Positions 1-64,000 of a DNA stretch of 64,000 nucleotides are shown one piece after another. Where the stretch lies: NCBI GenBank assembly GCA_958295945.1, contig OY282386.1:4458204-4522203 (forward strand), in the 5' to 3' direction. The stretch comes from Candidatus Poribacteria bacterium (lineage in GTDB: Bacteria > Poribacteria > WGA-4E > WGA-3G). Under the pieces are notes generated by a model that was not told the origin of the DNA, searched no databases, and was given only the letters and a program-made list of their open reading frames with translations. Numbering within the stretch: position 1 is the stretch's first letter; each line of letters begins with the position of its first letter. The position numbers and the translations under genes are program-made.

Positions 1-821
1 CATTCACAGCAATTGCAGCAGATGCCACTGCCACTGTCTGGAATCCAGCAGGACTTGGTTCAGCGGCGGATCTTAGCCTCAATTTCTCTACTCAGAGGCT
101 ATCACTTGATAGAAGTCATAATTTTATCGCAATTACAAAAACACTCGGTAATGCTGGTGCTGTCGGTCTAGCTGCTACTAATTTTGGTGTATCGGATTAT
201 AGTCTATATGATGCATCAGGGGAATATGGTGGAAAAGCCGATTACAGTACAAATGCTTATTCACTTTCCTACGGAATTGCTTTCGGACATTTCAATGTCG
301 GTCTAACTGGTAGAATGCTATCGGACAATTTCGGTGTAGACTCAGTTGAAAACCAAAGCGGTTTTGGAGGCGTTGATATAGGTTTGATGGGACATGCATT
401 ACATATAGATGTTGAAGAAATGCAAGTTCCTACTTTCCATTATGGAATAGTTGCTAAATATCTCGGTGCTTCTGTTGGTGAAGGAACTGTGCCAATGGTG
501 GTAAATGTTGGCGTTGCTTATGACCTTTATATGGGTAATGTCGTTACTTTCTCAGCTGATATTGAGCAAGAATTCGTCAATCTTGATGACAGCGCATTTA
601 GCATGCGTGGCGGTGTAGAATATCGGTTGATGAATATCAGATCAACAGAATTCGCACTACGCGCTGGTATGAGAGCGTCACGAGATGTACAAAACCTTTA
701 CGGCGGATTCGGTGTGAATGTTGCTGGACTTCAAGTTGACTATGCTATCCAAGATGGTATGTCAAGTGGAATTAATGGCGATGGAAGCACACATTATGTT
801 TCTGTTTCCTATACATATTAG
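1..821 (+). CDS. PorV/FadL-like outer-membrane beta-barrel protein (5' truncated by window edge)
   Basis: The reading frame is open from base 3, so the true start lies before the window. The visible N-terminal part has the pattern ATATVWNPAGL, typical of the PorV/PorQ/UPF0164 and FadL-like barrels, where it follows the signal peptide closely. The remainder alternates hydrophobic and polar residues, rich in Gly, Asn and aromatics, and ends in an aromatic-terminated strand (VSVSYTY), as expected for an outer-membrane barrel. An internal ATG at 315 is not the start, because the homologous-looking frame continues well upstream. It sits 20 bp before the LysM gene and was probably co-transcribed with it. 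Substrate or partner cannot be told; PorV relatives serve type IX secretion, but no other T9SS gene is visible. Confidence 0.7.
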   Translation, partial: FTAIAADATATVWNPAGLGSAADLSLNFSTQRLSLDRSHNFIAITKTLGNAGAVGLAATNFGVSDYSLYDASGEYGGKADYSTNAYSLSYGIAFGHFNVGLTGRMLSDNFGVDSVENQSGFGGVDIGLMGHALHIDVEEMQVPTFHYGIVAKYLGASVGEGTVPMVVNVGVAYDLYMGNVVTFSADIEQEFVNLDDSAFSMRGGVEYRLMNIRSTEFALRAGMRASRDVQNLYGGFGVNVAGLQVDYAIQDGMSSGINGDGSTHYVSVSYTY

Positions 822-841
822 CACCTAAGAGGAGATAACTT

Positions 842-1708
842 ATGAATATGATAAAATCCACGCTAAAATTAACCTTGATTCTCTATCTCTGTGTAGCACT
901 CAGTGGCGTGTATATCTTATCCGCTACTGCACGAATTACACCGAAAGAAGGAGGCGAGGATACCAAACTGATCACTATTGTAAAAGGTGATACACTTTGG
1001 GATCTCTGTCAAGAACATTTGAAGGATCCATTGCGGTGGCGTGAGTTGAGTAAGTATAATGACTTCACAAATCCTGACCTAATTTATCCAGGTGAACATC
1101 TTCGGATTCCTGTAGCTATGATGAATGATATAAAGGAAGAAGTAGATGATAAAACTAAAGATTTTGAACTTAATCAACGGGCGTTAGAGGCGGAAGCTAA
1201 AGCCCTTCAGGAAAAATTAGATGCCTCACAAAAACGGCTTGAGGAATTTAAGAAGGATCTTGAGAAAGCAACCAAAAAAGCGGAAGCACTTGAAAAAGAA
1301 CTGAAGTCACAAGAAAAGTTAATCAAAGATGCAGTGAACAAATCTGCAGATAATGTGAATTCAGTTGTGAAAAAAGAAATCGCCGCCGCTCAAGAGGAGA
1401 TCCTGAAGAAAATTACACAGACTAATCGACGCATTAATGCGGTAGAAAAGTCTATTACTGAACATAAGACTGCAGTGGAAGCAATCGGAAAACAATTGAC
1501 ATCAGTTAATCAGAACATTGAGTCAATGTTAAAACAGATTGAGATGAACCATCAAGCTCTCAAGGAAATTAAAATGGCTATTGATGATGCAGAAGGTGTT
1601 CATGAAAATCTTTCTTCATCTAAGAGAGCAATTGTGTTTATTTCTACAGTCGCAGTTGGAATCGGTTGGTTCGTTATCAACACCATCGGTGGACGTAGTG
1701 GTGAGTAA
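842..1708 (+). CDS. LysM-domain coiled-coil envelope protein
   Basis: A 288-residue protein with an N-terminal hydrophobic segment (about residues 8-29, signal anchor or signal peptide). One LysM module follows at about 44-91, with the typical GDTLWDL start and the Leu-Tyr-Pro-Gly end (LIYPGEHLRIP), implying peptidoglycan binding. Residues 95-250 are a long charged coiled coil rich in Lys/Glu. A C-terminal hydrophobic helix (about 263-281) could anchor it in a membrane. The start has a good ribosome site (AGAGGAG) just upstream. It follows the barrel gene by 20 bp and is followed by a strong hairpin, so the two probably form one transcription unit linking outer membrane and cell wall. Function beyond peptidoglycan contact is inference. 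Confidence 0.8.
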   Translation: MNMIKSTLKLTLILYLCVALSGVYILSATARITPKEGGEDTKLITIVKGDTLWDLCQEHLKDPLRWRELSKYNDFTNPDLIYPGEHLRIPVAMMNDIKEEVDDKTKDFELNQRALEAEAKALQEKLDASQKRLEEFKKDLEKATKKAEALEKELKSQEKLIKDAVNKSADNVNSVVKKEIAAAQEEILKKITQTNRRINAVEKSITEHKTAVEAIGKQLTSVNQNIESMLKQIEMNHQALKEIKMAIDDAEGVHENLSSSKRAIVFISTVAVGIGWFVINTIGGRSGE

Positions 1709-1750
1709 GTTCAACTTATATCACTAGGACTGATCTATCTTACATAATAT

Positions 1751-1790
1751 AAACAAGTGGTGATGTGTGCAAACACATCACCACTTGTTT
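1751..1790. terminator. Perfect 18-bp stem hairpin, probable terminator
   Basis: Bases 1751-1768 are exactly the reverse complement of 1773-1790, with a 4-base loop (GCAA). The hairpin lies 42 bp after the LysM stop codon. The arms end in A and T runs, so it could act in either direction, although the downstream T-tract is short. Confidence 0.75.
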
Positions 1791-1794
1791 ATTA

Positions 1795-2339
1795 CAATGC
1801 CAAGTGAAGAACTGTGAGATATGTGAAACTCTTATACCAAAATCTGTCCTTATTTGCACACGGTAGGGAACGTAGGGGCTGGATTACCCAGCCCGTACAA
1901 AGGAGTTGTGTGAGATCCCATCTTGAAGTGTCCAGATATTTTTGGATTCTACTATAGTTTTCCGATTTTCTTGTGTTTCTATCACAAATGCTAAATGGCC
2001 GAAGCCGGTAGGCAAAGATTGCCAAAAGGTATTCAAACCGTTGATTCGGCACTTTCCGAACCTACCGCCTTGGGTGTAAACTTTCAATAAATCTCTATTT
2101 TGGAATATTCTTAAAACTAAATAACTATACTGGATTAAAATTTTCTCTTGCCAATAAAAAAATATAATGATATAATTGTAGGAGTGATCACCGCATCTCG
2201 ATAGACCTTAGGTACAATCGTGAATCGGAGTTCACTCCTACATATCAAATCTGTCAAAGTAATTCTAAAATCTACTATAATATATTCAAAATACAATGTT
2301 GAGCCATACAATTTGGGATATACAGAAAGGAGAAAATTG
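1795..2339. other. Intergenic region with a short palindrome and repeat-like sequence
   Basis: No convincing gene. Bases 1870-1899 contain a palindrome (GGGCTGGATTACCCAGCCC) flanked by GTAG and GTAC, one of a set of variable-stem palindromes seen elsewhere in the window. Bases 2080-2125 resemble 10300-10350 (TAAACT..TCAATAAATC.. then AAAACTAAATA), suggesting a decayed dispersed repeat. The last 100 bases hold the leader of the WD40-caspase gene, with an AAGGAG ribosome site at about 2326-2331. Confidence 0.5.
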
Positions 2340-5300
2340 ATGAAATTTCGGAGGATTTTGCTATTCACTATTGTATTGTTCATGATTTGCTTTACACTTA
2401 GGGTAAAGGTGGCTAAAGGAGAAACAGCTTTTATTTTACAGTCACCTTGGCTAAATGTTACATCTGGTATGATCTTGCCTGATGATGGTTTTATCGGATT
2501 GACTGCGGAAAGTGAAACTGATTGCGCTCTTGTGTTAGGAACAAAGGGTAAAGCAGTAGATATGTTAACTACACATACATTTAGTGCTACTGCACTGTCT
2601 GCCGGTGACAATAATAATAAGAAACTTGCTTTAGGGAGTTTGGATGGTTCAATCATTCTACGTAATGCTTCTGAGGTATTGGCACTGAAGAAGATAACAA
2701 ATGACCATTACTTGCAATTACCACCGGAAAAACCGGTGACGGCTGTTGCTTTCTCACCAGATGAACAAACTCTCGCTTCAGGAACAGAAGATGGTACCAT
2801 CGCAGTATGGGATACTGAGTCAAGAGAACTGCTCTTTTTGCTATCTGGCATCCAGAAAAATGACGTTACCACCGTGAGTTTTTCTCCTGATGGGATGTAT
2901 CTTGCTTCGGGAGCGATGGATGGCAGTGTTATATTATGGAATTTATGGAATGTACCTAAACCAAGAGAAGTACTTTCATTAAATAGACATAATGGATCGG
3001 TGAATACTATTGCATTTTCTCCAAACAGTCAAACGCTTGCTACCGGTGCAGAAGATAAATTGATCAATCTATGGAAGATACCAGAAAAATCAGAACCCAC
3101 AGTATTAGAAGGACATGCTGGAGCAGTGAAAGCTATATCCTTTTCTCCAGATGGGATACATCTCGCATCTGGCGGGTCATTTGGCGAGGTGTTACTATGG
3201 GATATACCAAACAATACAAAAATCGAACCCCGGACACGTTACTTCAAAGTAACGACTTTGGAAATTAAGGAGCGCGCACATGAGAAGGATATTGTTGCTA
3301 TCACCTTTTCTGAGAATGGAAACAAACTTATATCTATTTGCCAGGAGAAACATGCAGAATGGTCTCTTAAAGAAATAAAGATTAATCCTGAACCCAGTGA
3401 GTTATTTTTTGCGGAAAAACCCAAACCCCTCATTGAAAAACGACGAGAACAAGATGAAATAGCACCTATTGTTGATAACGTCGTATATGAAGATGAAGTT
3501 GATTCGGAAACAGCAGGGACGATTGTCAGTGGACGAGTCACTGATTTGAACGAAATACGAAGTTTCACTGTTAATGGGGAAAACGTGAAGATATCTGAGA
3601 ACGGTGAATTCGAAACTTCTGTCAATCTTGAAGTCGGGAAAAATGAGATACCTATTGTCGCAATAGATAGTAATGATAATAGAAATGATGAAATCATATT
3701 ATCCATCAACCGTAAACCGAAACCAGATACAGAATTACCTGTGATAACCATTGAAGGAATTGCAGTCGGTGAACAACGAGATGTTGAGCCAAGCGTGGAT
3801 ACCTTTCTTGTTAAAGGGAAAGCCACCGATGATAGCGGGATAAATACTGTAAAAGTCAATAACGAAGACGTGTATGAATCTAAAGAAACAGAAACAGAAA
3901 AAATTGTTGAATTCAACAGACCTGTTTCACTTCAAGTTGGTAATAATCCAATTACTATTATTGCAATTGATAATCACGGTAATAAAAGCGAAAAAAAGTT
4001 GACGATTAATCGTTTATCACAGAGACCTATAGTACAACCGATTGATATCAATGGGGTGAAATCAGAACCGAATAGAAAACAGACCAACGGAGATTACAAA
4101 ATTCAGATTTTATCGCCAATCAAAGATGAAGATAATATAATTAAATCAGCAGACAATCCGATTTTTGTCTTATTTAAAGTGTTTCCTTCAAATAACATTG
4201 ATGTCAATGTTCAGATCCGATATGCTGATCGTAACCTTGATTTCCCGTGTGTTGTAGAGCATCAGGGAGGAGAATTGTTTAGAGCTACAATCACTCTTAC
4301 CACTGATCAAAGCACAATGAAAATTAACGTGGAATCAGAAGGTCAAACTGTTGCAACTGAACAGTATACCATCATACGCCAAAGCAATAAAACATTGCCA
4401 TTTGATCCACTTCCTACAGATAGACTGAAACCAATAAAGATCGTTTCCCTTCGTATTCAGAACGTTAAGCTTGATGAGTCTAAAAGTGATTCTAAAGGAA
4501 TTAGAGAAACAGAACCTGATGGAGAAAAAGAACCTCCTGGGATTGAAGTCCATTTTTCTGATAGCGGGGATATTCCAAAGATTGCAGTTACAACTTCCTC
4601 TATTAGTGGGCAAATTGATATTTTTGGTAAAACAGAAGGTCCAGGTGGAGGTACAATAAAATACAGTATCAATAATGATAACAGAATTATTGTAAATGAA
4701 TATGGCAAATATGGCACAGAAGAGCATGAATTCCAACTCACAAGAGAGCAAAACCAACAGGTTGTCCTTGATTATGGAGAGAATACGTTGACATTCTATG
4801 CAGTTCCTCCAGAAGGGAACCAAGCAGACCATAAACGAGAATTAATTATCAACCGTGTGCATGAGCGCGAGGGTAAAGATTATGCACTCTTAATTGCGGT
4901 TGAAGATTATTCCGATCCTAGGAAGTCATCTGATGCTTCAATTGATAATGCAGAATGGGATCCACTTGATGCTCCAATTGATGATGCAGAAGCTCTCAAG
5001 GAAATTTTGGAATCTGAATACGGGTTTGAAATATATCCTAAGGGAGAAGTTGTCCAAAATCCAACGAAATCTGAAATCAATCAAATTCTTAGGCACTTGG
5101 CAAAGGTCGATTTTCCAAACGAAGATGATCAACTTATAATCTTTTTGGCAGGACATGGATATGCACAGAAATTAAATGATGAAACATTTATGGGGTACTT
5201 CCTACCAAAACCAGAAGAAAAAAGTATACCAAAACCTAATTCTGAAGATGAAGCTCGAAAATTTGAAAAACAGGAAGATGATCTTATAGAATTATCTATC

Positions 5301-5738
5301 AGCCATCTTGAATTACGCTACAAGATCGATGGTATAAAGTGTCAAAACATTTTAGTAATCATGGATACCTGTTATAGTGGGGTATTTAGTAACGAAGTCG
5401 TAGGTGAGAGAGGTTTCCAACGCCCCTTAAAAGACAAAGGCATCCAGGATAAGTTGACTAAGAGAACGCGTCAGTACTTAACATCTGGATCAATCGAGAC
5501 AGTATTAGACAAACAACCTGGTGAGAAACATTCACCATTTGCATTACAATTGCTTAAGGCTTTGAAAGAAGGTGATGAAAATAAAGATTCGATTGTAACT
5601 TTCAACGAACTTCAAGGCTATTTCTTACCAAGTGAGTTCTCTAAATCAACAAAATCCAATCAAACACCTCGGGCAGGAACGTTTAGTGACAACCATGAAT
5701 TGGGCAGTGAATTTTTGTTATGGAAACGGAAACCGTAG
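2340..5738 (+). CDS. Secreted WD40-repeat / Ig-like / caspase-family (peptidase C14) protein
   Basis: The ATG at 2340 is chosen over an upstream in-frame ATG at 2220 because AAGGAG precedes it and a signal peptide (about residues 5-25, MKFRRILLFTIVLFMICFTL) begins there. Length is 1132 residues. Residues about 75-300 hold four to five WD40 blades (VTAVAFSPD, VTTVSFSPDG, VNTIAFSPN, VKAISFSPDG, each followed by LASG..DG....W). Residues about 370-600 contain two bacterial Ig-like modules (VSGRVTDLNEI, VKGKATDDSGI), and more beta-rich sequence follows. The C-terminal ~290 residues are a caspase-like domain starting at GKDYALLIAVEDY. It has the catalytic His939 in FLAGHGYA and Cys1011 in IMDTCYSGVF, so the dyad is intact. 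As a secreted caspase relative it would act outside the cytoplasm, probably cleaving after basic residues as prokaryotic metacaspases and orthocaspases do. The WD40/Ig part probably gives protein binding. Function is unknown. Confidence 0.85.
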   Translation: MKFRRILLFTIVLFMICFTLRVKVAKGETAFILQSPWLNVTSGMILPDDGFIGLTAESETDCALVLGTKGKAVDMLTTHTFSATALSAGDNNNKKLALGSLDGSIILRNASEVLALKKITNDHYLQLPPEKPVTAVAFSPDEQTLASGTEDGTIAVWDTESRELLFLLSGIQKNDVTTVSFSPDGMYLASGAMDGSVILWNLWNVPKPREVLSLNRHNGSVNTIAFSPNSQTLATGAEDKLINLWKIPEKSEPTVLEGHAGAVKAISFSPDGIHLASGGSFGEVLLWDIPNNTKIEPRTRYFKVTTLEIKERAHEKDIVAITFSENGNKLISICQEKHAEWSLKEIKINPEPSELFFAEKPKPLIEKRREQDEIAPIVDNVVYEDEVDSETAGTIVSGRVTDLNEIRSFTVNGENVKISENGEFETSVNLEVGKNEIPIVAIDSNDNRNDEIILSINRKPKPDTELPVITIEGIAVGEQRDVEPSVDTFLVKGKATDDSGINTVKVNNEDVYESKETETEKIVEFNRPVSLQVGNNPITIIAIDNHGNKSEKKLTINRLSQRPIVQPIDINGVKSEPNRKQTNGDYKIQILSPIKDEDNIIKSADNPIFVLFKVFPSNNIDVNVQIRYADRNLDFPCVVEHQGGELFRATITLTTDQSTMKINVESEGQTVATEQYTIIRQSNKTLPFDPLPTDRLKPIKIVSLRIQNVKLDESKSDSKGIRETEPDGEKEPPGIEVHFSDSGDIPKIAVTTSSISGQIDIFGKTEGPGGGTIKYSINNDNRIIVNEYGKYGTEEHEFQLTREQNQQVVLDYGENTLTFYAVPPEGNQADHKRELIINRVHEREGKDYALLIAVEDYSDPRKSSDASIDNAEWDPLDAPIDDAEALKEILESEYGFEIYPKGEVVQNPTKSEINQILRHLAKVDFPNEDDQLIIFLAGHGYAQKLNDETFMGYFLPKPEEKSIPKPNSEDEARKFEKQEDDLIELSISHLELRYKIDGIKCQNILVIMDTCYSGVFSNEVVGERGFQRPLKDKGIQDKLTKRTRQYLTSGSIETVLDKQPGEKHSPFALQLLKALKEGDENKDSIVTFNELQGYFLPSEFSKSTKSNQTPRAGTFSDNHELGSEFLLWKRKP

Positions 5739-6087
5739 TTACCTAAGTACACAGTTTTATATATCAATGAATCACTGTGAGGTATTTCTCTTATGTAAGA
5801 ATATGATTAAAAACACAAGGATATATTTAAATAATCTAATAATCTACATCTGCAAGTATCAATCTTATAATATCTGTATCAATTTGACTGAATTTCGTAA
5901 ACATCTATATAGAAGGCAACTACTAGCTAAGAAAACAATGTGTGCATGGGCACACATATACCAAGTATGTGTTGATAGAGAGGATTCAACCTAAAGGTTG
6001 TCCCCCTATTCACCACATACATTTATGGCAAAGTCTCATTTAACTTGCGAATTGAGATTTTCATACAATATAAGGAGCAATTTACTC
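5739..6087. other. Intergenic leader, no gene seen
   Basis: A 348-bp AT-rich gap. It holds a short palindrome (AACCTAAAGGTT, 5989-6000) after a GTGTGCATGGGCACACAT hairpin (5940-5957), and ends with AAGGAG (6072-6077) serving the next gene. Frames running across it have no ribosome site or recognisable protein sequence. Confidence 0.5.
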
Positions 6088-7341
6088 ATGCGTCAAATAT
6101 CAGTTTATATTCTGATCCTTTTCTTATTATCCGTTTTTTCTGTCCCGGTCTTCACACAAACATCTTCAACATCACGATACTTTCAAAATATTTCTGTCGA
6201 TGTTGGATCTCGACTTGATCTAAACCCTAAATTAAACGAGGCGAAAACAGAACTTGCCAGGAACCTCTTTAACGGTGTCAACTCTATATTTAACTCTGAT
6301 GATATGCAAGTTGATCCTGAGTTACAACGCGCAAGACAGGACTATAGTCCTGCATTGATGGGTTTAAAAAACCAAACCGATACAGCCATAAGAGTTATTA
6401 GAGGGGATGGCGGAGAACTAACTGAAGATAATCTGCACCTCCTAAAGTACATTGACACACAATTGGAGTCAGATACACAGGGAAGTGTTAAAATCAATAA
6501 ACAAAAACTTCAGGTGTATATATCAGAGGAAACTGATAAGTTGAAAAAAGAGTTAAAACCCCTTATTGATAGTGCCCGAGAAAGAGAAGTATCAAACCCA
6601 TCACAGGCAGTAAAGTACTATCAAATGACATATCCTATATATGATGCCTTGAACAAAGTTGTGCTCCTACAGCATGTGGTAGATCCTAATCGAAATCATG
6701 CAGTTATAAGAGAAGAATTGATACAAAATATTACACGGGCAAGTGGAGAGTTGCAGATGTCATATAGGGAAGTAACCCAAAAAGTTGCTAAACTTGAACG
6801 CAATAATGTTCCTATAAAGGATGAATCCGACAATGTTGTTAAAACACTTGCAGCTGCTATTGCCCATCAACTAAGTATACAACGTCCCAATCCACCATCT
6901 GGAAAAGTTCAGATAGATCTTTTCACATTTGAAGATAATTATTCTATTCCCAGTCCGATATCCTATGAACTGGCAGAAGCTCTGATGAATGAACTTCCTG
7001 ATTGGAAATTCGATCCATTAAATCAACGTGGTTTCCAACGCATACCGATGAAAATTAACGGAGAGATTTGGATGACTGATGATGATCAGATTGACTTCAG
7101 AGTGACTCTGAACAAGGGAGATACAGGTGATCAAATGGGTTCTGCTTATGTGTCAACAACTCAAGGAAAGATGCGTGGCATGCAGATCATACCTGCCAAT
7201 CTTAAACAAACCCGTTCGCATCTTGCAGTTTTTGAAGATAAACTACCAATACAAGAAGCCTTAACCACTAATAGTTTAGTGGTTGATCTTGCTACAGACC
7301 AGGGGCTGACATGGCATCCTACAAACAAGGTGAAACAATGA
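6088..7341 (+). CDS. Secreted protein, N-terminal part of a probable frameshifted DUF4384-type protein
   Basis: The ATG at 6088 is favoured by AAGGAG 10 bp upstream and by the signal peptide that starts there (MRQISVYILILFLLSVFSVP, cleavage near residue 24). The 417-residue product is mostly helical from 30 to 250. A mixed alpha/beta part (about 275-410: QIDLFTFEDN, LAEALMNELPDWKF, IWMTDDDQIDFRVTL) resembles the curli/FlgO-type domains that often precede DUF4384. The last residues after TDQG (LTWHPTNKVKQ) look out of frame. The DUF4384-like module continues in the -1 frame from 7306 (see next entry). The G run at 7302-7305 is the likely slip or error site. It lies after the WD40-caspase; caspase and DUF4384 domains are frequently linked in bacteria, which fits a shared role. 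Confidence 0.7.
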   Translation: MRQISVYILILFLLSVFSVPVFTQTSSTSRYFQNISVDVGSRLDLNPKLNEAKTELARNLFNGVNSIFNSDDMQVDPELQRARQDYSPALMGLKNQTDTAIRVIRGDGGELTEDNLHLLKYIDTQLESDTQGSVKINKQKLQVYISEETDKLKKELKPLIDSAREREVSNPSQAVKYYQMTYPIYDALNKVVLLQHVVDPNRNHAVIREELIQNITRASGELQMSYREVTQKVAKLERNNVPIKDESDNVVKTLAAAIAHQLSIQRPNPPSGKVQIDLFTFEDNYSIPSPISYELAEALMNELPDWKFDPLNQRGFQRIPMKINGEIWMTDDDQIDFRVTLNKGDTGDQMGSAYVSTTQGKMRGMQIIPANLKQTRSHLAVFEDKLPIQEALTTNSLVVDLATDQGLTWHPTNKVKQ

Positions 7342-7670
7342 CGGTCTATTGTAAAGTAAACAAACCCGCTTTTGTCCGTTTACTCTATAAATTAGAAAAC
7401 GGAAAATATACTGTACTCTACGAGAACTTTGTGATTGGATCGGCAAGTGTTAATAGGCAAGTTGAAATTGACGAATTCGAGTGTACACCACCATTTGGGA
7501 CAGAAAGTTTGATTGTTCAGGCAAGTAAAGAGAGATTTTCACCGCTCAAAACTGTTGAAGTGGATGGGTATTATTTCTTAATGACACAAGATCCTACTCA
7601 GGTTGCTAAGCTTTTGCACACACCCGGATCGGCATTAAAGACACTAACAATCGTAACAATGCCAAAATAA
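7311..7670 (+). CDS. DUF4384-like C-terminal domain, shifted frame of the preceding gene
   Basis: 119 residues starting MASYKQGETMTVYCKVNKPA and containing FVRLLYKLENGKYTVLYEN and CTPPFGTESLIVQA. This is the layout of DUF4384: a Gly-Glu start, a beta strand ending in RLLY, then a C..P.G.E..... strand. The overlap with the upstream frame is 31 bp. The sense of the sequence runs smoothly from ...LATDQG into ADMASYKQGE if one G is added to the GGGG at 7302-7305. This is therefore most likely the C-terminus of one ~527-residue protein, broken by a real or sequencing indel. Independent initiation at ATG 7311 is possible because AGGGG sits 5 bp upstream. Confidence 0.65.
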   Translation: MASYKQGETMTVYCKVNKPAFVRLLYKLENGKYTVLYENFVIGSASVNRQVEIDEFECTPPFGTESLIVQASKERFSPLKTVEVDGYYFLMTQDPTQVAKLLHTPGSALKTLTIVTMPK

Positions 7671-7720
7671 CTGTTCGTTCTCTTTATATAGTTTTATAAC
7701 TCAAATTCATTGTCTGCAAT

Positions 7721-7757
7721 AAAAAAGGACACGACAAGTTATGTCGTGTCCTTTTTT
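7721..7757. terminator. Rho-independent terminator (bidirectional)
   Basis: Perfect 16-bp inverted repeat: 7721-7736 (AAAAAAGGACACGACA) pairs with 7742-7757, around the loop AGTTA. The ends are A6 and T6 runs. It lies between the converging plus-strand gene ending at 7670 and the minus-strand gene ending at 7780, so it can serve both. Confidence 0.9.
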
Positions 7758-7779
7758 AATTAGTTTATAACTATTTTTC

Positions 7780-8187
7780 TCATTGTCTTAAAAGATAGTA
7801 TGTTAAAGTATTAAGAACAGAACTTGCAAGACAACCGATCATGGTAGCTTGAAAACGCTGTTTCTTTACTTCGCGATTGTATGTTTCTGTATAAAATGCT
7901 ACATATTCCGCTGATTTTCCAACTAATTGAGAAACAGGGACTTGTGGTTTGTCAATGTATACATAAGCTACAGCACACACTCCGCAAAAAAAGCCACCAA
8001 TTCCCCAAGAGATAGTAGAAACATCTTGGCCTGCAGCACGACGTGCATCTGCATCTGCTCGCTGTCCGCCAGCCATTTGTTGTTGTTGTTGTTGTACTCC
8101 AGTTATTTGTTCTTGTGCCGCAACTGGATAAAGCAAAGCACTAGACAACATTAGCAATAGTGTAGAAAAAGCAATTGCTCTTTTCAT
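7780..8187 (-). CDS. Small exported protein with Gln-rich segment and two hydrophobic helices
   Basis: The start ATG at 8187 has a strong AAAGGAGG ribosome site; a further in-frame ATG upstream has none. The 135-residue product has a signal peptide (MKRAIAFSTLLLMLSSALLY). A Gln run (VQQQQQQMAGG) and a charged DADARRAAGQD stretch follow. Next come one hydrophobic segment (ISWGIGGFFCGVCAVAYVYI) and a C-terminal weakly hydrophobic helix. Similar layouts occur in small unannotated membrane proteins of uncultivated bacteria. No family is recognised. It converges on the terminator it shares with the upstream plus-strand gene. Confidence 0.65.
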   Translation of the reverse strand: MKRAIAFSTLLLMLSSALLYPVAAQEQITGVQQQQQQMAGGQRADADARRAAGQDVSTISWGIGGFFCGVCAVAYVYIDKPQVPVSQLVGKSAEYVAFYTETYNREVKKQRFQATMIGCLASSVLNTLTYYLLRQ

Positions 8188-8339
8188 TGTTCCTCCTTTT
8201 AGATTAGCGTCAATTTTCGATTTGAGGGTATAAACCAAATAATGATGCATCACATTCCCTCTAAACTGTGATGCATCAAGGTGTCTCTACAAGATTACCT
8301 AATTTATTTTTAATCTTCATAAGTTTGATAATAGACATG

Positions 8340-8361
8340 CAGGGCTTACGCATTTTCTCTT
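8340..8361. repeat. Solo end of the IS/MITE terminal repeat
   Basis: CAGGGCTTACGCATTTTCTCTT matches, with two differences, the right terminus (read inward) of the miniature element at 61542-61673. It also shares CAGG-CTTACGCATTTT with the end of the insertion sequence at 9030. No partner end is visible within several hundred bases, so it looks like a decayed or solo element end. Confidence 0.6.
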
Positions 8362-8411
8362 ACTGATGATAAACTTGTAATTTTCCTTGAATTGGCACTA
8401 AATAGACAATT

Positions 8412-8993
8412 CTACCGTTTCCTTCTTAATACCTGTGTGGTTTTCCCATCAGTACTCGTTAGGGTAAGTGTGTCTCCACTCAAATTCACATTCCACTTCT
8501 CAATTTTTTCGAAAAGTCGACCAGAGGTGACTGCCTCTGCAAAACCATCTTCTGTTATACCAGCTGATGTCCAGAAATCGGGTGGTTTCAGTTGGGCATT
8601 TAATGTCTCCAAGACAAGTTCCAACTCCATATCAGCACGTCTGAAGTGTCCACGTGCGGCCATCGCCACTTCTGGTAAGTAAGCAAGCCCACTTCCATCC
8701 TTTAATCTTGCTGTAATTTTTAATTCAAGCGTCCAGTTCCATATACCACTTGGAAAGAATATAAAGTCATTCTGAGCAATTTCTGTTTCTGTATCAACAT
8801 AATCCGCTTTAAGAGGAACAAAGTATTTCTCGACAGGTATACCCTCAATTGATACCATTTCCCATGAACCAGTTGTTATTAGTTGCGTTGGTGAAACCGT
8901 GTTTGTAATAGGATAAGGTTTCGCTGCACATCCAATAATAACAATATTTATACACAATAAAGCAATAATAGTAAACTTTCTTCTAATTTTCAT
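8412..8993 (-). CDS. Lipoprotein of unknown function
   Basis: The start at 8993 is set by GGAGGT five bases upstream. The 193-residue product begins with a type II signal peptide ending in the lipobox IVIIGC, so Cys is acylated and the protein is membrane-tethered. The mature part is beta-rich (TGSWEMVSIEG, WTLELKITARLKDGSG, DMELELVLETLN, WNVNLSGDTLTLTSTDGKTTQVLRR). It resembles small lipocalin-like or META-type domains that report a stabilising beta fold. No family can be named with confidence. The IS701-like insertion lies just upstream of its ribosome site (IS end at 9030), so its native promoter may have been displaced. Confidence 0.75.
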   Translation of the reverse strand: MKIRRKFTIIALLCINIVIIGCAAKPYPITNTVSPTQLITTGSWEMVSIEGIPVEKYFVPLKADYVDTETEIAQNDFIFFPSGIWNWTLELKITARLKDGSGLAYLPEVAMAARGHFRRADMELELVLETLNAQLKPPDFWTSAGITEDGFAEAVTSGRLFEKIEKWNVNLSGDTLTLTSTDGKTTQVLRRKR

Positions 8994-9029
8994 TGAATAC
9001 CTCCAAAAATATGATATGTAACACACTAA

Positions 9030-10119
9030 CAGGACTTACGCATTTTTATAAAATGGTGTATACTATTCTATTATGACTACATGGACACAATCTAAAAAGA
9101 AGGTAAACCTATTTTCCGATTATTGTCAATTTTTGTTATCAAGTTTTACGAACTGGACGCAAACGTACTTTGGTGATCAGTCTGAGAAATGGAGCCATGA
9201 TCAACTCAATCGTTTTTTGAGAAATGAGAACATTCCATCAAGCGAACTCTGGCAGTCTGTCCAGGATGACATTGAGTTTGATGATCAAGGGCACATTGCT
9301 TTTGATGATGTTGTGCTACCTAAACCGCATGCGAAAAAGATTGAAGCTCTCCGTCCTCAGTGGAGTGGTAGCGACAAAAAAGTCGTTGATGGCATCGGTA
9401 TTGTAACGTGTCTCTATGTCAACCCAAAGACGCAAGAGTATTGGATCATTGATTATCGCATTTACGACAAAGACCATGATGGAAAAACCAAAATAGACCA
9501 TTTATTAGACATGCTGCAAAACGCGGTCTTCAAAAAACAACTCCCGTTTCGGACGGTGCTAATGGATAGTTGGTATGCATCCATGCAAGTCATGAAAGCG
9601 ATTGAAAAACTTTCTAAGATTTATTATGTGCCACTGAAACGCAATCGTCTTGTAAACGATACGGACGGCGTTGAACCACACCAACAAGTCCAAAAGTTAT
9701 CTTGGACACAGACAGAAACGCAACACGGAAAGCACGTGCACATCAAGAAGTTTCCAAAAGGGCATCAAGTGAAGTTGTTCCGGTTAGTCTCCTCTAACGG
9801 ACGCACGGAATATATTGCGACAAACGATTTATCTCAATCGGATGCGGATGCGACACGCCAAGAATGTCGCGTGCGTTGGAAGATTGAACAACTTCATCGT
9901 GAGATCAAACAAGTCACCGGTATTGGTAAATGTCAATGCCGCAAGTTGCGTGCCCAAAGAAATCATATTGCTTGTTGTTTTCAAGTATGGGTCTGTTTGA
10001 AACGTGTTGCGCGCAAACATGGTAAAACAATTTATGAACTAAAACAAAGTTTATTGGATGATTATATGCGATTTCAACTCTCTAATCCTTCAATAATTTT
10101 TAAAAATGCGTAAGTTCTG
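9030..10119 (+). mobile_element. Complete IS4-superfamily (IS701-like) insertion sequence with 5-bp target duplications
   Basis: The left end 9030-9053 (CAGGACTTACGCATTTTTAT..) is repeated inverted at the right end, 10097-10119 (AAAAATGCGTAAGTTCTG), with few mismatches. The element is flanked by ACTAA on both sides (9025-9029 and 10120-10124), a perfect direct repeat, so the boundaries are well defined and the insertion is probably fairly recent. It encodes one intact transposase (9073-10113). The same terminus occurs on the miniature element at 61542-61673 and at 8340. Confidence 0.9.
9073..10113 (+). CDS. IS4/IS701-like DDE transposase
   Basis: 346 residues, intact. An RNase H-like DDE core is visible: first Asp in KVVDGIGIVTCLYV (about 104), second in TVLMDSWYAS (about 157), and Glu in the signature RWKIEQLHREIKQVTG (about 275), the Y-x2-R-x3-E-x6-K type motif of the IS4 superfamily. 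The N-terminal ~60 residues (FLSSFTNWTQTYFGD...SHDQLNRFL) match the DNA-binding part of IS701-type transposases. The start codon lies 43 bp inside the left terminal repeat, and TATACT 8-13 bp upstream could be a -10 box. It would catalyse cut-and-paste transposition of this element, and possibly of miniature relatives. Confidence 0.9.
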   Translation: MTTWTQSKKKVNLFSDYCQFLLSSFTNWTQTYFGDQSEKWSHDQLNRFLRNENIPSSELWQSVQDDIEFDDQGHIAFDDVVLPKPHAKKIEALRPQWSGSDKKVVDGIGIVTCLYVNPKTQEYWIIDYRIYDKDHDGKTKIDHLLDMLQNAVFKKQLPFRTVLMDSWYASMQVMKAIEKLSKIYYVPLKRNRLVNDTDGVEPHQQVQKLSWTQTETQHGKHVHIKKFPKGHQVKLFRLVSSNGRTEYIATNDLSQSDADATRQECRVRWKIEQLHREIKQVTGIGKCQCRKLRAQRNHIACCFQVWVCLKRVARKHGKTIYELKQSLLDDYMRFQLSNPSIIFKNA

Positions 10120-10124
10120 ACTAA

Positions 10125-10496
10125 TATTTATTGTCCATCAGATAAGTAATAGTATAACACAATTCTATGTTAATTCAAATGTTTAGTATTACCAATCCAG
10201 GGCTTTTTAGTTTTAAGTTCTTCTTGAGTTATTTTAACATCTGCTAAATACCCAAACGGTAGGTAGGTTTCCTAATCACACATACCGTTTGGATATAAAC
10301 TATCAGTAAATCACTATAATGGAAAGTTTATAAAACTAAATAGTCCTGTTACCACCCAATAAATTGTTGACTGTTGAGGTTGTAAATGGTATACTACTTA
10401 CAATTCTTATACAAGAAACGGATTACGTTAAAAATTGTTGTCCAGCGTTTTTCTGATGCCTAATTATATTCTAATCGTGTACCTAATAGACCTTAT
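10125..10496. other. Intergenic region with decayed repeat sequence
   Basis: No gene is supported. A short inverted repeat (CCCAAACGGTA at 10251-10261, TACCGTTTGG at 10284-10293) is followed by a segment (10295-10350) resembling 2080-2125. An ATCACTATAATGG motif recalls the TATAGTG-ended miniature elements elsewhere in the window. This looks like remnants of small mobile elements next to the insertion sequence. Confidence 0.45.
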
Positions 10497-11102
10497 ATGC
10501 TATCAAAGGATCCTACAGCACTCAAATTCCAATTAGATAAGACAATTCAGTTGTCCGGTGACAGAGCAGGTGGTCAAGGAAACTTTGACTTTGCTGGACT
10601 TGCAGAACTTCAAACCATAAAGGTAGTGTTGTTGAAAGGAAATCCACAGAGTCTTGAACAACCCGCTGATTGGAGGCGGTTCCATCGATTGCTTGATCTC
10701 GCCGAACGTATTCAGAAACCCGTGTTATTATGGAACCTTTTACTCACCCAAAATGAAACATTAGAAAATCCGAAATCATTGGAATTGGGAACGACAATCA
10801 AGATCACAAAAATGCAATTGCTCAAACTACCACAACCTATCATTTCAGTCTATGATGAAACAATTGGTTTAGACGATGCTATTCAGGGAGTGAGATGGAG
10901 TGATGGAATTGTTGTAGTGAAACCTGAAAAAGAAGAACTTTTAGCCGCTTTAAACTCGGAACGACAGAAACTGAAAATTGTTTGCGAACAAGCAGATATT
11001 CCTAAAATGATTTCAAATTTATTAGAAGACTTTTCAAGAAAGAAAGTCAGTGAATTGGTCTCTCATCGATTAGAAAGAGTTCACTACACAGAGCACAGTT
11101 AA
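10497..11102 (+). CDS. Degenerate acetyl-CoA carboxylase carboxyltransferase alpha (AccA)-like protein
   Basis: 201 residues. DPTALKFQLDKTIQLSGDRAGG recalls the AccA stretch RPTALDYI...ELHGDR. WRRFHRLLDLAERIQKPVLLW matches the AccA helix in which FHRLMRLAEKFGLPV is typical. The following TLENPKSLELGTTIKITKMQLLKLPQPIISVYDETIGLDDAI sits where intact AccA has the DTPGAYPG and GEGGSGGALA oxyanion-hole motifs, and these are absent. The protein is also shorter than the usual ~320 residues and lacks the N-terminal third. It is thus a non-catalytic paralogue or a decaying gene. No clear ribosome site precedes the ATG, and an in-frame stop lies 36 bp upstream. Confidence 0.5.
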   Translation: MLSKDPTALKFQLDKTIQLSGDRAGGQGNFDFAGLAELQTIKVVLLKGNPQSLEQPADWRRFHRLLDLAERIQKPVLLWNLLLTQNETLENPKSLELGTTIKITKMQLLKLPQPIISVYDETIGLDDAIQGVRWSDGIVVVKPEKEELLAALNSERQKLKIVCEQADIPKMISNLLEDFSRKKVSELVSHRLERVHYTEHS

Positions 11103-11126
11103 CGGCTGTCCAATCATACAAACAGT

Positions 11127-11960
11127 CTACACAATCAACAAATCATGGACAGTATCCCAAACAAGTTTTATCACATAAGCAATAACGGTGACCACTAATA
11201 CCACTTTTATCCATTTATCCCCCATTTTCACTGCCAAATGACTTCCAATCCAGGCACCAGTCGCATTACCAGCCGCCAATGTCCAACCCAAAACCCAATT
11301 GACATGCCCCTTGCTAATAAAAATACCTAAAGCAATGATTGTATAAAAGAATATAATAAAGACTTTATGTGCATTTGTTATCACGAGATCACTATCATCT
11401 AATATTCGCAAGGTAGCAATGACTAATAAGCCGACCCCTGCCTGAATGAACCCACCATATATACCAACAAAGAAGAGAGCTATAAATGTGACAATTTGAT
11501 ATTGCATTCCACTCGGATTTATTTTGTTTTGTAACCATTCTGTTGGATTAAAAAGTGTCAGCATTAGCATTGTAATCATTACAACTGCAAGGACAGGTTT
11601 AAATACGCTATAAGGTGTCAAGGTCGCTATGTATGCTCCTATTCCTGCACCGAGCACGGCAGGGATTGTTAAGTTTATAGCGTGTCGAAAATTTGATACT
11701 CCCTTACTGCGGAACCCCATAATTGCACTGAAGTTTTGACAGATAATCGCTACCCTATTCGTTCCGTTAGCAATGTTTGTTTCATCAGTTCCCGTAGGAA
11801 GAGATGAAACATCAATGGCAAATGGTATAAGATAAACAAGAGTGGGTAAAGTCAAGAGAGACCCACCAAAAGCAACGGTGTTGAGAAACCCAGCAAACAT
11901 TCCAACTGTCATCAGTAGGATAATATACAAGATGTCAAGACCGAATAACTCAATTCCCAT
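11127..11960 (-). CDS. TauE/SafE-family membrane transporter (sulfite/sulfonate-type exporter)
   Basis: The start at 11960 has AAGGAGAT at the right distance. The 277-residue protein has about eight hydrophobic helices in two halves, with the family's early glycine-rich motif (AGFLNTVAFGGSLLTLPTLV) and its second-half counterpart (GIYGGFIQAGVGLLVIATL). TauE/SafE proteins move sulfite, sulfoacetate or other organic anions. It overlaps the small membrane-protein gene upstream by 11 bp. It ends a five-gene minus-strand operon with MetE-like and PhyH genes, so the cargo may be a sulfur- or C1-containing product of that pathway (inference). Confidence 0.85.
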   Translation of the reverse strand: MGIELFGLDILYIILLMTVGMFAGFLNTVAFGGSLLTLPTLVYLIPFAIDVSSLPTGTDETNIANGTNRVAIICQNFSAIMGFRSKGVSNFRHAINLTIPAVLGAGIGAYIATLTPYSVFKPVLAVVMITMLMLTLFNPTEWLQNKINPSGMQYQIVTFIALFFVGIYGGFIQAGVGLLVIATLRILDDSDLVITNAHKVFIIFFYTIIALGIFISKGHVNWVLGWTLAAGNATGAWIGSHLAVKMGDKWIKVVLVVTVIAYVIKLVWDTVHDLLIV

Positions 11961-12243
11961 CAATATCTCCTTCTCTTTGTGAAGTTTTTCTTGTGCTATG
12001 ACGATATTTGGCAATTCTTATTAAAAGCAATGCAATCAGATTACCAATAACAAGAGCACTTATGATTCCAATAAGCACCGAAAATGCTAATGTTTGAAAT
12101 AAGCCGTTTCCAAATGGACAATGCCAATCCAATATCAGAAAACCAATTACCGGAATAACTGTTCCTAATAGAAAAGCTGTTATACCAGCAACTCCTGATA
12201 TGTTTTGATACTTTCTTAATAGTGGTAGGTGTATTTCAAACAT
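11950..12243 (-). CDS. Small three-helix membrane protein
   Basis: 97 residues starting at an ATG with AGGAAA upstream. Hydrophobic segments lie at about 17-38 and 49-72, and the C-terminus is basic and hydrophilic (RIAKYRHSTRKTSQREGD). The stop overlaps the TauE/SafE start, suggesting translational coupling and perhaps a joint membrane complex. No family is recognised. It lies 21 bp after the MetE-like gene in the same operon. Confidence 0.65.
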   Translation of the reverse strand: MFEIHLPLLRKYQNISGVAGITAFLLGTVIPVIGFLILDWHCPFGNGLFQTLAFSVLIGIISALVIGNLIALLLIRIAKYRHSTRKTSQREGDIDGN

Positions 12244-12264
12244 GCGTTTCCTGCAGGCTATTTA

Positions 12265-13284
12265 CTATGCGATTCCGAGGTATTTATTCCTACCTTTGAC
12301 AAGTGCTTCAATTTTCCTGTCAACTACTGACCTTTGTAACATCCAAAAACCGCAGTCTGGATGTACCCAACCGATTCGACCTTTACCTACAACCTGTTCT
12401 GCTTTTTCTATGCTGGTTGCCACTTCATCGGGGGTTTCAACTGGATTTACTTTCACATCAATGACACCGATGCCAAGTTGTATTTGTGCAGATACCTCCT
12501 TGAGTGCAGCAAGATCCGCATCTGGACGGTGTTTCAACTCTAGGACAAGATGATCACATCTGAGCATATTCAGGAAGTCTATCAATGCCTTCCAACTACC
12601 TTCTTGAATGACTTGACCACCGTAATTGCCGAAACAAAAGTGCACTGCCTTCTCTCCATCAAATGCATCGAGAAGTATATTGATTGCCTCAGCAGCACGA
12701 GGACCGTCTTCCGGGTTACCCGGTATATTCGCTTCATCAATTTGAAGACATCTGCAGTTCAATTCTCGTACCTGAGTAGACAATGTCTCAGCCAGAGCGG
12801 TGAGTAACTTGTCAAAGTCACCGTAATGTTTATCCAATAGTGTTCGTGCAAGCATGTACGGACTGGTAACAGTAAATTTCAAGTTGCCACCAGCAACATC
12901 TACAGCCCGTTCACAATCGGATACAAGATTTAATGTCCCTTCCCCCAACGTGTCTTCAACAACTCCTGCAGGCTTTGCACGGAAAGCCATCGTTTGCATC
13001 TGTCTAAACTCATTCCATTCTTGTCGTCCGACATCTGACCTGATACCAGAAAGCGGTCTTATAAAATAATCAATCATCCCATTGGTATCAGGATGATTGA
13101 CATCAAATCTGGACAGTTCACCATCGGTGGGAAGGTCTATTCCATGTTGTCGTTGTATATCAACTACCACTCGTGTCGCGTCAATCAGTGCTTGTTCTGA
13201 CGGCATTGCATGAAGCCAAGATGGCACTGGATATGAACCGACAGTTGTTGTCAATATCTGTGGTGTATTTGTTAAATTATTCAA
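12265..13284 (-). CDS. MetE-like (cobalamin-independent methionine synthase C-terminal domain) methyltransferase
   Basis: 339 residues forming a single TIM barrel, like the C-terminal half of MetE rather than full-length MetE. It begins with TTVGSYPVPSWL, the usual start of these core proteins. Zinc-ligand positions are visible as His and Cys in AVHFCFGNYGG and Cys in WVHPDCGFWMLQR; the substrate-side Glu/Asp stretch is DLPTDGELSRFD. Such single-domain homologues transfer methyl groups from varied donors to thiols, or act in catabolism, and need not make methionine. The start is TTG (13282-13284) with AGGA upstream. It lies 23 bp downstream of the lipoprotein gene. Confidence 0.85.
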   Translation of the reverse strand: MNNLTNTPQILTTTVGSYPVPSWLHAMPSEQALIDATRVVVDIQRQHGIDLPTDGELSRFDVNHPDTNGMIDYFIRPLSGIRSDVGRQEWNEFRQMQTMAFRAKPAGVVEDTLGEGTLNLVSDCERAVDVAGGNLKFTVTSPYMLARTLLDKHYGDFDKLLTALAETLSTQVRELNCRCLQIDEANIPGNPEDGPRAAEAINILLDAFDGEKAVHFCFGNYGGQVIQEGSWKALIDFLNMLRCDHLVLELKHRPDADLAALKEVSAQIQLGIGVIDVKVNPVETPDEVATSIEKAEQVVGKGRIGWVHPDCGFWMLQRSVVDRKIEALVKGRNKYLGIA

Positions 13285-13307
13285 TATTGGATTCCTATGT
13301 TACGACA

Positions 13308-14318
13308 TTATTCATTAACAAGTTCATAAGAAACGAGTTCAAATTCTGATTCTACCGGCACATCATGTCTGGTTTGCGTTTGCGTGAATTTGATGATACC
13401 GACATTCGGAGCCAGCCACTTATTGACAACTGTAATATCAAGATCAAAATCAGGTCCCGGAAGTTCATAAATCCAGTGAAATGATTCTTGGACTTGGAAC
13501 ACGTTCTCAAAAGTACCAGCAGGGACAGTCACAGTTTCTTCAGTGAGAACTTCAAATTCATCTGTCCCGCGCTCTAATGGAAAAAGTTCGGGTGCTAATT
13601 TTGCTTGAAAATTGACGTTCCATTTCCAACCCGGTATAAGTGGAAATTTGTATAAAGGGATAAATGGTACAAACATAATTGTATCTTCGGTACCGGGGGT
13701 GATATTCTGTGCGTGTTGGAGAATGCCTGTTATGTTACCATCGTCGTCAAACTCATGACCGAGATAAGAATAGTCCGAAACATTTTGCAGACCTTCTGCT
13801 GTGTTTGTCTTTTCAAGAACATAACTCTCAACGGTTTTTCCACCTGCCAGTTGAATCTGTATTGTGTCTATAATTTCAAAGATTATCTCTGTGCCTTCAG
13901 CATCGCGGTATGTCCATTTATTTCCTACTGCTAAAGGGTAATAGTTACCTTCTCGTCCACGCCATACTTGGATATCAATGGTGCTTGTCGTAGAGCTTTT
14001 GCCATCGCTAACAGTCACATGTATCGGATATTTTTTCTCATTTTCTGGCGCGATCCAGATTGCCCCGGATTCATCCCCAGATATTTCTCCATCTGCAGCA
14101 GACCAGGTGTATGTCAAGATATTGTTGTTAAGATCATACGCTTGGAGTCGAATGGATACTTCTGCTTCCGGCAGAACTATCTCTGAATCTGTTTCAAAGA
14201 CAGAGATTACTGGGGCAAAATTCTTATTTCTTGGGACATTCTCGTCACTGCCACAGCCAACGATAACTACGATAAAGAGGATATTAAGAAAAGTCCAAAC
14301 AGGAGTATACTTTTTCAA
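13308..14318 (-). CDS. Lipoprotein with PKD/Ig-like domain
   Basis: 336 residues, translated from TTG at 14316-14318 with AAGGAG inside the end of the PhyH gene; start and stop overlap as TTGA. The type II signal peptide ends VVIVGC, giving a lipid anchor. Residues about 35-118 are an Ig/PKD-like fold (APVISVFETDSEIVLPEAEVSIRLQAYDLNNNILTYTWSA split over several strands). After YYPLAVGNKWTYRDAEG follows a beta-rich domain often seen in secreted proteins with the PLAVGNxWxY motif. It is part of the five-gene operon and may bind a carbohydrate or protein outside the membrane; the ligand is unknown. Confidence 0.8.
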   Translation of the reverse strand: MKKYTPVWTFLNILFIVVIVGCGSDENVPRNKNFAPVISVFETDSEIVLPEAEVSIRLQAYDLNNNILTYTWSAADGEISGDESGAIWIAPENEKKYPIHVTVSDGKSSTTSTIDIQVWRGREGNYYPLAVGNKWTYRDAEGTEIIFEIIDTIQIQLAGGKTVESYVLEKTNTAEGLQNVSDYSYLGHEFDDDGNITGILQHAQNITPGTEDTIMFVPFIPLYKFPLIPGWKWNVNFQAKLAPELFPLERGTDEFEVLTEETVTVPAGTFENVFQVQESFHWIYELPGPDFDLDITVVNKWLAPNVGIIKFTQTQTRHDVPVESEFELVSYELVNE

Positions 14319-15058
14319 GAGTTCATCTCCTTGCCACGTAGGACTTCACGCGATTGTGTTGTTCCATTACCTGTGACATTATATGCGAATGTGTTCATCA
14401 GTCTGTCATTTTGCGAATTATTGGGTGCAGAGCCGTGTATGATAAGTGCATTGAAGAACACGGCATCTCCAGGTTCCATTTCTACTGCAACAGCGTCTTC
14501 TCGTTCTTGATAGTGTCCGGGTAGAAATACGCCAAAGGTTTGATGTTTACGTTCATGTTCTTGAAGTCCCCAGTTATGACTTCCTGGAACAAACTGAATA
14601 CATCCATTTTCAAGGTTCGCTTCACTTATTGCGAGTTGACAATTAATCATAACAGGTTTGTTGTTGTCATTTTTCCAATAAGCGTAGTCTTGATGCCAAG
14701 GGATTGCTGTGCCATCACCACCTGCTTTCGGTAGCAGTTTGCTGTGAAACAGCGAAATGTCAGGCCCCATCATGCCTTCCAGCGCATCCAGAACGGCATC
14801 GGAGCGGAGAAGTCTGTTTAGCGTTGGACTCACTACTTCACTGTGCATGAGCTGCTTTATTAGTGGTGGGTGATCTGGATCATCTTCGTAGACTTCCCAC
14901 GAAATACCTATGCCTTGTGTTGGATTCTCTGCCATACGGTTGTGAATGTCGTCAACTTCTTGTAAAATACTTGTGATGTCTTCTGAGGAGACGAGTCCTT
15001 TTTTGAGGAGATAACCGTTGGTTTCATAGAATTGTTTCTCTTTATCTGTGATTCCCAT
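14315..15058 (-). CDS. Phytanoyl-CoA dioxygenase (PhyH) family Fe(II)/2-oxoglutarate oxygenase
   Basis: 247 residues, close to the usual PhyH length. The metal triad is intact: His122 and Asp124 in IPWHQDYAYW, and the distal His208 in ALIIHGSAPN. Arg219 in QNDRLMN would bind 2-oxoglutarate. A cytoplasmic hydroxylase of an unidentified small molecule is expected; in this lineage such enzymes are very numerous. It is the first gene of the operon that continues through lipoprotein, MetE-like, small membrane and TauE/SafE genes, which suggests oxidation of an organic (possibly organosulfur or methylated) substrate. Confidence 0.9.
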   Translation of the reverse strand: MGITDKEKQFYETNGYLLKKGLVSSEDITSILQEVDDIHNRMAENPTQGIGISWEVYEDDPDHPPLIKQLMHSEVVSPTLNRLLRSDAVLDALEGMMGPDISLFHSKLLPKAGGDGTAIPWHQDYAYWKNDNNKPVMINCQLAISEANLENGCIQFVPGSHNWGLQEHERKHQTFGVFLPGHYQEREDAVAVEMEPGDAVFFNALIIHGSAPNNSQNDRLMNTFAYNVTGNGTTQSREVLRGKEMNS

Positions 15059-15411
15059 TTATAGTTCCTTTTGACAATAAGATTTGTAGTGAATTATAAT
15101 GCAAATTTGCAGAAAAATCAAGGATTTCGAAATAAAACCAGACCCATTTAAACCTCACGATTCTATTTGAGAATCGTGGATTGCACAAATTTCGTGGATT
15201 TTTCTCTTGCACATCCAAGTGTCAATTGGACAGACCAAAGTATCTGTTGCGGACTAACTTAACTAATACACTGACTTCACAGAGAACACCAATATAACAG
15301 ACTCAATAATCTGCGTTATCCTCGATTCAGATAAGTTGTGCCGAGAGGTTGTCAGAATCGCGGATTATCTCGGATTTCACAGATTATTGAGTTTGGTTAT
15401 TGAGTTTGGTA
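15059..15411. other. Intergenic region with repeat fragments
   Basis: The region upstream of the PhyH operon. It contains a 13-bp inverted repeat around GATTCTATTTGAGAATC (15160-15176). It also contains GGTTGTCAGAATCGCGGATTATCTCGG-type sequence (about 15338-15375) resembling the repeats at 17240-17355 and 18175-18310. The promoter for the PhyH operon should lie in 15059-15130, but no box stands out. Confidence 0.45.
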
Positions 15412-15612
15412 TCAGCAACCAGCAGTTCGTACCACATCACCACCTGCTTCCCGGACCTCCGCAACGGTTGTGATGCTAATTTGACTATGCGGAATGGTTT
15501 GTGCTAATTTCGCAACGGAAATACCTTCAGCACTTTCTACCGATACACCAGTGACTCCAGGCGGATGTGTACCAGATGACACTAATTCAAAACCCCTAAG
15601 AGAGCAGTCTTG
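15412..15612 (-). pseudogene. Open 66-codon remnant, unknown parent gene
   Basis: On the minus strand, a frame open from after a stop at 15613-15615 to a TGA at 15412-15414 reads ...RGFELVSSGTHPPGVTGVSV, then ESAEGISVAKLAQTIP, and ends AEVREAGGDVVRTAGC. It has normal protein-like composition and a plausible C-terminus, but no ATG. It follows the TPR gene on the same strand after only 8 bp. It looks like the 3' end of a gene lost by deletion; the family is not recognised. Confidence 0.35.
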
Positions 15613-15620
15613 TTACACTA

Positions 15621-16424
15621 CTATGCCTGCGGGGGCGTTAGCAGTGCGGCGATGTCTTCTGGTAGTTTAACGTTGTGTTTCTGCTCAAAGCCGGCAACGT
15701 CTTCGTAGTCTTTTCCAAAATTCTCAACGACGATACTTTTTTGGAGTTCTGCAGCAGTTGTTAAGTCTTCTTTGGCTTTTTCCCATTCTTGTAGAAGTAC
15801 AAACACCATACCGCGATTGTAGTATGGCTCTGCTAAATCAGTGTTGCGTTCTATCGCTGCGTTATAGTCATTGATAGCGCGTTCGTAATCGCCATTTTTA
15901 CGGTAAATGTTACCTCGATTGTTATAGGGGTGGACAAGGTCAGGTCTTAATTCTATTGCCTTGTTATAATCTTTGATGGCGCGATCAAACTCCTCTTTTT
16001 CATGGTAGACAATGCCGCGGTTGTAATAGGCGTAAGCAAAACTGGGATCGAGTTTTATAGCGGTGTTATAGTCTCTAACAGCGGATGCTATGTCACCTAT
16101 GAGTTTATAAACTATCCCGCGATTGTTATAGGCTTCTGGCAAATTTGGGTCAAGTCTTATTGCCATGTTGCAGTCTTTGATAGCGCGATCATATTCACCT
16201 TTGAGGCGATAGACACCACCGCGATTGCTATAAGCTTCGGCATAGTTTTCTTTGAGTTGTATTGCCTTGTTAAAGTCTTCAATAGCGCGGTCAATCTCTC
16301 CTGTATTCCCATAAGCAATCCCTCGATAATTATAGGCTTGGGCAAAAGTAGGTAGTTCTTTGATTGCTTTGTTATACCGCTGGATAGCAATTTCATAAGA
16401 TGCCGGATCTGTTTGTGCCTGCAT
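15621..16424 (-). CDS. TPR-repeat protein
   Basis: 267 residues made of about seven tandem 34-residue tetratricopeptide repeats (YNNRGIVY..IGDIASAVRDYNTAIKLDP pattern: A/G at 8, Y at 11, A at 20, P at 32), then a ~40-residue charged tail. No signal peptide is seen, so it is likely a cytoplasmic protein-interaction scaffold. GGAG precedes the ATG by 8 bp. It starts 27 bp after the FRG-domain gene and is probably co-transcribed, so the TPR protein may be a partner of the FRG protein. Confidence 0.85.
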   Translation of the reverse strand: MQAQTDPASYEIAIQRYNKAIKELPTFAQAYNYRGIAYGNTGEIDRAIEDFNKAIQLKENYAEAYSNRGGVYRLKGEYDRAIKDCNMAIRLDPNLPEAYNNRGIVYKLIGDIASAVRDYNTAIKLDPSFAYAYYNRGIVYHEKEEFDRAIKDYNKAIELRPDLVHPYNNRGNIYRKNGDYERAINDYNAAIERNTDLAEPYYNRGMVFVLLQEWEKAKEDLTTAAELQKSIVVENFGKDYEDVAGFEQKHNVKLPEDIAALLTPPQA

Positions 16425-16451
16425 ATTTTAAATCTCCATTGTTTGATTGAA

Positions 16452-17144
16452 TCAAGACCGATCTTGCAGTAAGAAATCCTTATGCTGTGCTGGTTCACTT
16501 TTGTAAACTTCTATATATGTCCTCTGGTGGACGCTCTGATTTCTAATGAATCCATGTAGATCGTTATAGACGGTTTTTGTTGAAATGCCGTGCTGTTTTT
16601 GAAGATGATTTAACATCGGTTCTTTGAGGGACCCGGGAATATCTATTACAGTGAAGTTCTCAGGTTCAATAAAACCCTTCGGTGGACGAACAAATATGCT
16701 TTTCTGTGCTATAACACGGTTTCTTGGGTTTTGTGGTTCCTTAATTTTGTACTCTTCATTTGTCTTTTCAGTTCTTTGAAATAAAATTATCCTGCCGGGT
16801 TTTTCTGGGAAGCCGTCGCATGCGAAGAAAAGGGCTATATGGTTGTCGATTGTAAAGTCTATAAGATTGGTATGACCACCATAGTGTTGGAGTTCAGTTA
16901 AGATTTCAAAGTTATCTTCTTCATGAATATAATCTTTTGCCACTGTCAGCATTCGCTGTTGGATGGCTTCTATATCAAATTGCTCTGCTCCAAATACTTT
17001 ATCACATTCACGCCACAAGCTTGAGGATACCTTCTCATAGTGTTGAGGTTCACCGCGATAGATAAAGTCACCATCGGCGGTTGTTTCTGCTATTTCGCCG
17101 ATTATCTCCAAAATTCTGTTTAGTTCGGTTCTTTGTGTGTTCAA
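16452..17144 (-). CDS. FRG-domain protein
   Basis: 230 residues. The family signature is clear: FIYRGEPQHYEKVSSSLWRE near the N-terminus, then LTELQHYGGHTNLIDFTID and HIALFFACDG (about residues 70-105). FRG domains take their name from the F/Y-R-G motif, occur in accessory and defence regions, and are of unproved biochemical activity. The start appears to be TTG (17142-17144), since there is no ATG before the conserved region; GAGAG lies 8 bp upstream. It heads a two-gene unit with the TPR protein. Confidence 0.8.
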   Translation of the reverse strand: MNTQRTELNRILEIIGEIAETTADGDFIYRGEPQHYEKVSSSLWRECDKVFGAEQFDIEAIQQRMLTVAKDYIHEEDNFEILTELQHYGGHTNLIDFTIDNHIALFFACDGFPEKPGRIILFQRTEKTNEEYKIKEPQNPRNRVIAQKSIFVRPPKGFIEPENFTVIDIPGSLKEPMLNHLQKQHGISTKTVYNDLHGFIRNQSVHQRTYIEVYKSEPAQHKDFLLQDRS

Positions 17145-17254
17145 GTTTTGCTCTCTACAATGTGAATTTCCTCTGATATTAAATCATACCATGGTGTGCC
17201 GTTGTTTGTCAATTTCAATTTCCCAAACGACATTGAACCGCAGACTGCACAGAT

Positions 17255-17355
17255 TAACGCGGATTTTTTGTTTGGTATTTCAAGGTGCTTTTTAAAAGGT
17301 TGGCGTATCCGCACAGCAGAAGACTAATCCTTGTCATGCGATAAATCCGGGATTC
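17255..17355. repeat. Dispersed repeat copy (GCGGATT / TATTTCAAGGTGCTTTT family)
   Basis: AACGCGGATTTTTT, GGTATTTCAAGGTGCTTTT and ATCCGCACAGCAGAAGACT recur in the same order at 18210-18275, with about 80 percent identity by eye. Both copies lie between short minus-strand genes in the same orientation. A related fragment is at 15338-15375. Confidence 0.6.
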
Positions 17356-17408
17356 TGAACTGCCCTACATAGTATTCATTTTCACCGCGGTAATGTAGCC
17401 ACTGTTGC

Positions 17409-17699
17409 CTATTTTTTCTCCGTCATGTGGTTGATGGCTTGAATTGCGGGTTGAGAGACTATTGGTTGGACTTCTCGAATGGCATTCCAATCAATTGCGG
17501 CTGTCCACAACTTTTCTTTTTCTGAGTAGTGAACAACACCCTCAACCTCCAACTCTTCACTATAGATGATAAGGGATTGTCCATCTTGCAGTTTAATTCC
17601 CTGATGTTTGAGATCCGCCTCCGCACCTATACAATTCAACCGCGCCCCGCCTTTTACACCGGTATAATGGAAGTCTGTGAAAACTCTTAGTGTGTTCAT
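17409..17699 (-). CDS. Small hypothetical protein, second gene of a two-gene unit
   Basis: 96 residues with a beta-rich centre (GQSLIIYSEELEVEGVVHYSEKEKLWTA split across strands) and no signal or membrane segment. It begins 15 bp after the stop of the 101-residue gene upstream, so the two are probably co-expressed. The small size, tight spacing and place in a repeat-rich accessory stretch would suit a toxin-antitoxin-like or modulator pair, but no family motif supports that. A GAGAAG immediately before the ATG may be the ribosome site. Confidence 0.6.
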   Translation of the reverse strand: MNTLRVFTDFHYTGVKGGARLNCIGAEADLKHQGIKLQDGQSLIIYSEELEVEGVVHYSEKEKLWTAAIDWNAIREVQPIVSQPAIQAINHMTEKK

Positions 17700-17714
17700 C
17701 TTCTCTACAAATCG

Positions 17715-18020
17715 CTATTCTGTTACTAAGGACACTGCTTGCAATGAGGGACCCCACCCGTGCTCCGTTGAGGAATGAAAAAGCACATCATCTATTTTTA
17801 GGTGAACAGTATCAGTGATTGGTTTTAGCAGTTCGCTTGAATGAACAGATAAATATTCTGCCACTTCAAGATTCATCCGATCTATTTCGGAAAGAAAACC
17901 GCCCGCGGATAACTCATAATTCCGTGGATTGGTTTCAAACGCTTTGAGTTTTTCAACTATTTTTTGAAAGTGCTCAATGCGATTCAGTGTTGCTTTAAGT
18001 TCCCGATCATTTTGAATCAT
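17715..18020 (-). CDS. Small helical hypothetical protein, first gene of a two-gene unit
   Basis: 101 residues. MIQNDRELKATLNRIEHFQ and FLSEIDRMNLEVAEYLS form two amphipathic helices like those at the start of antitoxin-like proteins often found beside small toxins. The second half (HLKIDDVLFHSSTEHGWG) is less regular. GAGGT lies 9 bp before the ATG. The pair with 17409-17699 resembles a toxin-antitoxin layout; the similarity is from pattern recall only. Confidence 0.6.
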   Translation of the reverse strand: MIQNDRELKATLNRIEHFQKIVEKLKAFETNPRNYELSAGGFLSEIDRMNLEVAEYLSVHSSELLKPITDTVHLKIDDVLFHSSTEHGWGPSLQAVSLVTE

Positions 18021-18060
18021 TTTGAATTACCTCAACTTAATGATTTTTTCATTCTTTTCT

Positions 18061-18138
18061 CTCCACAATCGCAATCTCATTTTTGTTAAATTATACAATT
18101 GATATACCAGTTTATCAATCTCATTTTCAAGGGAAACG
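18061..18138 (-). pseudogene. Remnant of a type IIG methylase C-terminal tail
   Basis: The minus strand reads LENEIDKLVYQLYNLTK and then loses frame. This is the same tail as in the larger methylase remnant at 19981-20060 (LENEIDRLVYDLYGLTDDE), and the DNA is alignable over about 78 bases. The two copies form direct repeats on either side of the nucleotidyltransferase-transglycosylase pair. Confidence 0.65.
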
Positions 18139-18174
18139 TCTGCATAGAGGGGTGTTAGGTTGTATGTTCATGGT

Positions 18175-18310
18175 TTTTGTTGTCAGAATCGCGGAGGACA
18201 CGAATGACGCGGATTTTTGCTAGGTATTTCAAGGTGCTTTTCACAGGATTGGGATGTCCGCACAGAAGAAGACTGATCCGCGTAATCTGCGTCATCTGTC
18301 TCATCCGCAA
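18175..18310. repeat. Dispersed repeat copy (GCGGATT / TATTTCAAGGTGCTTTT family)
   Basis: Contains TTGTCAGAATCGCGGA, GACGCGGATTTTTGC, GTATTTCAAGGTGCTTTT and TCCGCACAGAAGAAGACTGAT, in the same order as the copy at 17255-17355. A long open frame across it on the minus strand is a by-product of the repeat, not a gene. Confidence 0.6.
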
Positions 18311-18392
18311 TTCAGGCAAATAACATTGAAAAGGAATATCAAATAGGTGGTAGCACTTATTTCTATTACGTCTTTGACGTAAGTTCAAATAT

Positions 18393-19097
18393 TCATAAGT
18401 GTCTTGTAACTTTTTGGGCTAATTCTTTTAAATTTAGAGAGTTTTGCTGTACAAAACTATCCCAAGATATATAACATCGAATAGATGCTTTTTTGGGTTT
18501 TGGAGCATCTTTGGTATTTTTCAATTTCAGAATTAAATGTTCCATTGTTTTTTGTATTTTCTTTGCAGTAGGGTAGTTAGGAAAGGCAGGAATCTTTTTT
18601 GCATCAATAAAACCTCGACGAATATTTTCTGGGTTGTGTTTAAGATTATATTTCCAAAATCTCCTTTCGTGTTTTTCTGCATCAAATTGTCCGAAATCAA
18701 ATCGTTGATGTTCAACGTCAGCAGACCAACTTTCAAAATCTTCTTTCAACTTTTTAAATAAATCCCTAGAAACGATAAATAGGTCAAGATCTGATTCATC
18801 ATCAGCAAAAAGTGCACCAAGTTTTTTGGGGTCAAGAGATTTGCCTAATTGTGCACTTCCTACTAAACCAATTTCTTTGACATTAACTTCTAAACGTTCA
18901 GCAATCCAACAACGAAGAGAATCGTATATAGCTGGACAAATGCAAAAAACAGACGGTATACCTTCAGATAACCATAATCTTGCAATTGCCTCCCGAGCTA
19001 CCTGACCACCTTGATGTGCTACTTGAAGTAACAATACTGGATCTGGATAATGGCAGACTAATTTTCGGAGCGGTACTTCAATTTCAAACGGTTTCAT
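18393..19097 (-). CDS. Nucleotidyltransferase-fold protein paired with a GT51 transglycosylase
   Basis: 234 residues. The nucleotidyltransferase signature is Gly80-Ser81 in IGLVGSAQLGKSLDP followed by Asp103 and Asp105 in ESDLDLFIVS, the GS...DxD metal-binding layout of the Pol-beta/MNT superfamily. The N-terminal 70 residues are a conserved-looking domain (VREAIARLWLSEGIPSVF-type helix). The ~100-residue C-terminus is basic. It overlaps the end of the transglycosylase gene by 14 bp, with AGGAAA just ahead of the ATG, so the pair is translationally coupled. The substrate is unknown; the fold includes antitoxins, CD-NTases and tRNA enzymes. Its placement in an island with methylase remnants hints at defence or stress function. 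Confidence 0.75.
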   Translation of the reverse strand: MKPFEIEVPLRKLVCHYPDPVLLLQVAHQGGQVAREAIARLWLSEGIPSVFCICPAIYDSLRCWIAERLEVNVKEIGLVGSAQLGKSLDPKKLGALFADDESDLDLFIVSRDLFKKLKEDFESWSADVEHQRFDFGQFDAEKHERRFWKYNLKHNPENIRRGFIDAKKIPAFPNYPTAKKIQKTMEHLILKLKNTKDAPKPKKASIRCYISWDSFVQQNSLNLKELAQKVTRHL

Positions 19098-19695
19098 TTT
19101 GAATTTCCTGATAAGGTTTTAGACTTTCGCCCATCTTGTTGGCTAATGTTATTAAATGATGACCTCTACGTTGAATTTTCTCTAAATGTTTAGGACTACA
19201 TTCTCTTGGTTCTGGATATTTCAATCGCGCTACAAGTTGCGCAGCTTCAAAAACACTGACTGTTTTTGGATCAATTTTCAGTCTCGCGCAGGCTTGCGTA
19301 AAATCATTCATTCCCCAACCGTAGTACGCAACCCATAAGTAGAGGGTTGGCAATCGGTCTTTCGGAAGATATCGCGTCAAACGTACAGCGAAAACGATCT
19401 CAAGAAGTTTTCGCTGCCATGTTTTCTCATAACGACTTGTGATTGTTCTAACAAACTGCATTGCGATTGTTGAACCACCTTGTCTTTCTCCGCAGAAAAA
19501 AGTTTTCCAAAATGCTCTACAAAGAGCGAGTAGATCAACACCAGGATGCTCATAAAAACGATGGTCTTCACCAACTATAAGCAGTTTACACATTTGGGGT
19601 GTTGGGATAGGAACATCAGTTTGAGCGATTTCTAACTCCAGTTTCTTGATTGTGTCACACAGTTGATCCCATTGGACTTTGATAGGTATACGCAT
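19084..19695 (-). CDS. Stand-alone GT51 peptidoglycan transglycosylase-like protein without a membrane anchor
   Basis: About 203 residues from the ATG at 19695 (GGGAAA upstream); the frame extends to 19782 but has no ribosome site there. GT51 motifs are intact: GEDHRFYEHPGVD with catalytic Glu43, and RQGGSTIAMQFVR (71-83), followed by RKLLEIVFAVRLTRYLPKDRLPTLYL split over two helices. MtgA and PBP1 enzymes of this family polymerise lipid II but carry an N-terminal transmembrane helix. None is seen here, nor a transpeptidase domain. Coupled by overlap to a nucleotidyltransferase gene, it is unlikely to be the housekeeping enzyme. Confidence 0.8.
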   Translation of the reverse strand: MRIPIKVQWDQLCDTIKKLELEIAQTDVPIPTPQMCKLLIVGEDHRFYEHPGVDLLALCRAFWKTFFCGERQGGSTIAMQFVRTITSRYEKTWQRKLLEIVFAVRLTRYLPKDRLPTLYLWVAYYGWGMNDFTQACARLKIDPKTVSVFEAAQLVARLKYPEPRECSPKHLEKIQRRGHHLITLANKMGESLKPYQEIQNETV

Positions 19696-19975
19696 AAAAA
19701 TTTCCCATGCAATAATAATTCTTGATCTCACTATAGAGTTCAAAATAAACTTCTTAACTTCCAACAAATAACATTTTATCATATCAAATATTATAAATCA
19801 AGGAGTGTGTCAGGAATATCAGGTTACGGTGCCCTGCTAATATGCGGTTGTTTATTTGTGATACAAGATGTTTTGTTATTAAGATCGGTTTTCAACTATA
19901 GAAGTTTATGAATGGATTGACACGGAAGCATTAGCACCAATCTTAAAATGCATGTAATCCGCGACAATTCGCGAT

Positions 19976-20706
19976 TCATACACCCTCCACAACCGCAATC
20001 TCATCGTCAGTTAAGCCATACAAATCGTAAACCAGTCTATCAATCTCATTTTCAAGGTCAGAAGTGTCAGCGTCCGGGTCAGTGTGTTTAGCATCAAGGA
20101 TTTGATCCACGAGCTTAATAATAGGGACTTGCTGCTCAGGTGATACATCTGGAATAGGCAGCTCTTTAGCATCATTCGGATAAAAGTGTAACCCCTCGCT
20201 TAAGAAACACCGGAAATACCAGTTTATGAAATTAGAATTTAGAATGCCCAAAAGAAATTTGTAATCGTATTTCTTAGCGAAGTCGGTATCAGAAATACGC
20301 AACACACGTCGAGCAGACGTATGAGTTGCTTTTGAAAGCAAATCTAATCGAACGCAGTTTATGACCGTATGACTATTGTAAAAACCTTTATCATCATAAG
20401 CGAATCGCAGCCGATCTTTTACAACGTTGATAAACATAAGTTTTTTGTTCTCAAACAACTCTGGAAATATCGGGTTATAGTGTTCATCTGGTATATAATT
20501 TAACCACCCTTCTTGCGTAAATAAATAACGCTCAATGTTTTTCCCTTCACAGAATCGTTTATTACCTGAAATTTGAGACTGACTAATATAGTGTGCTTTT
20601 CCCAATTTCTCTGAACGGTGATTAAGCCTTGTCCCGTAAGCAACAAAGCAAAATTGTATACTTAGAGTCAAGAAAACAATTCTATTTGGGTGTCAAAGTC
20701 TGTCAT
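19976..20706 (-). pseudogene. Broken type IIG (Eco57I/TaqI-like) restriction-methylase, C-terminal specificity part
   Basis: Residues from VAYGTRLNHRSEKLG to the stop match the specificity and C-terminal part of Eco57I/PglX-like methylases: the GNKRFCEGKNIERY, FYNSHTVINCVRL, LLGILNSNFINWYF and ELPIPDVSPEQQ motifs are in the usual order. No methyltransferase core (NPPY) or N-terminal body is present. A short frame MTDFDTQIELFS (20668-20706) lies just upstream in another frame and may be the original N-terminus, implying an internal deletion plus frameshift. Not expected to be functional. Confidence 0.75.
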
Positions 20707-20943
20707 AGTCCTTAGTTGTGTCTCTGTTGATTGCAGTTTGTGTCTTGTGTTGCATTGTTTAATGTATTATGTGACTTAAATTATAACATAACAAATATTA
20801 TGAGTCAAGTTTATTCTTGCATTATTTCTATTTTATTTCAAAAAGTCCGTATATTTCTCGGATATTGATATAAATATTATATTTTATACCGTTTTTATCA
20901 TTTATTGTCTCATTTTTGGTTGTTAGCAATGAAACGAAATATG

Positions 20944-21055
20944 GTATGAACTAAATGAAGATTAAGAAATAACTTCGGTAATTTGGAGATCAAGGTCCAG
21001 CGAGCTTACGTGGTTTGGAACAAATGATAATTACCGAATTAATAAATTAGCCTGA
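20944..21055. repeat. Small inverted-repeat element related to 48833-49014
   Basis: Left part TATGAACTAAATGAAGATTAAGAAATAA and right part ATTACCGAATTAATAAATTAG share order and sequence with the element at 48833-49014. The middle has AGGTCCAGCGAGCTTACG, corresponding to AAGCCCAGCGCGCTTACA there. The terminal inverted repeats are imperfect. It lies upstream of the mazG-like gene and may supply or disturb its promoter. Confidence 0.55.
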
Positions 21056-21210
21056 AAAAGTTTGTGTGCAAGAAAAAGATGAATTCTATAGGAATTGATA
21101 TTACATCAGGTGAACTATCTAAATTAACGCATTGCATTGGAAAAGTGTTTACATCAGTTGTGAATATTGCTACAATACTGATAGACATTAAGATTACAAC
21201 GGATGGTCTG

Positions 21211-21564
21211 ATGGAATACACGCTTGAAAACTGCCAAAAAATAGTTGATGAATGGGTTAACTCAGTTGGTGTGCGATATTTTTCGGAACTGACAAATACT
21301 GCTATTCTCATGGAGGAGGTGGGTGAGTTAGCGAGGATAATGGCGCGCAGGTTCGGTGATCAAAGTTTTAAGGACAATGAAGAAGATCTAAATCTTGCTG
21401 ACGAGATAGCTGATATCCTTTTCGTTCTGATATGTTTGGCAAATCAAACAGGTGTTCAACTTGAAGACGCATTCAGGCAATCAATATTAAAGAAAACAGA
21501 TCGTGATAGAGATCGTCATGCTAATAATCCGAAACTCTTTTCGGATAGTGGAGCAAAAGAATAA
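21211..21564 (+). CDS. MazG-like all-alpha NTP pyrophosphohydrolase
   Basis: From ATG 21211 the product is 117 residues, the normal size of this family; the frame stays open to a GTG at 21064, but the extra 49 residues have no family-like sequence. The metal-binding helices are visible: LMEEVGELARIMARR (E-x-x-E) and LADEIADILFVLICLAN (E-x-x-D). MazG-type enzymes hydrolyse (d)NTPs or house-clean modified nucleotides. Its TAATG junction with the next gene indicates translational coupling to the transglutaminase lipoprotein, a functional link that is not obvious. Start choice is moderately certain. Confidence 0.8.
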   Translation: MEYTLENCQKIVDEWVNSVGVRYFSELTNTAILMEEVGELARIMARRFGDQSFKDNEEDLNLADEIADILFVLICLANQTGVQLEDAFRQSILKKTDRDRDRHANNPKLFSDSGAKE

Positions 21565-24290
21565 TGATGCATAGAAGTTTACCGTTTTTTATGGTTCTCC
21601 TACTGTTGACGATTTCTGGTTGCGTGTTTCACAAGAACACTCAATCAAGTTCACAAGAGATCGTAGATCCCTTGATTGAAGGAAATCGACAGTGGCGTGA
21701 AAACGTTGAAGCGGGTAATGCAGCGATAAAACGGGGTCAATTACAGGATGCGCTTGCAGCATTCAACGCAGCCATAAAAGTCCATCCGAATTCAAGCCTA
21801 CCCTATTATAAGATCGCTGAAATCTATCTACAACTTGATGAATATGAAAAAGCACGGGACGCATTTTACGCATTCTTAGAACTTGAGCCAAATCATATCA
21901 CAGCACTTAATTACGTAGGGTTTATTTATGAGCAATTGAATGACTACAATAATGCAGTAAAGTATTATGAACGAGTGCTAAGCATTTCAAAGGATGATCT
22001 CTACGCTTTAAACCACCTTGGTTTAGCGTTTAAGCAGTTAAACCAGCTTGATGATGCAGAAGCCACACTCCTTAGAGCATTGACACTTGATCCAAAGTGT
22101 GAGAGTCCAGCATCAGAAAATTTACATAATTATTTGGGACTAATATACCTGGAACGGGGTGAAGTCGGAGAAGCAATTGCACAACTACGAGAATCCATTC
22201 ACATATTTCCAAATGATATCTGGGCAAGGCAACGTTTGGCATCAGTCTATGAAGACCACCAACGTTACTTTGAAGCACAACTTCAATATCAGCAGCTTCT
22301 TGAAGTTGACCCCGATAATCTATATGCGAAGTCAAGGCTGCAAGCACTTGCTCAACTTAGTCCTGTTGCGACTATCACAATAAATGTTCCTCCTGTCTCC
22401 ATTATAGAAACAGATGTAAATCAGATTATAGCAGATGCTCCTTCATCAGAAGATTATCCGAATGCTGATGTCCTTATCCTGTTCAACCATTTTAGCCATG
22501 ATGTCCTGCCTACCGGTCGTTCGCGTTATACTACACATCAGGTTGTTAAAATACTCAATGAAAGAGGCATACAAAAATACGGTGATATTGCAATTCCTTA
22601 TCAACCGAATACTCAAAATATAGGTGTGAACATTGCCCGAACAATTGCGCCAGACGGTACAGAACATATTCCGCCTGAAGAAGCATTCAATGACGTGACA
22701 CCTCCAGGTTTGTTATCATACAATCTGTATTCTGATTTGATGTGGCGTGTGATTTCTATGGTAGGGTTGTCTCCAGGCGTATGCATTGAATACCAGGTGA
22801 CACTTGAAGATAAATTGGAGCAGGTAACCGGAAATAAAACCTGGATCACAGGTGGCTACAACTTTCAATCATCGGAAGTTACACTTGAAACGGTATTTGC
22901 CTTGAGAATACCACAGGACTATCCTATCCAGTGGAAAACAGACAACTTTGAGATTAGACCAGAGATTTCTTATGATGTCAATGGAATTGTCTTGTATGTA
23001 TGGCGGAATGGTGAAGTGCCGGCATTAAAAATAGAAGAGAGAATGCCACATGTCAACGACATAGCCATGCGAGTGCGTTACTCTTCAATTGAATCTTGGC
23101 ATGACGTTTACAAGTGGTATAAAGATCTCGCTAAAGGTCGTTATGTTGCAGACGAACAGATACGGTATACCGTAGAACAACTCATAGAAAATTTAAAAAC
23201 CGACAAAGATATAATTCGAGCAATTTATCATTTTGTTTCCAAACAGATCCGATACGTAGGAATTGAACTCGGACAAAGTGCCTATCAACCATCTGCTGCG
23301 ACAGAGGTGCTGCAAAAGCAGTATGGAGATTGTAAGGATAAAACGACTTTGCTTATTTCAATGCTTGATCTTGTCGGTATCAAGGCGTATCCGGTCATGG
23401 TTAGCACGGCTCCTTATGAAAGAGTTAATATGACCTTGCCATCACTCAGTCAGTTTAACCACATGATCGCAGCTATTCCGATTGATAAGCACAAATATCT
23501 ATGGATGGACCCTACATCTAATACTTGTAGTTTCGGAGTTTTACCTTATAAGAACCAGGGGCGAGTAGGATTCCTTATTGGAGATAAAGATGGCATTTTT
23601 GTTGATATTCCAATATTTCCAGCAGAATCTAATAAATTGGTATCTAAAACGGAATTATGGTTAAAAAATGATGGTAGGGCTCGTGGTGTGATAGAAATTC
23701 ATTTGACCGGACAATATAATCTAAATTCTCGTTGGACATATAAGCAAATTCCACCGTCAGAATGGAAGGACACCCTTGCTGCTGAACTCAATCCGTTGTT
23801 TCCAAATATCGTTATAGACGATGCAACAATCTCCGATTTGTCTGATTCTGATTTACCCCTCAAAATGTCAATAAATTTTCACATTGAAAAATATCTTATG
23901 AATCTTGATAATCAAGCATTGCTTCAACTACCAATAGATGAATTTTCTGACTATGCAGAAATTGTTGCCGCAGCAGAACGTCTTTATCCACTTGATCTAT
24001 ATTATCCGATGCAGATAGAGAAAACAATTCAGATTCACTTACCAGATGGTTGGTCAACTGTTTTGCCTGATGATATCAAACAAGAGACAAGTTTTGCATC
24101 AATGCATAGGCAGTATAGGCATCATGAAGATAATGTCCATTATAAATTAATTTTTACACTAAGACAACAATCAATTCCTGCTGTAGAATATGCGGAAGCG
24201 AAGCGATTCTTCAGCCTACTTGCGAATGAGGATGGCAGTAGTCTCCTATTGAAGACAACGAACGATGATATTTCTAACTCAAGAAATTAG
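21564..24290 (+). CDS. TPR-DUF3857-transglutaminase lipoprotein
   Basis: 908 residues. A type II signal peptide ends LLLTISGC, anchoring it as a lipoprotein. Residues about 50-260 have five TPR-like repeats (NAAIKRGQLQDALAAFNAAIK, NYVGFIYEQLNDYNNAVKYY). About 290-520 is a DUF3857 domain (VLILFNHFSHDVLPTGRSRY start). About 545-680 is a transglutaminase-like domain with the triad Cys590 (YGDCKDK), His633 (FNHMIAA) and Asp649 (WMDPTS) all present. The C-terminal 200 residues are beta-rich. DUF3857-transglutaminase proteins are periplasmic or outer-membrane enzymes of unclear substrate, likely peptide-bond or amide processing at the cell surface. Confidence 0.88.
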   Translation: MMHRSLPFFMVLLLLTISGCVFHKNTQSSSQEIVDPLIEGNRQWRENVEAGNAAIKRGQLQDALAAFNAAIKVHPNSSLPYYKIAEIYLQLDEYEKARDAFYAFLELEPNHITALNYVGFIYEQLNDYNNAVKYYERVLSISKDDLYALNHLGLAFKQLNQLDDAEATLLRALTLDPKCESPASENLHNYLGLIYLERGEVGEAIAQLRESIHIFPNDIWARQRLASVYEDHQRYFEAQLQYQQLLEVDPDNLYAKSRLQALAQLSPVATITINVPPVSIIETDVNQIIADAPSSEDYPNADVLILFNHFSHDVLPTGRSRYTTHQVVKILNERGIQKYGDIAIPYQPNTQNIGVNIARTIAPDGTEHIPPEEAFNDVTPPGLLSYNLYSDLMWRVISMVGLSPGVCIEYQVTLEDKLEQVTGNKTWITGGYNFQSSEVTLETVFALRIPQDYPIQWKTDNFEIRPEISYDVNGIVLYVWRNGEVPALKIEERMPHVNDIAMRVRYSSIESWHDVYKWYKDLAKGRYVADEQIRYTVEQLIENLKTDKDIIRAIYHFVSKQIRYVGIELGQSAYQPSAATEVLQKQYGDCKDKTTLLISMLDLVGIKAYPVMVSTAPYERVNMTLPSLSQFNHMIAAIPIDKHKYLWMDPTSNTCSFGVLPYKNQGRVGFLIGDKDGIFVDIPIFPAESNKLVSKTELWLKNDGRARGVIEIHLTGQYNLNSRWTYKQIPPSEWKDTLAAELNPLFPNIVIDDATISDLSDSDLPLKMSINFHIEKYLMNLDNQALLQLPIDEFSDYAEIVAAAERLYPLDLYYPMQIEKTIQIHLPDGWSTVLPDDIKQETSFASMHRQYRHHEDNVHYKLIFTLRQQSIPAVEYAEAKRFFSLLANEDGSSLLLKTTNDDISNSRN

Positions 24291-24452
24291 TGCTTTTTTG
24301 TTGTTTAGAAATAATTTCATCCTTTTAATTATATAAATTATTCTGATTATATTTTTTTACACTGCTGATTTATCAGGTTTCTGCTTCTATTGTTTCTTGC
24401 AAGGCTGCAGATATGATTTTATCCTACTTATATTATAAGGGAAATCAATTAT

Positions 24453-26057
24453 ATGAATGAAAACAGAAAACCAAATATTGTTCTCATCCTTAACGATGAT
24501 ATGGGATTTTCAGATTTAGGGTGTTATGGTGGAGAAGTCAATACACCGAATTTGGATCGACTTGCGACAGGTGGGCTTCGGTTTACGCAATTTTACAATA
24601 CTGCGCGATGCTGTCCTTCTCGGGCATCGATGCTTACTGGTCTGCATCCACATCAAACCGGGGTAGGACACATGATGGGTGATGATGGATTAGAAGGTTA
24701 TCGTGGAGATCTGAATGACCGATGCATCACGATTGCGGATGCTGTCCGTTCAGAAGGCTATGGCACGTATATGAGTGGAAAATGGCATATTTCCAGACAT
24801 ACCGGTCCAGATGGTCCTAAACATAGTTGGCCCTGCCAGCGGGGTTTTGATGAATATTACGGTATAATTACAGGTGCTGCCAACTTTTGGAAACCAAACA
24901 CATTGACGCGAAATAATACTCGTCTTGATAGTGATGATCTGCCAGAAGGATATTTCTTTACGGATGCTGTTAGTGAAGAGGCAGTGAATTTTATTCAGAA
25001 TCACCATGATAAGAAAGGTGATAGTCCGTTTTTCACTTATGTTGCCTACACTGCGCCCCATTGGCCCCTACATGCACACGATGAAGACATAGCGGAATAC
25101 AATGGAAGGTTTGCTGCAGGTTGGGATGAACTCCGAGAAGAACGTCTATCACGCATGCGTGATATGAAGTTACTTGATGAATCTTGGGGACTGACTGCTC
25201 GCGATCCGTCACAACTTCCGTGGAGTGAAGCACAATTTAAGGACTGGAACCAACGTCGGATGGAGGTGTATGCAGCACAGATAACACGCATGGACGCTGG
25301 TATCGGACGAATCATTGATTCACTTGAAGAAACGGGGCAATTAGAGAATACGCTTATTCTGTTTTTAGCAGATAATGGTGGGTGTGCCGAGGAACTCGGT
25401 GGTCCACCTGCAGTGCGTGATAGAGATACACATATTAGCACACAGTTGACCTCAGATGGAAAACCTGTTTATCGTGGTAACGATCCGAGTATTATGCCAG
25501 GCCCCGAAACCACCTATCAGAGTTATGGTGTGCCGTGGGCAAATCTGTCAAATACTCCGTTCCGTCTTTATAAACACTGGGTGCACGAAGGGGGAATTGC
25601 AACGCCATTGATAGCACATTGGCCGGATGCAATCAATTCTGCAGGTGAACTCCGTCATCAACCCGGGCAGCTTCCAGATATAATGGCAACTTGTCTTGAG
25701 GTGTCTGGTGCTTCATATCCTGAAGAACATGAAGGCAACCCCATTTTACCTTTAGAAGGGACAAGTTTAGTTCCAATTTTTGATAATAAAGATAATGGCA
25801 AAGAAATCCTATTTTGGGAACACGAAGGTAACTGTGCTATTCGTCAAGGAGATATGAAGCTTGTCTGTAGATTCCCTGGTGATTGGGAACTCTATGATCT
25901 TGAAGCAGAACGAACAGAAATCAACAATATTGCCGATAAGCATTCGGAAAAGGTGAAGGAATTAGATGGCTTGTATCAAGACTGGGCAAATCGCTGCTTT
26001 ATATATCCTTGGGATAAACTTCAAGAACACCGTAGACAACGTAGACAGAATAGGTGA
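24453..26057 (+). CDS. Type I formylglycine-dependent sulfatase (arylsulfatase A-like)
   Basis: 534 residues. N-terminal metal site NIVLILNDDMGFSDLG (Asp-Asp at 15-16) and the sulfatase signature Cys53-Cys-Pro-Ser-Arg57 followed by ASMLTG, where Cys53 would be converted to formylglycine. The HWPLHAHDED and LADNGGC motifs complete the metal-binding set. No clear signal peptide, so cytoplasmic localisation is possible. An FGE-type activator should exist elsewhere in the genome. The likely role is removal of sulfate esters from polysaccharides or other organics. The gene stands alone with 160 bp upstream. Confidence 0.92.
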   Translation: MNENRKPNIVLILNDDMGFSDLGCYGGEVNTPNLDRLATGGLRFTQFYNTARCCPSRASMLTGLHPHQTGVGHMMGDDGLEGYRGDLNDRCITIADAVRSEGYGTYMSGKWHISRHTGPDGPKHSWPCQRGFDEYYGIITGAANFWKPNTLTRNNTRLDSDDLPEGYFFTDAVSEEAVNFIQNHHDKKGDSPFFTYVAYTAPHWPLHAHDEDIAEYNGRFAAGWDELREERLSRMRDMKLLDESWGLTARDPSQLPWSEAQFKDWNQRRMEVYAAQITRMDAGIGRIIDSLEETGQLENTLILFLADNGGCAEELGGPPAVRDRDTHISTQLTSDGKPVYRGNDPSIMPGPETTYQSYGVPWANLSNTPFRLYKHWVHEGGIATPLIAHWPDAINSAGELRHQPGQLPDIMATCLEVSGASYPEEHEGNPILPLEGTSLVPIFDNKDNGKEILFWEHEGNCAIRQGDMKLVCRFPGDWELYDLEAERTEINNIADKHSEKVKELDGLYQDWANRCFIYPWDKLQEHRRQRRQNR

Positions 26058-26151
26058 TAGGCGTAAACACATTTTTCGTTTAAAATGGTTAGATAAGAAT
26101 ATGATTGCGGACATATAATTATGTTGAATGGAAATAATAAGGAGGAAGAGA

Positions 26152-26664
26152 ATGGTTGAGATAGGAGGACAGACGTTCTCATCAAGTGCTGATGTGCGAA
26201 AGCATGTACATGATCTGTTAAGCAATTCCCCGATGAATGAACCGTTAACAGGGACAGATGGTGCAATAATCCATGAACTTTTCTTATGTCATCCCGATGC
26301 CGAAGAGAAAATTGGCGGCAAGGAAATACAGTTTTTTAAAGTTGGCCAACATCAGCAGGCAGGTGCGCGTGCATTTTGTATTGTGCGGTCTGATGATTCT
26401 GAAGAAACATTCAGTATGAAAAAGTGTGTTTCTGCATGGACACAGACACAGACAGAGAAAGCAGGTGCATCAGCGAAACCTGCTGAAAATCAGAAACCGA
26501 AATCGCAGCAAGTTGCCAGTACATTGGATTTAGATCCAGGGACAGATGTAGAAGGATTGGGTGGCCTCATAATTCGTTTTCAGCGTGTTGCGGATCTTCA
26601 TGCTTTACTTGGTGAAGAGATTAAGCAGATACAACAAATATTGGCGGAAGAATCAAAGCGGTAG
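26152..26664 (+). CDS. DUF3223-domain protein
   Basis: 170 residues from the ATG at 26152, which has AAGGAGGAAG upstream; the frame begins slightly earlier without a site. Residues 5-95 (VEIGGQTFSSSADVRKHVHDLL, then DGAIIHELFLCHPDAEEKIG and GARAFCIVRSDDSEETFSMKKCV) match DUF3223, the fold of plant DCL/defective-chloroplast proteins, which is implicated in nucleic-acid or rRNA processing. A Gln/Lys/Pro-rich linker leads to a C-terminal helix. Function in bacteria is not established. Confidence 0.75.
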   Translation: MVEIGGQTFSSSADVRKHVHDLLSNSPMNEPLTGTDGAIIHELFLCHPDAEEKIGGKEIQFFKVGQHQQAGARAFCIVRSDDSEETFSMKKCVSAWTQTQTEKAGASAKPAENQKPKSQQVASTLDLDPGTDVEGLGGLIIRFQRVADLHALLGEEIKQIQQILAEESKR

Positions 26665-26710
26665 GAACTCATGATGTATGTGGGTTTCCTGAAATTAGAC
26701 ACAGATCTTG

Positions 26711-26744
26711 ATTTAGGCGCGCTTACAAAGCGCGCCTACTGTTT
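26711..26744. repeat. Variable-stem palindromic unit
   Basis: TTTAGGCGCGCTTACAAAGCGCGCCTACTG: arms GGCGCGCTT and AAGCGCGCC around a 3-base loop, followed by CTAC. Same plan, different stem sequence, as at 1870, 28466, 28936, 37870, 60244 and 49101. It could also terminate the DUF3223 gene. Confidence 0.6.
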
Positions 26745-26764
26745 TGTGTAAGTTTATCAATCTT

Positions 26765-27299
26765 CCGACAAGACCCCTACCTTTAGGTAGTGGGATGTAG
26801 TCGGCTAAGTGCTTGTGTCAAGAAAAACACTTGACTTTGTTCAATAAATGTGGTATTCTGTTCCTATCAACTGGATAGGAGAGCAATCGCCTACTTCCTG
26901 TAGGTGTCCTATCCAATCCGATTGCTCGGACAGAGTTGACGTTGATAAATTCAACAATACCACATTCGGTTGTGGACGCTGCAAGCTGTGATCCTTGCCA
27001 GTCGTCTGTGATGAGAAGTTTGATCGCTTTATAGGATTGTGTAGGTGTTCCCTCCACAACTGCGATATTCAAACTTCGCAGAAAAAGTATCTGGGTCGCT
27101 CAGTGGGGGATACCTTGTAAGGACCCTGTTAGTCGTGCCTTGGCGGGCACCCCGACAATTGCTGTCTCGGTTAACCTGACTTAACATCAGGTGAGTATGC
27201 TATAAGCATATAAAAGATGCCCACATCTTCAAAAAACGGAAATATCCGTGAGAAGATGACCTAAAGGAAACCCCATCCTTCAGGTTGGGGAGCCGTCAT
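26765..27299 (-). mobile_element. IS200/IS605-type element remnant (terminal hairpins, no intact gene)
   Basis: Read on the minus strand, a left-end hairpin (27299-27256) has outer arms ATGAC/GTCAT and inner stem CCCCAACC-TGAA-GGATGGGG. The right-end hairpin (26804-26765) has outer arms CCGAC/GTCGG and inner stem CTACC-TAAA-GGTAG. Subterminal imperfect palindromes with bulges are the hallmark of IS200/IS605 elements moved by Y1 TnpA as single strands. The ~450 bp between has no intact tnpA or tnpB; the longest frame (26818-27072) shows no recognisable motif. It is therefore a deletion derivative, and could also express a structured (omega-like) RNA. Confidence 0.6.
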
Positions 27300-27305
27300 T
27301 TAATG

Positions 27306-28403
27306 TTATGCACTGCATGCAAGCATTTTTAAGCATACAGGGTTTGGCACTTCAGCGACGTTTCCTGTCTCGGTTAGTTCACCTGAATCTGGGTTGACTG
27401 CAAATGTAACGATATTACTGGTCTGCTGATTTGCTGCTAAGAGGAAAGTTCCTTCAGGATTTAACCCGAAGTTTCTTGGTGCTTGTCCGCGCGTTGATTC
27501 ACAACCGAGATAGCTTAACATTCCTGTTTCTTGATCAATTTCACAGATGACGATACTATCATGCCCGCGATTTGACCCGTAGAGGAACTTCCCAGATGGA
27601 TGCACATGAACATCTGCGCAGTGGCTTGTTCCATCAAAGTCTTCGGGTAACGTAGAAATAGATTGGATTTCAGTGAGTGAACCTGTGTTTGCATCGTACC
27701 TAAACGCGGTGAAAGTAGAATCTATTTCATTGATAACATACGCATATTTTCCATTTGGGTGAAAGTCAAGGTGTCTTGGACCTGCTCCTGGATGTACCCG
27801 TGCCCACGGTTGCGTGTTCGCATTGAGTTTTCCGTTGTCTAAATCCAGTTGATAGATAAGTATTTTATCCAGACCTAAGTCTGGTGCAAATGCATAACGG
27901 TTATCAGGATCAATCATAATTGCATGTGCGTGTGGTTCCGATTGCCGACCGGGATTGACACTTGATCCTTGATGTTGCACAAAACTTGAAGCCTCAGCAA
28001 GTCTGCCATCTTTTCCGATTGGAAATGCAGCGACGCTGCCTCCGCCGTAATTCGCGGCAAGCAGATATTTTCCAGTCGCATCAATGCTGACATGACAGGG
28101 AGCACCACCCCCTGTAGCACGTTGGTTAAGGAAACTTATTTCTCCAGTGCTTCCATGGATGTAAAATGCTGTGACTGCACCGCTCGCCTTGCCTTCAAAT
28201 TCACCAATTTCATTTACCGAGTAAAGGTAACGTCCACTGGGATGGATATCTAAAAATGATGGATTTACCACACCCGTTATTTTACTGGAATATTCTAATG
28301 CACCTGTTTCACCGTCCATGCGATAGACGTATATTCCTTCGCTATCTCCGTGTGTGTATGTGCCAACATAAACATAGTAGTCTTGATTGTTCTCTTTTGC
28401 CAT
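27306..28403 (-). CDS. Lactonase-family seven-bladed beta-propeller (6-phosphogluconolactonase type)
   Basis: 365 residues beginning DYYVYVGTYTHGDSEGIYVYR, the typical first blade of the YbhE/Pgl lactonase family. The repeated blade phrases are present: NPSFLDIHPSGRYLYSVNE, PCHVSIDATGKYLLAANYGGGSV, PRHLDFHPNGKYAYVINE, CADVHVHPSGKFLYGSNRG and PRNFGLNPEGTFLLAANQ. These cytoplasmic enzymes hydrolyse 6-phosphogluconolactone or related sugar lactones. AAGGAGAA precedes the ATG. It ends 7 bp from the IS605-like remnant, which may have brought a new transcript end. Confidence 0.9.
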   Translation of the reverse strand: MAKENNQDYYVYVGTYTHGDSEGIYVYRMDGETGALEYSSKITGVVNPSFLDIHPSGRYLYSVNEIGEFEGKASGAVTAFYIHGSTGEISFLNQRATGGGAPCHVSIDATGKYLLAANYGGGSVAAFPIGKDGRLAEASSFVQHQGSSVNPGRQSEPHAHAIMIDPDNRYAFAPDLGLDKILIYQLDLDNGKLNANTQPWARVHPGAGPRHLDFHPNGKYAYVINEIDSTFTAFRYDANTGSLTEIQSISTLPEDFDGTSHCADVHVHPSGKFLYGSNRGHDSIVICEIDQETGMLSYLGCESTRGQAPRNFGLNPEGTFLLAANQQTSNIVTFAVNPDSGELTETGNVAEVPNPVCLKMLACSA

Positions 28404-28442
28404 TAAATGGTTCTCCTTATTGAAATAATCATATATGGTAAA

Positions 28443-28637
28443 TTATTGAAGTAATTCTACACATTCCTTAGGCGAGGTTAGGAAACCTCGCCTACCATGG
28501 GACGAAAGTGTCAACTTATATTTATAATTCACTATAATGAAAGTAGAGACTTTTCCCTTATCAAAACCGTACAATTGACGTACAAATTCACGTACAACCT
28601 GTACGTTTTTGTACGTCGCTGTGAGAGTAGTGGACAT
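28443..28637. other. Palindrome and GTAC-array intergenic segment
   Basis: Holds a variable-stem palindrome (28470-28496, AGGCGAGG...CCTCGCCTAC) and an ATAATTCACTATA end like the TATAGTG elements (28525-28537). Five GTAC tetramers lie at 28569, 28580, 28592, 28601 and 28611, spaced 9-12 bp, with a sixth at 28683. The spacing close to one helical turn suggests a multi-site operator, although no gene starts nearby. A minus-strand frame across it (28443-28637) has no ribosome site. Confidence 0.4.
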
Positions 28638-28873
28638 AAGAGTTCGTAAGGTGTTTGTTAAAAAACAGAATTTTTTTAAATTGTACGTCTTCTGTATATT
28701 CTCTATGTATTGAATAGATTGATTGTAGGATGATCATTATTCCTTGTGTCCGTTGTTTTGTTTTCATAATTCTCTTCCTTATCCAACAAGTTATATGTGA
28801 CGTATATTATAACACAGTCAAATTACTTAAGTCAAATTATTATTTACATTGTTAACATTTCTTTTATTATTTT

Positions 28874-29018
28874 AACCTAAGTTGCTACCTACTGAATATT
28901 ATAGTGGAATGGACAATTAATAGGACACGTCTCAGAGGGCGAGGAAACCTCGCCCCTACGGGACTTGTGGTACTTGCAAGTGCATTGAAATGTCTTCTTA
29001 ATTCTAAACTTTACTATA
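28874..29018. repeat. Nested miniature elements: AACCTAAG left end interrupted by a TATAGTG element
   Basis: 28874-28899 is the left end of the AACCTAAGTTGC family (see 43870 and 61889). It is interrupted directly by a second element, 28900-29018, with ends TATAGTGGAATGGACAATTAA and (inverted) TATAGTAAAGTTTAGAATTAA. That element carries the palindrome GGGCGAGGAAACCTCGCCCCTAC. The order implies that the TATAGTG element inserted into or replaced part of the older copy. Confidence 0.6.
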
Positions 29019-29097
29019 GTTTAAATTGGATACCATGTTTTTTTCATAAGTCAAGTTTTTTGGCGGTGTTTCATCCCAAACCTAAAGGATTGGGTTT

Positions 29098-30717
29098 TCA
29101 CACCGCAACGTTTGATAAAACCTTTACCTGAAGGGTGTTTTCATCGCTCTCTTTATAGCCAATCCGTATTGCTTTTGTGCGTATAGTGGTTTCACCTTTT
29201 TTCAAACGTAGTGGTTCTGTATACAGTTTCCAATGTACATCCTCACCTTGTTTTGTTGTATATGCTATTGATGCACCTTGTGTGGCACAGTGGAGTTGTA
29301 ATAGCGTTGGTTCTTCCCATTCTCCATTTTCATGAGCAGGTTCTCTGCCTGGATTTGTTGCGTTAATTGGGATGAAAATTGGGGATGCTGTCTGTGGTTG
29401 TTCTCCATTAGGATACCACTTTGCTTTCATCTGTTCTTCAGTGATGTCACCCATATCACCGAATTCAGTTTGCCATTCTGCTAATGTATTCCGCATCCGT
29501 TCAAGTACATCTGCGTGTGAAGCATCTTCTGCTAAGTTTTTGAGTTCGTATTTGTCATTTTCAACGTCGTAGAGTTCCTCTGTGGGACGCGGGTAACGGA
29601 ACATTGTGAGTTGATCGCCTTCTAATTTTCCTTCAGCGTAAAGCCTCCACATTTCCTGCATCACAGGATGTCGGTTTCGGTAAGGAATCCAAAGGAGATA
29701 AGGTTTTTCGGGGTAGTAATTTCTGATGTATTTATACTTTTTATCTCGCACTGCCCGTATCATGTCATAAGATTCATCAAATCTGTCGCGGGTAGCGAAG
29801 ATGTAATCCCGTTCAACTTTCTGTGTTCCGAGGAAAGGTTGTCCCTGTATGTGTTGCGGCACTTGTACGCCACACAATGATAACACTGTCGGACCTAGGT
29901 CAATCAAACTAACTAATTGATCGCTTTCGGTATTTGGGGTTATTTCACCGTTCCAACGGACGATGAGTGGTATTCGTATTCCTGCGTCATAGGGCCACCG
30001 TTTACCGCGTGGGAGTCCTTCACCGTGGTCGCTCCAGATAAAGACGATGGTGTTTTCAGCGAGTCCATCTTCTTCTAACTGGTCTAACAGTTCACCGACA
30101 CGTGCATCTGAAGTAGCGAGGTTATCGTATTGTCGTGCTAATGCCTCGCGTGCTTTCGGTGTATCTGGTAGATATGGAGGTAACTCCACATCATCAGGAT
30201 TGGTGGTTATAGGTCTGTCGTCTCTGTCCCACATTCCACTCTCGTGTGTGACGGTAGGGTTGAACACAGAGAAGAAAGGTTGTCCATCCTCACGATTTCG
30301 CCAGTGACCTTTGTTGCTGTTGTCATCCCAAGCAGTGATTGGTGGTGTGAACTGATAATCTGTTTTGTTGTTGTTTGTGCAGTAGTAGCCAGAAGCTCGT
30401 AGATATTCAGTGAAGGTTTTAACATAGGGAGGAAGAACAGCAGAATATGGAGTAGCCATGTTTGGTGCATGTTTATTTGAATGTGTGGTCCGCATGTGGT
30501 GTGTGCCTATAGAGGTTTGATACATGCCTGTGATGATTGCGGAACGACTTGGTGCACAGACACCTGCTGTTGAAAATGCATTTGGAAACCGACATCCGCC
30601 GGCAGCGAGTCGATCAATGTTTGGTGTCCGTGCGATTGGGTCTCCATAGCATCCGAAACGTGGGGTTGTATCCTCTAATGAGATCCAGAGGATATTTGGA
30701 CGATCTTGTGGGTTCAT
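29098..30717 (-). CDS. Sulfatase (heparan N-sulfatase/sulfamidase-like) with C-terminal Ig-like domain
   Basis: 539 residues. Metal site NILWISLEDTTPRFGCYGD (Glu15-Asp16) and signature Cys54-Ala-Pro-Ser-Arg58 followed by SAIITGMYQTSIGTHHMR, the form seen in N-sulfoglucosamine sulfohydrolase relatives. FIWSDHGEGLPRGKRW supplies the distal metal ligands. Residues about 460-539 (EPTLLQLHCATQGASIAYTT... KLYTEPLRLKKGETTIRTKA) are a chitobiase-C-terminal-like beta domain, which suggests contact with polysaccharide. No signal peptide is obvious. CAGGAGAAAA precedes the ATG. Confidence 0.9.
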   Translation of the reverse strand: MNPQDRPNILWISLEDTTPRFGCYGDPIARTPNIDRLAAGGCRFPNAFSTAGVCAPSRSAIITGMYQTSIGTHHMRTTHSNKHAPNMATPYSAVLPPYVKTFTEYLRASGYYCTNNNKTDYQFTPPITAWDDNSNKGHWRNREDGQPFFSVFNPTVTHESGMWDRDDRPITTNPDDVELPPYLPDTPKAREALARQYDNLATSDARVGELLDQLEEDGLAENTIVFIWSDHGEGLPRGKRWPYDAGIRIPLIVRWNGEITPNTESDQLVSLIDLGPTVLSLCGVQVPQHIQGQPFLGTQKVERDYIFATRDRFDESYDMIRAVRDKKYKYIRNYYPEKPYLLWIPYRNRHPVMQEMWRLYAEGKLEGDQLTMFRYPRPTEELYDVENDKYELKNLAEDASHADVLERMRNTLAEWQTEFGDMGDITEEQMKAKWYPNGEQPQTASPIFIPINATNPGREPAHENGEWEEPTLLQLHCATQGASIAYTTKQGEDVHWKLYTEPLRLKKGETTIRTKAIRIGYKESDENTLQVKVLSNVAV

Positions 30718-30751
30718 TTTTCTCCTGAATATTAATGATTAAAATAGTTAT

Positions 30752-30830
30752 TTTAACGAAGAACTGAGGTTTTTCTGCATATTTTGATTTCACTTTTCAT
30801 AAATCGGGGTTTCAGACCTCTCCAACGAAT
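30752..30830. repeat. Internal fragment of the AACCTAAG miniature element
   Basis: AACGAAGAACTGAGGTTTTTCTGCATATTTTG and ATAAATCGGGGTTTCAGACCTCTCCAACGAATGA align with the interior of the full copies at 43870-44012 and 61889-62030. Both ends are missing. It is in the same orientation as the isolated left end at 28874, on the other side of the sulfatase gene. Confidence 0.6.
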
Positions 30831-30864
30831 GAGGATTGATTATAGTGGCATAATCAATCATGAA

Positions 30865-31695
30865 TTAGTTCCAACAGCCTTCTACGTAGCCATCCCGAGT
30901 AAATAACTTTTTACGGTATGGTGTTGCGTCTTCCAACCATTCAGGGGGTATGTGTTGTGTGTATCGATGCGGTGGACCTGCTTCCTTGAATATGTCTATC
31001 ACAAAGATGCGATATAGCTGCGGAGAATCTACAGGTTTTGCTTCTACACCGTGGAAAATACGTGCGTCTATGTAGACCATACTCCCTGGTGGTAAATCAA
31101 GCCGTTTTTCTTCCAGTTTGCGTCCTGCTTCGTCGTCATATTCACCTGCAAGCATTCGTTCTGGTGTTGCTTCATGTGTTGGTGCGACCTTGTGGCTACC
31201 CGCTATAACTTTCAGATTGCGATCACCACGCGTGAAACCGTTCGGATAATATAATATCTGAATGTAGTAGTTGTTTCGTTCAGCAAGATTGATAGGATTC
31301 TCGTGCTTCCAGTGGTGATGGTCTTGATGGAACTGGATAGGTCCGATGCCACGGGGTGCGATGTTAAGTGCAGAATGACAGTAGTGGTATGCGTCCTCAA
31401 TGGTTGCACGTAAGAGTGCTGTAATGAAGGGATCGTCAATAAGTCTGTCGCTATATGCTCTGCGTTCGTTCCATGGACGAATAAAATATGGACGATCCGG
31501 TTTTTCACCGTTCTCCAATGCCGCAATGTATTGACGTGTCGGTTCAAATTGATGTGTTATTTCCTCGATCAGACCTTCTCTGCCATCGTCCGTGAATATA
31601 TCTGGGTATGCTATGTATCCGTCATGATGAAACGACTCTATGTCTTGATTTGATGGCGTTGATAAACGAAAGAGTGAATTCGGTTTGATTGACAT
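30865..31695 (-). CDS. Phytanoyl-CoA dioxygenase (PhyH) family oxygenase
   Basis: 276 residues from the ATG at 31695 (GAGGAAG upstream, preferred to a GTG 12 bp earlier). The iron-binding His and Asp are in GPIQFHQDHHHW and the distal His in YIDARIFHGVEAK; RIFVIDIFKEAG follows with the 2-oxoglutarate arginine (QLYRIF). It lies 8 bp after the stop of the sulfatase upstream, so the two are co-transcribed. This suggests sequential desulfation and oxidation of one substrate, or substrate scavenging. Confidence 0.88.
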   Translation of the reverse strand: MSIKPNSLFRLSTPSNQDIESFHHDGYIAYPDIFTDDGREGLIEEITHQFEPTRQYIAALENGEKPDRPYFIRPWNERRAYSDRLIDDPFITALLRATIEDAYHYCHSALNIAPRGIGPIQFHQDHHHWKHENPINLAERNNYYIQILYYPNGFTRGDRNLKVIAGSHKVAPTHEATPERMLAGEYDDEAGRKLEEKRLDLPPGSMVYIDARIFHGVEAKPVDSPQLYRIFVIDIFKEAGPPHRYTQHIPPEWLEDATPYRKKLFTRDGYVEGCWN

Positions 31696-31703
31696 AAACT
31701 TCC

Positions 31704-33176
31704 TCACATTCTGCTGTGTCCTTCTTGTTCAAACTTATCCAATAATTGTGTTAACCTATCAACAATATCTGGATGTGTAGACCATAGATTTTCTGTTTCA
31801 TAAGGGTCGTCGTAAATATGATATAGCTGCCCTGGTGAATCTGGTTTGGGACCTCCGTCACTTGGTGGGGGCCATCCTCCCGAACCTTCCGTGCCTATAA
31901 TCAATTTCCATTCTTCGTGACGTATAGAAAAAACACCATTACTGGAATGATGCACGATTGCTTTCCGAAGTTGATGATCGGTTTCTTTTCCTAAGAGTGC
32001 TGGTAAGATATTGCAACTATCTTGTCCTGCGTCATCGGGAACATCTGTTCCAACGATTGCAGCACAGGTTTCCATGAGATCCGTTAAGCACACCAATTCA
32101 TCTGATGTGGTATTCTGTTCAATCACGTTAGGCCATCTTGCGATGAATGGTTCGCGGTGTCCACCTTCCCAGATATGTGCTTTGTATCCCCGCCAATCTC
32201 CACACGACTTGTGGTCGTAGATATTATACGGCATTGGACCTTTCCCACCCTTAATTCTGTCACCGGGAAGTGCCCCGTTATCACTTGTTACGAATATTAG
32301 TGTGTCGTCAGTTTTTCCAGTTCGGTCTAATGCGTCCATGACTTCACCGACCATCCAGTCTACTAACCAAACTAAATCTCCACGCGGTCCAGCATCACTC
32401 TGTCCGCGTGCGAAGTCTGGCACTACCTCTTCAACACAAGGTTCATGTGGAGCGGAAGGCGTCATATAGATGAAGAATGGATCCTCAGAATTGGCTTGTG
32501 TCTCAATGTATTCAACCGTTTTCTGAGCAATCATCGGGTCGGCATCTTTGTGCTGCCAACTTGGGGCAGTCATGCCGGGACGCCCTGTGAAATCAGGTTC
32601 TCCACGATATTCATTCGGTATTTCAACAAAAGTATCGTTTTCTATGAATCCGTAAGGGGGTTGGCAGGTTGGACACCCCGATGTGCCATAGAAATAATCG
32701 AAACCGATGTCATTCGGACCACCTGTGATTGGTGCGTGAAAATCGATATTTTCTTCCAATTCGCGTTTTGCATTACCCCACGGTAGCGGTGCATCAAAAT
32801 TGAAGTCATAATCCGATTTCGTAGAAAATCCGAGACCTAAATGCCACTTTCCAATACAGGCAGTATTGTATCCTGAATTCTTCAGTAGTCCAGCGATTGT
32901 AAGACGTTCAGGTTCAATTAATGGAGGTTCGTAACCGTAAAGCACACCACGTTTTAGACTGCTCCGCCAGCAATATCTGCCAGTTAAGACACCGTATCGT
33001 GTAGGGGTACATACTGCGGAGGGAGAATGTGCGTCTGTAAAGCGGATTCCTTCTTGTGCAAGTTGATCCATGTTTGGTGTGGGTATCTTTGAATCAGGAT
33101 TATAGCAGCCAACATCACCATATCCCATGTCATCTGCCATAATAAAAACGATGTTGGGTAGTTTTTGATTGTCCAT
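31704..33176 (-). CDS. Sulfatase with Cys-Thr-Pro-Thr-Arg active-site motif
   Basis: 490 residues. NIVFIMADDMGYGDVGCYN forms the first metal site (Asp15-Asp16). The formylglycine motif is Cys56-Thr-Pro-Thr-Arg60 followed by YGVLTGRY; Thr in place of the usual Ser is a known variant among arylsulfatase-like S1 enzymes. TPSAPHEPC and VTSDNGALPGDR hold further metal or substrate residues. The C-terminus (YHIYDDPYETENLW) is the conserved sulfatase tail. No signal peptide. First gene of a two-gene unit with the PhyH oxygenase. Confidence 0.9.
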   Translation of the reverse strand: MDNQKLPNIVFIMADDMGYGDVGCYNPDSKIPTPNMDQLAQEGIRFTDAHSPSAVCTPTRYGVLTGRYCWRSSLKRGVLYGYEPPLIEPERLTIAGLLKNSGYNTACIGKWHLGLGFSTKSDYDFNFDAPLPWGNAKRELEENIDFHAPITGGPNDIGFDYFYGTSGCPTCQPPYGFIENDTFVEIPNEYRGEPDFTGRPGMTAPSWQHKDADPMIAQKTVEYIETQANSEDPFFIYMTPSAPHEPCVEEVVPDFARGQSDAGPRGDLVWLVDWMVGEVMDALDRTGKTDDTLIFVTSDNGALPGDRIKGGKGPMPYNIYDHKSCGDWRGYKAHIWEGGHREPFIARWPNVIEQNTTSDELVCLTDLMETCAAIVGTDVPDDAGQDSCNILPALLGKETDHQLRKAIVHHSSNGVFSIRHEEWKLIIGTEGSGGWPPPSDGGPKPDSPGQLYHIYDDPYETENLWSTHPDIVDRLTQLLDKFEQEGHSRM

Positions 33177-33213
33177 ATCTTACACTATTAGCACATAGCA
33201 GTACTAAATCCTC

Positions 33214-34338
33214 CTATTGTATTTTTTGTTTCAAATCTGCGAGTTCTTTTTCAATTGCTTCGTCTTCAGCATAATTGACAAACTCATGATTTACTTCCAC
33301 ATTCTTGAATTCTACATCTACCTCAGATGCTGCTTTTGCTAACGCTGCAGCTTCGGTTACATTTTGTCCCATTTTCTTGAGTATCTCAAAAGCCTTATTG
33401 CCCTGAAGTTCTGTTAGAGTCTGTTGGAGATGTTCGTGTGCGTCAACGTTTCTGTGTTGCGCGAGGACAACGTCCCTTTCTCTCTGTGTTTGTTGGGTTT
33501 TTTGATGTAGTGTGTCAAGGAGTGTTGTGAGGTGTTGGACAGTCTGCTTCTGCTCTTCCCACTGCGTCTTATATCGATTTGCGAGGTTTCTATATTCGTT
33601 TCGTTGTGCGAGGTCTTCACGTGCCAAGTCTTCGCGTCCTGCTTGTAGGGATATGACAGCGCGTTCCTCACACTTTGCTGCTTGAGAAACAGCATTGTCG
33701 TGCGCATTTTGAAACTGTTTTTCTATGCCAATAGATGCATCCACTTTCTGTTTTGCTTCTGAAAACCTATTTGTAATCTCAAGAATAACATCTTCTAATA
33801 CCTTCTCAAGATCCTTTTCTTCAGTTTCTTTCTCTTTTACTGTTTCTAGTTCTGTCTCAGGGATGATTTCAACGAGTGGCGAGTCTAACTGAACAACAAT
33901 AGTTTTTGCAAGTTTGTCTCCCATTCGCTGTCTTTCTTTTCCTGCAAGGAATAACCAATCAATAGGTTGGAATAAACCGGCAAAACGACGAACAAATGCA
34001 TCTTTTAAATTTGCTGGCTGTCCATCTTTCAAACGGATAATTTGCAGCGACATTAACCGCTTTCCAAATCCACCACCTTTTTTTACTCCATCCATCAATA
34101 ATATACCGAATGTCCATAGAGCAATACTTGATGTAGTGATTATATAACCAATACCTTCATTTGAACCATAAAAAAAATCACCAAAAAAATTATCAAAAAT
34201 TGGATGAAAAATATACGTCCCAAATATCACAAGAGCTTGGCAGAAACCTAATAGACCAACGTCCAATAAGAACGCACCGACTCTTGCCCATCGAGATGCT
34301 AATTTAAATTTTTCACCTATGACTTTGACAATAGACAT
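33214..34338 (-). CDS. RDD membrane domain fused to PspA/IM30-like coiled coil (copy 1)
   Basis: 374 residues. Residues ~13-165 form an RDD domain with the eponymous charged residues in RWARVGAFLLDVGLL, three hydrophobic segments and a GFGKRLMSLQIIRLKDGQPANL motif. Residues ~178-374 match PspA/Vipp1 along their whole length. Landmarks are CEERAVISLQAGREDLARED (PspA: A..AL...REDLAR), LAQHRNVDAHEHLQQTL (PspA: RHQAA....V...L) and the C-terminal EDEAIEKELADLKQKI (PspA: DDAI...LA.LKA). The usual amphipathic helix of PspA is replaced by a true membrane domain. Predicted to be a membrane-stress or membrane-remodelling scaffold. Its paralogue is the next gene. Confidence 0.8.
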   Translation of the reverse strand: MSIVKVIGEKFKLASRWARVGAFLLDVGLLGFCQALVIFGTYIFHPIFDNFFGDFFYGSNEGIGYIITTSSIALWTFGILLMDGVKKGGGFGKRLMSLQIIRLKDGQPANLKDAFVRRFAGLFQPIDWLFLAGKERQRMGDKLAKTIVVQLDSPLVEIIPETELETVKEKETEEKDLEKVLEDVILEITNRFSEAKQKVDASIGIEKQFQNAHDNAVSQAAKCEERAVISLQAGREDLAREDLAQRNEYRNLANRYKTQWEEQKQTVQHLTTLLDTLHQKTQQTQRERDVVLAQHRNVDAHEHLQQTLTELQGNKAFEILKKMGQNVTEAAALAKAASEVDVEFKNVEVNHEFVNYAEDEAIEKELADLKQKIQ

Positions 34339-34451
34339 TATTATTGCATCCCCGTAGGTTTTTCAGTGTTGTGTTGTGTGAAAAATGTGAATGAGTTTTA
34401 TGAGAAGTTATTCTTGAGATGTGGTATAAGTCGCCATAAGGTCAATTGGTA

Positions 34452-35495
34452 TCATTGTAACTTTGCCTTTAATTCTGCTAAGTCATCGTCTATTGATGCT
34501 TCTTCAGCATAACCAGAAAATTCTTTGTTTAACTTCAAATCTGAAAGATCGTTGTCTACTTGTGATGCAGCTTTTGCTAAAGTGGCGGCTTCACTTACAT
34601 TCTGTTCCATTTTATTGAGTATATCAAAGGCAACACCATCTTCTACCTCAGTTAAAGTTTGTTGTAGGTGCTTCTGTGCATCTACATTTCTGTGCTGTGC
34701 AATAACGAGATCCCTTTTCCGCTCCGCTTCTTCTGTTTTCATTTGTAGTGTTTCAAGCAGGTTGGTTAATTCTGCCACGACCTGATTCTGTTCTTCCCAC
34801 TGTTTTTTGTATCGTTCTGCAAGTTGTTTATATTCGTTTCGTTGTGTGATATCTTCGCGCGCTAAGTCTTCACGTCCTGCTTGGATTGCAATTGTTGCCC
34901 TTTCTTCACATCTTTCAGCCTGTACCAAAGCCCCTTCATAGGCACTCTGGAATTGCTTTTCAATACCAATAGATGCATCAACTTTCTCTCTTGCTTCCAT
35001 CAACCGAGCGGCAATTTCAACTATAGCATTCTCTAACACTTTTTCAGGATCTTCTTTTTGTTGTGGAACATCATATTGTATGTGGGGTTCATACTTTACA
35101 ACAACCGTTTCAGCGAATAGGTCCCCCATCCGCTGCTTTTTGTTCCCCAACGAAAAGAGGACATCAAAAGGTTGGAAAAATGAAGTTAATCTCCGAATGA
35201 AAGAGTTTTTAAAAGTACACGGTTTTCCATCCTTCAATCGTAGGACCTGCATTGACAAGAGACGTTTCCCAATTCCTTGACCATTATTGAAACCGTCCAA
35301 GAAAAGCATACCAGCACACCAAAACAAAATCGGAGTCCAATCAGTTGGAACTGGAATTATATGGAGGGTGTTTGTAAAAATGGATATTATTGCAGATAAC
35401 CAAAATATGATAATACTATCCAGAAAAAACGCGAACATCCGTGCAAATCTGGATGCTAATCTAAACTTTTTTCCAGCTATTTCAAGTAGTCTCAT
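34452..35495 (-). CDS. RDD membrane domain fused to PspA/IM30-like coiled coil (copy 2)
   Basis: 347 residues from the ATG at 35495 (GAGGAT upstream; an earlier TTG is less likely). It has the same architecture as the gene downstream: RDD domain (RFARMFAFFLDSIIIF, GIGKRLLSMQVLRLKDGKPCTF), then a PspA-type helical domain with CEERATIAIQAGREDLARED, IAQHRNVDAQKHLQQTL and EEASIDDDLAELKAKL. The PspA halves of the two copies are more alike than the RDD halves. The copies are separated by 113 bp and probably one transcript, so they may form mixed oligomers. Upstream 35505-35731 holds no gene. Confidence 0.8.
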   Translation of the reverse strand: MRLLEIAGKKFRLASRFARMFAFFLDSIIIFWLSAIISIFTNTLHIIPVPTDWTPILFWCAGMLFLDGFNNGQGIGKRLLSMQVLRLKDGKPCTFKNSFIRRLTSFFQPFDVLFSLGNKKQRMGDLFAETVVVKYEPHIQYDVPQQKEDPEKVLENAIVEIAARLMEAREKVDASIGIEKQFQSAYEGALVQAERCEERATIAIQAGREDLAREDITQRNEYKQLAERYKKQWEEQNQVVAELTNLLETLQMKTEEAERKRDLVIAQHRNVDAQKHLQQTLTEVEDGVAFDILNKMEQNVSEAATLAKAASQVDNDLSDLKLNKEFSGYAEEASIDDDLAELKAKLQ

Positions 35496-35731
35496 TGTAT
35501 GCAAATCCTCAGTTTTTTTGGGAAAACCCGCTTTTTGTTTTGTCCGAAGGAATAAAATTCACATTTCTAGGTTTTCTCAATCCATTATACCAAATTAACG
35601 TAATCTGCCCTGCGAGGTCTCCGTGCCTCACAATGCTAACTTTATCAGAAAAGGACCAATCCAGTTAATTGGGTATTACATATTTTTAAAATAGAGTCAT
35701 CCATCATCAAAAGGATAGGCACATTTTGTGG

Positions 35732-36790
35732 TTACATTGATGGCACAGTAACTTCCACTTCACGTCCACCATTTTCTGAGGAATCGATGACTCCTTGAAT
35801 GACTACGTTTGTAAGCATTATCTCATACGGGTCAATTGGAGAGGGTTTTCCTTCTCTGACAGCATCAATGAATGCGCTATCTTCTTCGTGGAAGACGTTT
35901 ACCGGTTTAAATTCGGTGTATGTTTCGTCGTGAATCTCACCGTCCTTATCACCGTAAACGCGAACACCATCTTGTGGGCCACGGACTTCACCGATCCCGA
36001 TTCGCAAACCTGCTTTTTTACCGAGGAAAATAGTGCCGCCAAGAGAATCCATATTCATGCACCAACATGTCTTGAATACTAAACGTGCGCCGTTATCAAA
36101 AACGACCCATCCAACACCGAAGTCTTCCACTTCTGTTTGTTTCAGTCCTTCGTTCCATGTATTGTGTAGACTTAGGTAGTTTGAGGTGATTCCAGAAACA
36201 GCAACAGGTTTTGGATGCCCCATCAGATAGAGCGCAGTATCTAATGCATATACACCGATGTCTGCTGATGCACCTAATCCTGCGGTTGCTTTCCGTATGA
36301 AACTTCCACCGGGATTTCCACGCCGACGGTCCGCAACAGTTTCTGCATAATAAATATCGCCAAGTGTTCCTGCGTCAACGATTTCCTTCGCTTTCTTGAC
36401 TTGTCCGGAATATCGAAGTTTGAGACCGATCATGAGTATTTTATCATTTTCTACGGAAGCACGCCACATCGCTTCCGCACCTTCCAACGTTGCCTCCATC
36501 GGTTTTTCACAGAAGACGTGCTTGCCTGCATTTAATGCAGCAACAGTTGGTGCAGCATGGACACCGGTCGGGGTGCATACATACACTGCCTCGATTTCGT
36601 CCATTTTGAGCATTTCATTGTAATCATCAAAAGTATTTTTTATTCCCCATCGTTCTTTTGCACGTTCTAAATTCGCAGGGACAAGATCAGCAGCTGCGAT
36701 AATTTCGCATCCTTTAATCTCAGCAAGTGTTCCACAGTGTGCCTGTGAGATACCACCTGCACCGATCAAACCTAATTTGACTGTTCTCAT
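35732..36790 (-). CDS. Gfo/Idh/MocA-family NAD(P)-dependent oxidoreductase
   Basis: 352 residues from the ATG at 36790, six bases after GAGGAG; the ATG two codons earlier is too close to that site. An N-terminal Rossmann fold (KLGLIGAGGISQAHC, GxGGxxxxH) is followed by AVYVCTPTGVHAAPTVAALNAGKHVFCEKPMEAT, with the catalytic-region EKP motif. The C-terminal alpha/beta domain contains ADIGVYALDTALYLMG, including the conserved D..VY.LD stretch. Such enzymes oxidise or isomerise sugars, inositols and related polyols. It is a single gene here; the substrate cannot be told. Confidence 0.9.
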   Translation of the reverse strand: MRTVKLGLIGAGGISQAHCGTLAEIKGCEIIAAADLVPANLERAKERWGIKNTFDDYNEMLKMDEIEAVYVCTPTGVHAAPTVAALNAGKHVFCEKPMEATLEGAEAMWRASVENDKILMIGLKLRYSGQVKKAKEIVDAGTLGDIYYAETVADRRRGNPGGSFIRKATAGLGASADIGVYALDTALYLMGHPKPVAVSGITSNYLSLHNTWNEGLKQTEVEDFGVGWVVFDNGARLVFKTCWCMNMDSLGGTIFLGKKAGLRIGIGEVRGPQDGVRVYGDKDGEIHDETYTEFKPVNVFHEEDSAFIDAVREGKPSPIDPYEIMLTNVVIQGVIDSSENGGREVEVTVPSM

Positions 36791-36875
36791 TGACATCTCC
36801 TCAATACAGATTTGTTCTATAGATTTTATCTTATTTTTCTGTATAAAGTCAAGAGAAAAACTGATGTAGGATATG

Positions 36876-36993
36876 TAATACCATTTCTATAAATGTTTAT
36901 CCCATTAGCATTTGTTAAGAATGTCTTGAAGGACTGCACAAACTGGCAGTTTGTGTTACAAAAATGCGGCGTTTTCTATTAGAAATGGTATAA
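36876..36993. repeat. Miniature inverted-repeat element with TACCATTTCTA ends
   Basis: The left end TAATACCATTTCTA (36876-36889) is the near-exact inverse of TAGAAATGGTATAA (36980-36993). An internal hairpin CACAAACTGGCAGTTTGTG (about 36936-36954) is present. Length about 118 bp, no coding capacity. A single end of this family is at 60305-60320. Confidence 0.65.
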
Positions 36994-37149
36994 GATTGAA
37001 TTTCTGAATGACACTATGATGAACCATTGTCTTATCCTGTAAACCCTATAATCCTGCAAATCTTGGTTCAGACAAAATGTCTTGATATACAAAATAGTAT
37101 CTGCTAATATATCTATTCATAAGAGAAAGAATGTGGAGTAAAAGTTGGT

Positions 37150-37758
37150 ATGTCAGCAAACGCTATAACGGTCTATCGTTTAATATTGACATTTATTGTC
37201 CTCGCAATTTTCGGAACGAACACATACATAAGTATCGCATGCATTGTAACCATTCTCATTATTTTTATAATGGATTCGGTAGACGGTATTGTAGCGCGTA
37301 AAAAGAATCAGACCTCCACATTCGGTGCTGTGTTTGATATTGTTGCTGACAGGATTGTAGAAAATGTATTGTGGATATATTTTGCTTATAAGATAGAATT
37401 CATTCCGCTCTGGATGCCGATTGTTGTTGTGACTCGCGGGCTTCTGACGGACGGTGTGCGTAGTATTGCTCTCACAGAAGGAAAAGCACCATTTGAAATG
37501 ATGACTATCCCGTGGGCACGTGCGTTGACGAGTTCGCGTATATCCCGCTCAGTTTATGGCGTAGCCAAGACGGTTATGTTTCTTCTGCTTCCGACCGTAT
37601 ATGTTCTCCAAGACAAAGATGTCTTTGCAAACATCCCTATCATTGTCACTGATTCCTTGCTGTTGGTGTCTTTGATACTTGCATACATTACTGTTGTGAT
37701 GTGCTTGGTTAGAGGGATTCCTGTGCTTATTGATGGGTGGAGGTATGTTAAGAAATAG
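37150..37758 (+). CDS. CDP-alcohol phosphatidyltransferase (PgsA-like)
   Basis: 202 residues with six hydrophobic helices. The complete family signature is visible: Asp42-x2-Asp45-Gly46-x2-Ala49-Arg50-x8-Gly59-x3-Asp63-x3-Asp67 (MDSVDGIVARKKN...GAVFDIVAD). It is an integral inner-membrane enzyme that transfers a phosphatidyl group from CDP-diacylglycerol to an alcohol such as glycerol-3-phosphate or inositol phosphate. Length and motif fit phosphatidylglycerophosphate synthase, but the acceptor is not determined by the motif. The gene stands alone, flanked by miniature elements on both sides. Confidence 0.88.
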   Translation: MSANAITVYRLILTFIVLAIFGTNTYISIACIVTILIIFIMDSVDGIVARKKNQTSTFGAVFDIVADRIVENVLWIYFAYKIEFIPLWMPIVVVTRGLLTDGVRSIALTEGKAPFEMMTIPWARALTSSRISRSVYGVAKTVMFLLLPTVYVLQDKDVFANIPIIVTDSLLLVSLILAYITVVMCLVRGIPVLIDGWRYVKK

Positions 37759-37806
37759 TCGTTGTAGTTATCCCAATTGTTTTTTATTTCTTTTTCGTTA
37801 AGTATT

Positions 37807-37943
37807 TATAGTAAAATTTACAATTAATGAAACATATTGTCCCAATTGTATATTCATAGAATGTAAGAGGCGCAATGAATTGCGCGACTACGAAAGCGTT
37901 TTTCTAAATGTAAAGTGTATTGTTAATTTCAAATTTCACTATA
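37807..37943. repeat. Miniature inverted-repeat element with TATAGTG/A ends
   Basis: The left end TATAGTAAAATTTACAATTAA is matched by the right end, inverted, TATAGTGAAATTTGAAATTAA. The ~137-bp element carries the palindrome GGCGCAATGAATTGCGCGACTAC (37871-37893). Same end sequences and same kind of payload as 28900-29018, but with a different palindrome stem. No coding capacity. Confidence 0.65.
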
Positions 37944-38187
37944 GAATACATAGGTCTTATCGTAGACTTGAGATGGTGCGACATTTTTGTGCTTGTGCGA
38001 TGGGTGTCGTTACAGGCTTTTGATGTTGCATTTGGAGTTTCCGAAACCTATTCTCCCTGCTTTGGAGATGAAACACTTAATTATGACATGTTGTGATTTG
38101 ACAATAACGCGAGAACATGGCATTGGACAACATTTCACATGACAAACCTACCGTTGTGATTTGTCATATAAAAAGCGGAGGTATATG

Positions 38188-38832
38188 ATGATACAGAGTA
38201 TTTACACCAAATGGATAATCGGGGTGGTCAGTTTGCTTCTCATCGTTGCTTGTGACCATAATGAAATAAGTAGAAAACTTGCAGAAGCAGATGGGAGGAA
38301 TAGAGTCATAATCAATATGACCGAACTCCCACCAAAAAAGAGTGAAATTCAACAAACAGGCGTCGTTGAGAATATAAAGAAAGAAAAGGCGACACAAGCT
38401 GACACCAAAGTTTCACCGTATGGTTTCGGACCCTATCCAGAAATACCAGCAGATTGTCCTTATCCAATAGAGTGGAATTTTCCGGGGAGTGACGCGGAGC
38501 ATGAACTTATGCAACGCGTTGCTATCAAACTTTGGACTCAGGGTATAGAAACCATGGGAGCAGAGATGGAAGATGGTTTGGTTTACCCGAATTACATAGA
38601 TACTGTTTATATCAGTTGGGGTGAAACAACAGATGATGATGGCAATCCGATCCAGTATATAAACAGGCTTGGCGGTTATCCACCAGCATGTCTACGTATC
38701 GTAGAAAACAACATTACGAGACTCGGTGAAAGAGGCGCAATGACCGCAGCAGATATCCCCTCAGATGTTACAGTGATACTTTATGACGAAGCTGGGATTG
38801 ATCCCTATTCTTTTTTAAATTTAGATGAATAA
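38188..38832 (+). CDS. Lipoprotein of unknown function
   Basis: About 215 residues. GGAGGT lies five bases before the ATG at 38188 (another ATG at 38185 is three bases closer). The signal peptide ends LLLIVAC, a lipobox. A linker rich in charged residues (ELPPKKSEIQQ..VENIKKEK) precedes a compact domain with CPYPIEWNFPGSDAEHELMQRVAIKLWTQG (split) and DTVYISWGETTDDDGN. No family is recognised. The 38-111 linker suggests it spans some of the periplasm. The 400 bp upstream contain the element at 37807-37943 and a plausible promoter zone, but no gene. Confidence 0.75.
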   Translation: MIQSIYTKWIIGVVSLLLIVACDHNEISRKLAEADGRNRVIINMTELPPKKSEIQQTGVVENIKKEKATQADTKVSPYGFGPYPEIPADCPYPIEWNFPGSDAEHELMQRVAIKLWTQGIETMGAEMEDGLVYPNYIDTVYISWGETTDDDGNPIQYINRLGGYPPACLRIVENNITRLGERGAMTAADIPSDVTVILYDEAGIDPYSFLNLDE

Positions 38833-39016
38833 TTAAAGCGACTTCTTCCGTTTCTGTTTATGGACACGTCATATCTCATCAATAGGCAGGTATCTTTATA
38901 GGTATCTGCCCATTTTGAGTATTCTTTTTGAACGGTCTACCGCACAAAATCGTTATTGACGTAGCCTCTTAGGTGTGTTATGCTTAAAATGGACTTTATG
39001 TAAATATGGTGAAAAA

Positions 39017-40048
39017 ATGAAAGCAGCACTGTTTTACGGTGGAAAAGACATCAGGGTTGAAACAGTACCTGACCCTACACCGACATCAGAGCAGGTACTC
39101 GTCAAGGTAGATGCAGCAGGAATTTGCGGCAGTGACCTACACGGATATCACCGACAACCAGAAAGACCCCAATCTCCCCGTATCGGTGGACATGAACTCA
39201 CAGGAGAAATCGTAGACATCGGCAAGGATGTTACTGAACATAAATCAGGAGCGCGAGTTGCAATTGAACCGATAAGTCCATGCAACATCTGTCCAGAATG
39301 TTTGAACGGCTACTACAACATCTGTTCTAATTTACGGCATGCGGGTGGTGGTTTCGCTGAGTATATGGTCGCGTCCACATCAAGTGCTTATTTCCTTCCC
39401 GACAGTGTTTCCGTTGAAGGTGGTGCATTAGCAGAGGTATATGCTGTGGCTGTCCATGCTGTCAATAGAGCGATGGTTTCCCCTGGTGATCATGTTGCAA
39501 TTATTGGGAGTGGACCTGTAGGTTTGACGATTGCGCAGGTGGCGGATGTTGCGGGTGCAACGTCTATACTTGTTTTAGGTAAACCGGATGCCCCGATACA
39601 GATTGCACACGATGCAGTGGAAGCAGTGCCTATTAATGTGGATAAGACAGATGCTGTGGCTGCAGTTATGGATTGGAGTGATGGATGCGGAGCAGATGTT
39701 GTTTTTGAAGCGGTCGGTGGGAAGGCGAATACATTAGAACAGGCAACGCAAATTGCAGCCAAGAGAGGTTGTGTCTGCATGGTAGGTGGACATGGCGCGC
39801 CACTCACTTTTTCTGAGAGATTTGCACGCAGCAAAGAACTTACTATTATATGGTCATTCTGCTACGGTAGACGAGGAGGAAAAACTGAATTTCAGGTTGC
39901 GATTGATCTACTCGCTGCAGGAAAACTTGATCCGAGTCCGTTAGTTACGCATCAATTCCAGTTGGGTGAGATTTCTGAAGCATTTGCGGTTGCAGCAGGA
40001 AGAGATGAACACGGATCTGTGAAAGTGCTTGTTATGCCAAATAATTAA
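39017..40048 (+). CDS. Zinc-dependent medium-chain alcohol/polyol dehydrogenase
   Basis: 344 residues from MKAALFYGG. Catalytic zinc residues are seen in GICGSDLHGYH (Cys) and GGHELTGEIV (His-Glu). The structural zinc Cys cluster is CNICPECLNGYYNIC. The coenzyme motif is VAIIGSGPVGLTIAQVADVAGA (GxGPxG). The pattern is closest to threonine or sorbitol dehydrogenase-like MDR enzymes. It forms a two-gene unit with the ThuA-like gene 14 bp downstream, which hints at sugar or polyol oxidation. Confidence 0.9.
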   Translation: MKAALFYGGKDIRVETVPDPTPTSEQVLVKVDAAGICGSDLHGYHRQPERPQSPRIGGHELTGEIVDIGKDVTEHKSGARVAIEPISPCNICPECLNGYYNICSNLRHAGGGFAEYMVASTSSAYFLPDSVSVEGGALAEVYAVAVHAVNRAMVSPGDHVAIIGSGPVGLTIAQVADVAGATSILVLGKPDAPIQIAHDAVEAVPINVDKTDAVAAVMDWSDGCGADVVFEAVGGKANTLEQATQIAAKRGCVCMVGGHGAPLTFSERFARSKELTIIWSFCYGRRGGKTEFQVAIDLLAAGKLDPSPLVTHQFQLGEISEAFAVAAGRDEHGSVKVLVMPNN

Positions 40049-40062
40049 TTCGGAGATACTAC

Positions 40063-40698
40063 ATGGATATTCTTAATACACTTGTTTTTGTTGGAACAGA
40101 AGGTATATACCACGATCATGAAGGAAATGGTAAATATATCACTGCTATGCTCAATGAATCAGATGATATTAGAGCGGATTTCTCACAAGATTACAATGTA
40201 CTTGCTGATGGTCTTGAGGCATATCAGACTGTGTTATTCTACACGGATGTTGGTGAACTCACAGCAGGACAAGAGGAAGGTTTTCTCACCTATATCAGAA
40301 CTGGTGGTGGCTTTTTTGGACTGCATACAGCAGCCGCGTCCTTTAGGGAATCAGAAGGATATCACAGTATGCTCAACGGGTTTTTCAATGGACATAGTCC
40401 TTATATGGACTTTACTGTCAATGTGAGTGATGCTGATCACCCCATTACACAAAGATTAGATGACTATGATGTAAAGGATGAACTTTACTATCTGAAGCAC
40501 AACCCCGATGCCTCACATCATCTGATGCATGCTTATGATAATACCAAAGACGAAACACACGTCATGGCGTTCCATCACACTTATGGTGAGGGGAGAGTGT
40601 TCTATTATGCACTTGGACACGATATGGTTGTGCTTGAAAACCCAAGTTTTCAAGAAGTGATACGGCGTGGCGTGATGTGGGTTGGAAATCGGATTTAG
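40063..40698 (+). CDS. ThuA-like (trehalose utilisation) domain protein
   Basis: 211 residues, a glutamine-amidotransferase-like fold: LVFVGTEGIYHDH start, RTGGGFFGLHTAAASF, YHSMLNGFFNGHSPYMDFTV and the His-rich AFHHTYGEGRVFYYALGHD near the end, all in ThuA order. ThuA proteins accompany sugar oxidation (3-keto-sugar pathways) and Gfo/Idh/MocA or alcohol dehydrogenases. The reaction is not settled. Follows the dehydrogenase gene by 14 bp. Confidence 0.87.
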   Translation: MDILNTLVFVGTEGIYHDHEGNGKYITAMLNESDDIRADFSQDYNVLADGLEAYQTVLFYTDVGELTAGQEEGFLTYIRTGGGFFGLHTAAASFRESEGYHSMLNGFFNGHSPYMDFTVNVSDADHPITQRLDDYDVKDELYYLKHNPDASHHLMHAYDNTKDETHVMAFHHTYGEGRVFYYALGHDMVVLENPSFQEVIRRGVMWVGNRI

Positions 40699-40716
40699 TC
40701 TTAACTAACACAGTAG

Positions 40717-41640
40717 TTACTGAGTCAATATTTCATTTGCTACCGCAATATCCCGTTGAATTTGTTGTACTAAAGCCTGCATATCTGAGAATTTTCGTTC
40801 GTTACGTATTTTTTCAATGAAACATATCTCAATCGTTTCACCGTATACGATTTCGTCAAAATTGAATAGGTGACTTTCTACTTGGAATTTTGTTCCATCA
40901 AATGTGGGTCTAGTGCCGATATTCAGGACACCGTCAAACCATTTATTTGTTAATTTTGCACGGATTGCGTAGACCCCGTTTGGTGGACAGATTTGTTCAC
41001 CCGGTTCTATATTTGCCGTAGGAAATCCGATTTGTCTACCACGTCCATCCCCCCGCACAATAGTGCCACTCATTGAATAGTTTCTACCCAGCAGTTGTGA
41101 TGCTAAACCGAGGTCGCCTCTTGCTATTGCTTCACGGATGCGAGTGCTATGCACAGGGAAACCGTTGAGTTGCGTAGGTGGTACAATTGACACACCGAAT
41201 CCAGATTGTTGTCCGATAGATTCTAATAGTTCTGCGTTCCCTTCCCTATCCTTGCCAAATTGGCATGCGTAACCAACAACAACATGTTTAGCACGACATA
41301 ACTTTTGCAGGATGTTCTCTACAAAAGTATAAGGTGACATAGAAGCGATCTTTTCATTGAAGTTGACGAATATTGCTATATCAAAGCCAAGTTGTTCAAG
41401 TATTTCAATACGTTTGGGTAAGCACATTAAGACAGGTGGACATTTATCTGGTGCAAGATATGTAAGCGGATGTGGATAGAACCCGAAGAGAACACTTGCC
41501 AGTTTATCGGCAGTAGCACGTTCACGAACTTTGTCAAGGACCTCTTGGTGACCAATATGTAATCCATCAAATACCCCAAAAGTAACCACTGTATCCTGCG
41601 TAAATTCAGGGATAGATTCCAAATTAAAATAGGATTGCAA
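40717..41640 (-). CDS. ribF: Bifunctional riboflavin kinase / FAD synthetase
   Basis: 307 residues, usual length. The N-terminal FAD synthetase part has the nucleotidyltransferase HxGH motif (GVFDGLHIGHQEVL) and, later, HSTRIREAIARGD (the ISSTxIR equivalent). The C-terminal flavokinase part has GDGRGRQIGFPTANIE and GVLNIGTRPTF. It makes FMN and FAD in the cytoplasm. It is the last gene of the rimP-nusA-infB cluster, its normal place in many bacteria. The start appears to be TTG (41638-41640) with GGAGA upstream. Confidence 0.93.
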   Translation of the reverse strand: MQSYFNLESIPEFTQDTVVTFGVFDGLHIGHQEVLDKVRERATADKLASVLFGFYPHPLTYLAPDKCPPVLMCLPKRIEILEQLGFDIAIFVNFNEKIASMSPYTFVENILQKLCRAKHVVVGYACQFGKDREGNAELLESIGQQSGFGVSIVPPTQLNGFPVHSTRIREAIARGDLGLASQLLGRNYSMSGTIVRGDGRGRQIGFPTANIEPGEQICPPNGVYAIRAKLTNKWFDGVLNIGTRPTFDGTKFQVESHLFNFDEIVYGETIEICFIEKIRNERKFSDMQALVQQIQRDIAVANEILTQ

Positions 41641-41726
41641 AACATCTCTCCACGAACTGTTATTGGAATAAAGTATACAGAACAGATTTAGTTCGCTCTT
41701 ATTTTTAAATAAACTGTAATGAATGC

Positions 41727-42707
41727 TCAGCGTATATCTTTAATACGTTGATTAGCACTATCTAATAACAATTTTATCGCTGAAGTTGGTGAATGATTGA
41801 TACGACAACCTGATGCCCGTTCATGTCCACCACCTTTAAATTCGGCTGCAAGTGCTGCAACATCAACTCTACCTTCGCTCCGCAGACTAACTTTTGTATT
41901 ACCATCCGGCAGTTCACAAACGCAGAAAGCAACTTCAACACCTTCAATGGCTTGAATCTGATTTACAAAACCTTCCAAATCATCCAAGGTAGTGCCAGTG
42001 TTCTTTAACATAGACTGGTTAACCATGACCCACGCTATTCTACCCTCGTTGCTGAGTTCTAATGTCTGCAGTGTTTGGCCTAATAAATGGATTTTTCCCA
42101 AGGGTACTTGCTCATAAATTCTGTTGTAAACTTCATCTGGAGCGAAGTCTCCGATCCCAATCAGGTCTGCTGCGATCCGATGTGTTTCAGGTGTTGTGTT
42201 GCTGTAACGAAAACAACCTGTATCAAACATGATACCTGTATATAGACACAATGCACATTCTGCGTCAATCGGTATTTGTGTAGAATTTATGTAGTTGTAG
42301 ATTATTTCAGCGGTTGATGATGCATCTGGGACAATAATATTGTAGTCTCCGAATTCCTCTGCAGTAATATGATGGTCAATATTCACGACTGAATTGAGTG
42401 GCATCAATCGTTTGTTGAGAAAGCTGCCAATCCGTTCACGTGAGCTTGCATCAAGGACAATTAATACTTCAGGACTATAGTTTATAGCTGCTTGAGCGTC
42501 CTCTATGTTCTCCCAATTTGGTAAAAACTGATACTTTGTTGGAACGGGATCTGTGTTGTATATTTTAACAGTTTTTCCTAACTTTTTAAGATGTAAGTAA
42601 AACGCTAATTCAGAGCCGATTGCATCGCCATCTGGGTTAACGTGTGTTGTGAGAGCAAACGTCTTGTATTGATTAATAAGAGTGTGGAGGGACAGAAAAC
42701 TATTCAT
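41727..42707 (-). CDS. nrnA: DHH-family phosphoesterase, NrnA-like oligoribonuclease/pAp phosphatase
   Basis: 326 residues. The metal-binding motifs are intact: THVNPDGDAIGSE, VLDASSRERIG (the DxxD equivalent), VNIDHHIT (DHH), and the C-terminal DHHA1 motif FKGGGHERASGCRI. NrnA degrades nanoRNA and 3'-phosphoadenosine 5'-phosphate. The start overlaps the rbfA stop (TGATG), the common rbfA-nrnA arrangement. A GTG start one codon earlier is possible. Confidence 0.93.
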   Translation of the reverse strand: MNSFLSLHTLINQYKTFALTTHVNPDGDAIGSELAFYLHLKKLGKTVKIYNTDPVPTKYQFLPNWENIEDAQAAINYSPEVLIVLDASSRERIGSFLNKRLMPLNSVVNIDHHITAEEFGDYNIIVPDASSTAEIIYNYINSTQIPIDAECALCLYTGIMFDTGCFRYSNTTPETHRIAADLIGIGDFAPDEVYNRIYEQVPLGKIHLLGQTLQTLELSNEGRIAWVMVNQSMLKNTGTTLDDLEGFVNQIQAIEGVEVAFCVCELPDGNTKVSLRSEGRVDVAALAAEFKGGGHERASGCRINHSPTSAIKLLLDSANQRIKDIR

Positions 42708-43090
42708 CACGACTCATTTTCTTGTTGTTCATTTTTCAGTTCTTCTTCATCCTCAATTTCTTTAAGGAGTTCATCAATTTTCATCAGATGGTCAACTGAA
42801 TCGTCTAAACTAAATCGGAGTTCCGGTGAATGTTTGAGTGATAACCGTCGGTTCATCTCTCGTCTGAGAAATCCCGCAGCACTCTTTAGACCAGCAAGTG
42901 TTGCTTTCTTTTGCTCGTTTCCTCCGATAACACTTACCTTGACATCAACATATTTTAAGTCAGCAGATGCCTCTACATGCGTGATGGTACAAAATGCAAC
43001 ACGTGGGTCTTTCACATCACGGTGAATTACCTCGCTTAATTCTCTCTGGATAAGGGCACTCACCCTGTCTTGTCTTCTATTTTCTATCAT
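42707..43090 (-). CDS. rbfA: Ribosome-binding factor A
   Basis: 127 residues with the KH-like RbfA fold: DRVSALIQRELSEVIHRDVKDPRV, CTITHVEASADLKYVDVKVSV and FLRREMNRRLSLKHSPELRFSLDDSVDH. It binds 30S subunits and helps 16S maturation. A Glu-rich tail (EIEDEEELKNEQQENES) ends in the nrnA overlap. Position between ylxP and nrnA is conserved. Confidence 0.95.
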   Translation of the reverse strand: MIENRRQDRVSALIQRELSEVIHRDVKDPRVAFCTITHVEASADLKYVDVKVSVIGGNEQKKATLAGLKSAAGFLRREMNRRLSLKHSPELRFSLDDSVDHLMKIDELLKEIEDEEELKNEQQENES

Positions 43091-43173
43091 GATTTTTTGC
43101 CCTTTCTGGTTTTAGAGGAATGATAGACTAATTTTTGGGATATCTGGTATTATCTATTTAAAAAATACTTGGT

Positions 43174-43458
43174 TTAGTAGAAGAAATCGGTTTCATAGTC
43201 AAGCATGACAACAGATGAATTTGTTTCAATAAATTTAACGCATTGCGACAAAATTTGATTTACAAATTTTGCTTCATTTGCCACAGAAACTGCGCCTATT
43301 ACAGCCGATTGATGCATATCAAGTGCGTCAACTTCTGCAATAGAAATGTTGAATTTATTTTTTAACCGGGCAATTAAACTCTTTAGTATCCTGCGTTTTT
43401 CCTTCAGAGATTGACTTTCCGGTAAATATAACTTTATTTTACAAACACCGATGTGCAT
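43174..43458 (-). CDS. ylxP: YlxP-like DUF503 protein
   Basis: 94 residues. MHIGVCKIKLYLPESQSLKEKRRILKSL (start and first helix) and FNISIAEVDALDMHQSAVIGAVSVAN match the DUF503/YlxP family, which has a ferredoxin-like fold, lies between infB and rbfA in many bacteria, and may aid ribosome assembly. It is in its usual order here, but separated from infB by 655 bp that include a miniature element. Confidence 0.9.
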   Translation of the reverse strand: MHIGVCKIKLYLPESQSLKEKRRILKSLIARLKNKFNISIAEVDALDMHQSAVIGAVSVANEAKFVNQILSQCVKFIETNSSVVMLDYETDFFY

Positions 43459-43869
43459 CTGGATTCTTATCTATATTGTATGTTGAATTTATACAATTAA
43501 TTCTTGTATGTTTATTTTACGGATATATGTTCCAGAGTGATTCTTTTGCGTAACTGCACTAATAGCAGACTCCACAATTTCGGTTTTAAAATATCTGGTA
43601 AATCTATCGGTGGAGCTAGTACTTCCCGTTCAACCGTAAAAACGTCGTTTGTAGACATACTGTGTTTTAGGAATATGCAAATTGTTCTGATGGTTTCGTG
43701 TGCAGTGAAAGCAATATCAGCGGAGACACTTGCGTGTCACTAAAGAGCAATTTTGGCAGACAACAGGAAACAACAACGGGATGAATGTTAACTTTCAACG
43801 ATTGAAAAGAGTTAAAGATACGAATAAGGTATAGTTTTACGTATGGTTTCTGATGTTATTTATTACCTT
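43459..43869. other. Intergenic gap inside the nusA-ribF cluster
   Basis: No supported gene. A 48-codon minus-strand frame (43512-43658) reads MSTNDVFTVEREVLAPPIDL and is open further upstream without a start, but it has no ribosome site. It could be a remnant of a lost gene. With the element at 43870-44012 this makes an unusually long gap for this cluster. Confidence 0.4.
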
Positions 43870-44012
43870 AACCTAAGTTGCTACCTACACACTATTACTC
43901 ATCAAGGACTTTATTGAACGAAGAAACAAAGGATTTCTGCATATTTTGGTGTCGCTTCATAACAATCGTGGTTGGAAACCACTCCAACAAATGATAGGTG
44001 GCAACTTAGGTT
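43870..44012. mobile_element. AACCTAAG-family miniature inverted-repeat element with ACCTT target duplication
   Basis: Ends AACCTAAGTTGCTACCTA and (inverted) AACCTAAGTTGCCACCTA, 143 bp, flanked by ACCTT at 43865-43869 and 44013-44017. Interior shares GAAGAAACAAAGGATTTCTGCATATTTTG and CCACTCCAACAAATGATAGG with the copy at 61889-62030. No coding capacity, so it needs a transposase in trans. Confidence 0.85.
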
Positions 44013-44113
44013 ACCTTAGTGTTGTAGGTAATCTTACTTTTCATCAAGTGTTTGTTGTTGATACCTATTCTATGATTTTATCTCTTATATTTTTTTGACC
44101 TATGTCCTTTATG

Positions 44114-46210
44114 TTATAGAGTTCGTGCGATTTGTTCATGGACATAACATTCTAACACATCTCCAATTTTTATGTCATCAAATTCTTCAATGCCGATTCC
44201 ACATTCATAGTTGGCTTGCACTTCATTCACATTGTCTTTGAATCGTCTGAGTGAATCAACCTTACCCTCGTAGATTAACCGATTGTCACGTAGGACACGT
44301 AAGGGTTCGTTATAGGTGATTTTTCCCCAATTGACGTAGCTGCCAGCAACTAATCCGCTTCGTGGTACTTTAAAGATTTCTCTGACTTCTGCACGTCCGA
44401 TAATGACTTCTCTGACTTCTGGGTCTAACAGACCTTCCATAGCAGATTTGATGTCCGTGATTATGTCGTAGATAACCGTATATGTGCGGACATCGATTCC
44501 TTCAGTTTCCGTAGCTTTTACTGCCTCTGTGGTTGGATGAACATTGAAACCGACCACGATACCATCTGATGCTGAAGCGAGTAGTATATCTGTTTCTGTG
44601 ATACCACCTGTAGCTTCATGTATGATATTTATCTTGACTTCGGGAGTGCTTAATTTTAGGAGTGATTCAGAAATGGCTTGGACTGAACCTTGTACATCTC
44701 CTTTAACAATCACATTTAATTCTTTGATGTCACCTTCCTGTATCTGTTGGAATAGGTCATCAAGACTTACATGACTGTGTGCTCCGAGTTTAGAGATGCG
44801 GTATTTATCCTGCCGTTCTTCGCTGATTGTGCGTGCATCTTTTTCAGAGTCAACAGCAAAGAATGGTTCTCCAGCTTCGGGTACACCTGTGAAACCGAGG
44901 ACGACCACAGGAGTTGACGGACCTGCGACTTTAAGCCGTTTACCATCATCGCTCATCATTGCCCTAACTTTGCCTGAGTATCGTCCTGATACGAATGTGT
45001 CACCAACCTTCAAAGTGCCGGATTGTACTAAAACGGTGGCGACTGCTCCTTTTCCTGTATCTACTTGAGCCTCAATAACGACTCCCCGAGCAGGTTTGTT
45101 CGGGTTTGCTTTGAGTTCTAGTAGGGCAGCTTCAAGGAGTAACATTTCTAACAGGGACTCAATCCCAGTGCCTTCAGTTGCTGACACTTGAACAACGATA
45201 GTTTGTCCACCCCAGTCTTCTGGAACTAAATCATTATCAACCAATTGCTGTTTAACGTGGTCTGGTCTTGCCCCTGGGACATCCATTTTATTGATAGCAA
45301 CGACAATGGGTACTTTTGCTGCTTTTGCGTGATTAATAGCCTCAATGGTCTGTGGCATGACACCGTCATCTGCGGCAACGATGAGGACGACTATATCTGT
45401 TGCTTGTGCGCCTCTTGCTCGCATTGCGGTGAATGCTGCGTGTCCTGGTGTATCAAGAAAAACGATGTTCCCTTCTTCTAATTCAACGTGATATGCCCCA
45501 ATATGTTGTGTAATATTTCCTGCTTCAGACTCACTGATATTTGACTTACGAATAGAGTCCAAGAGTGATGTTTTTCCATGGTCAACATGCCCCATAATAG
45601 TGATGACAGGTGCACGTGCTACCATGGATTCTGGCAAGTCTTCTTCATCAGCTAATAACTGTTCTTCAAGTGTTTGTTTCTGAACGACGTGGAAACCAAA
45701 GTGTTCACCAAGTATTAATAATGTTTGATAATCTAAACTTTGGTTAACTGATGCCATTATCTTCATTTTCATCAATTGCATGATCAATTGCGTTGATTGC
45801 AAATTAAGTAATGAAGCTAATGTGCCTACCGTCACACCCTCCTGAACTTGCATAACGTTGTCTACAGGTGTCTCATCTTCTTTGATTATTTCCTCAGTTT
45901 CTTTTGGTTCTTCTATTACTTCCTCATTTTCTTCTTCTATGTCTTCTTCAACTGTTTGTATATCCTCTTTTTCTGGTTCTGATTCAGTCTCTTGTTCGGG
46001 TGCCATTTCGGATTCCACCAACATAATTGTTTCGGGGTCCAAAGTGCTCATGTGGTTTCCTATTTCAAGTCCTAAATCTTCAAGAAAAACAATCAACTCC
46101 TTACTACTCAATCCGTGGCGTTTTGCCAATTCGTAGACGCGGACATTCTGACTTTGTGCTGTTCTTCTTTGTGTATCGTCTGATTGATTTTTACTTTTCC
46201 TCATCGGCAT
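44114..46210 (-). CDS. infB: Translation initiation factor IF-2
   Basis: 698 residues. Residues 22-60 are the N-terminal IF2_N-like helix domain ([21 protein letters not shown]); ~70-120 is a very acidic linker; a second IF2_N-like segment lies at 124-180. The GTPase P-loop is at 207-214 (GHVDHGKT), followed by [15 protein letters not shown] and the NKMD specificity motif. Domains II, III and IV follow, ending [12 protein letters not shown]. It brings fMet-tRNA to the 30S subunit. The N-terminus overlaps the end of ylxR by 20 bp. An ATG two codons further in is an alternative start. Confidence 0.96.
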
Positions 46211-46484
46211 TTATCTCCTTATCAAGAATTGTCTGTTTGAACTCGTTGATAACTGATTTCGGTAATTGCTCTCGTAGCAATGCGTTTAACCGTTTTGGGA
46301 CTTTGAATGCTTCCTGAATGCATGACGTAGAACGACAGACATAAGCCCCGCGTCCGGGTAATTTTGTCAACTTTTGTATTTCCAATGCCTCACCTTTATG
46401 ACATACAAAACGGATTAAGATGTTTTGTGGAAATTTACAACGACACCCAATACAGGTGCGAATAGGTGTTTTCACGCTCTTCAT
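46191..46484 (-). CDS. ylxR: YlxR-like DUF448 RNA-binding protein
   Basis: 97 residues. RTCIGCRCKFPQNILIRFV and LPGRGAYVCRSTSCIQEA are the two hallmark blocks of the YlxR/DUF448 family (RxCxxCR and GRGAYVC). It is a small basic nucleic-acid-binding protein encoded between nusA and infB in most bacteria, linked to RNA metabolism. Overlaps infB, and lies 79 bp after nusA. Confidence 0.94.
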   Translation of the reverse strand: MKSVKTPIRTCIGCRCKFPQNILIRFVCHKGEALEIQKLTKLPGRGAYVCRSTSCIQEAFKVPKRLNALLREQLPKSVINEFKQTILDKEINADEEK

Positions 46485-46563
46485 CAATTGGCTACGGAGA
46501 CATAGTAAATCAAACCGGTCTCCAATATATGCAATGCATTACAAACAAATTAGTCTGCGACTG

Positions 46564-47811
46564 TTAATTGTCGTTACTTTCAGATGTGTCCTCCGATTCA
46601 ATATCTGCTTCAGAAGTCGTATCAGTTGTATCATTTTCATCTTCAACGGCAGTATTATCTTCGGTGTTTACAAAAGTTTCATCTGCTTCTTCATCTTTCT
46701 CTGCCTCTTCTATATTTTCTTTAAAGAGTGTTTGTAATGACACGGATACTTCTGCTTCACTCTTTATGTCAATATTCCATCCAGTTACTTTTGCTGCGAG
46801 TCTGGCATTTTGCCCACGTCTTCCAATTGCTAATGACAATTGGTCTTCTGCGACAATAACATTTGCGCTCATATCTTCTTCGTTAAGTTCAACGCGTCGT
46901 ATATCAGGAAGTTTTAGTGCATTGGTGATATAGACGCGGGGATCTTCGCTCCACTCAAGGAAATCAATTCTTTCGTTCTTGAGTTCGCGAACCATAGTTC
47001 GTACTCTTGCTCCTCGCACACCAACACACGTTCCAACAGGATCAATTCCATCTTCGGTTGCAGAGACAGCAACTTTGGCACGGTATCCTGGATCTCGAGC
47101 TACAGCCATTACGCGGACTTGCCCTTCATAAACTTCTGGCACTTCTTGCTCACAAAGCATCGCGACCAAGTCAGGTTCAGTTCTGGAAACAACTAACTGT
47201 TCACCCGACATGGTGTCTTTAACTTCGATGATTAAACACCGTAAGGAATCTCCCCGATTGTACCGATGTGGTGGTGGGATGTGGCTTGCAGGAAGCAACG
47301 CCTCTGTTCGTAGGATTTCTGTCCTTTCCAAATCCATAATAACATTAGGTCCGTCATAACGTTGTACATATCCAACAACGAGTTCCCCTTCACGTCCTTC
47401 AAATTCATTGTAGATGAGTTCGCGTTCAGCTTCTCTGAGTTTTCCAAGGAGTATTTGTCGTCCTAATTGCGCTTGGATGCGTCCAAATTCCTCAGGTTCT
47501 ATTTCAACTTCTAATATATCTCCAATTTCTGCATCAGGTTTATGTATTTTTGCCTGCTCAATCGGGATTTCCGTTGAGAAATCTTGCATGATATTCACAA
47601 CCTTTTTTGGGACGTGACACTTAATCTCCTCACTATCCAGTTGAATATCAATAGACACCTTTGCTTCAGGACCGTAATGTCGTAATGCGATGACACGTAA
47701 TGCTTCTTCAATAGCACTTAAAAACACATCTTCCGGTAAATCGGTGTGTCCCATCATTTGTCGAATAGAATTCTGTAAACTCTCTTTTCTTTCTTCAGTT
47801 TTCTGTTTCAT
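46564..47811 (-). CDS. nusA: Transcription termination/antitermination factor NusA
   Basis: 415 residues. The N-terminal RNA-polymerase-binding domain (1-125) is followed by S1 (GELVVGYVQRYDGPNVIMDL, ~133-200). Two KH domains come next: CVGVRGARVRTMVRELKNERIDFLEW (GxxGxR) and DQLSLAIGRRGQNARLAAKVTGW (GxxGxN). The C-terminus is a ~60-residue acidic Ser/Thr/Asp tail in place of the C-terminal repeats of E. coli NusA. AAGGAG precedes the ATG. It acts in transcription pausing, termination and antitermination. Confidence 0.96.
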   Translation of the reverse strand: MKQKTEERKESLQNSIRQMMGHTDLPEDVFLSAIEEALRVIALRHYGPEAKVSIDIQLDSEEIKCHVPKKVVNIMQDFSTEIPIEQAKIHKPDAEIGDILEVEIEPEEFGRIQAQLGRQILLGKLREAERELIYNEFEGREGELVVGYVQRYDGPNVIMDLERTEILRTEALLPASHIPPPHRYNRGDSLRCLIIEVKDTMSGEQLVVSRTEPDLVAMLCEQEVPEVYEGQVRVMAVARDPGYRAKVAVSATEDGIDPVGTCVGVRGARVRTMVRELKNERIDFLEWSEDPRVYITNALKLPDIRRVELNEEDMSANVIVAEDQLSLAIGRRGQNARLAAKVTGWNIDIKSEAEVSVSLQTLFKENIEEAEKDEEADETFVNTEDNTAVEDENDTTDTTSEADIESEDTSESNDN

Positions 47812-47959
47812 GATTCTCCTTTTCAGGACACAGCCTGCGAATTATGGTATTTCATAGATAAATTAGACACTGTGTATGCGTTAAGGTTGGGGTTCCTTGC
47901 AAACCGTTACAGGACTGCGTCTCTTTATGTATTGCTTACACCATAAATTATATTGCTGA

Positions 47960-48421
47960 CTACCAAATCAGTTGAATGTATCCTTTGCAAACTTGTGAAA
48001 TATCAATATTTGTGTTTTTCTCTGATGCTTGTTCTAAAATTATGCACTCGTCAATGACATTTTTGAGCAGCCCTTGAACTTCCAACACTTTTCCGTTAGT
48101 TGAAATGGTTTCAATTTTCACGGTTCTTCCTATATTTCGTTCAAAATCGCGTAGTGTTGTCAACGGACGGTCTATACCCGGTGAAGCGATTTCTAACTGC
48201 TTATAGTCATCCAATACTTGATGCACTTCCAATGCTGGACGAACCGCTTGATCTACAGTTTTACAATCTTGAACAGATAATCCTCCCTGTTTGTGTATCA
48301 ATAAACGGAGTATCTGACTTTTTTGCTTTCCTGCAGTTTCCACAGCAACCAATTCATATCCCTCTCTTTCAAGCAGAGGGGTTATTATATCCGATACGAT
48401 GATGTCTATTTCACCTGCCAT
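47960..48421 (-). CDS. rimP: Ribosome maturation factor RimP
   Basis: 153 residues: DIITPLLEREGYELVAVETAGKQKSQILRLLI, GLSVQDCKTVDQAVRPAL and LEIASPGIDRPLTTLRDFERNIGRTVKI are the conserved N-terminal and linker blocks of RimP, then the Sm-like C-terminal domain. Needed for 30S maturation. First gene of the cluster; 148 bp separate it from nusA. The upstream region should hold the cluster promoter, but 48422-49200 is dominated by repeats. Confidence 0.94.
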   Translation of the reverse strand: MAGEIDIIVSDIITPLLEREGYELVAVETAGKQKSQILRLLIHKQGGLSVQDCKTVDQAVRPALEVHQVLDDYKQLEIASPGIDRPLTTLRDFERNIGRTVKIETISTNGKVLEVQGLLKNVIDECIILEQASEKNTNIDISQVCKGYIQLIW

Positions 48422-48832
48422 ATATCTATAACCTATCTAAAAACAAAAAACGCGATTGTTCTCGGTTGTGGAGAGACCTCGCGGTTCTTCATAAGCGATT
48501 TTCAATCCCCATGAAATTGGGAAAAGAGATTCGCTACTACCACTGTAACAACAGCGATTTGATGAATTTGACCTACAGACGTTAGATTAGCATGTTAACA
48601 CTATCCTTTTTGGTATCCAAGCCAAATTCTTGATCCACACTAATGATTACTAAGAAACCTGATAACTTCACAGCAAGTTCCATTGAAGAATGTTTTTGTT
48701 TAAGACGCATGTATATGAATAAGTATAACTTATATATATGCTTTTGTCAAGATTTATTTTATTTGGGTGTGTAAAGTTTTTGGCAAAATATCCCAGTAAC
48801 CATTGTAGTGTGAAATCAAGTAATCAACGGTA
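48422..48832. other. Upstream region of rimP, with a dispersed fragment
   Basis: No gene. GGGTGTGTAAAGTTTTTGGCAAAATATCCCAGTAACCATTGTAGTG (48770-48814, in parts) resembles 59367-59408 (GGGGGTGTAAAGTTTTGCACA, AACCATTGTAGTG), a small dispersed repeat. The first ~300 bases carry an inverted pair around 48469-48500 and the probable, unidentified promoter of the rimP-ribF cluster. Confidence 0.45.
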
Positions 48833-49014
48833 TGAACGCCTGATGAAGATTAAGAAATAAATTGGGTAATTTGATTTCAAAGCCCAGCGCGCTTACAAAG
48901 CACCAAATCAAGAAATCAACGGTATGAACGCCTTTTGGCATTCCCCGCCTACGGGGTTTGGGGTGATTAAGATTACCCGTTTAATAAATTAATCTTCATT
49001 AGGCGTTCCCCGGT
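48833..49014. repeat. Inverted-repeat element with AACGCCTGATGAAGATTAA ends
   Basis: The left end AACGCCTGATGAAGATTAAGAAATAA (48836-48861) and the right end (inverted) AACGCCTAATGAAGATTAATTTATTA (near 49010) are about 80 percent identical. GGGTAAT is conserved on both inner sides. The interior has AACGGTATGAACGCC twice. A shorter relative is at 20944-21055. No coding capacity. Confidence 0.6.
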
Positions 49015-49063
49015 TATGAATGCGCTTAGACGAATACGCGTTTGGTATTCGGCATGATTCCCC

Positions 49064-49119
49064 GGGGCTCCGTGCCCCGCGATCTTTCCTCTCAACAATT
49101 GCGGGGCACGGAGACCCCG
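49064..49119. repeat. Inverted repeat of the variable-stem palindrome type
   Basis: GGGGCTCCGTGCCCCGC (49064-49080) pairs with GCGGGGCACGGAGACCCC (49101-49118), one base inserted, around 20 bases; ACTACAATGG follows. Similar in plan to the CTAC-flanked palindromes elsewhere, but with a longer loop. Confidence 0.55.
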
Positions 49120-49201
49120 CACTACAATGGATGGTAAGAGGTCAGTACCAAGAACTTTGCACACCCTTTTATTTTCGAGATATGCATGGTATACTATTAC
49201 T

Positions 49202-49801
49202 ATGAGTATGTTTCGTGAACATTGGGTCGGTGGCTTGACCGCCTACAGTGTCTTTTTCATAGTTTCGTTGATTGTAACAGTATCTGTTTCAATTTTATAT
49301 GGATCACCATTTGACTGGAATCCGACGATTGCATTGAATCCTTTTGGTATCCTTACATGCTTCACCATCGCGTTGTTGTTCGGATTGTTTCCTGATGTTG
49401 ACATCAAAAGCAAAAGTCAAAAGATATTCTATAGCGTTTTGTTTGTTCTGAACCTATCGCTTATTTTCTTTTTTCAAAGATACTTAGAGTCTGCGATTTT
49501 AGGATTGTTTGCCATGGTTCCCATTCTTAGCAAACATAGAGGTTGGACTCACTCAAGGATTACTATGATTCTGCTACCCGGTCTGTTTCTGGTTATTCCA
49601 CTCTATGTTGAATATTCAGGTTATGGTGTTGGGTGGAAAGAACTCCCAAAATTACTTGATTCGTTAGTGGAGTATGATAATCTTGATGAGACTTTTCGGA
49701 GTTGGTTAGCATTCTATGTTGCTGGTTTGATTGGATATGCGACACATCTATTCCTTGATGGAATTCTATTTCGTTCCCGCAAAAAAAGAGCACACCGATG
49801 A
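49202..49801 (+). CDS. YdjM-like (DUF457) membrane-bound metal-dependent hydrolase
   Basis: 199 residues from the ATG at 49202. Four to five hydrophobic helices. Conserved family motifs are LFGLFPDVDIKSKSQK (metal-binding Asp pair), KHRGWTHSRI (HRGxTHS) and YATHLFLDGI. YdjM-type proteins are LexA-regulated in E. coli and of uncertain substrate. TATACT lies 7 bp upstream with no ribosome site, compatible with a leaderless transcript. It overlaps the next gene by 4 bp (ATGA), so it is coupled to the CCA-adding enzyme. Confidence 0.8.
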   Translation: MSMFREHWVGGLTAYSVFFIVSLIVTVSVSILYGSPFDWNPTIALNPFGILTCFTIALLFGLFPDVDIKSKSQKIFYSVLFVLNLSLIFFFQRYLESAILGLFAMVPILSKHRGWTHSRITMILLPGLFLVIPLYVEYSGYGVGWKELPKLLDSLVEYDNLDETFRSWLAFYVAGLIGYATHLFLDGILFRSRKKRAHR

Positions 49802-51108
49802 AAATTGAGAAATTGAATATACAAAAGCTACGCAACAATCCAATCTTGAAATCTCTGCATGCTTTTGCAAAGAGACATGGTGTTGAATTATACCTTGTCG
49901 GGGGTGTCGTGCGGGATCTGCTTCTGAACAGACCGACGACAGATTATGACTTCACCATGGCTTCGGATGCGATTACATTTGCAAAAGAATTCGCTCAAAG
50001 CATCCGCGCACCGTGCATTCCTCTTGAAGAAAACCCTCCTACTGCAAGAGTAATAGTGAAACCGTCTGACCTTGTGCCAAGTGAAATGTGCTTAGATTTC
50101 GCACAATATCGAGCAGCAAGCCTTGAGGATGACTTATGTCTCCGAGATCTGACAATAAACTCTATGGCGATACCATTGGAATCTGTAATGGGGTCTGAAA
50201 ACACCGTATTAATAGACCCGTGCGATGGCGTGAAAGACCTGGAAGCGCATCGACTCCGTTTTCCCAGTAAACAGGTTATTCTTGACGATCCGCTTCGTTT
50301 ATTGCGAATATATCGCTTTGCAGCACAGTTAAGTTTCGAAGTGCCATATAAATCCGCTTTGCTGGTCTATGAAAATAGGAAACAATTAAAGACAGTCTCA
50401 AAGGAACGAGTTCGAGATGAGTTATTTAAGATGTTTAACATGCGAAATTCAAATCACCATATACATCAGATGTTTGAAATCGGTCTATTATCACAAGTTG
50501 TGCCATATATAAATCGGTTAAAAAAACATTGGTCTGCCTTAAGTTTTTTTGAGAATGCCCCGATTCCGATACCACTCTCTGCATATAAAACAGAAATAGA
50601 TACTTATCTTAACAAAGAATTAGGTCTAAATACATCCAGAAGGTCTTTAATGAAGCTCTGCCTGATTCTAAAGGGTAATCCTGCAAAAGTCGGCGAACAG
50701 CTTCGCCTAAGTAAAAAAGCCGTTCAGTTCATGAAATCTCTCTTTAATGAGTATCCACAACTTTATATTGAGAAATTGACAAAGAAAGAGAGAATAGATT
50801 TCTTGAGAGATACAGGAACCGATTGGTGGGGTGTACTTTTATATAACTCATACATAGATGATCTCCCGGCAATTGTGCCAACACAACTCGCAGCTGCCTA
50901 CTATCACCGTATCGTTCCAATTCTCAAACAGGGACGACTTATTACAGGAGCAGATCTCATCCAGAGATTTAGTCTGAAGGAAGGAAAGGTCATCGGAAAA
51001 CTGTTGAAGCAAGTAGAAGAGCAGCAGTTCTACGGTGAAATACGAACGCGTAAGGAAGCATTCGCCGCAGTAGAGAAACTTATTTGTGAGGAAGAGGAAT
51101 CCTTATAG
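49798..51108 (+). CDS. CCA-adding tRNA nucleotidyltransferase / poly(A) polymerase family
   Basis: 436 residues. Class II nucleotidyltransferase motifs: LVGGVVRDLLLNRPTTDYDF (Gly35-Gly36, Arg39-Asp40, Asp49 and Asp51 for metal), RDLTINSMAIPL, DDPLRLLRIYRFAAQLSF and the ERVRDELFKMF helix. It adds or repairs the 3' CCA end of tRNAs; poly(A) polymerase or A-adding specialisation cannot be ruled out. The C-terminal third is variable and helical, without an HD domain. The gene overlaps the YdjM-like gene. Confidence 0.9.
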   Translation: MKIEKLNIQKLRNNPILKSLHAFAKRHGVELYLVGGVVRDLLLNRPTTDYDFTMASDAITFAKEFAQSIRAPCIPLEENPPTARVIVKPSDLVPSEMCLDFAQYRAASLEDDLCLRDLTINSMAIPLESVMGSENTVLIDPCDGVKDLEAHRLRFPSKQVILDDPLRLLRIYRFAAQLSFEVPYKSALLVYENRKQLKTVSKERVRDELFKMFNMRNSNHHIHQMFEIGLLSQVVPYINRLKKHWSALSFFENAPIPIPLSAYKTEIDTYLNKELGLNTSRRSLMKLCLILKGNPAKVGEQLRLSKKAVQFMKSLFNEYPQLYIEKLTKKERIDFLRDTGTDWWGVLLYNSYIDDLPAIVPTQLAAAYYHRIVPILKQGRLITGADLIQRFSLKEGKVIGKLLKQVEEQQFYGEIRTRKEAFAAVEKLICEEEESL

Positions 51109-51777
51109 ATCAGTTTCACGTTTACGCAGAAATTTTGGAATGAGAGAAACTAAAAGGACAAGGACAGCGGCTAAAGACAGATAAATTAGTGTTTTGAAAA
51201 GATTACCCTCTCCACTGACTAACGCACCACCGATTTGCACATACGCGATGGTTCCTGGCAACATAAATATCGCTGAGACAAGGACATAGGTCGGAAAATT
51301 GATTTTGGTTAATCCGTAAGCGTAATTTTGTAGATTAAAGGGAATGTACGGCATTAGCCGCGTGAACATGACAATACGCCATCCTTCTTGTTCTACCTTC
51401 GCATCTATTTTTTGAAACTGTGCGTTTCCTGATATCCAACCTGCAACAAGTTCACGTGCAGCATAACGTGCAACAAGAAAGGCGAGAGAAACACCAATTG
51501 TTGCTCCAATCCACACATAGACAACACCCCATACCGGTCCAAATGCGATTCCTGACAGGACTGTGATAGGTGACCCCGGCAAAAAGAAAAGTGTGGCAAC
51601 AATGTAAAGACAGATATAGACTATAGGAGCGATTATTCCAAAACCTGAAACCCATTCTTTTAGTTTAGGTATGTTTTTCAGATTAATATATTCTGTTACA
51701 CCGTAATTTCTCAACAGTAAATAGGCAAATACTCCGAGTCCGATTACGATAATGAGTTTAATCAGTTTACTTTTCAT
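51103..51777 (-). CDS. TVP38/TMEM64 (DedA-related) membrane protein
   Basis: 224 residues from an ATG overlapping the stop of the upstream gene by 11 bp. Five to six hydrophobic helices. The family signatures are FLPGSPITVLSGIAFGPVWGVVYVWIGATIGVSLAFLVARYAAR, split into G.P......G..FG and the G...G....F...R motif, and RLMPYIPFNLQNYAYGLT. SNARE-associated/VTT-domain proteins are thought to scramble or flip lipids. Downstream partner of the 51767-53236 membrane protein. Confidence 0.88.
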   Translation of the reverse strand: MKSKLIKLIIVIGLGVFAYLLLRNYGVTEYINLKNIPKLKEWVSGFGIIAPIVYICLYIVATLFFLPGSPITVLSGIAFGPVWGVVYVWIGATIGVSLAFLVARYAARELVAGWISGNAQFQKIDAKVEQEGWRIVMFTRLMPYIPFNLQNYAYGLTKINFPTYVLVSAIFMLPGTIAYVQIGGALVSGEGNLFKTLIYLSLAAVLVLLVSLIPKFLRKRETDL

Positions 51778-53236
51778 TTGCTTTAGCAATTGCTTCCAAG
51801 TATGCTTTTATCTGTGATCGGTATCGGACAGGTATGCGATTGTTCTCAATTGCCAGCGCGTACTCTCGTTGTGCGGTAAGAACAATTTCACTAAACTGCA
51901 TATAGTCAGGTTCTGTCCCTTGATTTGCAGTATTTCCCGTGAAGACCCTTGTGATACTCGGTGTATCTGATGAATCCTCAGATTTTAATGTAAATTTATT
52001 TCGTGAGATTTGTATTGAAGGGGTTTCATCGCCTGTGAGTGGTTTCGTTGTTGTGTGATTTTGGACAGAAGGAGCGGTATTATTGTTCGTAAGTGTGAAA
52101 TCGGATGTTGTGTTTTCAACCTGAGTGCCTTGTGTTTCTATGTTACCAGATTCTTGACCTGGTGCACTCTCACTACTGGCAATTTCCCCTGAAGATTGGT
52201 CGGTTTCAATGCCTGCCAATGCGATATCTTTACGACTATCTATCAATTGTTCTTCAAGCAGTTTAAGGTGATTGGCTTGATGAAGGACATCTGCTAATTC
52301 ATGTAATGTATCGGGGGAAACAGTCTTCCCTTGAATTTGCTCTAACGTTTGACGAAGTTTCCCTTGTGGTATATTCTCAGACAATTTGGCAAATAGTTTT
52401 GCAAGTTGGTTTTGAAGTTCAGGACTAAGGTCGGGTTGTTCCGATAGTCTATCAAGTTCTTCAGCAATTTTAGTGGCATCCATATCTTTGAAGTGATCTG
52501 TGGTTTGGGTTGCTTGTGCTATTGCTTTATCATCTGGTAGTTCCGATCTGTCTTTCCTGACTTCACTATTCAATGCGTGTAAATGTTCATGTGCAGTATT
52601 AGCATTCGTTACCATTTTCAACTTTTCTATAGTCTTGCTGATTTTTTCTTTGATCTTAGAATCACTTACATCAACAGATTTTTCAGTAAGATTTGCAATT
52701 GTCATGGCAATCGCATTTTGTTCTGCAGCAGTTAACGGTGTTGGCAAATCATATTGACGAGGTATCGCAAAAGATAGGGCCATGACGACAATAGGAATAG
52801 TTAACCATTTTAATAATGGTGGCATAACATAAGGAATTACCTTTTTTGGATCACATTTTGCGATTGCTTCTGCTGAATCACCAATTTGTAGATCAACAAT
52901 TTCACCTTCTTGGTTTTTCTGAATTACTTCTAATGATGTATTCACACGTTCTTTCAGTTGCATTGTTTCATCAACAAAGGTGGCAATTTTTGTCAACTTT
53001 TCACGATGTCTAAGTCCGAGAAAAACTCCTATTATAACTACAAATCCAACTATACTTATTGTTATGTCTAAAATAGTGAATGGAAATGGGAACAGACGAA
53101 TAGCGATGTATAGAACTGCCATAATACAAAATTCAATGAAAAGACAGATTATTACATACTTTATCATTACCTGATTGTGTGCTCTGTTTTGAAGTGTTTT
53201 TAGTTGGTCTATGATGATTTGTCTTTGATTTGCCAT
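51767..53236 (-). CDS. Large membrane protein with helical periplasmic region (DUF4175-like)
   Basis: 489 residues from the ATG at 53236 (GGAGAAAA upstream). Hydrophobic helices at about 25-46, 50-70 and 145-160. Between and after them are long amphipathic helices (LTEKSVDVSDSKIKEKISKTIEKLKM, AEELDRLSEQPDLSPELQNQLAKL). The Ser/Thr/Asn-rich low-complexity stretch (~350-440) is a probable linker. The layout recalls DUF4175-type proteins found beside MoxR/BatA operons. It overlaps the GT9 gene upstream by 28 bp. It ends AKANEK with the TVP38 start inside. Function unknown. Confidence 0.75.
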   Translation of the reverse strand: MANQRQIIIDQLKTLQNRAHNQVMIKYVIICLFIEFCIMAVLYIAIRLFPFPFTILDITISIVGFVVIIGVFLGLRHREKLTKIATFVDETMQLKERVNTSLEVIQKNQEGEIVDLQIGDSAEAIAKCDPKKVIPYVMPPLLKWLTIPIVVMALSFAIPRQYDLPTPLTAAEQNAIAMTIANLTEKSVDVSDSKIKEKISKTIEKLKMVTNANTAHEHLHALNSEVRKDRSELPDDKAIAQATQTTDHFKDMDATKIAEELDRLSEQPDLSPELQNQLAKLFAKLSENIPQGKLRQTLEQIQGKTVSPDTLHELADVLHQANHLKLLEEQLIDSRKDIALAGIETDQSSGEIASSESAPGQESGNIETQGTQVENTTSDFTLTNNNTAPSVQNHTTTKPLTGDETPSIQISRNKFTLKSEDSSDTPSITRVFTGNTANQGTEPDYMQFSEIVLTAQREYALAIENNRIPVRYRSQIKAYLEAIAKANEK

Positions 53237-54246
53237 TCCATTTTCTCCGAAGCAGCAAACACCATTTCTGGTGTGATAGATTTCAAGTTTTTGCGTGCTA
53301 CATCTGCATAGTCGTCCCATTCTTTCGGTGATAGGGTTTGCATCAACTCACATCCTTGTCGTGCAATTACTGTATGTTTGTCCCATTTTGGACCCCATTG
53401 ATTTGGGTTTGATCCTCCGAAAAGTGCAATTGTAGGCGTTTTCACTGCTGTGCTTAGGTGCATCGGTCCTGTATCATTGCTGATGTAGAGATGACAGCGT
53501 TGTAAGAGTCCGGCGAGTTGCATCAGAGTTACATCGTCAACAATAGTGGATGAAAATGCCATCTGTCTTTGCACCTGATGTGCAAGTTCTCCTTCATTCG
53601 GTCCTGTTGTTATGATGATATGTGCATCATAAGCATCGTGGAACATATTAGCGAGAGTTGCAAAGTTGTCAACAGACCATCTACGATAAGATGTTGCTGC
53701 ACCTGGATTTAGTCCGATAATTGGTCTGCCATCATTTAGATTTTTACTTTCAAGGAAATCGTCTCTCCAGACTTTTCCTTCATCATCTACAAAGACATCT
53801 GGTTCGTCATCCGCAACTTCAATCCCAATTGTTCGAACAACATCAAGGTATCGTTGTGTTTCGTGTTGCACTGTGTTGTTAGGAACTGAAGCGTGAAGCA
53901 ACCATTTTCCACCTGAATTGGTTTCAAAACCTACACGGAACGGGATTCTGGCAAGAAATGTGAGTAACACTAAACGGAAAGTGGGTTGTAGGACTACCGC
54001 AATATCAAACTTTCTCTGATGAATTTGATGAATTAGCTTAGGAACTGACGACTGATAGGTAATAACTTCATTCAAGTGTGGGTTTGCTGAGACCAAATCA
54101 TCCCGTGTCGGTGCTACCATATATACAATGTATGCCTCGGTGAAGTGTTGTCGTAGAGCTTGAATTACAGGTGTTGTTAAAACGGTTTCTCCCAGTGGTG
54201 CGAGTCTGATGATTAGGATACGTTTGAACTGATCGGATACATGCAT
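53209..54246 (-). CDS. Glycosyltransferase family 9 (heptosyltransferase-like)
   Basis: 345 residues. ILIIRLAPLGETVLTTPVIQALRQHFTEA is the GT9 N-terminal block. The C-terminal nucleotide-sugar-binding half has IGLNPGAATSYRRWSVDNFATLANMF and CHLYISNDTGPMHLSTAVKTPTIALFGGSNPNQWGP, the ADP-heptose/LPS heptosyltransferase signature. It builds the inner core of lipopolysaccharide in most homologues, which supports an outer-membrane organism. First gene of a three-gene overlapping unit. Confidence 0.92.
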   Translation of the reverse strand: MHVSDQFKRILIIRLAPLGETVLTTPVIQALRQHFTEAYIVYMVAPTRDDLVSANPHLNEVITYQSSVPKLIHQIHQRKFDIAVVLQPTFRLVLLTFLARIPFRVGFETNSGGKWLLHASVPNNTVQHETQRYLDVVRTIGIEVADDEPDVFVDDEGKVWRDDFLESKNLNDGRPIIGLNPGAATSYRRWSVDNFATLANMFHDAYDAHIIITTGPNEGELAHQVQRQMAFSSTIVDDVTLMQLAGLLQRCHLYISNDTGPMHLSTAVKTPTIALFGGSNPNQWGPKWDKHTVIARQGCELMQTLSPKEWDDYADVARKNLKSITPEMVFAASEKMEWQIKDKSS

Positions 54247-54311
54247 CGTGGTATTTCGTCTGTTGCTATGAATTGCTTATTTCTTATTGTCACGGTATAA
54301 TACATCAAAAT

Positions 54312-55049
54312 ATGTGGAGTGTCAAGGTGAAATCATATATCAAGACATTATCAGACAAGTACCTACATGGGTGGGAACGACAGTCAACTGTCGTTTTGAT
54401 TGCTACTGCGGTGATACTAACGTTGCATAGGAATTACAGTCGTACCCGTTATTATCGTGAGAATTTAACAGAGTATTTTGATTTTCTGCCATTGGAAGCA
54501 AGCCACCCATATTATTACTGGTTTTTGACGACTGCCATTTCACTGTTTCTTATTCCTGCCATTGTTGCAGCAATTGGTACGAATCAACGACTGCGAGATT
54601 ACGGAATTCGTTTGGGTAAGCAGAGACTTGGGTGGGGTGTGACGTTGGCATCATGGTTGTTGATGATACCCGTTGTTATTGTAGCGGTCAAAGTGTACCC
54701 CCCATTTGCACAGAAGTATCCATTTTGCAAGGAGGTGGCGAGTAGTTGGCAGGCATTTTTACCATATCAGTTGGCTTATGGCATCTACATGTTTTCTTGG
54801 GAGTTCTTCTTCCGTGGATTTATGCTATTTGGATTGGAGAAGAGATTTGGTAACTATAGTATCTTAATTCAGACGATTCCGTTCGCAGTTATGCACTTTT
54901 CTAAACCGTTGCCGGAGGCATTGGGTTCAATCGTTGCGGGTATTTTACTGGGTGTACTTGCTTTGGAGTCGCGTTCATTTGTATATGGTGCAGCGATCCA
55001 TTGGCTTGTTGCTATGACGATGGATACGGTTTGTGTGCTCGTATCATAA
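54312..55049 (+). CDS. CPBP-family intramembrane metalloprotease (CAAX protease-like)
   Basis: About 245 residues with seven hydrophobic segments. Motifs: WEFFFRGFMLFGLEKRF (Glu-x3-Arg; the family usually has Glu-Glu-x3-Arg, so the first Glu is replaced by Trp), PFAVMHFSKPLPEALGSIVAGILLGVLAL (His) and GAAIHWLVAMTMD (His..D). It may cleave membrane-bound peptides. Two starts are possible: ATG 54312, or GTG 54327 with GGAG seven bases upstream, which is better by ribosome site. Confidence 0.85.
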   Translation: MWSVKVKSYIKTLSDKYLHGWERQSTVVLIATAVILTLHRNYSRTRYYRENLTEYFDFLPLEASHPYYYWFLTTAISLFLIPAIVAAIGTNQRLRDYGIRLGKQRLGWGVTLASWLLMIPVVIVAVKVYPPFAQKYPFCKEVASSWQAFLPYQLAYGIYMFSWEFFFRGFMLFGLEKRFGNYSILIQTIPFAVMHFSKPLPEALGSIVAGILLGVLALESRSFVYGAAIHWLVAMTMDTVCVLVS

Positions 55050-55169
55050 GTATGAGATTAACTTCATTGCATATAATCAAAAATACTGATATAATTTTCA
55101 TAGTTCAAATAACAATATATACTATGTTTCATGGAATGACCTGTCAAACTTCATAAGGAGCATGACAAT

Positions 55170-56384
55170 ATGGACAAACAGTTCAAAGTTAGGGCAGCGC
55201 ATTGTGATTACCGTGCTACTGAAGAGGAAATCTACAAGATACTACGTAAAATAACCGATCCACTCACCCGTTCTTGGAAACCGATTGAGTCTGCGAAAAA
55301 GGTTGTTATCAAATTCAACATGATGAAACCGCATGAACGTATCATCTATTTTGAAGGACGTAGACGTGAACTGGTGGATGATGCGGTATGCCGCGCTGTA
55401 TTACGATTGCTAAAGGAACGGACGACTGCACAACTCATCGCTACAGATACGAACCCGTATACACACGGCAATAGAATGCCGCCGGGATTTAATTATGAAC
55501 ATCACCTCAAGGAATTTGACGTGCAGTTTGTTGATTCAAACCTTCCACCGTTTAAGGACTACGATGTGCCGGATGGCGGTTCAATGTTTGATAGGTATAC
55601 ATTGAGTGCCTGTTTTGACGATGCGGATGCTGTTGTTTCAGTTGCGAAGATGAAGAACCATGCATTTATGGGGATTACTTTATGCACAAAGAATCTGTTC
55701 GGGTTGCCCCCGATGTTGCTTCCTGAAGGTAGAACACGAAGCTATTATCACCACCTTATACGTTTATCTTATGTCCTTCCCGACCTTGCATTGATTACCA
55801 AACCGTGTCTCAACATCATTGATGCACTCACAGGACAGTGGGGACGTGAATGGGGTGGAGAAGGTAGAATATGCAATGCACTTATAGCGGGTGACCATCC
55901 AATTTCTACGGATTCTGTCGGTATGCACCTGATGGGTCATGATCCGGCATCCGATTGGCCTACACCTCCATTTAAACGTGATCGCAATCATATACTCATT
56001 GCAGCACAACGCGGATTCGGTACTGTTGATTTGAATGAAATTGATTGGGAGAGTGAAGTTACTGCTCCACTTGCGGATTTTGATTCTGTGGAAACGGATA
56101 CACCAGAAATGGTTGCAAATTGGCGACGCACAACCTGTGAACAAGGTTTGGTCTATCTTGATAACCAGAAAAAAATGATTGATAGGTATCAAGGTAATTT
56201 TATCTATCTGCAAGGTGGAGAAGTTGTTTGGAGTGGTCCTGACCCATCTAATCTTGGGAGTCGTCGTCAACTCAGTGGTGAAAAGAAAGACAGCGCGTTA
56301 TGGCTCAAACTTGTTGATGCTGAGGAACAGGAAGGAGAACAATTTAACGTTTATGAAGAGTGTATGAAAGACTTCGCAGCGTAG
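55170..56384 (+). CDS. DUF362-domain protein
   Basis: 404 residues; AAGGAG precedes the ATG. DUF362 blocks are recognisable: AKKVVIKFNMM, AQLIATDTNPYTHGNRM, FDDADAVVSVAKMKNHAFMGITLCTKNLFGLPP and ALIAGDHPISTDSVGMHLMG. Family members often carry ferredoxin domains or act on metals; none of those cysteine clusters is present here. Function unknown. It is separated from the PhyH gene by 49 bp on the same strand, with probable co-transcription. Confidence 0.85.
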   Translation: MDKQFKVRAAHCDYRATEEEIYKILRKITDPLTRSWKPIESAKKVVIKFNMMKPHERIIYFEGRRRELVDDAVCRAVLRLLKERTTAQLIATDTNPYTHGNRMPPGFNYEHHLKEFDVQFVDSNLPPFKDYDVPDGGSMFDRYTLSACFDDADAVVSVAKMKNHAFMGITLCTKNLFGLPPMLLPEGRTRSYYHHLIRLSYVLPDLALITKPCLNIIDALTGQWGREWGGEGRICNALIAGDHPISTDSVGMHLMGHDPASDWPTPPFKRDRNHILIAAQRGFGTVDLNEIDWESEVTAPLADFDSVETDTPEMVANWRRTTCEQGLVYLDNQKKMIDRYQGNFIYLQGGEVVWSGPDPSNLGSRRQLSGEKKDSALWLKLVDAEEQEGEQFNVYEECMKDFAA

Positions 56385-56433
56385 ATTGAAGGTTGGGATG
56401 TATTAGGGAAAAAAATGATAAAGGTATAGACAA

Positions 56434-57174
56434 ATGAGTATCACCGAAGCGCAAAAGAAGCAGTTGGATGAGCAGGGATGTATTGTCATTCCTGATGTGC
56501 TTTCTGATGAAGAAATTGAGATGTATCGTGAGGATATACTTCGTATAGCAGAGGAAGAAAAACAGAGTGGTTCAGCCCTTCGTCATTCTAATGATCATGG
56601 TCAGCACGTGAGATGGCTGCCTAACAAAGGTGAGATTTACGACAAACTCGTTGCACATCCTAAAGTAATGCCGTTCTTTGAACATCTGCTTGGTCCAGAT
56701 TATACATTAAGTACACTTACCTCAAACATTATCGATCCGGGTGCACCTGACGGAGGATATCACGTTGATAACGTTCTGGGTGGCATGCCAGAACCACTTC
56801 CGAGTTTTCCATTGGTGGCTAACAGTCTATGGTTACTTGATGATTTTACTCCAGAAAATGGTGGAACACGTCATGTTCCTGGAATTCATCTTCAACAGAT
56901 AAAACCTCCTGCGGGAACAACACAACATCCCGATGAAGTCCGACTTTCTGCTTCAAAAGGTTCTGTATTCTTATTCAATGGTGCAATCTGGCATTCAGCA
57001 GGTGCAAATAAGACGGATCGTCAGCGCGTTGCACTTATCTGTTTTTGCTGTAGATCCTATATTAAACCGATGTTTGACTTTGTGCATTTCCTCAAACCAG
57101 AGGCATTAGAACGCGCTACACCTATTATGCGTAGGCTTTATGGGTTTGACTCTCAACCCAGACCACCAGATTAA
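56434..57174 (+). CDS. Phytanoyl-CoA dioxygenase (PhyH) family oxygenase
   Basis: 246 residues. The facial triad is seen in GGYHVDNVLGG (His, Asp) and IWHSAGANKTDRQRVAL (distal His and 2-oxoglutarate Arg). LQIKPPAGTTQHPDEVRL precedes the last strand. Cytoplasmic Fe(II)/2-oxoglutarate hydroxylase of unknown substrate. The three PhyH proteins in the window are only distantly alike, so they are not recent duplicates. Follows DUF362 by 49 bp. Confidence 0.9.
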   Translation: MSITEAQKKQLDEQGCIVIPDVLSDEEIEMYREDILRIAEEEKQSGSALRHSNDHGQHVRWLPNKGEIYDKLVAHPKVMPFFEHLLGPDYTLSTLTSNIIDPGAPDGGYHVDNVLGGMPEPLPSFPLVANSLWLLDDFTPENGGTRHVPGIHLQQIKPPAGTTQHPDEVRLSASKGSVFLFNGAIWHSAGANKTDRQRVALICFCCRSYIKPMFDFVHFLKPEALERATPIMRRLYGFDSQPRPPD

Positions 57175-57426
57175 TCATTACATTTGTCTGAACAAGTTTT
57201 TCAAGAATTATAGATGACCAGGATTTTCTGTCTTCAGGTTGGATGACAACGCGAGAAACTGAAACCCACCCTACCATGGTTAAGTATCCTAATGTTTTTA
57301 GGTTTCGCTATAAAATGGACGATTGAGTCAATTGCTTTTGCTTCTGATGGAAGACACTCGGAAGTGGAAGTATAGATGGATCGATACCACTATAAAATAT
57401 TCCATAATTGAGGATTGAATTTACTT

Positions 57427-59295
57427 ATGGAAATAATCCAATATACCCCTGACCTACTGACACCTTTGACAAAGTTTTACAATGACTTTATAGTTGATGT
57501 TCCTCATTGCTATCCTGTCAAAGAGGAGGAATTAGAGTTTGCTACGAGTGGCGTTATAGGTAAATCCAAATATTACAATAAGGACGATTTTAAGTCAGAA
57601 ACTGCTTTTGTCGCGGGGCAAAATGGTAAAGTGAAATCTTTTATACATTTAGGCTTGTCACAAGATAGAGAGCATAATATTGACAAAACTGCACATATCC
57701 TGTTTTTTGGATACGAAGTTAAAGCCCGACAGGTTGGACAAGCAATTCTTGAAAAGACTGAAGATTACTTGCGTAGTAAGAATATAACACAGGTCTATGC
57801 CTATTCAAGACATTATAGGTATCCTTGCTATTACTTCGCTTATGCGCAGCTTTCTGACAGACTTGGTCACGTTGAAGCACTACTTGGATATAACGGGTAC
57901 AGACGTATTCATGGACAAGCAATCTTTGATTGGGAGAACTTCAATGTAGCACCAACTCCGCTAAAGATACCTATTACCTTCTCTATAGAGTGGCAGGATG
58001 GACGAGGAGAACTTCCAAACTGCAATATAACAGCATACAAAGACAGAGAGAAAGTTGGTGCTTGTCGCTCACTTTCTGGTGGCATGTTTTCCTCACATCC
58101 AGATGCACAAAAATGGGTTTATACCGATTGGCTTGGTGTTGAGGAAGAATTTCAAGGACAAGGTTTAGGTGAATACCTCCTTCAGTATTCTTTACAAGAG
58201 ATGCACAAAGTCGGATACCGACATGCCTCTCTCAGCGCAGGTTGGGGTGATAATACTAATTTTCTACTGTATAGCAACTGTGGTGGATATAAAGTTGTTG
58301 ATTGGACTTATGCGTATTCAAAGAGTCTTGATAAAACACCAGAAGTTAGACCAGAAAAATTAGAAAATAGATTCTGTGAAGTAATCAATTATACACCTGA
58401 TCTTTTACAACCTTTAACCCAGTTCTATAATCACCAAATCGCAGTTATACCAAACTGTTTTCCTGTCAGTGAGGATGAATTCACTACAGTATTAGGTGGA
58501 TTATCTGGAGAAAACGAAAAAAGCGATGATAGCCTTGAAGAAGAAGTCCTGTTTCTGGCAATAAATAAGGGAAAGATAAAGGCATTTATTCACGTTGGTT
58601 TAAAAAAATATAAAAACGATGATGAAGATAGTGAGGAGGAAAGGATAGGTTATATTCGGTTTCTTGGTTACGAACGAGGTGAAATTCAAGCTGGTCAAGC
58701 AGTACTTGAAAAGGCAGAAGAACACTTAAATTCCTTTGAAGTGAACTCAATAATTGCTTTCTCATCGATCGATGAGTCTCGTTATCCCTTTTTTGGTTTT
58801 GATTATGCGAAACTAACCAATTATCTTGGCCACATACAAGGAATCCTGGCAAATAACGCCTATAGACCTGGTAATGGTTGGGTATTTCTAAATTGGGAGA
58901 ACTATACTGTGAAGCCAGTGCTTCCAGATCAATCGGTAAAAACTACTGTTGATTGGACAGAGGGTCGTGGAGAACGGGCAAACTGCACCGTAAAAGCTCA
59001 CAAAGCAGAGGAAGAAGTTGGTGAATGTCAAAGTGTCTCAGCAGGTGTTTTTTCACGACATCCAGACGCACAAGACTGGACATATACAGAATGGCTTGGA
59101 ATTGAAGACGATTTTCAAGGAAAAGGATTTGGGAAATTCTTACTTCAGTATTCGCTTCAAGAGATGCAAAAGGTAGGTTACCGTCATGCATCCATAAGCA
59201 CAAATTTGGAGAATTATCGAGCTATTCTCTTTTATAGTAATCTCGGATATAAGGTTGTTGACTGGACTTATGAATATCAAAAAGCAATCAAATAA
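57427..59295 (+). CDS. Tandem-duplicated GNAT-family acetyltransferase
   Basis: 622 residues from the ATG at 57427 (a TTG four codons earlier is near GAGG). Two ~310-residue modules are homologous throughout: EIIQYTPDLLTPLTKFYND vs EVINYTPDLLQPLTQFYNH, RRIHGQAIFDWENF vs RPGNGWVFLNWENY, and EFQGQGLGEYLLQYSLQEMHKVGYRHA vs DFQGKGFGKFLLQYSLQEMQKVGYRHA. The latter is GNAT motif A (Q-G-x-G) in each. Each module appears to hold a degenerate and a canonical GNAT fold. Acetyl-CoA-dependent N-acetylation of an unknown amine is predicted. The gene stands alone. Confidence 0.85.
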   Translation: MEIIQYTPDLLTPLTKFYNDFIVDVPHCYPVKEEELEFATSGVIGKSKYYNKDDFKSETAFVAGQNGKVKSFIHLGLSQDREHNIDKTAHILFFGYEVKARQVGQAILEKTEDYLRSKNITQVYAYSRHYRYPCYYFAYAQLSDRLGHVEALLGYNGYRRIHGQAIFDWENFNVAPTPLKIPITFSIEWQDGRGELPNCNITAYKDREKVGACRSLSGGMFSSHPDAQKWVYTDWLGVEEEFQGQGLGEYLLQYSLQEMHKVGYRHASLSAGWGDNTNFLLYSNCGGYKVVDWTYAYSKSLDKTPEVRPEKLENRFCEVINYTPDLLQPLTQFYNHQIAVIPNCFPVSEDEFTTVLGGLSGENEKSDDSLEEEVLFLAINKGKIKAFIHVGLKKYKNDDEDSEEERIGYIRFLGYERGEIQAGQAVLEKAEEHLNSFEVNSIIAFSSIDESRYPFFGFDYAKLTNYLGHIQGILANNAYRPGNGWVFLNWENYTVKPVLPDQSVKTTVDWTEGRGERANCTVKAHKAEEEVGECQSVSAGVFSRHPDAQDWTYTEWLGIEDDFQGKGFGKFLLQYSLQEMQKVGYRHASISTNLENYRAILFYSNLGYKVVDWTYEYQKAIK

Positions 59296-59366
59296 TATAT
59301 GCCATACACAGTAGTGCATTATACAGTAATTTGGACTTTTTAATTTAATTTATAGAGTGTAACAGA

Positions 59367-59412
59367 TGGGGGTGTAAAGTTTTGCACAAGTTTTCATAAA
59401 CCATTGTAGTGA
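59367..59412. repeat. Short dispersed repeat (GGGTGTAAAGTTTT / AACCATTGTAGTG)
   Basis: GGGGGTGTAAAGTTTTGCA and AACCATTGTAGTGAGAA occur in the same order at 48770-48817. The two segments may be ends of a decayed element. It sits in the upstream region of the SufR-like regulator. Confidence 0.45.
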
Positions 59413-59520
59413 GAAGTTAGTGACAAAATCTTTATACACCCAATCTTAAATATCCATTTGAATTTACTGCTGTACCATGCTATACTATTATTAAACGCAA
59501 TGTATCAGAGGGAAATTCAC

Positions 59521-60186
59521 ATGAATTGTGAAATGAGTGAAACACGAATGCGAATCCTTCAACTTTTGAAGATGCGTAGCAGCATGACTGTCAACCAACT
59601 GACAGATGCTCTGAACATCAGTTCTATGGGAATTAGACAGCATCTATCAATTTTAGAAGGAGAAGGTTTGGTTGAATTTCATCAAGAAAAACAGGAACGT
59701 GGCCGTCCGCATCACATTTACAGTTTGACTGATGAAGCAAACAGTCTTTTTCCAACGACTTATGCGAATTTTGCAATGGGTTTGATGCAAGAAGTCGCAA
59801 AATTCAATGGACCTGGATTCATCAATAAAGTGTTCAGAAGTCGAATGAAATCGCAACTTCAAATGTATCAGGAACGACTTCGTGGCAAAAACATAATTGA
59901 ACGTATTAAAGAACTTGCTCATATTCGCGACGAAGAAGGATATATGGCACGTTTTGATGAAAATGACACCGATTATGTACTGATTGAACACAATTGTCCA
60001 ATCGCAGCGATTGCACAGGAATATCCACATGTATGTGAGATAGAATTGGCACTTTTCCGACAGTCATTAGGCACAAAGGTTCACCGAGTGGAACACCTTA
60101 TGCAGGGGAGCCATAGGTGTTGTTATCGTATTCCTAAAGCAGAATGTATGAAATCGGAATCAGAATCATCCGAAAAGAATAAGTAA
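59521..60186 (+). CDS. SufR-like winged-helix regulator with Cys-rich C-terminus (probable Fe-S sensor)
   Basis: 221 residues from the ATG at 59521 (AGGG upstream; the frame extends to 59458). A winged helix-turn-helix lies at ~8-80 (RILQLLKMRSSMTVNQLTDALNISSMGIRQHLSIL, split; wing ERGRPHHIYSLT). The C-terminal sensor domain has Cys159-x12-Cys172 (EHNCPIAAIAQEYPHVCEIE), Cys200-Cys201 and Cys209. The first two and Cys201 fit the SufR spacing, but the intermediate cysteine is missing (Lys). It may bind [4Fe-4S] and control a regulon with the ferredoxin gene 174 bp downstream. Confidence 0.78.
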   Translation: MNCEMSETRMRILQLLKMRSSMTVNQLTDALNISSMGIRQHLSILEGEGLVEFHQEKQERGRPHHIYSLTDEANSLFPTTYANFAMGLMQEVAKFNGPGFINKVFRSRMKSQLQMYQERLRGKNIIERIKELAHIRDEEGYMARFDENDTDYVLIEHNCPIAAIAQEYPHVCEIELALFRQSLGTKVHRVEHLMQGSHRCCYRIPKAECMKSESESSEKNK

Positions 60187-60237
60187 TACTACTTTTATTT
60201 CAATACTCTTGCTTGTTTTGAACATATCATATTTGTC

Positions 60238-60320
60238 AATGTAAGAGACGCAATGAATTGCGCGACTACGAACAGCAGTTTTGGTAAGGTTAAGCTATTA
60301 TTTAGAAATGGTATTACTTT
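60238..60320. repeat. Element debris upstream of the ferredoxin gene
   Basis: AATGTAAGAGACGCAATGAATTGCGCGACTACGAA (60238-60272) matches 37859-37893 except one or two bases; 60304-60320 is a TAGAAATGGTATTA end like that at 36980-36993. Two element types are thus abutted, just before the ferredoxin ATG at 60361. Confidence 0.6.
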
Positions 60321-60360
60321 TAGGTATGTGAATTCATTTCACGATTTAAAGGCAGCATCA

Positions 60361-60954
60361 ATGTCTGACGAAACAGGTAGACGTGACTTTTTCAAAGAAG
60401 CCTTCAATCAGCTCATGAAACCTGTCGCAGAATTCATCGATGATAGGGTGTTAAACCCATTTCCTTCTGATGATCAAAATCGTGTACTTTTTCGTCCACC
60501 AGGTGCTTTGTCAGAACCGGAATTCTTGGAAACATGTCTTCGGTGTGGAAATTGTGTCAGGAATTGTCCAGCAAATGCAATTCAACCTTTACAAAACCAC
60601 TTACCTGACCTTAACAATACGCCATACATAGACCCTGAAGAACAGCCATGTGTAATCTGCGAATCATTGGCATGCATGCATGTTTGTCCAAGTGGTGCAC
60701 TACAACTTGTCTATGCTGAAGATATCCGTATCGGACTTGCGGTTTTCAATGTTGAAACTTGTCTACGCACAAAATCAGTTGAATGTAGTTACTGTGTAGA
60801 TACGTGTCCTATTGGAGAAGATGCTATCAAGTTCTCTCCAGAGGGTGTTGTAGAAGTTCTGGATTCAGGGTGTACGGGGTGTGGCGTGTGTCAGTATGCT
60901 TGTCCTACAGATCCAAAATCGATAGTGATTGAACCGTTACCTGTTTCTCCGTAG
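60361..60954 (+). CDS. Ferredoxin-type protein with four [4Fe-4S] clusters (MauM/NapG/NapF-like)
   Basis: 197 residues from the ATG at 60361. Four cluster motifs: CLRCGNCVRNCP, CVICESLACMHVCP, CLRTKSVECSYCVDTCP and CTGCGVCQYACP. The N-terminus TGRRDFFKEAF resembles a twin-arginine motif without a following hydrophobic stretch, as in NapF, so export is uncertain. It is an electron-transfer subunit; the partner oxidoreductase is not in the window. Stop and next start are 5 bp apart, so it is co-transcribed with the DUF4381-like gene. An upstream extension of the frame is element-derived and not part of the gene. Confidence 0.88.
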   Translation: MSDETGRRDFFKEAFNQLMKPVAEFIDDRVLNPFPSDDQNRVLFRPPGALSEPEFLETCLRCGNCVRNCPANAIQPLQNHLPDLNNTPYIDPEEQPCVICESLACMHVCPSGALQLVYAEDIRIGLAVFNVETCLRTKSVECSYCVDTCPIGEDAIKFSPEGVVEVLDSGCTGCGVCQYACPTDPKSIVIEPLPVSP

Positions 60955-60958
60955 CATC

Positions 60959-61498
60959 ATGTCCTTTCTTCCACAACTCCTTGTGCAGACATCACCGAAT
61001 TCCCAAAGATTGCGTGACATTAAACCACCCTTTGAAGTTCCACCAAATCTGTTCCCTTATATCATCCTTGGTATGATCATCCTTGCAGTTCTGTTTGGTA
61101 TGGTATGGTTGTATCTTCGTAAACGCAAATCTGCACCACCTACTGAAATAGAAGATGTTGTTATTTTTCCTCCCCATGAAATTGCTTTGGAAAAGTTGAA
61201 TACACTTGATTCGATATCTTGTGATTTGGAAACATATCATACTCAAATATCATACATCATCCGAGAGTATATTTCTGCAAGGTATAACATCCCCGCATTG
61301 GAGTTGACTACTGTCGGACTTCTGAGGCAGATGTCAAATGAACAAATTGATGAAATACATGTCAAACACGTGCGAAATTTTCTTTTCAGTTGTGATATAG
61401 TAAAGTTCACCAAATATCAACCCAAACAGACAGAAGCGGATGTGCGGATGGAAGATGCACGGCAGTTTGTGGAGGAAACGAAAATTGAAAATACTTAG
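60959..61498 (+). CDS. DUF4381-like single-pass membrane protein
   Basis: 179 residues from the ATG at 60959. One transmembrane helix (about 33-54, LFPYIILGMIILAVLFGMVWLY) with a basic cytoplasmic flank (RKRKS). It then has a soluble domain ALEKLNTLDSI, YHTQISYIIREYISARYNIPALELTTVGLL and FLFSCDIVKFTKYQP, typical of DUF4381-like proteins in MoxR/BatA (aerotolerance) operons. These operons also hold von Willebrand A proteins, absent here. Coupled to the ferredoxin gene. Confidence 0.78.
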   Translation: MSFLPQLLVQTSPNSQRLRDIKPPFEVPPNLFPYIILGMIILAVLFGMVWLYLRKRKSAPPTEIEDVVIFPPHEIALEKLNTLDSISCDLETYHTQISYIIREYISARYNIPALELTTVGLLRQMSNEQIDEIHVKHVRNFLFSCDIVKFTKYQPKQTEADVRMEDARQFVEETKIENT

Positions 61499-61541
61499 TA
61501 TTTGACGAGGTTGAAATAACTTTAATCCTATAACATCTAAG

Positions 61542-61673
61542 CAGGACTTACGCATTCCCCCTTGATAAGGGGGTAGGGGGGTTAAATAGTGCAATATTTC
61601 AGTGTTTTTGGTCTTTTTAACCCCCTAAATCCCCCTTATCAAGGGGACTTTAAGAGAAACTGCGTAAGTCCTG
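61542..61673. mobile_element. Miniature inverted-repeat element with IS701-like ends and CTAAG target duplication
   Basis: 132 bp. The ends CAGGACTTACGCA (61542-61554) and TGCGTAAGTCCTG (61661-61673) are perfect inverses and match the ends of the insertion sequence at 9030-10119. CTAAG flanks both sides (61537-61541 and 61674-61678). Interior inverted pairs (CCCCCTTGATAAGGGGG region, 61557-61573; TTATCAAGGGG) make it foldable over its full length. No gene. Most likely moved by the IS701-like transposase in trans. Confidence 0.88.
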
Positions 61674-61888
61674 CTAAGGTAAAACAGACCTATTCAATGG
61701 TTGAGATTCTGTGTTTTTTAAATAGCGTTAAAACTCTCTAAATAAATGCGGATTTTAACAATTGAATGCTAATGGAAATTATGAGAAAATACCTTGAAAT
61801 TTTAAATTAACCGTGTTATTCTATAATATTAGTAATACAGAAATTAAAATCATTTAATACATCAAGAACTTAGTTGAATGCAATTTTA

Positions 61889-62030
61889 ACCTAAGTTGCA
61901 ACCTACTGAATATTAATCATGAATTACTTTATCAAACGAAGAAACAAAGGAATTCTACATATTTTAGTTTCACTTCTTATAAATCGGGGTTACAAACCCC
62001 TCCAACAAATGATAGGTGGCAACTTAGGTT
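61889..62030. mobile_element. AACCTAAG-family miniature element with ATTTT target duplication
   Basis: 142 bp, ends AACCTAAGTTGCAACCTA and (inverted) AACCTAAGTTGCCACCTA, flanked by ATTTT at 61884-61888 and 62031-62035. Same interior as 43870-44012. The rest of 61499-62247, apart from the two elements, shows no gene; AAGGAGG at 62234 serves the next gene. Confidence 0.85.
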
Positions 62031-62247
62031 ATTTTAGAAAAGATAGAATCTTGTTGCTAAAGCAAGAATCCAAACCAATCGGGAAAACAGGATAGATTAG
62101 TTGGCGTTATAATTACTAAAAATAGATCTACTTCATCAATATGGAATCATAATATAAATCATTAAAATATTAAGAGATCTAAATTGCCAATAATTATTTA
62201 TCTTATGTGAGAGAATCGGATTCCCCTTAACAAGGAGGCAACTCAGC

Positions 62248-62682
62248 GTGACCAATACAGTTTTGAAAGATCAAGTGTGTCTGACAATCCCGATGGACCG
62301 AGACATGGAGCTTGTAGCAGCCAAAACTGGTTCAGTTCTTGCCGAATTGAACCACTTTAACGAGGATCAGACAGAAGAGATTCAATTAGCGATCATAGAA
62401 ACATGCATTAACGCCTTTGAACATAGCCAAAGCGAAGATCGACAGGTTTTCATTAAATACATAGTTAAGGCTGATGAATTGGAATGTAAAATAACTGACC
62501 ACGGTGTCGGTTTCACAGCAGAAGACCACCATAACAGAATCATTAACCGTCAACAGATCCATACGGAAATGCGAAAACGTGGATGGGGTTTAGAGATTAC
62601 AATGAATCTGATGGATGAATTCAATATTGAGAGTGGTGAAAACGGAACAACGGTTAGTTTTATAAAAAGAACGGCATCATAA
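62248..62682 (+). CDS. RsbW/SpoIIAB-like anti-sigma serine kinase (HATPase_c)
   Basis: 144 residues, starting at GTG 62248 with AAGGAGG upstream. ATP-binding GHKL motifs: EIQLAIIETCINAFEHSQ (N box), KITDHGVGFTAED (G1, DxGxG), RGWGLEITMNLMD (G2, GxG..) and NGTTVSFIKR. It would phosphorylate the STAS protein encoded next and bind a sigma factor or other effector. It starts the partner-switching module at the end of the window. Confidence 0.88.
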   Translation: MTNTVLKDQVCLTIPMDRDMELVAAKTGSVLAELNHFNEDQTEEIQLAIIETCINAFEHSQSEDRQVFIKYIVKADELECKITDHGVGFTAEDHHNRIINRQQIHTEMRKRGWGLEITMNLMDEFNIESGENGTTVSFIKRTAS

Positions 62683-62719
62683 TTTCAAAACGGACATTGC
62701 ATTCTGAGGAGGTAAAGGT

Positions 62720-63064
62720 TTGGCAAATAAATTTGATATTCAGGTACGTGCTGAGCACGAATATGCTGTGTTGGAAACAGCAGGTTATTTAAATGATGCT
62801 CTCGGTGAAGATCTATCAAAAAAGGCACAAGAACTTATTGAAAAAGGATATACACAACTTGTAATCAATTTAGAGCAAACTGCTCTGATTAACAGCATAG
62901 GTATCTCTATACTGATAGAAATTATAGAGGCACTTGATGAACGTGATGGCACTTTGAATTTTTGTGGGTTGTCCGCAACACAAGAACGGACTTTTCGTAT
63001 GATGGCAATTGCAAAGTATGCTGGTATCTTTCCGGATGAAAAGGCTGCTATCGCAAATTTTTAG
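62720..63064 (+). CDS. STAS-domain anti-sigma factor antagonist (RsbV/SpoIIAA-like)
   Basis: 114 residues, TTG start (62720) with GAGGAGG upstream. YAVLETAGYLNDALGEDLSKKAQ and VINLEQTALINSIGISILIEII show the STAS fold, with the phospho-acceptor Ser in NSIGIS (family motif DSSGL). FCGLSATQERTFRMM forms the last helix. It is expected to free a sigma factor from the RsbW-like kinase when dephosphorylated. Encoded 37 bp after the kinase. Confidence 0.9.
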   Translation: MANKFDIQVRAEHEYAVLETAGYLNDALGEDLSKKAQELIEKGYTQLVINLEQTALINSIGISILIEIIEALDERDGTLNFCGLSATQERTFRMMAIAKYAGIFPDEKAAIANF

Positions 63065-63190
63065 TTTGTTTCCAATTAATCTCACCCTATTCATGAACCT
63101 AAACTGCCTAAATTTCCGTTCCCTAACACTTCGGGGTTACAGGATTGAACACCTAACATTAGTTTAGAAAACAAAAAGGAACAATCCGAT

Positions 63191-64000
63191 ATGCACCTCA
63201 GTTCTGCAGAAGAAACTATACAAAGGTTAATATTTAGCCTGTCCGAACTGGAGCAGTTAGGTCAAACACTAATCTCCGGACATAGCAACTTTAAGGTTTC
63301 CAGTAAGACATATTTGCGAATAGCACTCGGTACCCTTCAGGTAACGCGTGGTGCGATTCTCTGTTACCACGAAACAGATAATTACTTGACAATTGCTGCC
63401 TCAACACCTGAATTGGATGAGACTCAGATAGAAATTGAACCGGACGAAGTTAAATGTCTACTTGAATCTCCGACTGTTGATATAGACTCGCCGCCTGAAA
63501 ACCTACAACATTTTATTGACAGAAACGCGACACTGTTAGACGTTGATGCTATGCATCGCCTTTGGGTTCCTTTAAAAATTCACGATGAATTTCTCGGTAT
63601 TTTGTGTTTGGGTAAGTTCTTAGGGCGCGCAAAGTTAGAAGCATGGGAGCAGGAACTGCTTACTATCCTTGCTCATCAAATTTCAATTGCAATTGCATAT
63701 TCGCGTAATGAGGAACGGATACAGAGCGAAAAGTTTAGGTTATTTATGCTGGCAGAAAGTGCCCCCCAAATATGCCAACTGCTTCAACCAGAAGATGCAG
63801 CTGAGCAGGTAGTTCATCAAGCCGTAGCCCTCCTTGACTCTAATGTTGGGGCACTCATGCTAATTCAACCTAACGAACCGAACCTTGAATTAAGTTATGT
63901 GTTTCCACCAGATATTTTGGCATCAAATGATACCGAAGATGATCCAGAGAACAAGTTTATAATTTCAATGGAAGATGTTGACGAAAGTGAATCCCAAACG
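63191..64000 (+). CDS. GAF-domain signalling protein, truncated by window end
   Basis: Open from ATG 63191 to the end of the window (270 residues seen). One GAF-like domain at about 35-175 (YLRIALGTLQVTRGAILCYHE, LDVDAMHRLWVPLKIHDEFLGILCLGKFLGR, ELLTILAHQISIAIAYSRNEERI) is followed by a helix linking to a second GAF-like domain from ~195 (FRLFMLAESAPQICQLLQPEDAAEQVVHQAVALLDSNVGALMLIQ). Placed after an RsbW-STAS pair, the full protein may be a sensor or PP2C phosphatase, but the C-terminus is not visible. GGAA precedes the start by 6-10 bases. Confidence 0.75.
   Translation, partial: MHLSSAEETIQRLIFSLSELEQLGQTLISGHSNFKVSSKTYLRIALGTLQVTRGAILCYHETDNYLTIAASTPELDETQIEIEPDEVKCLLESPTVDIDSPPENLQHFIDRNATLLDVDAMHRLWVPLKIHDEFLGILCLGKFLGRAKLEAWEQELLTILAHQISIAIAYSRNEERIQSEKFRLFMLAESAPQICQLLQPEDAAEQVVHQAVALLDSNVGALMLIQPNEPNLELSYVFPPDILASNDTEDDPENKFIISMEDVDESESQT

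Follow-up and report, generated by a model that had tools for sequence, protein, structure and literature searches.

The window analysed here, a stretch of 64,000 nucleotides from Candidatus Poribacteria, contains a gene for a GT51 peptidoglycan glycosyltransferase that overlaps a gene with a nucleotidyltransferase (NTase) motif. This arrangement raises the question of whether the two genes belong together and, if so, what a wall-building enzyme without a membrane anchor would do alongside an NTase. The features concerned are as follows.

19084..19695, minus strand: GT51 gene, 203 aa, ATG at 19695, without transmembrane anchor or signal peptide (ORF list, Pfam, hydropathy)
18393..19097, minus strand: NTase-motif gene (Pol-beta-type), 234 aa (ORF list; motif)
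19084..19097, minus strand: overlap of the two genes, 14 nt, with the NTase ATG inside the end of the GT51 gene
19976..20671, minus strand: neighbouring C-terminal fragment of a type IIG restriction-methyltransferase (TaqI_C), context only
16452..17144, minus strand: neighbouring FRG-domain protein matching the candidate defence family PDC-S15 (PADLOC), context only

Both reading frames and their 14-bp overlap were found as described in the first-pass annotation of this DNA, and so were the motifs EDHRFYEHPGVD and RQGGSTIAMQ that it quoted from the GT51 protein. The "methylase remnants" that it mentioned correspond to the type IIG/TaqI-like C-terminal fragment at 19976-20671 (minus strand), which is a remnant, since no upstream part of it is seen nearby.

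The GT51 protein

Judged by its sequence, the 203-aa protein is certainly a GT51 peptidoglycan glycosyltransferase domain protein. It matches Pfam Transgly (PF00912) with an E-value of 2e-29 (102.7 bits against a cut-off of 27), and a profile of the GT51 group (A4) searched against PDB sequences gave S. aureus MGT (SaMGT) as the best match (8e-23). The structure model is weak (pLDDT 53.8); its best fold match is nonetheless SaMGT. Alignment to SaMGT places the catalytic glutamates at E43 and E99 (203-aa numbering), and both are invariant in the GT51 proteins from all seven loci at which the pair was found, in agreement with the earlier statement that the catalytic motifs are intact. The glutamates of motif I (ED) and motif III (RKxxE) are thus both present in the pair members, being among 39 positions that are invariant across the seven loci.

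With MtgA, S. aureus MGT and the GT domains of class A PBPs, the pair GT51s share the domain itself, the catalytic glutamates, motifs I and II, and RK..E. They differ from these enzymes in having neither a transmembrane anchor nor a transpeptidase domain, in forming a clade of their own (support 100/100), and in having an NTase gene alongside at all loci found. They also have no Asn where the usual YLN motif (motif IV region) has one, and they end in ARLKYPEP; because of these two changes their acceptor or product may differ.

The absence of an anchor, noted in the first-pass annotation, does not depend on the choice of start codon. The GT51 reading frame can be opened from position 19782, and the resulting extension has a 19-residue hydropathy maximum of 1.36, against 3.27 and 2.31 in the two PBPs of the same genome. 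In the relatives the start corresponds to 19695 and is preceded by a purine-rich stretch of similar kind; upstream of the ATG at 19695 lies a GGGAAATTTTT/GGGAGATTCTA-like stretch that is common to them. No transmembrane anchor was found in any of the seven pair GT51s, the best 19-residue hydropathy being below 1.5 in all of them. A wrong start hiding an anchor is ruled out, because the extension from 19782 contains no transmembrane stretch and is not conserved.

GT51 is a universal housekeeping fold, and the best NCBIfam match of the window protein is PBP_1c, as would be expected if it were a housekeeping MtgA or PBP1 with a mis-called start that happens to lie next to an unrelated gene. However, the PBP1C model scores 98 bits against a cut-off of 494, and the MtgA model 60 bits against an equivalog cut-off of 183. 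In a maximum-likelihood tree of the seven pair GT51s, E. coli MrcA, MrcB, PbpC and MtgA, and 14 Poribacteria PBPs, the pair proteins formed one group with 100/100 support, apart from PBP1A/1B/1C/MtgA. The grouping with housekeeping MtgA/PBP1 that the first-pass annotation had considered is therefore absent. A housekeeping paralogue is ruled out by the tree and by scores far under the equivalog cut-offs; with no anchor at any start and with the pair recurring in four lineages, we regard this explanation as already refuted and its remaining probability as negligible.

The NTase-motif protein

The second protein is a predicted nucleotidyltransferase, an assignment supported at the level of its motif, GSAQLGKS..P.KLG...SDLD (G80-S81 ... 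S102-D103-L104-D105). The GS and SD.D residues are invariant in the seven pair NTases as well as in 13 of 13 members of the wider, diverged family. All seven pair NTases share D165 (in GFID), which could be the third catalytic carboxylate. Altogether, 51 positions are invariant across the seven loci, the catalytic ones included.

The Pol-beta-type motif named in the earlier description is present and invariant (GS...SDLD), in line with the hG[GS]...Dx[DE] pattern of the superfamily. Pfam NTP_transf_2 stayed below threshold, with E-values of 0.057 for the window NTase, 0.013 for the Aliarcobacter relative and 0.013-0.28 across the relatives tested. The AlphaFold model has low confidence (pLDDT 51.5) and its fold search returned no significant match; an NTase profile search of the PDB gave chance matches only.

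Distribution of the pair

The GT51-NTase pair was found at no fewer than seven loci, namely in four Poribacteria genomes, on one plasmid and in two proviruses, which represent four lineages. According to a protein search, the full-length NTase is present in 4 of 85 Poribacteria genomes (the window's own, G030, G052 and G082), belonging to two genera. Among the matches listed for the GT51 profile, the stand-alone GT51 occurs in exactly the same four genomes, while the other listed matches, about 750-1000 aa long, are housekeeping proteins, with at least one in every one of the 85 genomes. Outside Poribacteria, the pair is carried by the Aliarcobacter cryaerophilus plasmid pM830MA, by a P2-like prophage contig (nearest phages Erwinia phage ENT90 and Escherichia P2 relatives), and by a second provirus, which has genes for lysis, Dam and an integrase and whose best matches are Pseudomonas phages. 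The pairing is thus not lineage-restricted, a possibility that the first-pass annotation had left standing, and the plasmid and provirus copies rule out a curiosity of a single lineage.

GT51 precedes NTase at all seven loci. The 14-nt overlap is kept at five of them, i.e., in all four Poribacteria and in Aliarcobacter, where the NTase has a TTG start; the junction is a 25-nt gap in the P2-like prophage and a 2-nt gap in the second provirus. Protein identity is 32-94% between loci and 32-52% between lineages. Since four lineages have the same pair, in the same order, the position of the NTase-motif gene beside the GT51 gene is more than chance, and the two genes almost certainly constitute one predicted two-gene functional unit.

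No DNA similarity to the P2-like pair or to the L027 pair was detected in E. coli genomes. Phage records searched with the NTase gave no match; searched with GT51, they gave partial matches of 27-41% identity, none covering 80% of the query. Degenerate-pattern scans of viral contigs recovered the two proviruses only, the further pattern matches being spurious.

Genomic neighbourhoods

Each of the seven loci either is a mobile element or adjoins restriction/defence genes. In G082 and G052, the pair sits between a helicase-type res-like gene and a type III mod gene; the mod gene is a PADLOC match, and the putative res-like gene was assigned by sequence and position, without a PADLOC match. In G030 (L017), the pair is followed downstream by a type II methylase gene and by two genes with weak REase-like matches. 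The Aliarcobacter pair is surrounded by Septu-like PDC-M01A/B, bSEFIR (1e-83), a DrmC-like gene, PDC-S21 and a gene for a DUF4365 protein. In the P2-like prophage the pair occupies a cargo position after gene D, and in the second provirus a cargo position between the lysis/Dam genes and the integrase.

Several further genes were observed at these loci. A 647-aa DUF4365-TPR protein, weakly Aga_REase-like (PADLOC), is encoded directly downstream of the Aliarcobacter pair (L019:10717-12660) and could be a third component at that locus only. A TIR-TPR protein with a ThsB-like match (E 7e-24) is encoded in the restriction locus of G052 (L031:10273-11634), with a transposase-like gene between it and the pair. 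A 179-aa ORF without a Pfam, PHROG or PADLOC match lies between gene D of the P2-like prophage and the pair (L021:6644-7183). In genome G049, a C-terminal NTase remnant (L032, about 8500-8730; 69% identity) lies between a res-like and a mod gene; the pair has decayed there, at the site where G052 and G082 still carry it.

The suggestion made from the window that the pair is a candidate defence module gains support from these neighbourhoods, with their restriction/defence genes and mobile elements. A role in defence or conflict is therefore likely, on the basis of guilt by association at every locus, which we consider strong. The layout is that of toxin-antitoxin/Abi systems as well, with adjacent same-strand genes recurring in four lineages on mobile elements or in defence islands (seven loci).

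The same neighbourhoods bear on two other explanations. The pair might be a lysogenic-conversion or envelope-modification cassette, in which altered peptidoglycan or lipid-linked precursors would block the adsorption, injection or lysis of other phages without suicide of the host; GT51 chemistry is envelope-directed, and in two of the four independent lineages the pair is carried as provirus cargo. However, no member has an export signal or an anchor, two lineages are non-phage and sit in restriction/defence loci, and the NTase would be left without an obvious role, all of which makes this explanation quite improbable. Two small overlapping genes on mobile elements would also fit plain addiction to a plasmid or prophage, by a toxin-antitoxin module that has not been selected for action against phages, and an NTase antitoxin has a precedent (PMC3710099). 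However, the copies in chromosomes do not stand alone but are grouped with restriction genes, and we consider this explanation unlikely.

Proposed function

The explanation that we favour, to which we give about an even chance, is that the two genes form a conflict module that spreads horizontally, its most likely type being anti-phage abortive infection or a toxin-antitoxin system. This explanation builds on the conserved pair and its order, the usual overlap, the intact GT51 residues without an anchor, the patchy distribution, and the mobile or defence loci; to these the model adds a presumed cytoplasmic location, substrate, toxicity, nucleotidylation and trigger.

GT51 enzymes normally act at the outer face of the membrane. 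The pair GT51 would stay in the cytoplasm, because it has no export signal, and would attach to the inner leaflet by the hydrophobic patch that is part of the GT51 fold. Upon infection it would be released or activated, and would polymerise or trap lipid II before MurJ flips it. Lipid II polymerised or trapped inside would jam the undecaprenyl carrier cycle, so that growth would halt before phage release. That GT51 is the effector and stops growth by acting on lipid II at the inner side falls slightly short of an even chance in our judgement. By analogy with MNT-HEPN (PMC3710099), the NTase would probably nucleotidylate GT51, or merely bind it, and thereby keep it silent, and infection would lift this control; the NTase as a covalent regulator of GT51 is a tentative proposal that we hold to be somewhat doubtful. 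An undescribed class of immunity in which a soluble, NTase-controlled GT51 polymerises lipid II in the cytoplasm and halts the infected cell is, in this full form, possible but rather unlikely.

AbiEii and MenT are NTase toxins, i.e., NTases with GS...DxD in two-gene bacterial conflict modules. The pair NTase has no sequence match to either (Pfam, NCBIfam, PADLOC), and its partner is a GT51 instead of a small antitoxin. Neither the window GT51 nor the window NTase matched any PADLOC model, and the sole PADLOC match of the Aliarcobacter NTase was a weak one to Cyclase (E 0.005). MNT-HEPN dyads resemble the pair in that they too combine an NTase gene with the gene of a partner enzyme, in mobile or defence surroundings (PMC3710099). 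According to the same study, the MNT partner has been proposed to control HEPN toxins, which provides the precedent for an NTase antitoxin, and the antitoxin gene is usually upstream (PMC3710099). In contrast, the NTase of the pair lies downstream of its partner, that partner is GT51 in place of a HEPN RNase, and the NTase falls below the Pfam cut-off.

No description of the pair was found in the curated families of Pfam, NCBIfam and PADLOC, and a full-text literature search, which covered few subscription papers, returned nothing relevant linking GT51, lipid II or the NTase with defence or toxin-antitoxin systems. NTase-containing two-gene conflict modules are a known kind of system; the new part is the GT51 component, which we did not find described in any defence or toxin-antitoxin system within the literature searched. 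If confirmed, the favoured explanation would mean that bacteria and prophages turn their own wall-building chemistry inwards as a response to infection, and it would provide a natural anchor-free GT51 for biochemistry and work on lipid II.

An NTase family with apparently exchangeable partners

Distant relatives of the NTase occur in Poribacteria, one of them in the window's own genome, and at all seven readable loci a DUF262 gene follows the NTase gene. Two plasmids carry the same combination, and in the DUF262 pairs the gene order is reversed relative to the GT51-NTase pair. The loci are the following.

NTase-DUF262 loci in Poribacteria: L005:1381-3008, L010, L011, L012, L013, L014, L016
NTase-DUF262 loci on plasmids: L020:5878-7534 (Pseudoalteromonas) and L022:329-1975 (Cronobacter)

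The NTase family thus appears, from these gene neighbours, to be a constant part with swappable partners, GT51 or DUF262; if this is confirmed, the immune repertoire gains an NTase family with exchangeable partners.

This observation bears on the main rival to the favoured explanation, in which the roles are exchanged: the NTase would be the effector or signal synthase and GT51 the sensor or inhibitor, binding lipid II or phage-disturbed envelope intermediates at the inner leaflet and licensing the NTase to modify tRNA, protein or nucleotides. The NTase is the shared part, its paralogues standing with DUF262 at the seven Poribacteria loci and on the two plasmids, and DUF262 proteins are DNA-modification sensors in GmrSD/BrxU/SspE (PMC10952713), so that a constant effector with variable sensors is possible. 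However, the DUF262 pairs have the reversed gene order, and GT51 has strictly retained its two catalytic glutamates, for which a protein that only senses would have no use; we regard this rival as unlikely, though it deserves more weight than the addiction module.

Two DUF262 proteins, from the Poribacteria locus L005 and from Pseudoalteromonas, were tested and matched GmrSD_N, NsnA (E 1.6e-37 and 1.9e-40) and PD-T4-2_A. Through these partners the NTase paralogues are linked to Menshen (NsnABC) and PD-T4-2. In those systems the partner is of the OLD type or a HEPN protein (PMC10952713), GT51 is absent, and the NTase matches none of their PADLOC models. The NTase-DUF262 combination is apparently a second undescribed pair.

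Follow-up and report, generated by a model that had tools for sequence, protein, structure and literature searches.

Two adjacent genes in the window (the whole 64,000-nucleotide stretch of DNA analysed here) encode proteins in which an N-terminal RDD membrane domain is followed by a PspA/IM30 core, and we think that these genes probably specify an integral-membrane PspA polymer at the cytoplasmic face of the bilayer. In its usual form PspA is soluble, coating and repairing membranes with helix α0 as its amphipathic anchor. The architecture described below suggests a repair coat that has shifted from sticking to the membrane to being built into it. The window comes from a 5.34 Mb single-contig genome of a sponge-associated Candidatus Poribacteria bacterium, in keeping with the known association of this phylum with sponges (PMC3909097, PMC5087111).

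An RDD domain and a PspA core in each of two genes

Both genes lie on the minus strand. The upstream copy, ORF2 (34452–35495), encodes 347 amino acids from an ATG preceded by GAGGA; a mechanical list of open reading frames runs on to a TTG at 35504, and we took the ATG. The downstream copy, ORF1 (33214–34338), also starts with ATG and encodes 374 amino acids, and the two proteins are about 52–54% identical. A first-pass annotation, made from the sequence alone, had placed an RDD and a PspA domain within each gene, and profile searches bear this out. Against curated Pfam cut-offs of 24.1 bits for RDD (PF06271) and 33.9 bits for PspA_IM30 (PF04012), ORF1 scores 45.8 and 72 bits and ORF2 scores 42.7 and 98.8 bits, and both families are matched in 36/36 relatives (E ≤ 0.001). 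The RDD domain spans residues 14–127 of ORF2 (35115–35456, minus strand; 42.7–42.8 bits) and, from the profile match together with the structural model, residues 14–145 of ORF1 (33904–34299, minus strand). The PspA domain follows at residues 143–345 of ORF2 (34461–35069, minus strand; 98.8–98.9 bits, profile positions 17–217 of 220) and residues 172–371 of ORF1 (33226–33825, minus strand; profile positions 19–216 of 220). The sequence landmarks named in the same annotation, EDLAR, AQHRNVDA..LQQTL and AIxxxLAxLK, are all present, the last as AIEKELADLK/SIDDDLAELK. A match to coiled coil only is ruled out by the PF04012 scores and by PDB sequence matches, all of which are Vipp1 or PspA down to an E value of about 1e-10. 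In NCBIfam, both proteins resemble PspA and LiaH but score far under the equivalog cut-offs, as expected of a divergent branch.

We give practically no credence to the idea that the fusion is an artefact of a frame error or of an assembly join between neighbouring genes. One genome, G020, does have the RDD and PspA halves in different frames (L070:4986–6067); the frames overlap by 37 bases in the linker, where a single frameshift separates them, and the cause may be either an error in sequencing or a genuine split of the gene. Nevertheless, intact copies of the fusion in dozens of independent assemblies, single-contig genomes among them, refute the artefact, and no adjacent but separate RDD and PspA genes were found at the sister-family loci examined.

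The RDD half is poorly modelled (pLDDT about 46–73, pTM 0.35). Its low-confidence helices fall at residues 16–43 and 54–65 in ORF2 and at residues 16–43 and 61–82 in ORF1; hydropathy gives two peaks in ORF1 (2.08 and 1.67) and one clear peak in ORF2 (2.24), the second membrane segment of ORF2 being the low-confidence modelled helix. The first 19 residues contain 5–6 lysines and arginines, the TM1–TM2 loop has none, and 12–14 follow TM2, a distribution that, by the positive-inside rule, would place both ends in the cytoplasm and hence predicts a cytoplasmic PspA core.

With other RDD proteins, including B. subtilis SppI/YteJ and the Halobacillus RDD protein, the fusions share one arginine and two aspartates as well as predicted membrane helices; they differ in that the C-terminal partner is a PspA core. 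R19, D26 and D67 are invariant across 26 aligned fusions, and D26 is at least 90% conserved across 36 copies. This conservation fits the main alternative, in which activity resides in the RDD domain, either as an intramembrane binding site or as a cation/H+ antiporter, and the PspA half serves it as scaffold or regulator by clustering or gating it, making the whole a sensor-transporter for lipid, ion or pH instead of a coat. In its favour, RDD domains are said to hold a cytoplasm-facing intramembrane site and to occur joined to further domains, VanZ among them (PMC12419801), one study reported Na+(Li+,K+)/H+ antiport by the Halobacillus protein (PMC5996927), and SppI, also an RDD protein, has a C-terminal part that controls a protease (PMC7568657), so that there, too, the C-terminal part does the work. 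By contrast, resistance to salt and alkali was unchanged in B. subtilis when sppI was deleted or overexpressed (PMC7568657), which means that antiport is not a general property of RDD proteins. Moreover, when the window genes are compared with their G016 orthologues, dN/dS is 0.06–0.08 for the PspA half and 0.23–0.25 for the RDD half, values that mark both halves as constrained, with the PspA half three- to fourfold more so. We consider an active RDD domain with a subordinate PspA half unlikely, and favour a PspA polymer tethered by its RDD domain.

The PspA core has lost α0 and carries an acidic hairpin

The PspA domain had been described as full-length, which overstates it. In ORF1 and ORF2 the profile match covers α1 to α5 and starts only at position 17–19, and helix α0 is therefore missing. 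Among the fusions generally, the match begins at profile positions 17–22, compared with 1–3 in the soluble PspAs of the sister-family genome G044. Soluble PspAs of the sister families start with an amphipathic α0 of the type MSIFDRVSRVFKANVNAALDKAEDPEK. In the alignment, the fusions share the PspA motif from about DPEK on, and ahead of it stand the RDD domain and a short linker that is mostly acidic; the RDD domain occupies the place of α0.

In the predicted structure, most of the α1–α2/3 hairpin has pLDDT above 90, and α4 and α5 are modelled with low confidence. Foldseek ranks Vipp1/PspA best (Vipp1, E 2e-7), followed by CHMP1B and Asgard ESCRT-III; the VIA-align Z score of 14.1 to 7o3x has to be read against unrelated long-helix proteins, which already reach 11–12. 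Helix α5 carries a DLAELKAKL-type motif in which L339, L342 and K343 are invariant across 26 aligned copies.

The charge of the hairpin separates the fusions from their soluble kin. Computed over 133 common columns of α1–α3, the hairpin pI is 4.91–6.01 in 62/62 fusions (net charge −9 to −2), whereas it is 8.75–9.58 in 16/16 soluble sister proteins (net charge +2 to +6), 9.22 in Synechocystis IM30 (SynIM30) and 8.21 in E. coli PspA (residues 1–144 of the sequence confirmed against PDB 4WHE). More distant soluble paralogues lie in between, at 5.4–8.9. The acidic hairpin of the RDD–PspA fusions, as opposed to the basic one of soluble sisters, is a new finding. In IM30, electrostatic binding to membranes depends mainly on a basic hairpin (PMC12636044); this role is shown for IM30 and may not define the whole PspA/IM30 family. 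Helix α0 bends the membrane, and structures have also been solved for a PspA truncation that lacks it (PMC12358876). From these comparisons, the fusions have lost both usual membrane-binding features, α0 and the basic hairpin, where they gained a transmembrane domain. Charge shift and fusion fall on one branch of the tree, and the link between them is thus a correlation with n = 1.

The first-pass annotation had proposed that the fusion would fix an ESCRT-III-like polymerising domain to the membrane. Covalent attachment of a PspA/ESCRT-III-like domain to a membrane domain is supported, and the loss of α0 and the turn of the hairpin from basic to acidic strengthen the case. With an acidic bilayer opposite it, the acidic hairpin might also keep the core away from the membrane, which would count against a coat. 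The fusion could also be a non-polymerising membrane spacer that retains the PspA coiled coil as a rod to which other proteins bind; the loss of both membrane-binding features, the reversed charge and the low-confidence models of α4 and α5 all agree with such a rod. However, the α5 motif, which in Vipp1 touches the hairpin of a neighbouring subunit (PMC8281802), is kept in every one of the 26 aligned copies, and purifying selection is strong. A rod of this kind seems to us improbable, and a tethered, polymerising PspA core remains the preferred reading.

A single origin and the replacement of soluble PspA

We examined 85 genomes of the phylum. The fusion occurs in 56/59 genomes of the window's family and in 0/26 genomes of nine other Poribacteria families, where matches cover the PspA half or the RDD half alone. 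A scan of genome contigs for the fusion, which reaches close relatives only, returned Poribacteria exclusively. In a tree of PspA domains, all 62 sampled fusions form one clade with support of 100/100, which argues that the RDD–PspA fusions have a single origin. Their nearest soluble kin are PspAs from other families in the same order and class (best 36–44% identity). Spread by plasmids found no backing: a PLSDB megablast with the region gave zero matches, and a PLSDB protein search gave one match alone, an unfused Paenibacillus PspA at 26% identity.

Strong soluble PspA is absent from three complete or near-complete genomes of the family (G000, which is the window's genome, G024 and G035). 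In these genomes the fusions score 68–100 bits and divergent soluble homologues just 23–66 bits, compared with four soluble PspAs of 113–189 bits in G044. This comparison of near-complete genomes indicates that the fusion replaced soluble PspA.

Elsewhere in the window's genome, G000:C1:1736518–1740222 (L004) holds a tandem pair of divergent soluble PspA-like proteins in open frames of 252 and 289 amino acids, the second of which barely attains the PF04012 cut-off. A further pair, of RDD genes separated by about 3.5 kb, lies at G000:C1:5021247–5025105 (L005 and L007); their C-terminal parts are nearly identical, and one of the genes looks truncated, as after a recent local duplication.

An array of one to four fusion genes in a conserved neighbourhood

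The array has the same location in nearly every genome of the family and reads, on one strand, Gfo/Idh, one to four RDD–PspA genes, sulfatase and often PhyH. In the window these flanks are a Gfo/Idh/MocA oxidoreductase gene upstream (35732–36796), a sulfatase gene downstream (31704–33176), which begins 37 bp past the ORF1 stop, and then a PhyH dioxygenase gene (30865–31707) that is kept in 25 compared loci, all on the minus strand and assigned by synteny and Pfam. In 32 sampled loci, one copy was found in 11, two in 15, three in 3 and four in 3, as minimum values given contig ends and split genes. Clade C, the ORF1 type, is the 3′-most copy in 16/16 multi-copy arrays that have one; ORF2 belongs to clade B. 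Clade C occurs in two genera, and the duplication that gave rise to the ORF1 and ORF2 types thus predates their split.

The first-pass annotation had also read the two genes as paralogues for hetero-assembly. They are indeed an old pair, side by side and under purifying selection, yet a pair is just one case among arrays of one to four copies. With a single copy at 11 of the 32 loci, some of them cut by contig ends, an obligatory two-paralogue heteropolymer is unlikely; the single-copy loci suggest that hetero-assembly is possible without being required everywhere. Thirteen type-specific positions in α1, α3 and the α4–α5 linker distinguish ORF1-type from other copies, and they show no clear cluster at one interface, thus neither supporting nor excluding hetero-assembly.

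In two genomes of the same genus (G008 and G011), about 80 bp separate the Gfo/Idh gene from the sulfatase gene and this interval is empty, most simply explained by loss, and canonical PspA is absent from both, so the array is dispensable in them. In G049, from another family, the Gfo/Idh and sulfatase genes enclose small unrelated open reading frames, and the array thus probably arrived in an existing Gfo/Idh–sulfatase neighbourhood. A family of small proteins of about 101–111 amino acids (MFIEIINPDEAYKSSYRGVVNIEYVHQIKIIRG...) is encoded in or beside the array at five loci, including L054:7177–7482.

A proposed mechanism and its relation to known systems

We propose that the RDD domain would anchor the PspA core on the cytoplasmic side of the membrane, that cores could polymerise there through the conserved hairpin/α5 contact, and that the resulting polymer would be a membrane-tethered, ESCRT-III-like coat with a stabilising or shaping effect on the membrane. 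A single coat may combine neighbouring paralogues and so be tuned by them, and the RDD domain may in addition control assembly by sensing a lipid or ion. Only tentatively, and with more doubt than conviction, do we extend this proposal to an obligate integral-membrane bacterial ESCRT-III, in which a polytopic domain took over membrane attachment entirely from α0 and the basic hairpin, the soluble ancestor disappeared, and the gene multiplied into arrays whose paralogues form a mixed inner-membrane coat in sponge symbionts.

The fusions share with PspA, Vipp1 (IM30) and LiaH, members of the bacterial ESCRT-III family (PF04012), the α1–α5 core, the hairpin motif, and the EDLAR and α5 motifs. Unlike these proteins, they have no α0, an acidic instead of a basic hairpin, a predicted N-terminal two-helix membrane domain and tandem arrays, and they occur in a genome in which PspC, a partner in the Psp stress-response system, was not detected. 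No link to conserved Psp operons was found either, the neighbours being Gfo/Idh, sulfatase and PhyH. Known PspA fusions named in the main texts of two surveys are PspA–NlpC/P60, PspA–PspAA and PspA–PspC (PMC11237479, PMC9239133), of which PspA–PspC is nearest in spirit because PspC likewise contributes a membrane segment. According to the main text of one of them, multi-domain PspA proteins are rare, making up under 2% of homologues, and over 98% vary little in architecture (PMC11237479). Neither main text mentions RDD (PMC11237479, PMC9239133), although supplements or domain databases may list the architecture, and our literature search found no paper joining 'RDD family' with PspA, or Poribacteria with PspA.

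The relative shares of α0 insertion and hairpin electrostatics in PspA and Vipp1 action are under active study (PMC12636044, PMC12358876). The fusions amount to a natural removal of both α0 and the basic hairpin, with a membrane domain supplied and the polymer core kept under strong selection. If they still assemble and protect membranes, attachment would suffice for core function and α0 insertion would be unneeded. More broadly, they would represent a natural design for a bilayer-tethered ESCRT-III coat in a dominant group of uncultured sponge symbionts. A connection to the cell compartments of Poribacteria is speculation, since single-cell genomics reported microcompartments only, with no sign of large membrane compartments (PMC3909097), and phage shock proteins are mentioned in neither of two Poribacteria papers (PMC3909097, PMC5087111).

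Neighbouring genes

A scan of promoters and terminators gave 19 promoter-like sites against 13.9 expected, an uninformative result. Downstream of the array (29098–33176, minus strand), the PhyH dioxygenase gene lies between two sulfatase genes whose products have no obvious signal peptide, and its start overlaps a sulfatase stop; the sulfatase and PhyH genes possibly form one transcription unit with the RDD–PspA array. Upstream of Gfo/Idh and running the other way, a gene at 37150–37758 (plus strand) encodes a CDP-alcohol phosphatidyltransferase of the phospholipid synthesis type (PF01066), which is kept in eight compared loci, all within the window's genus.
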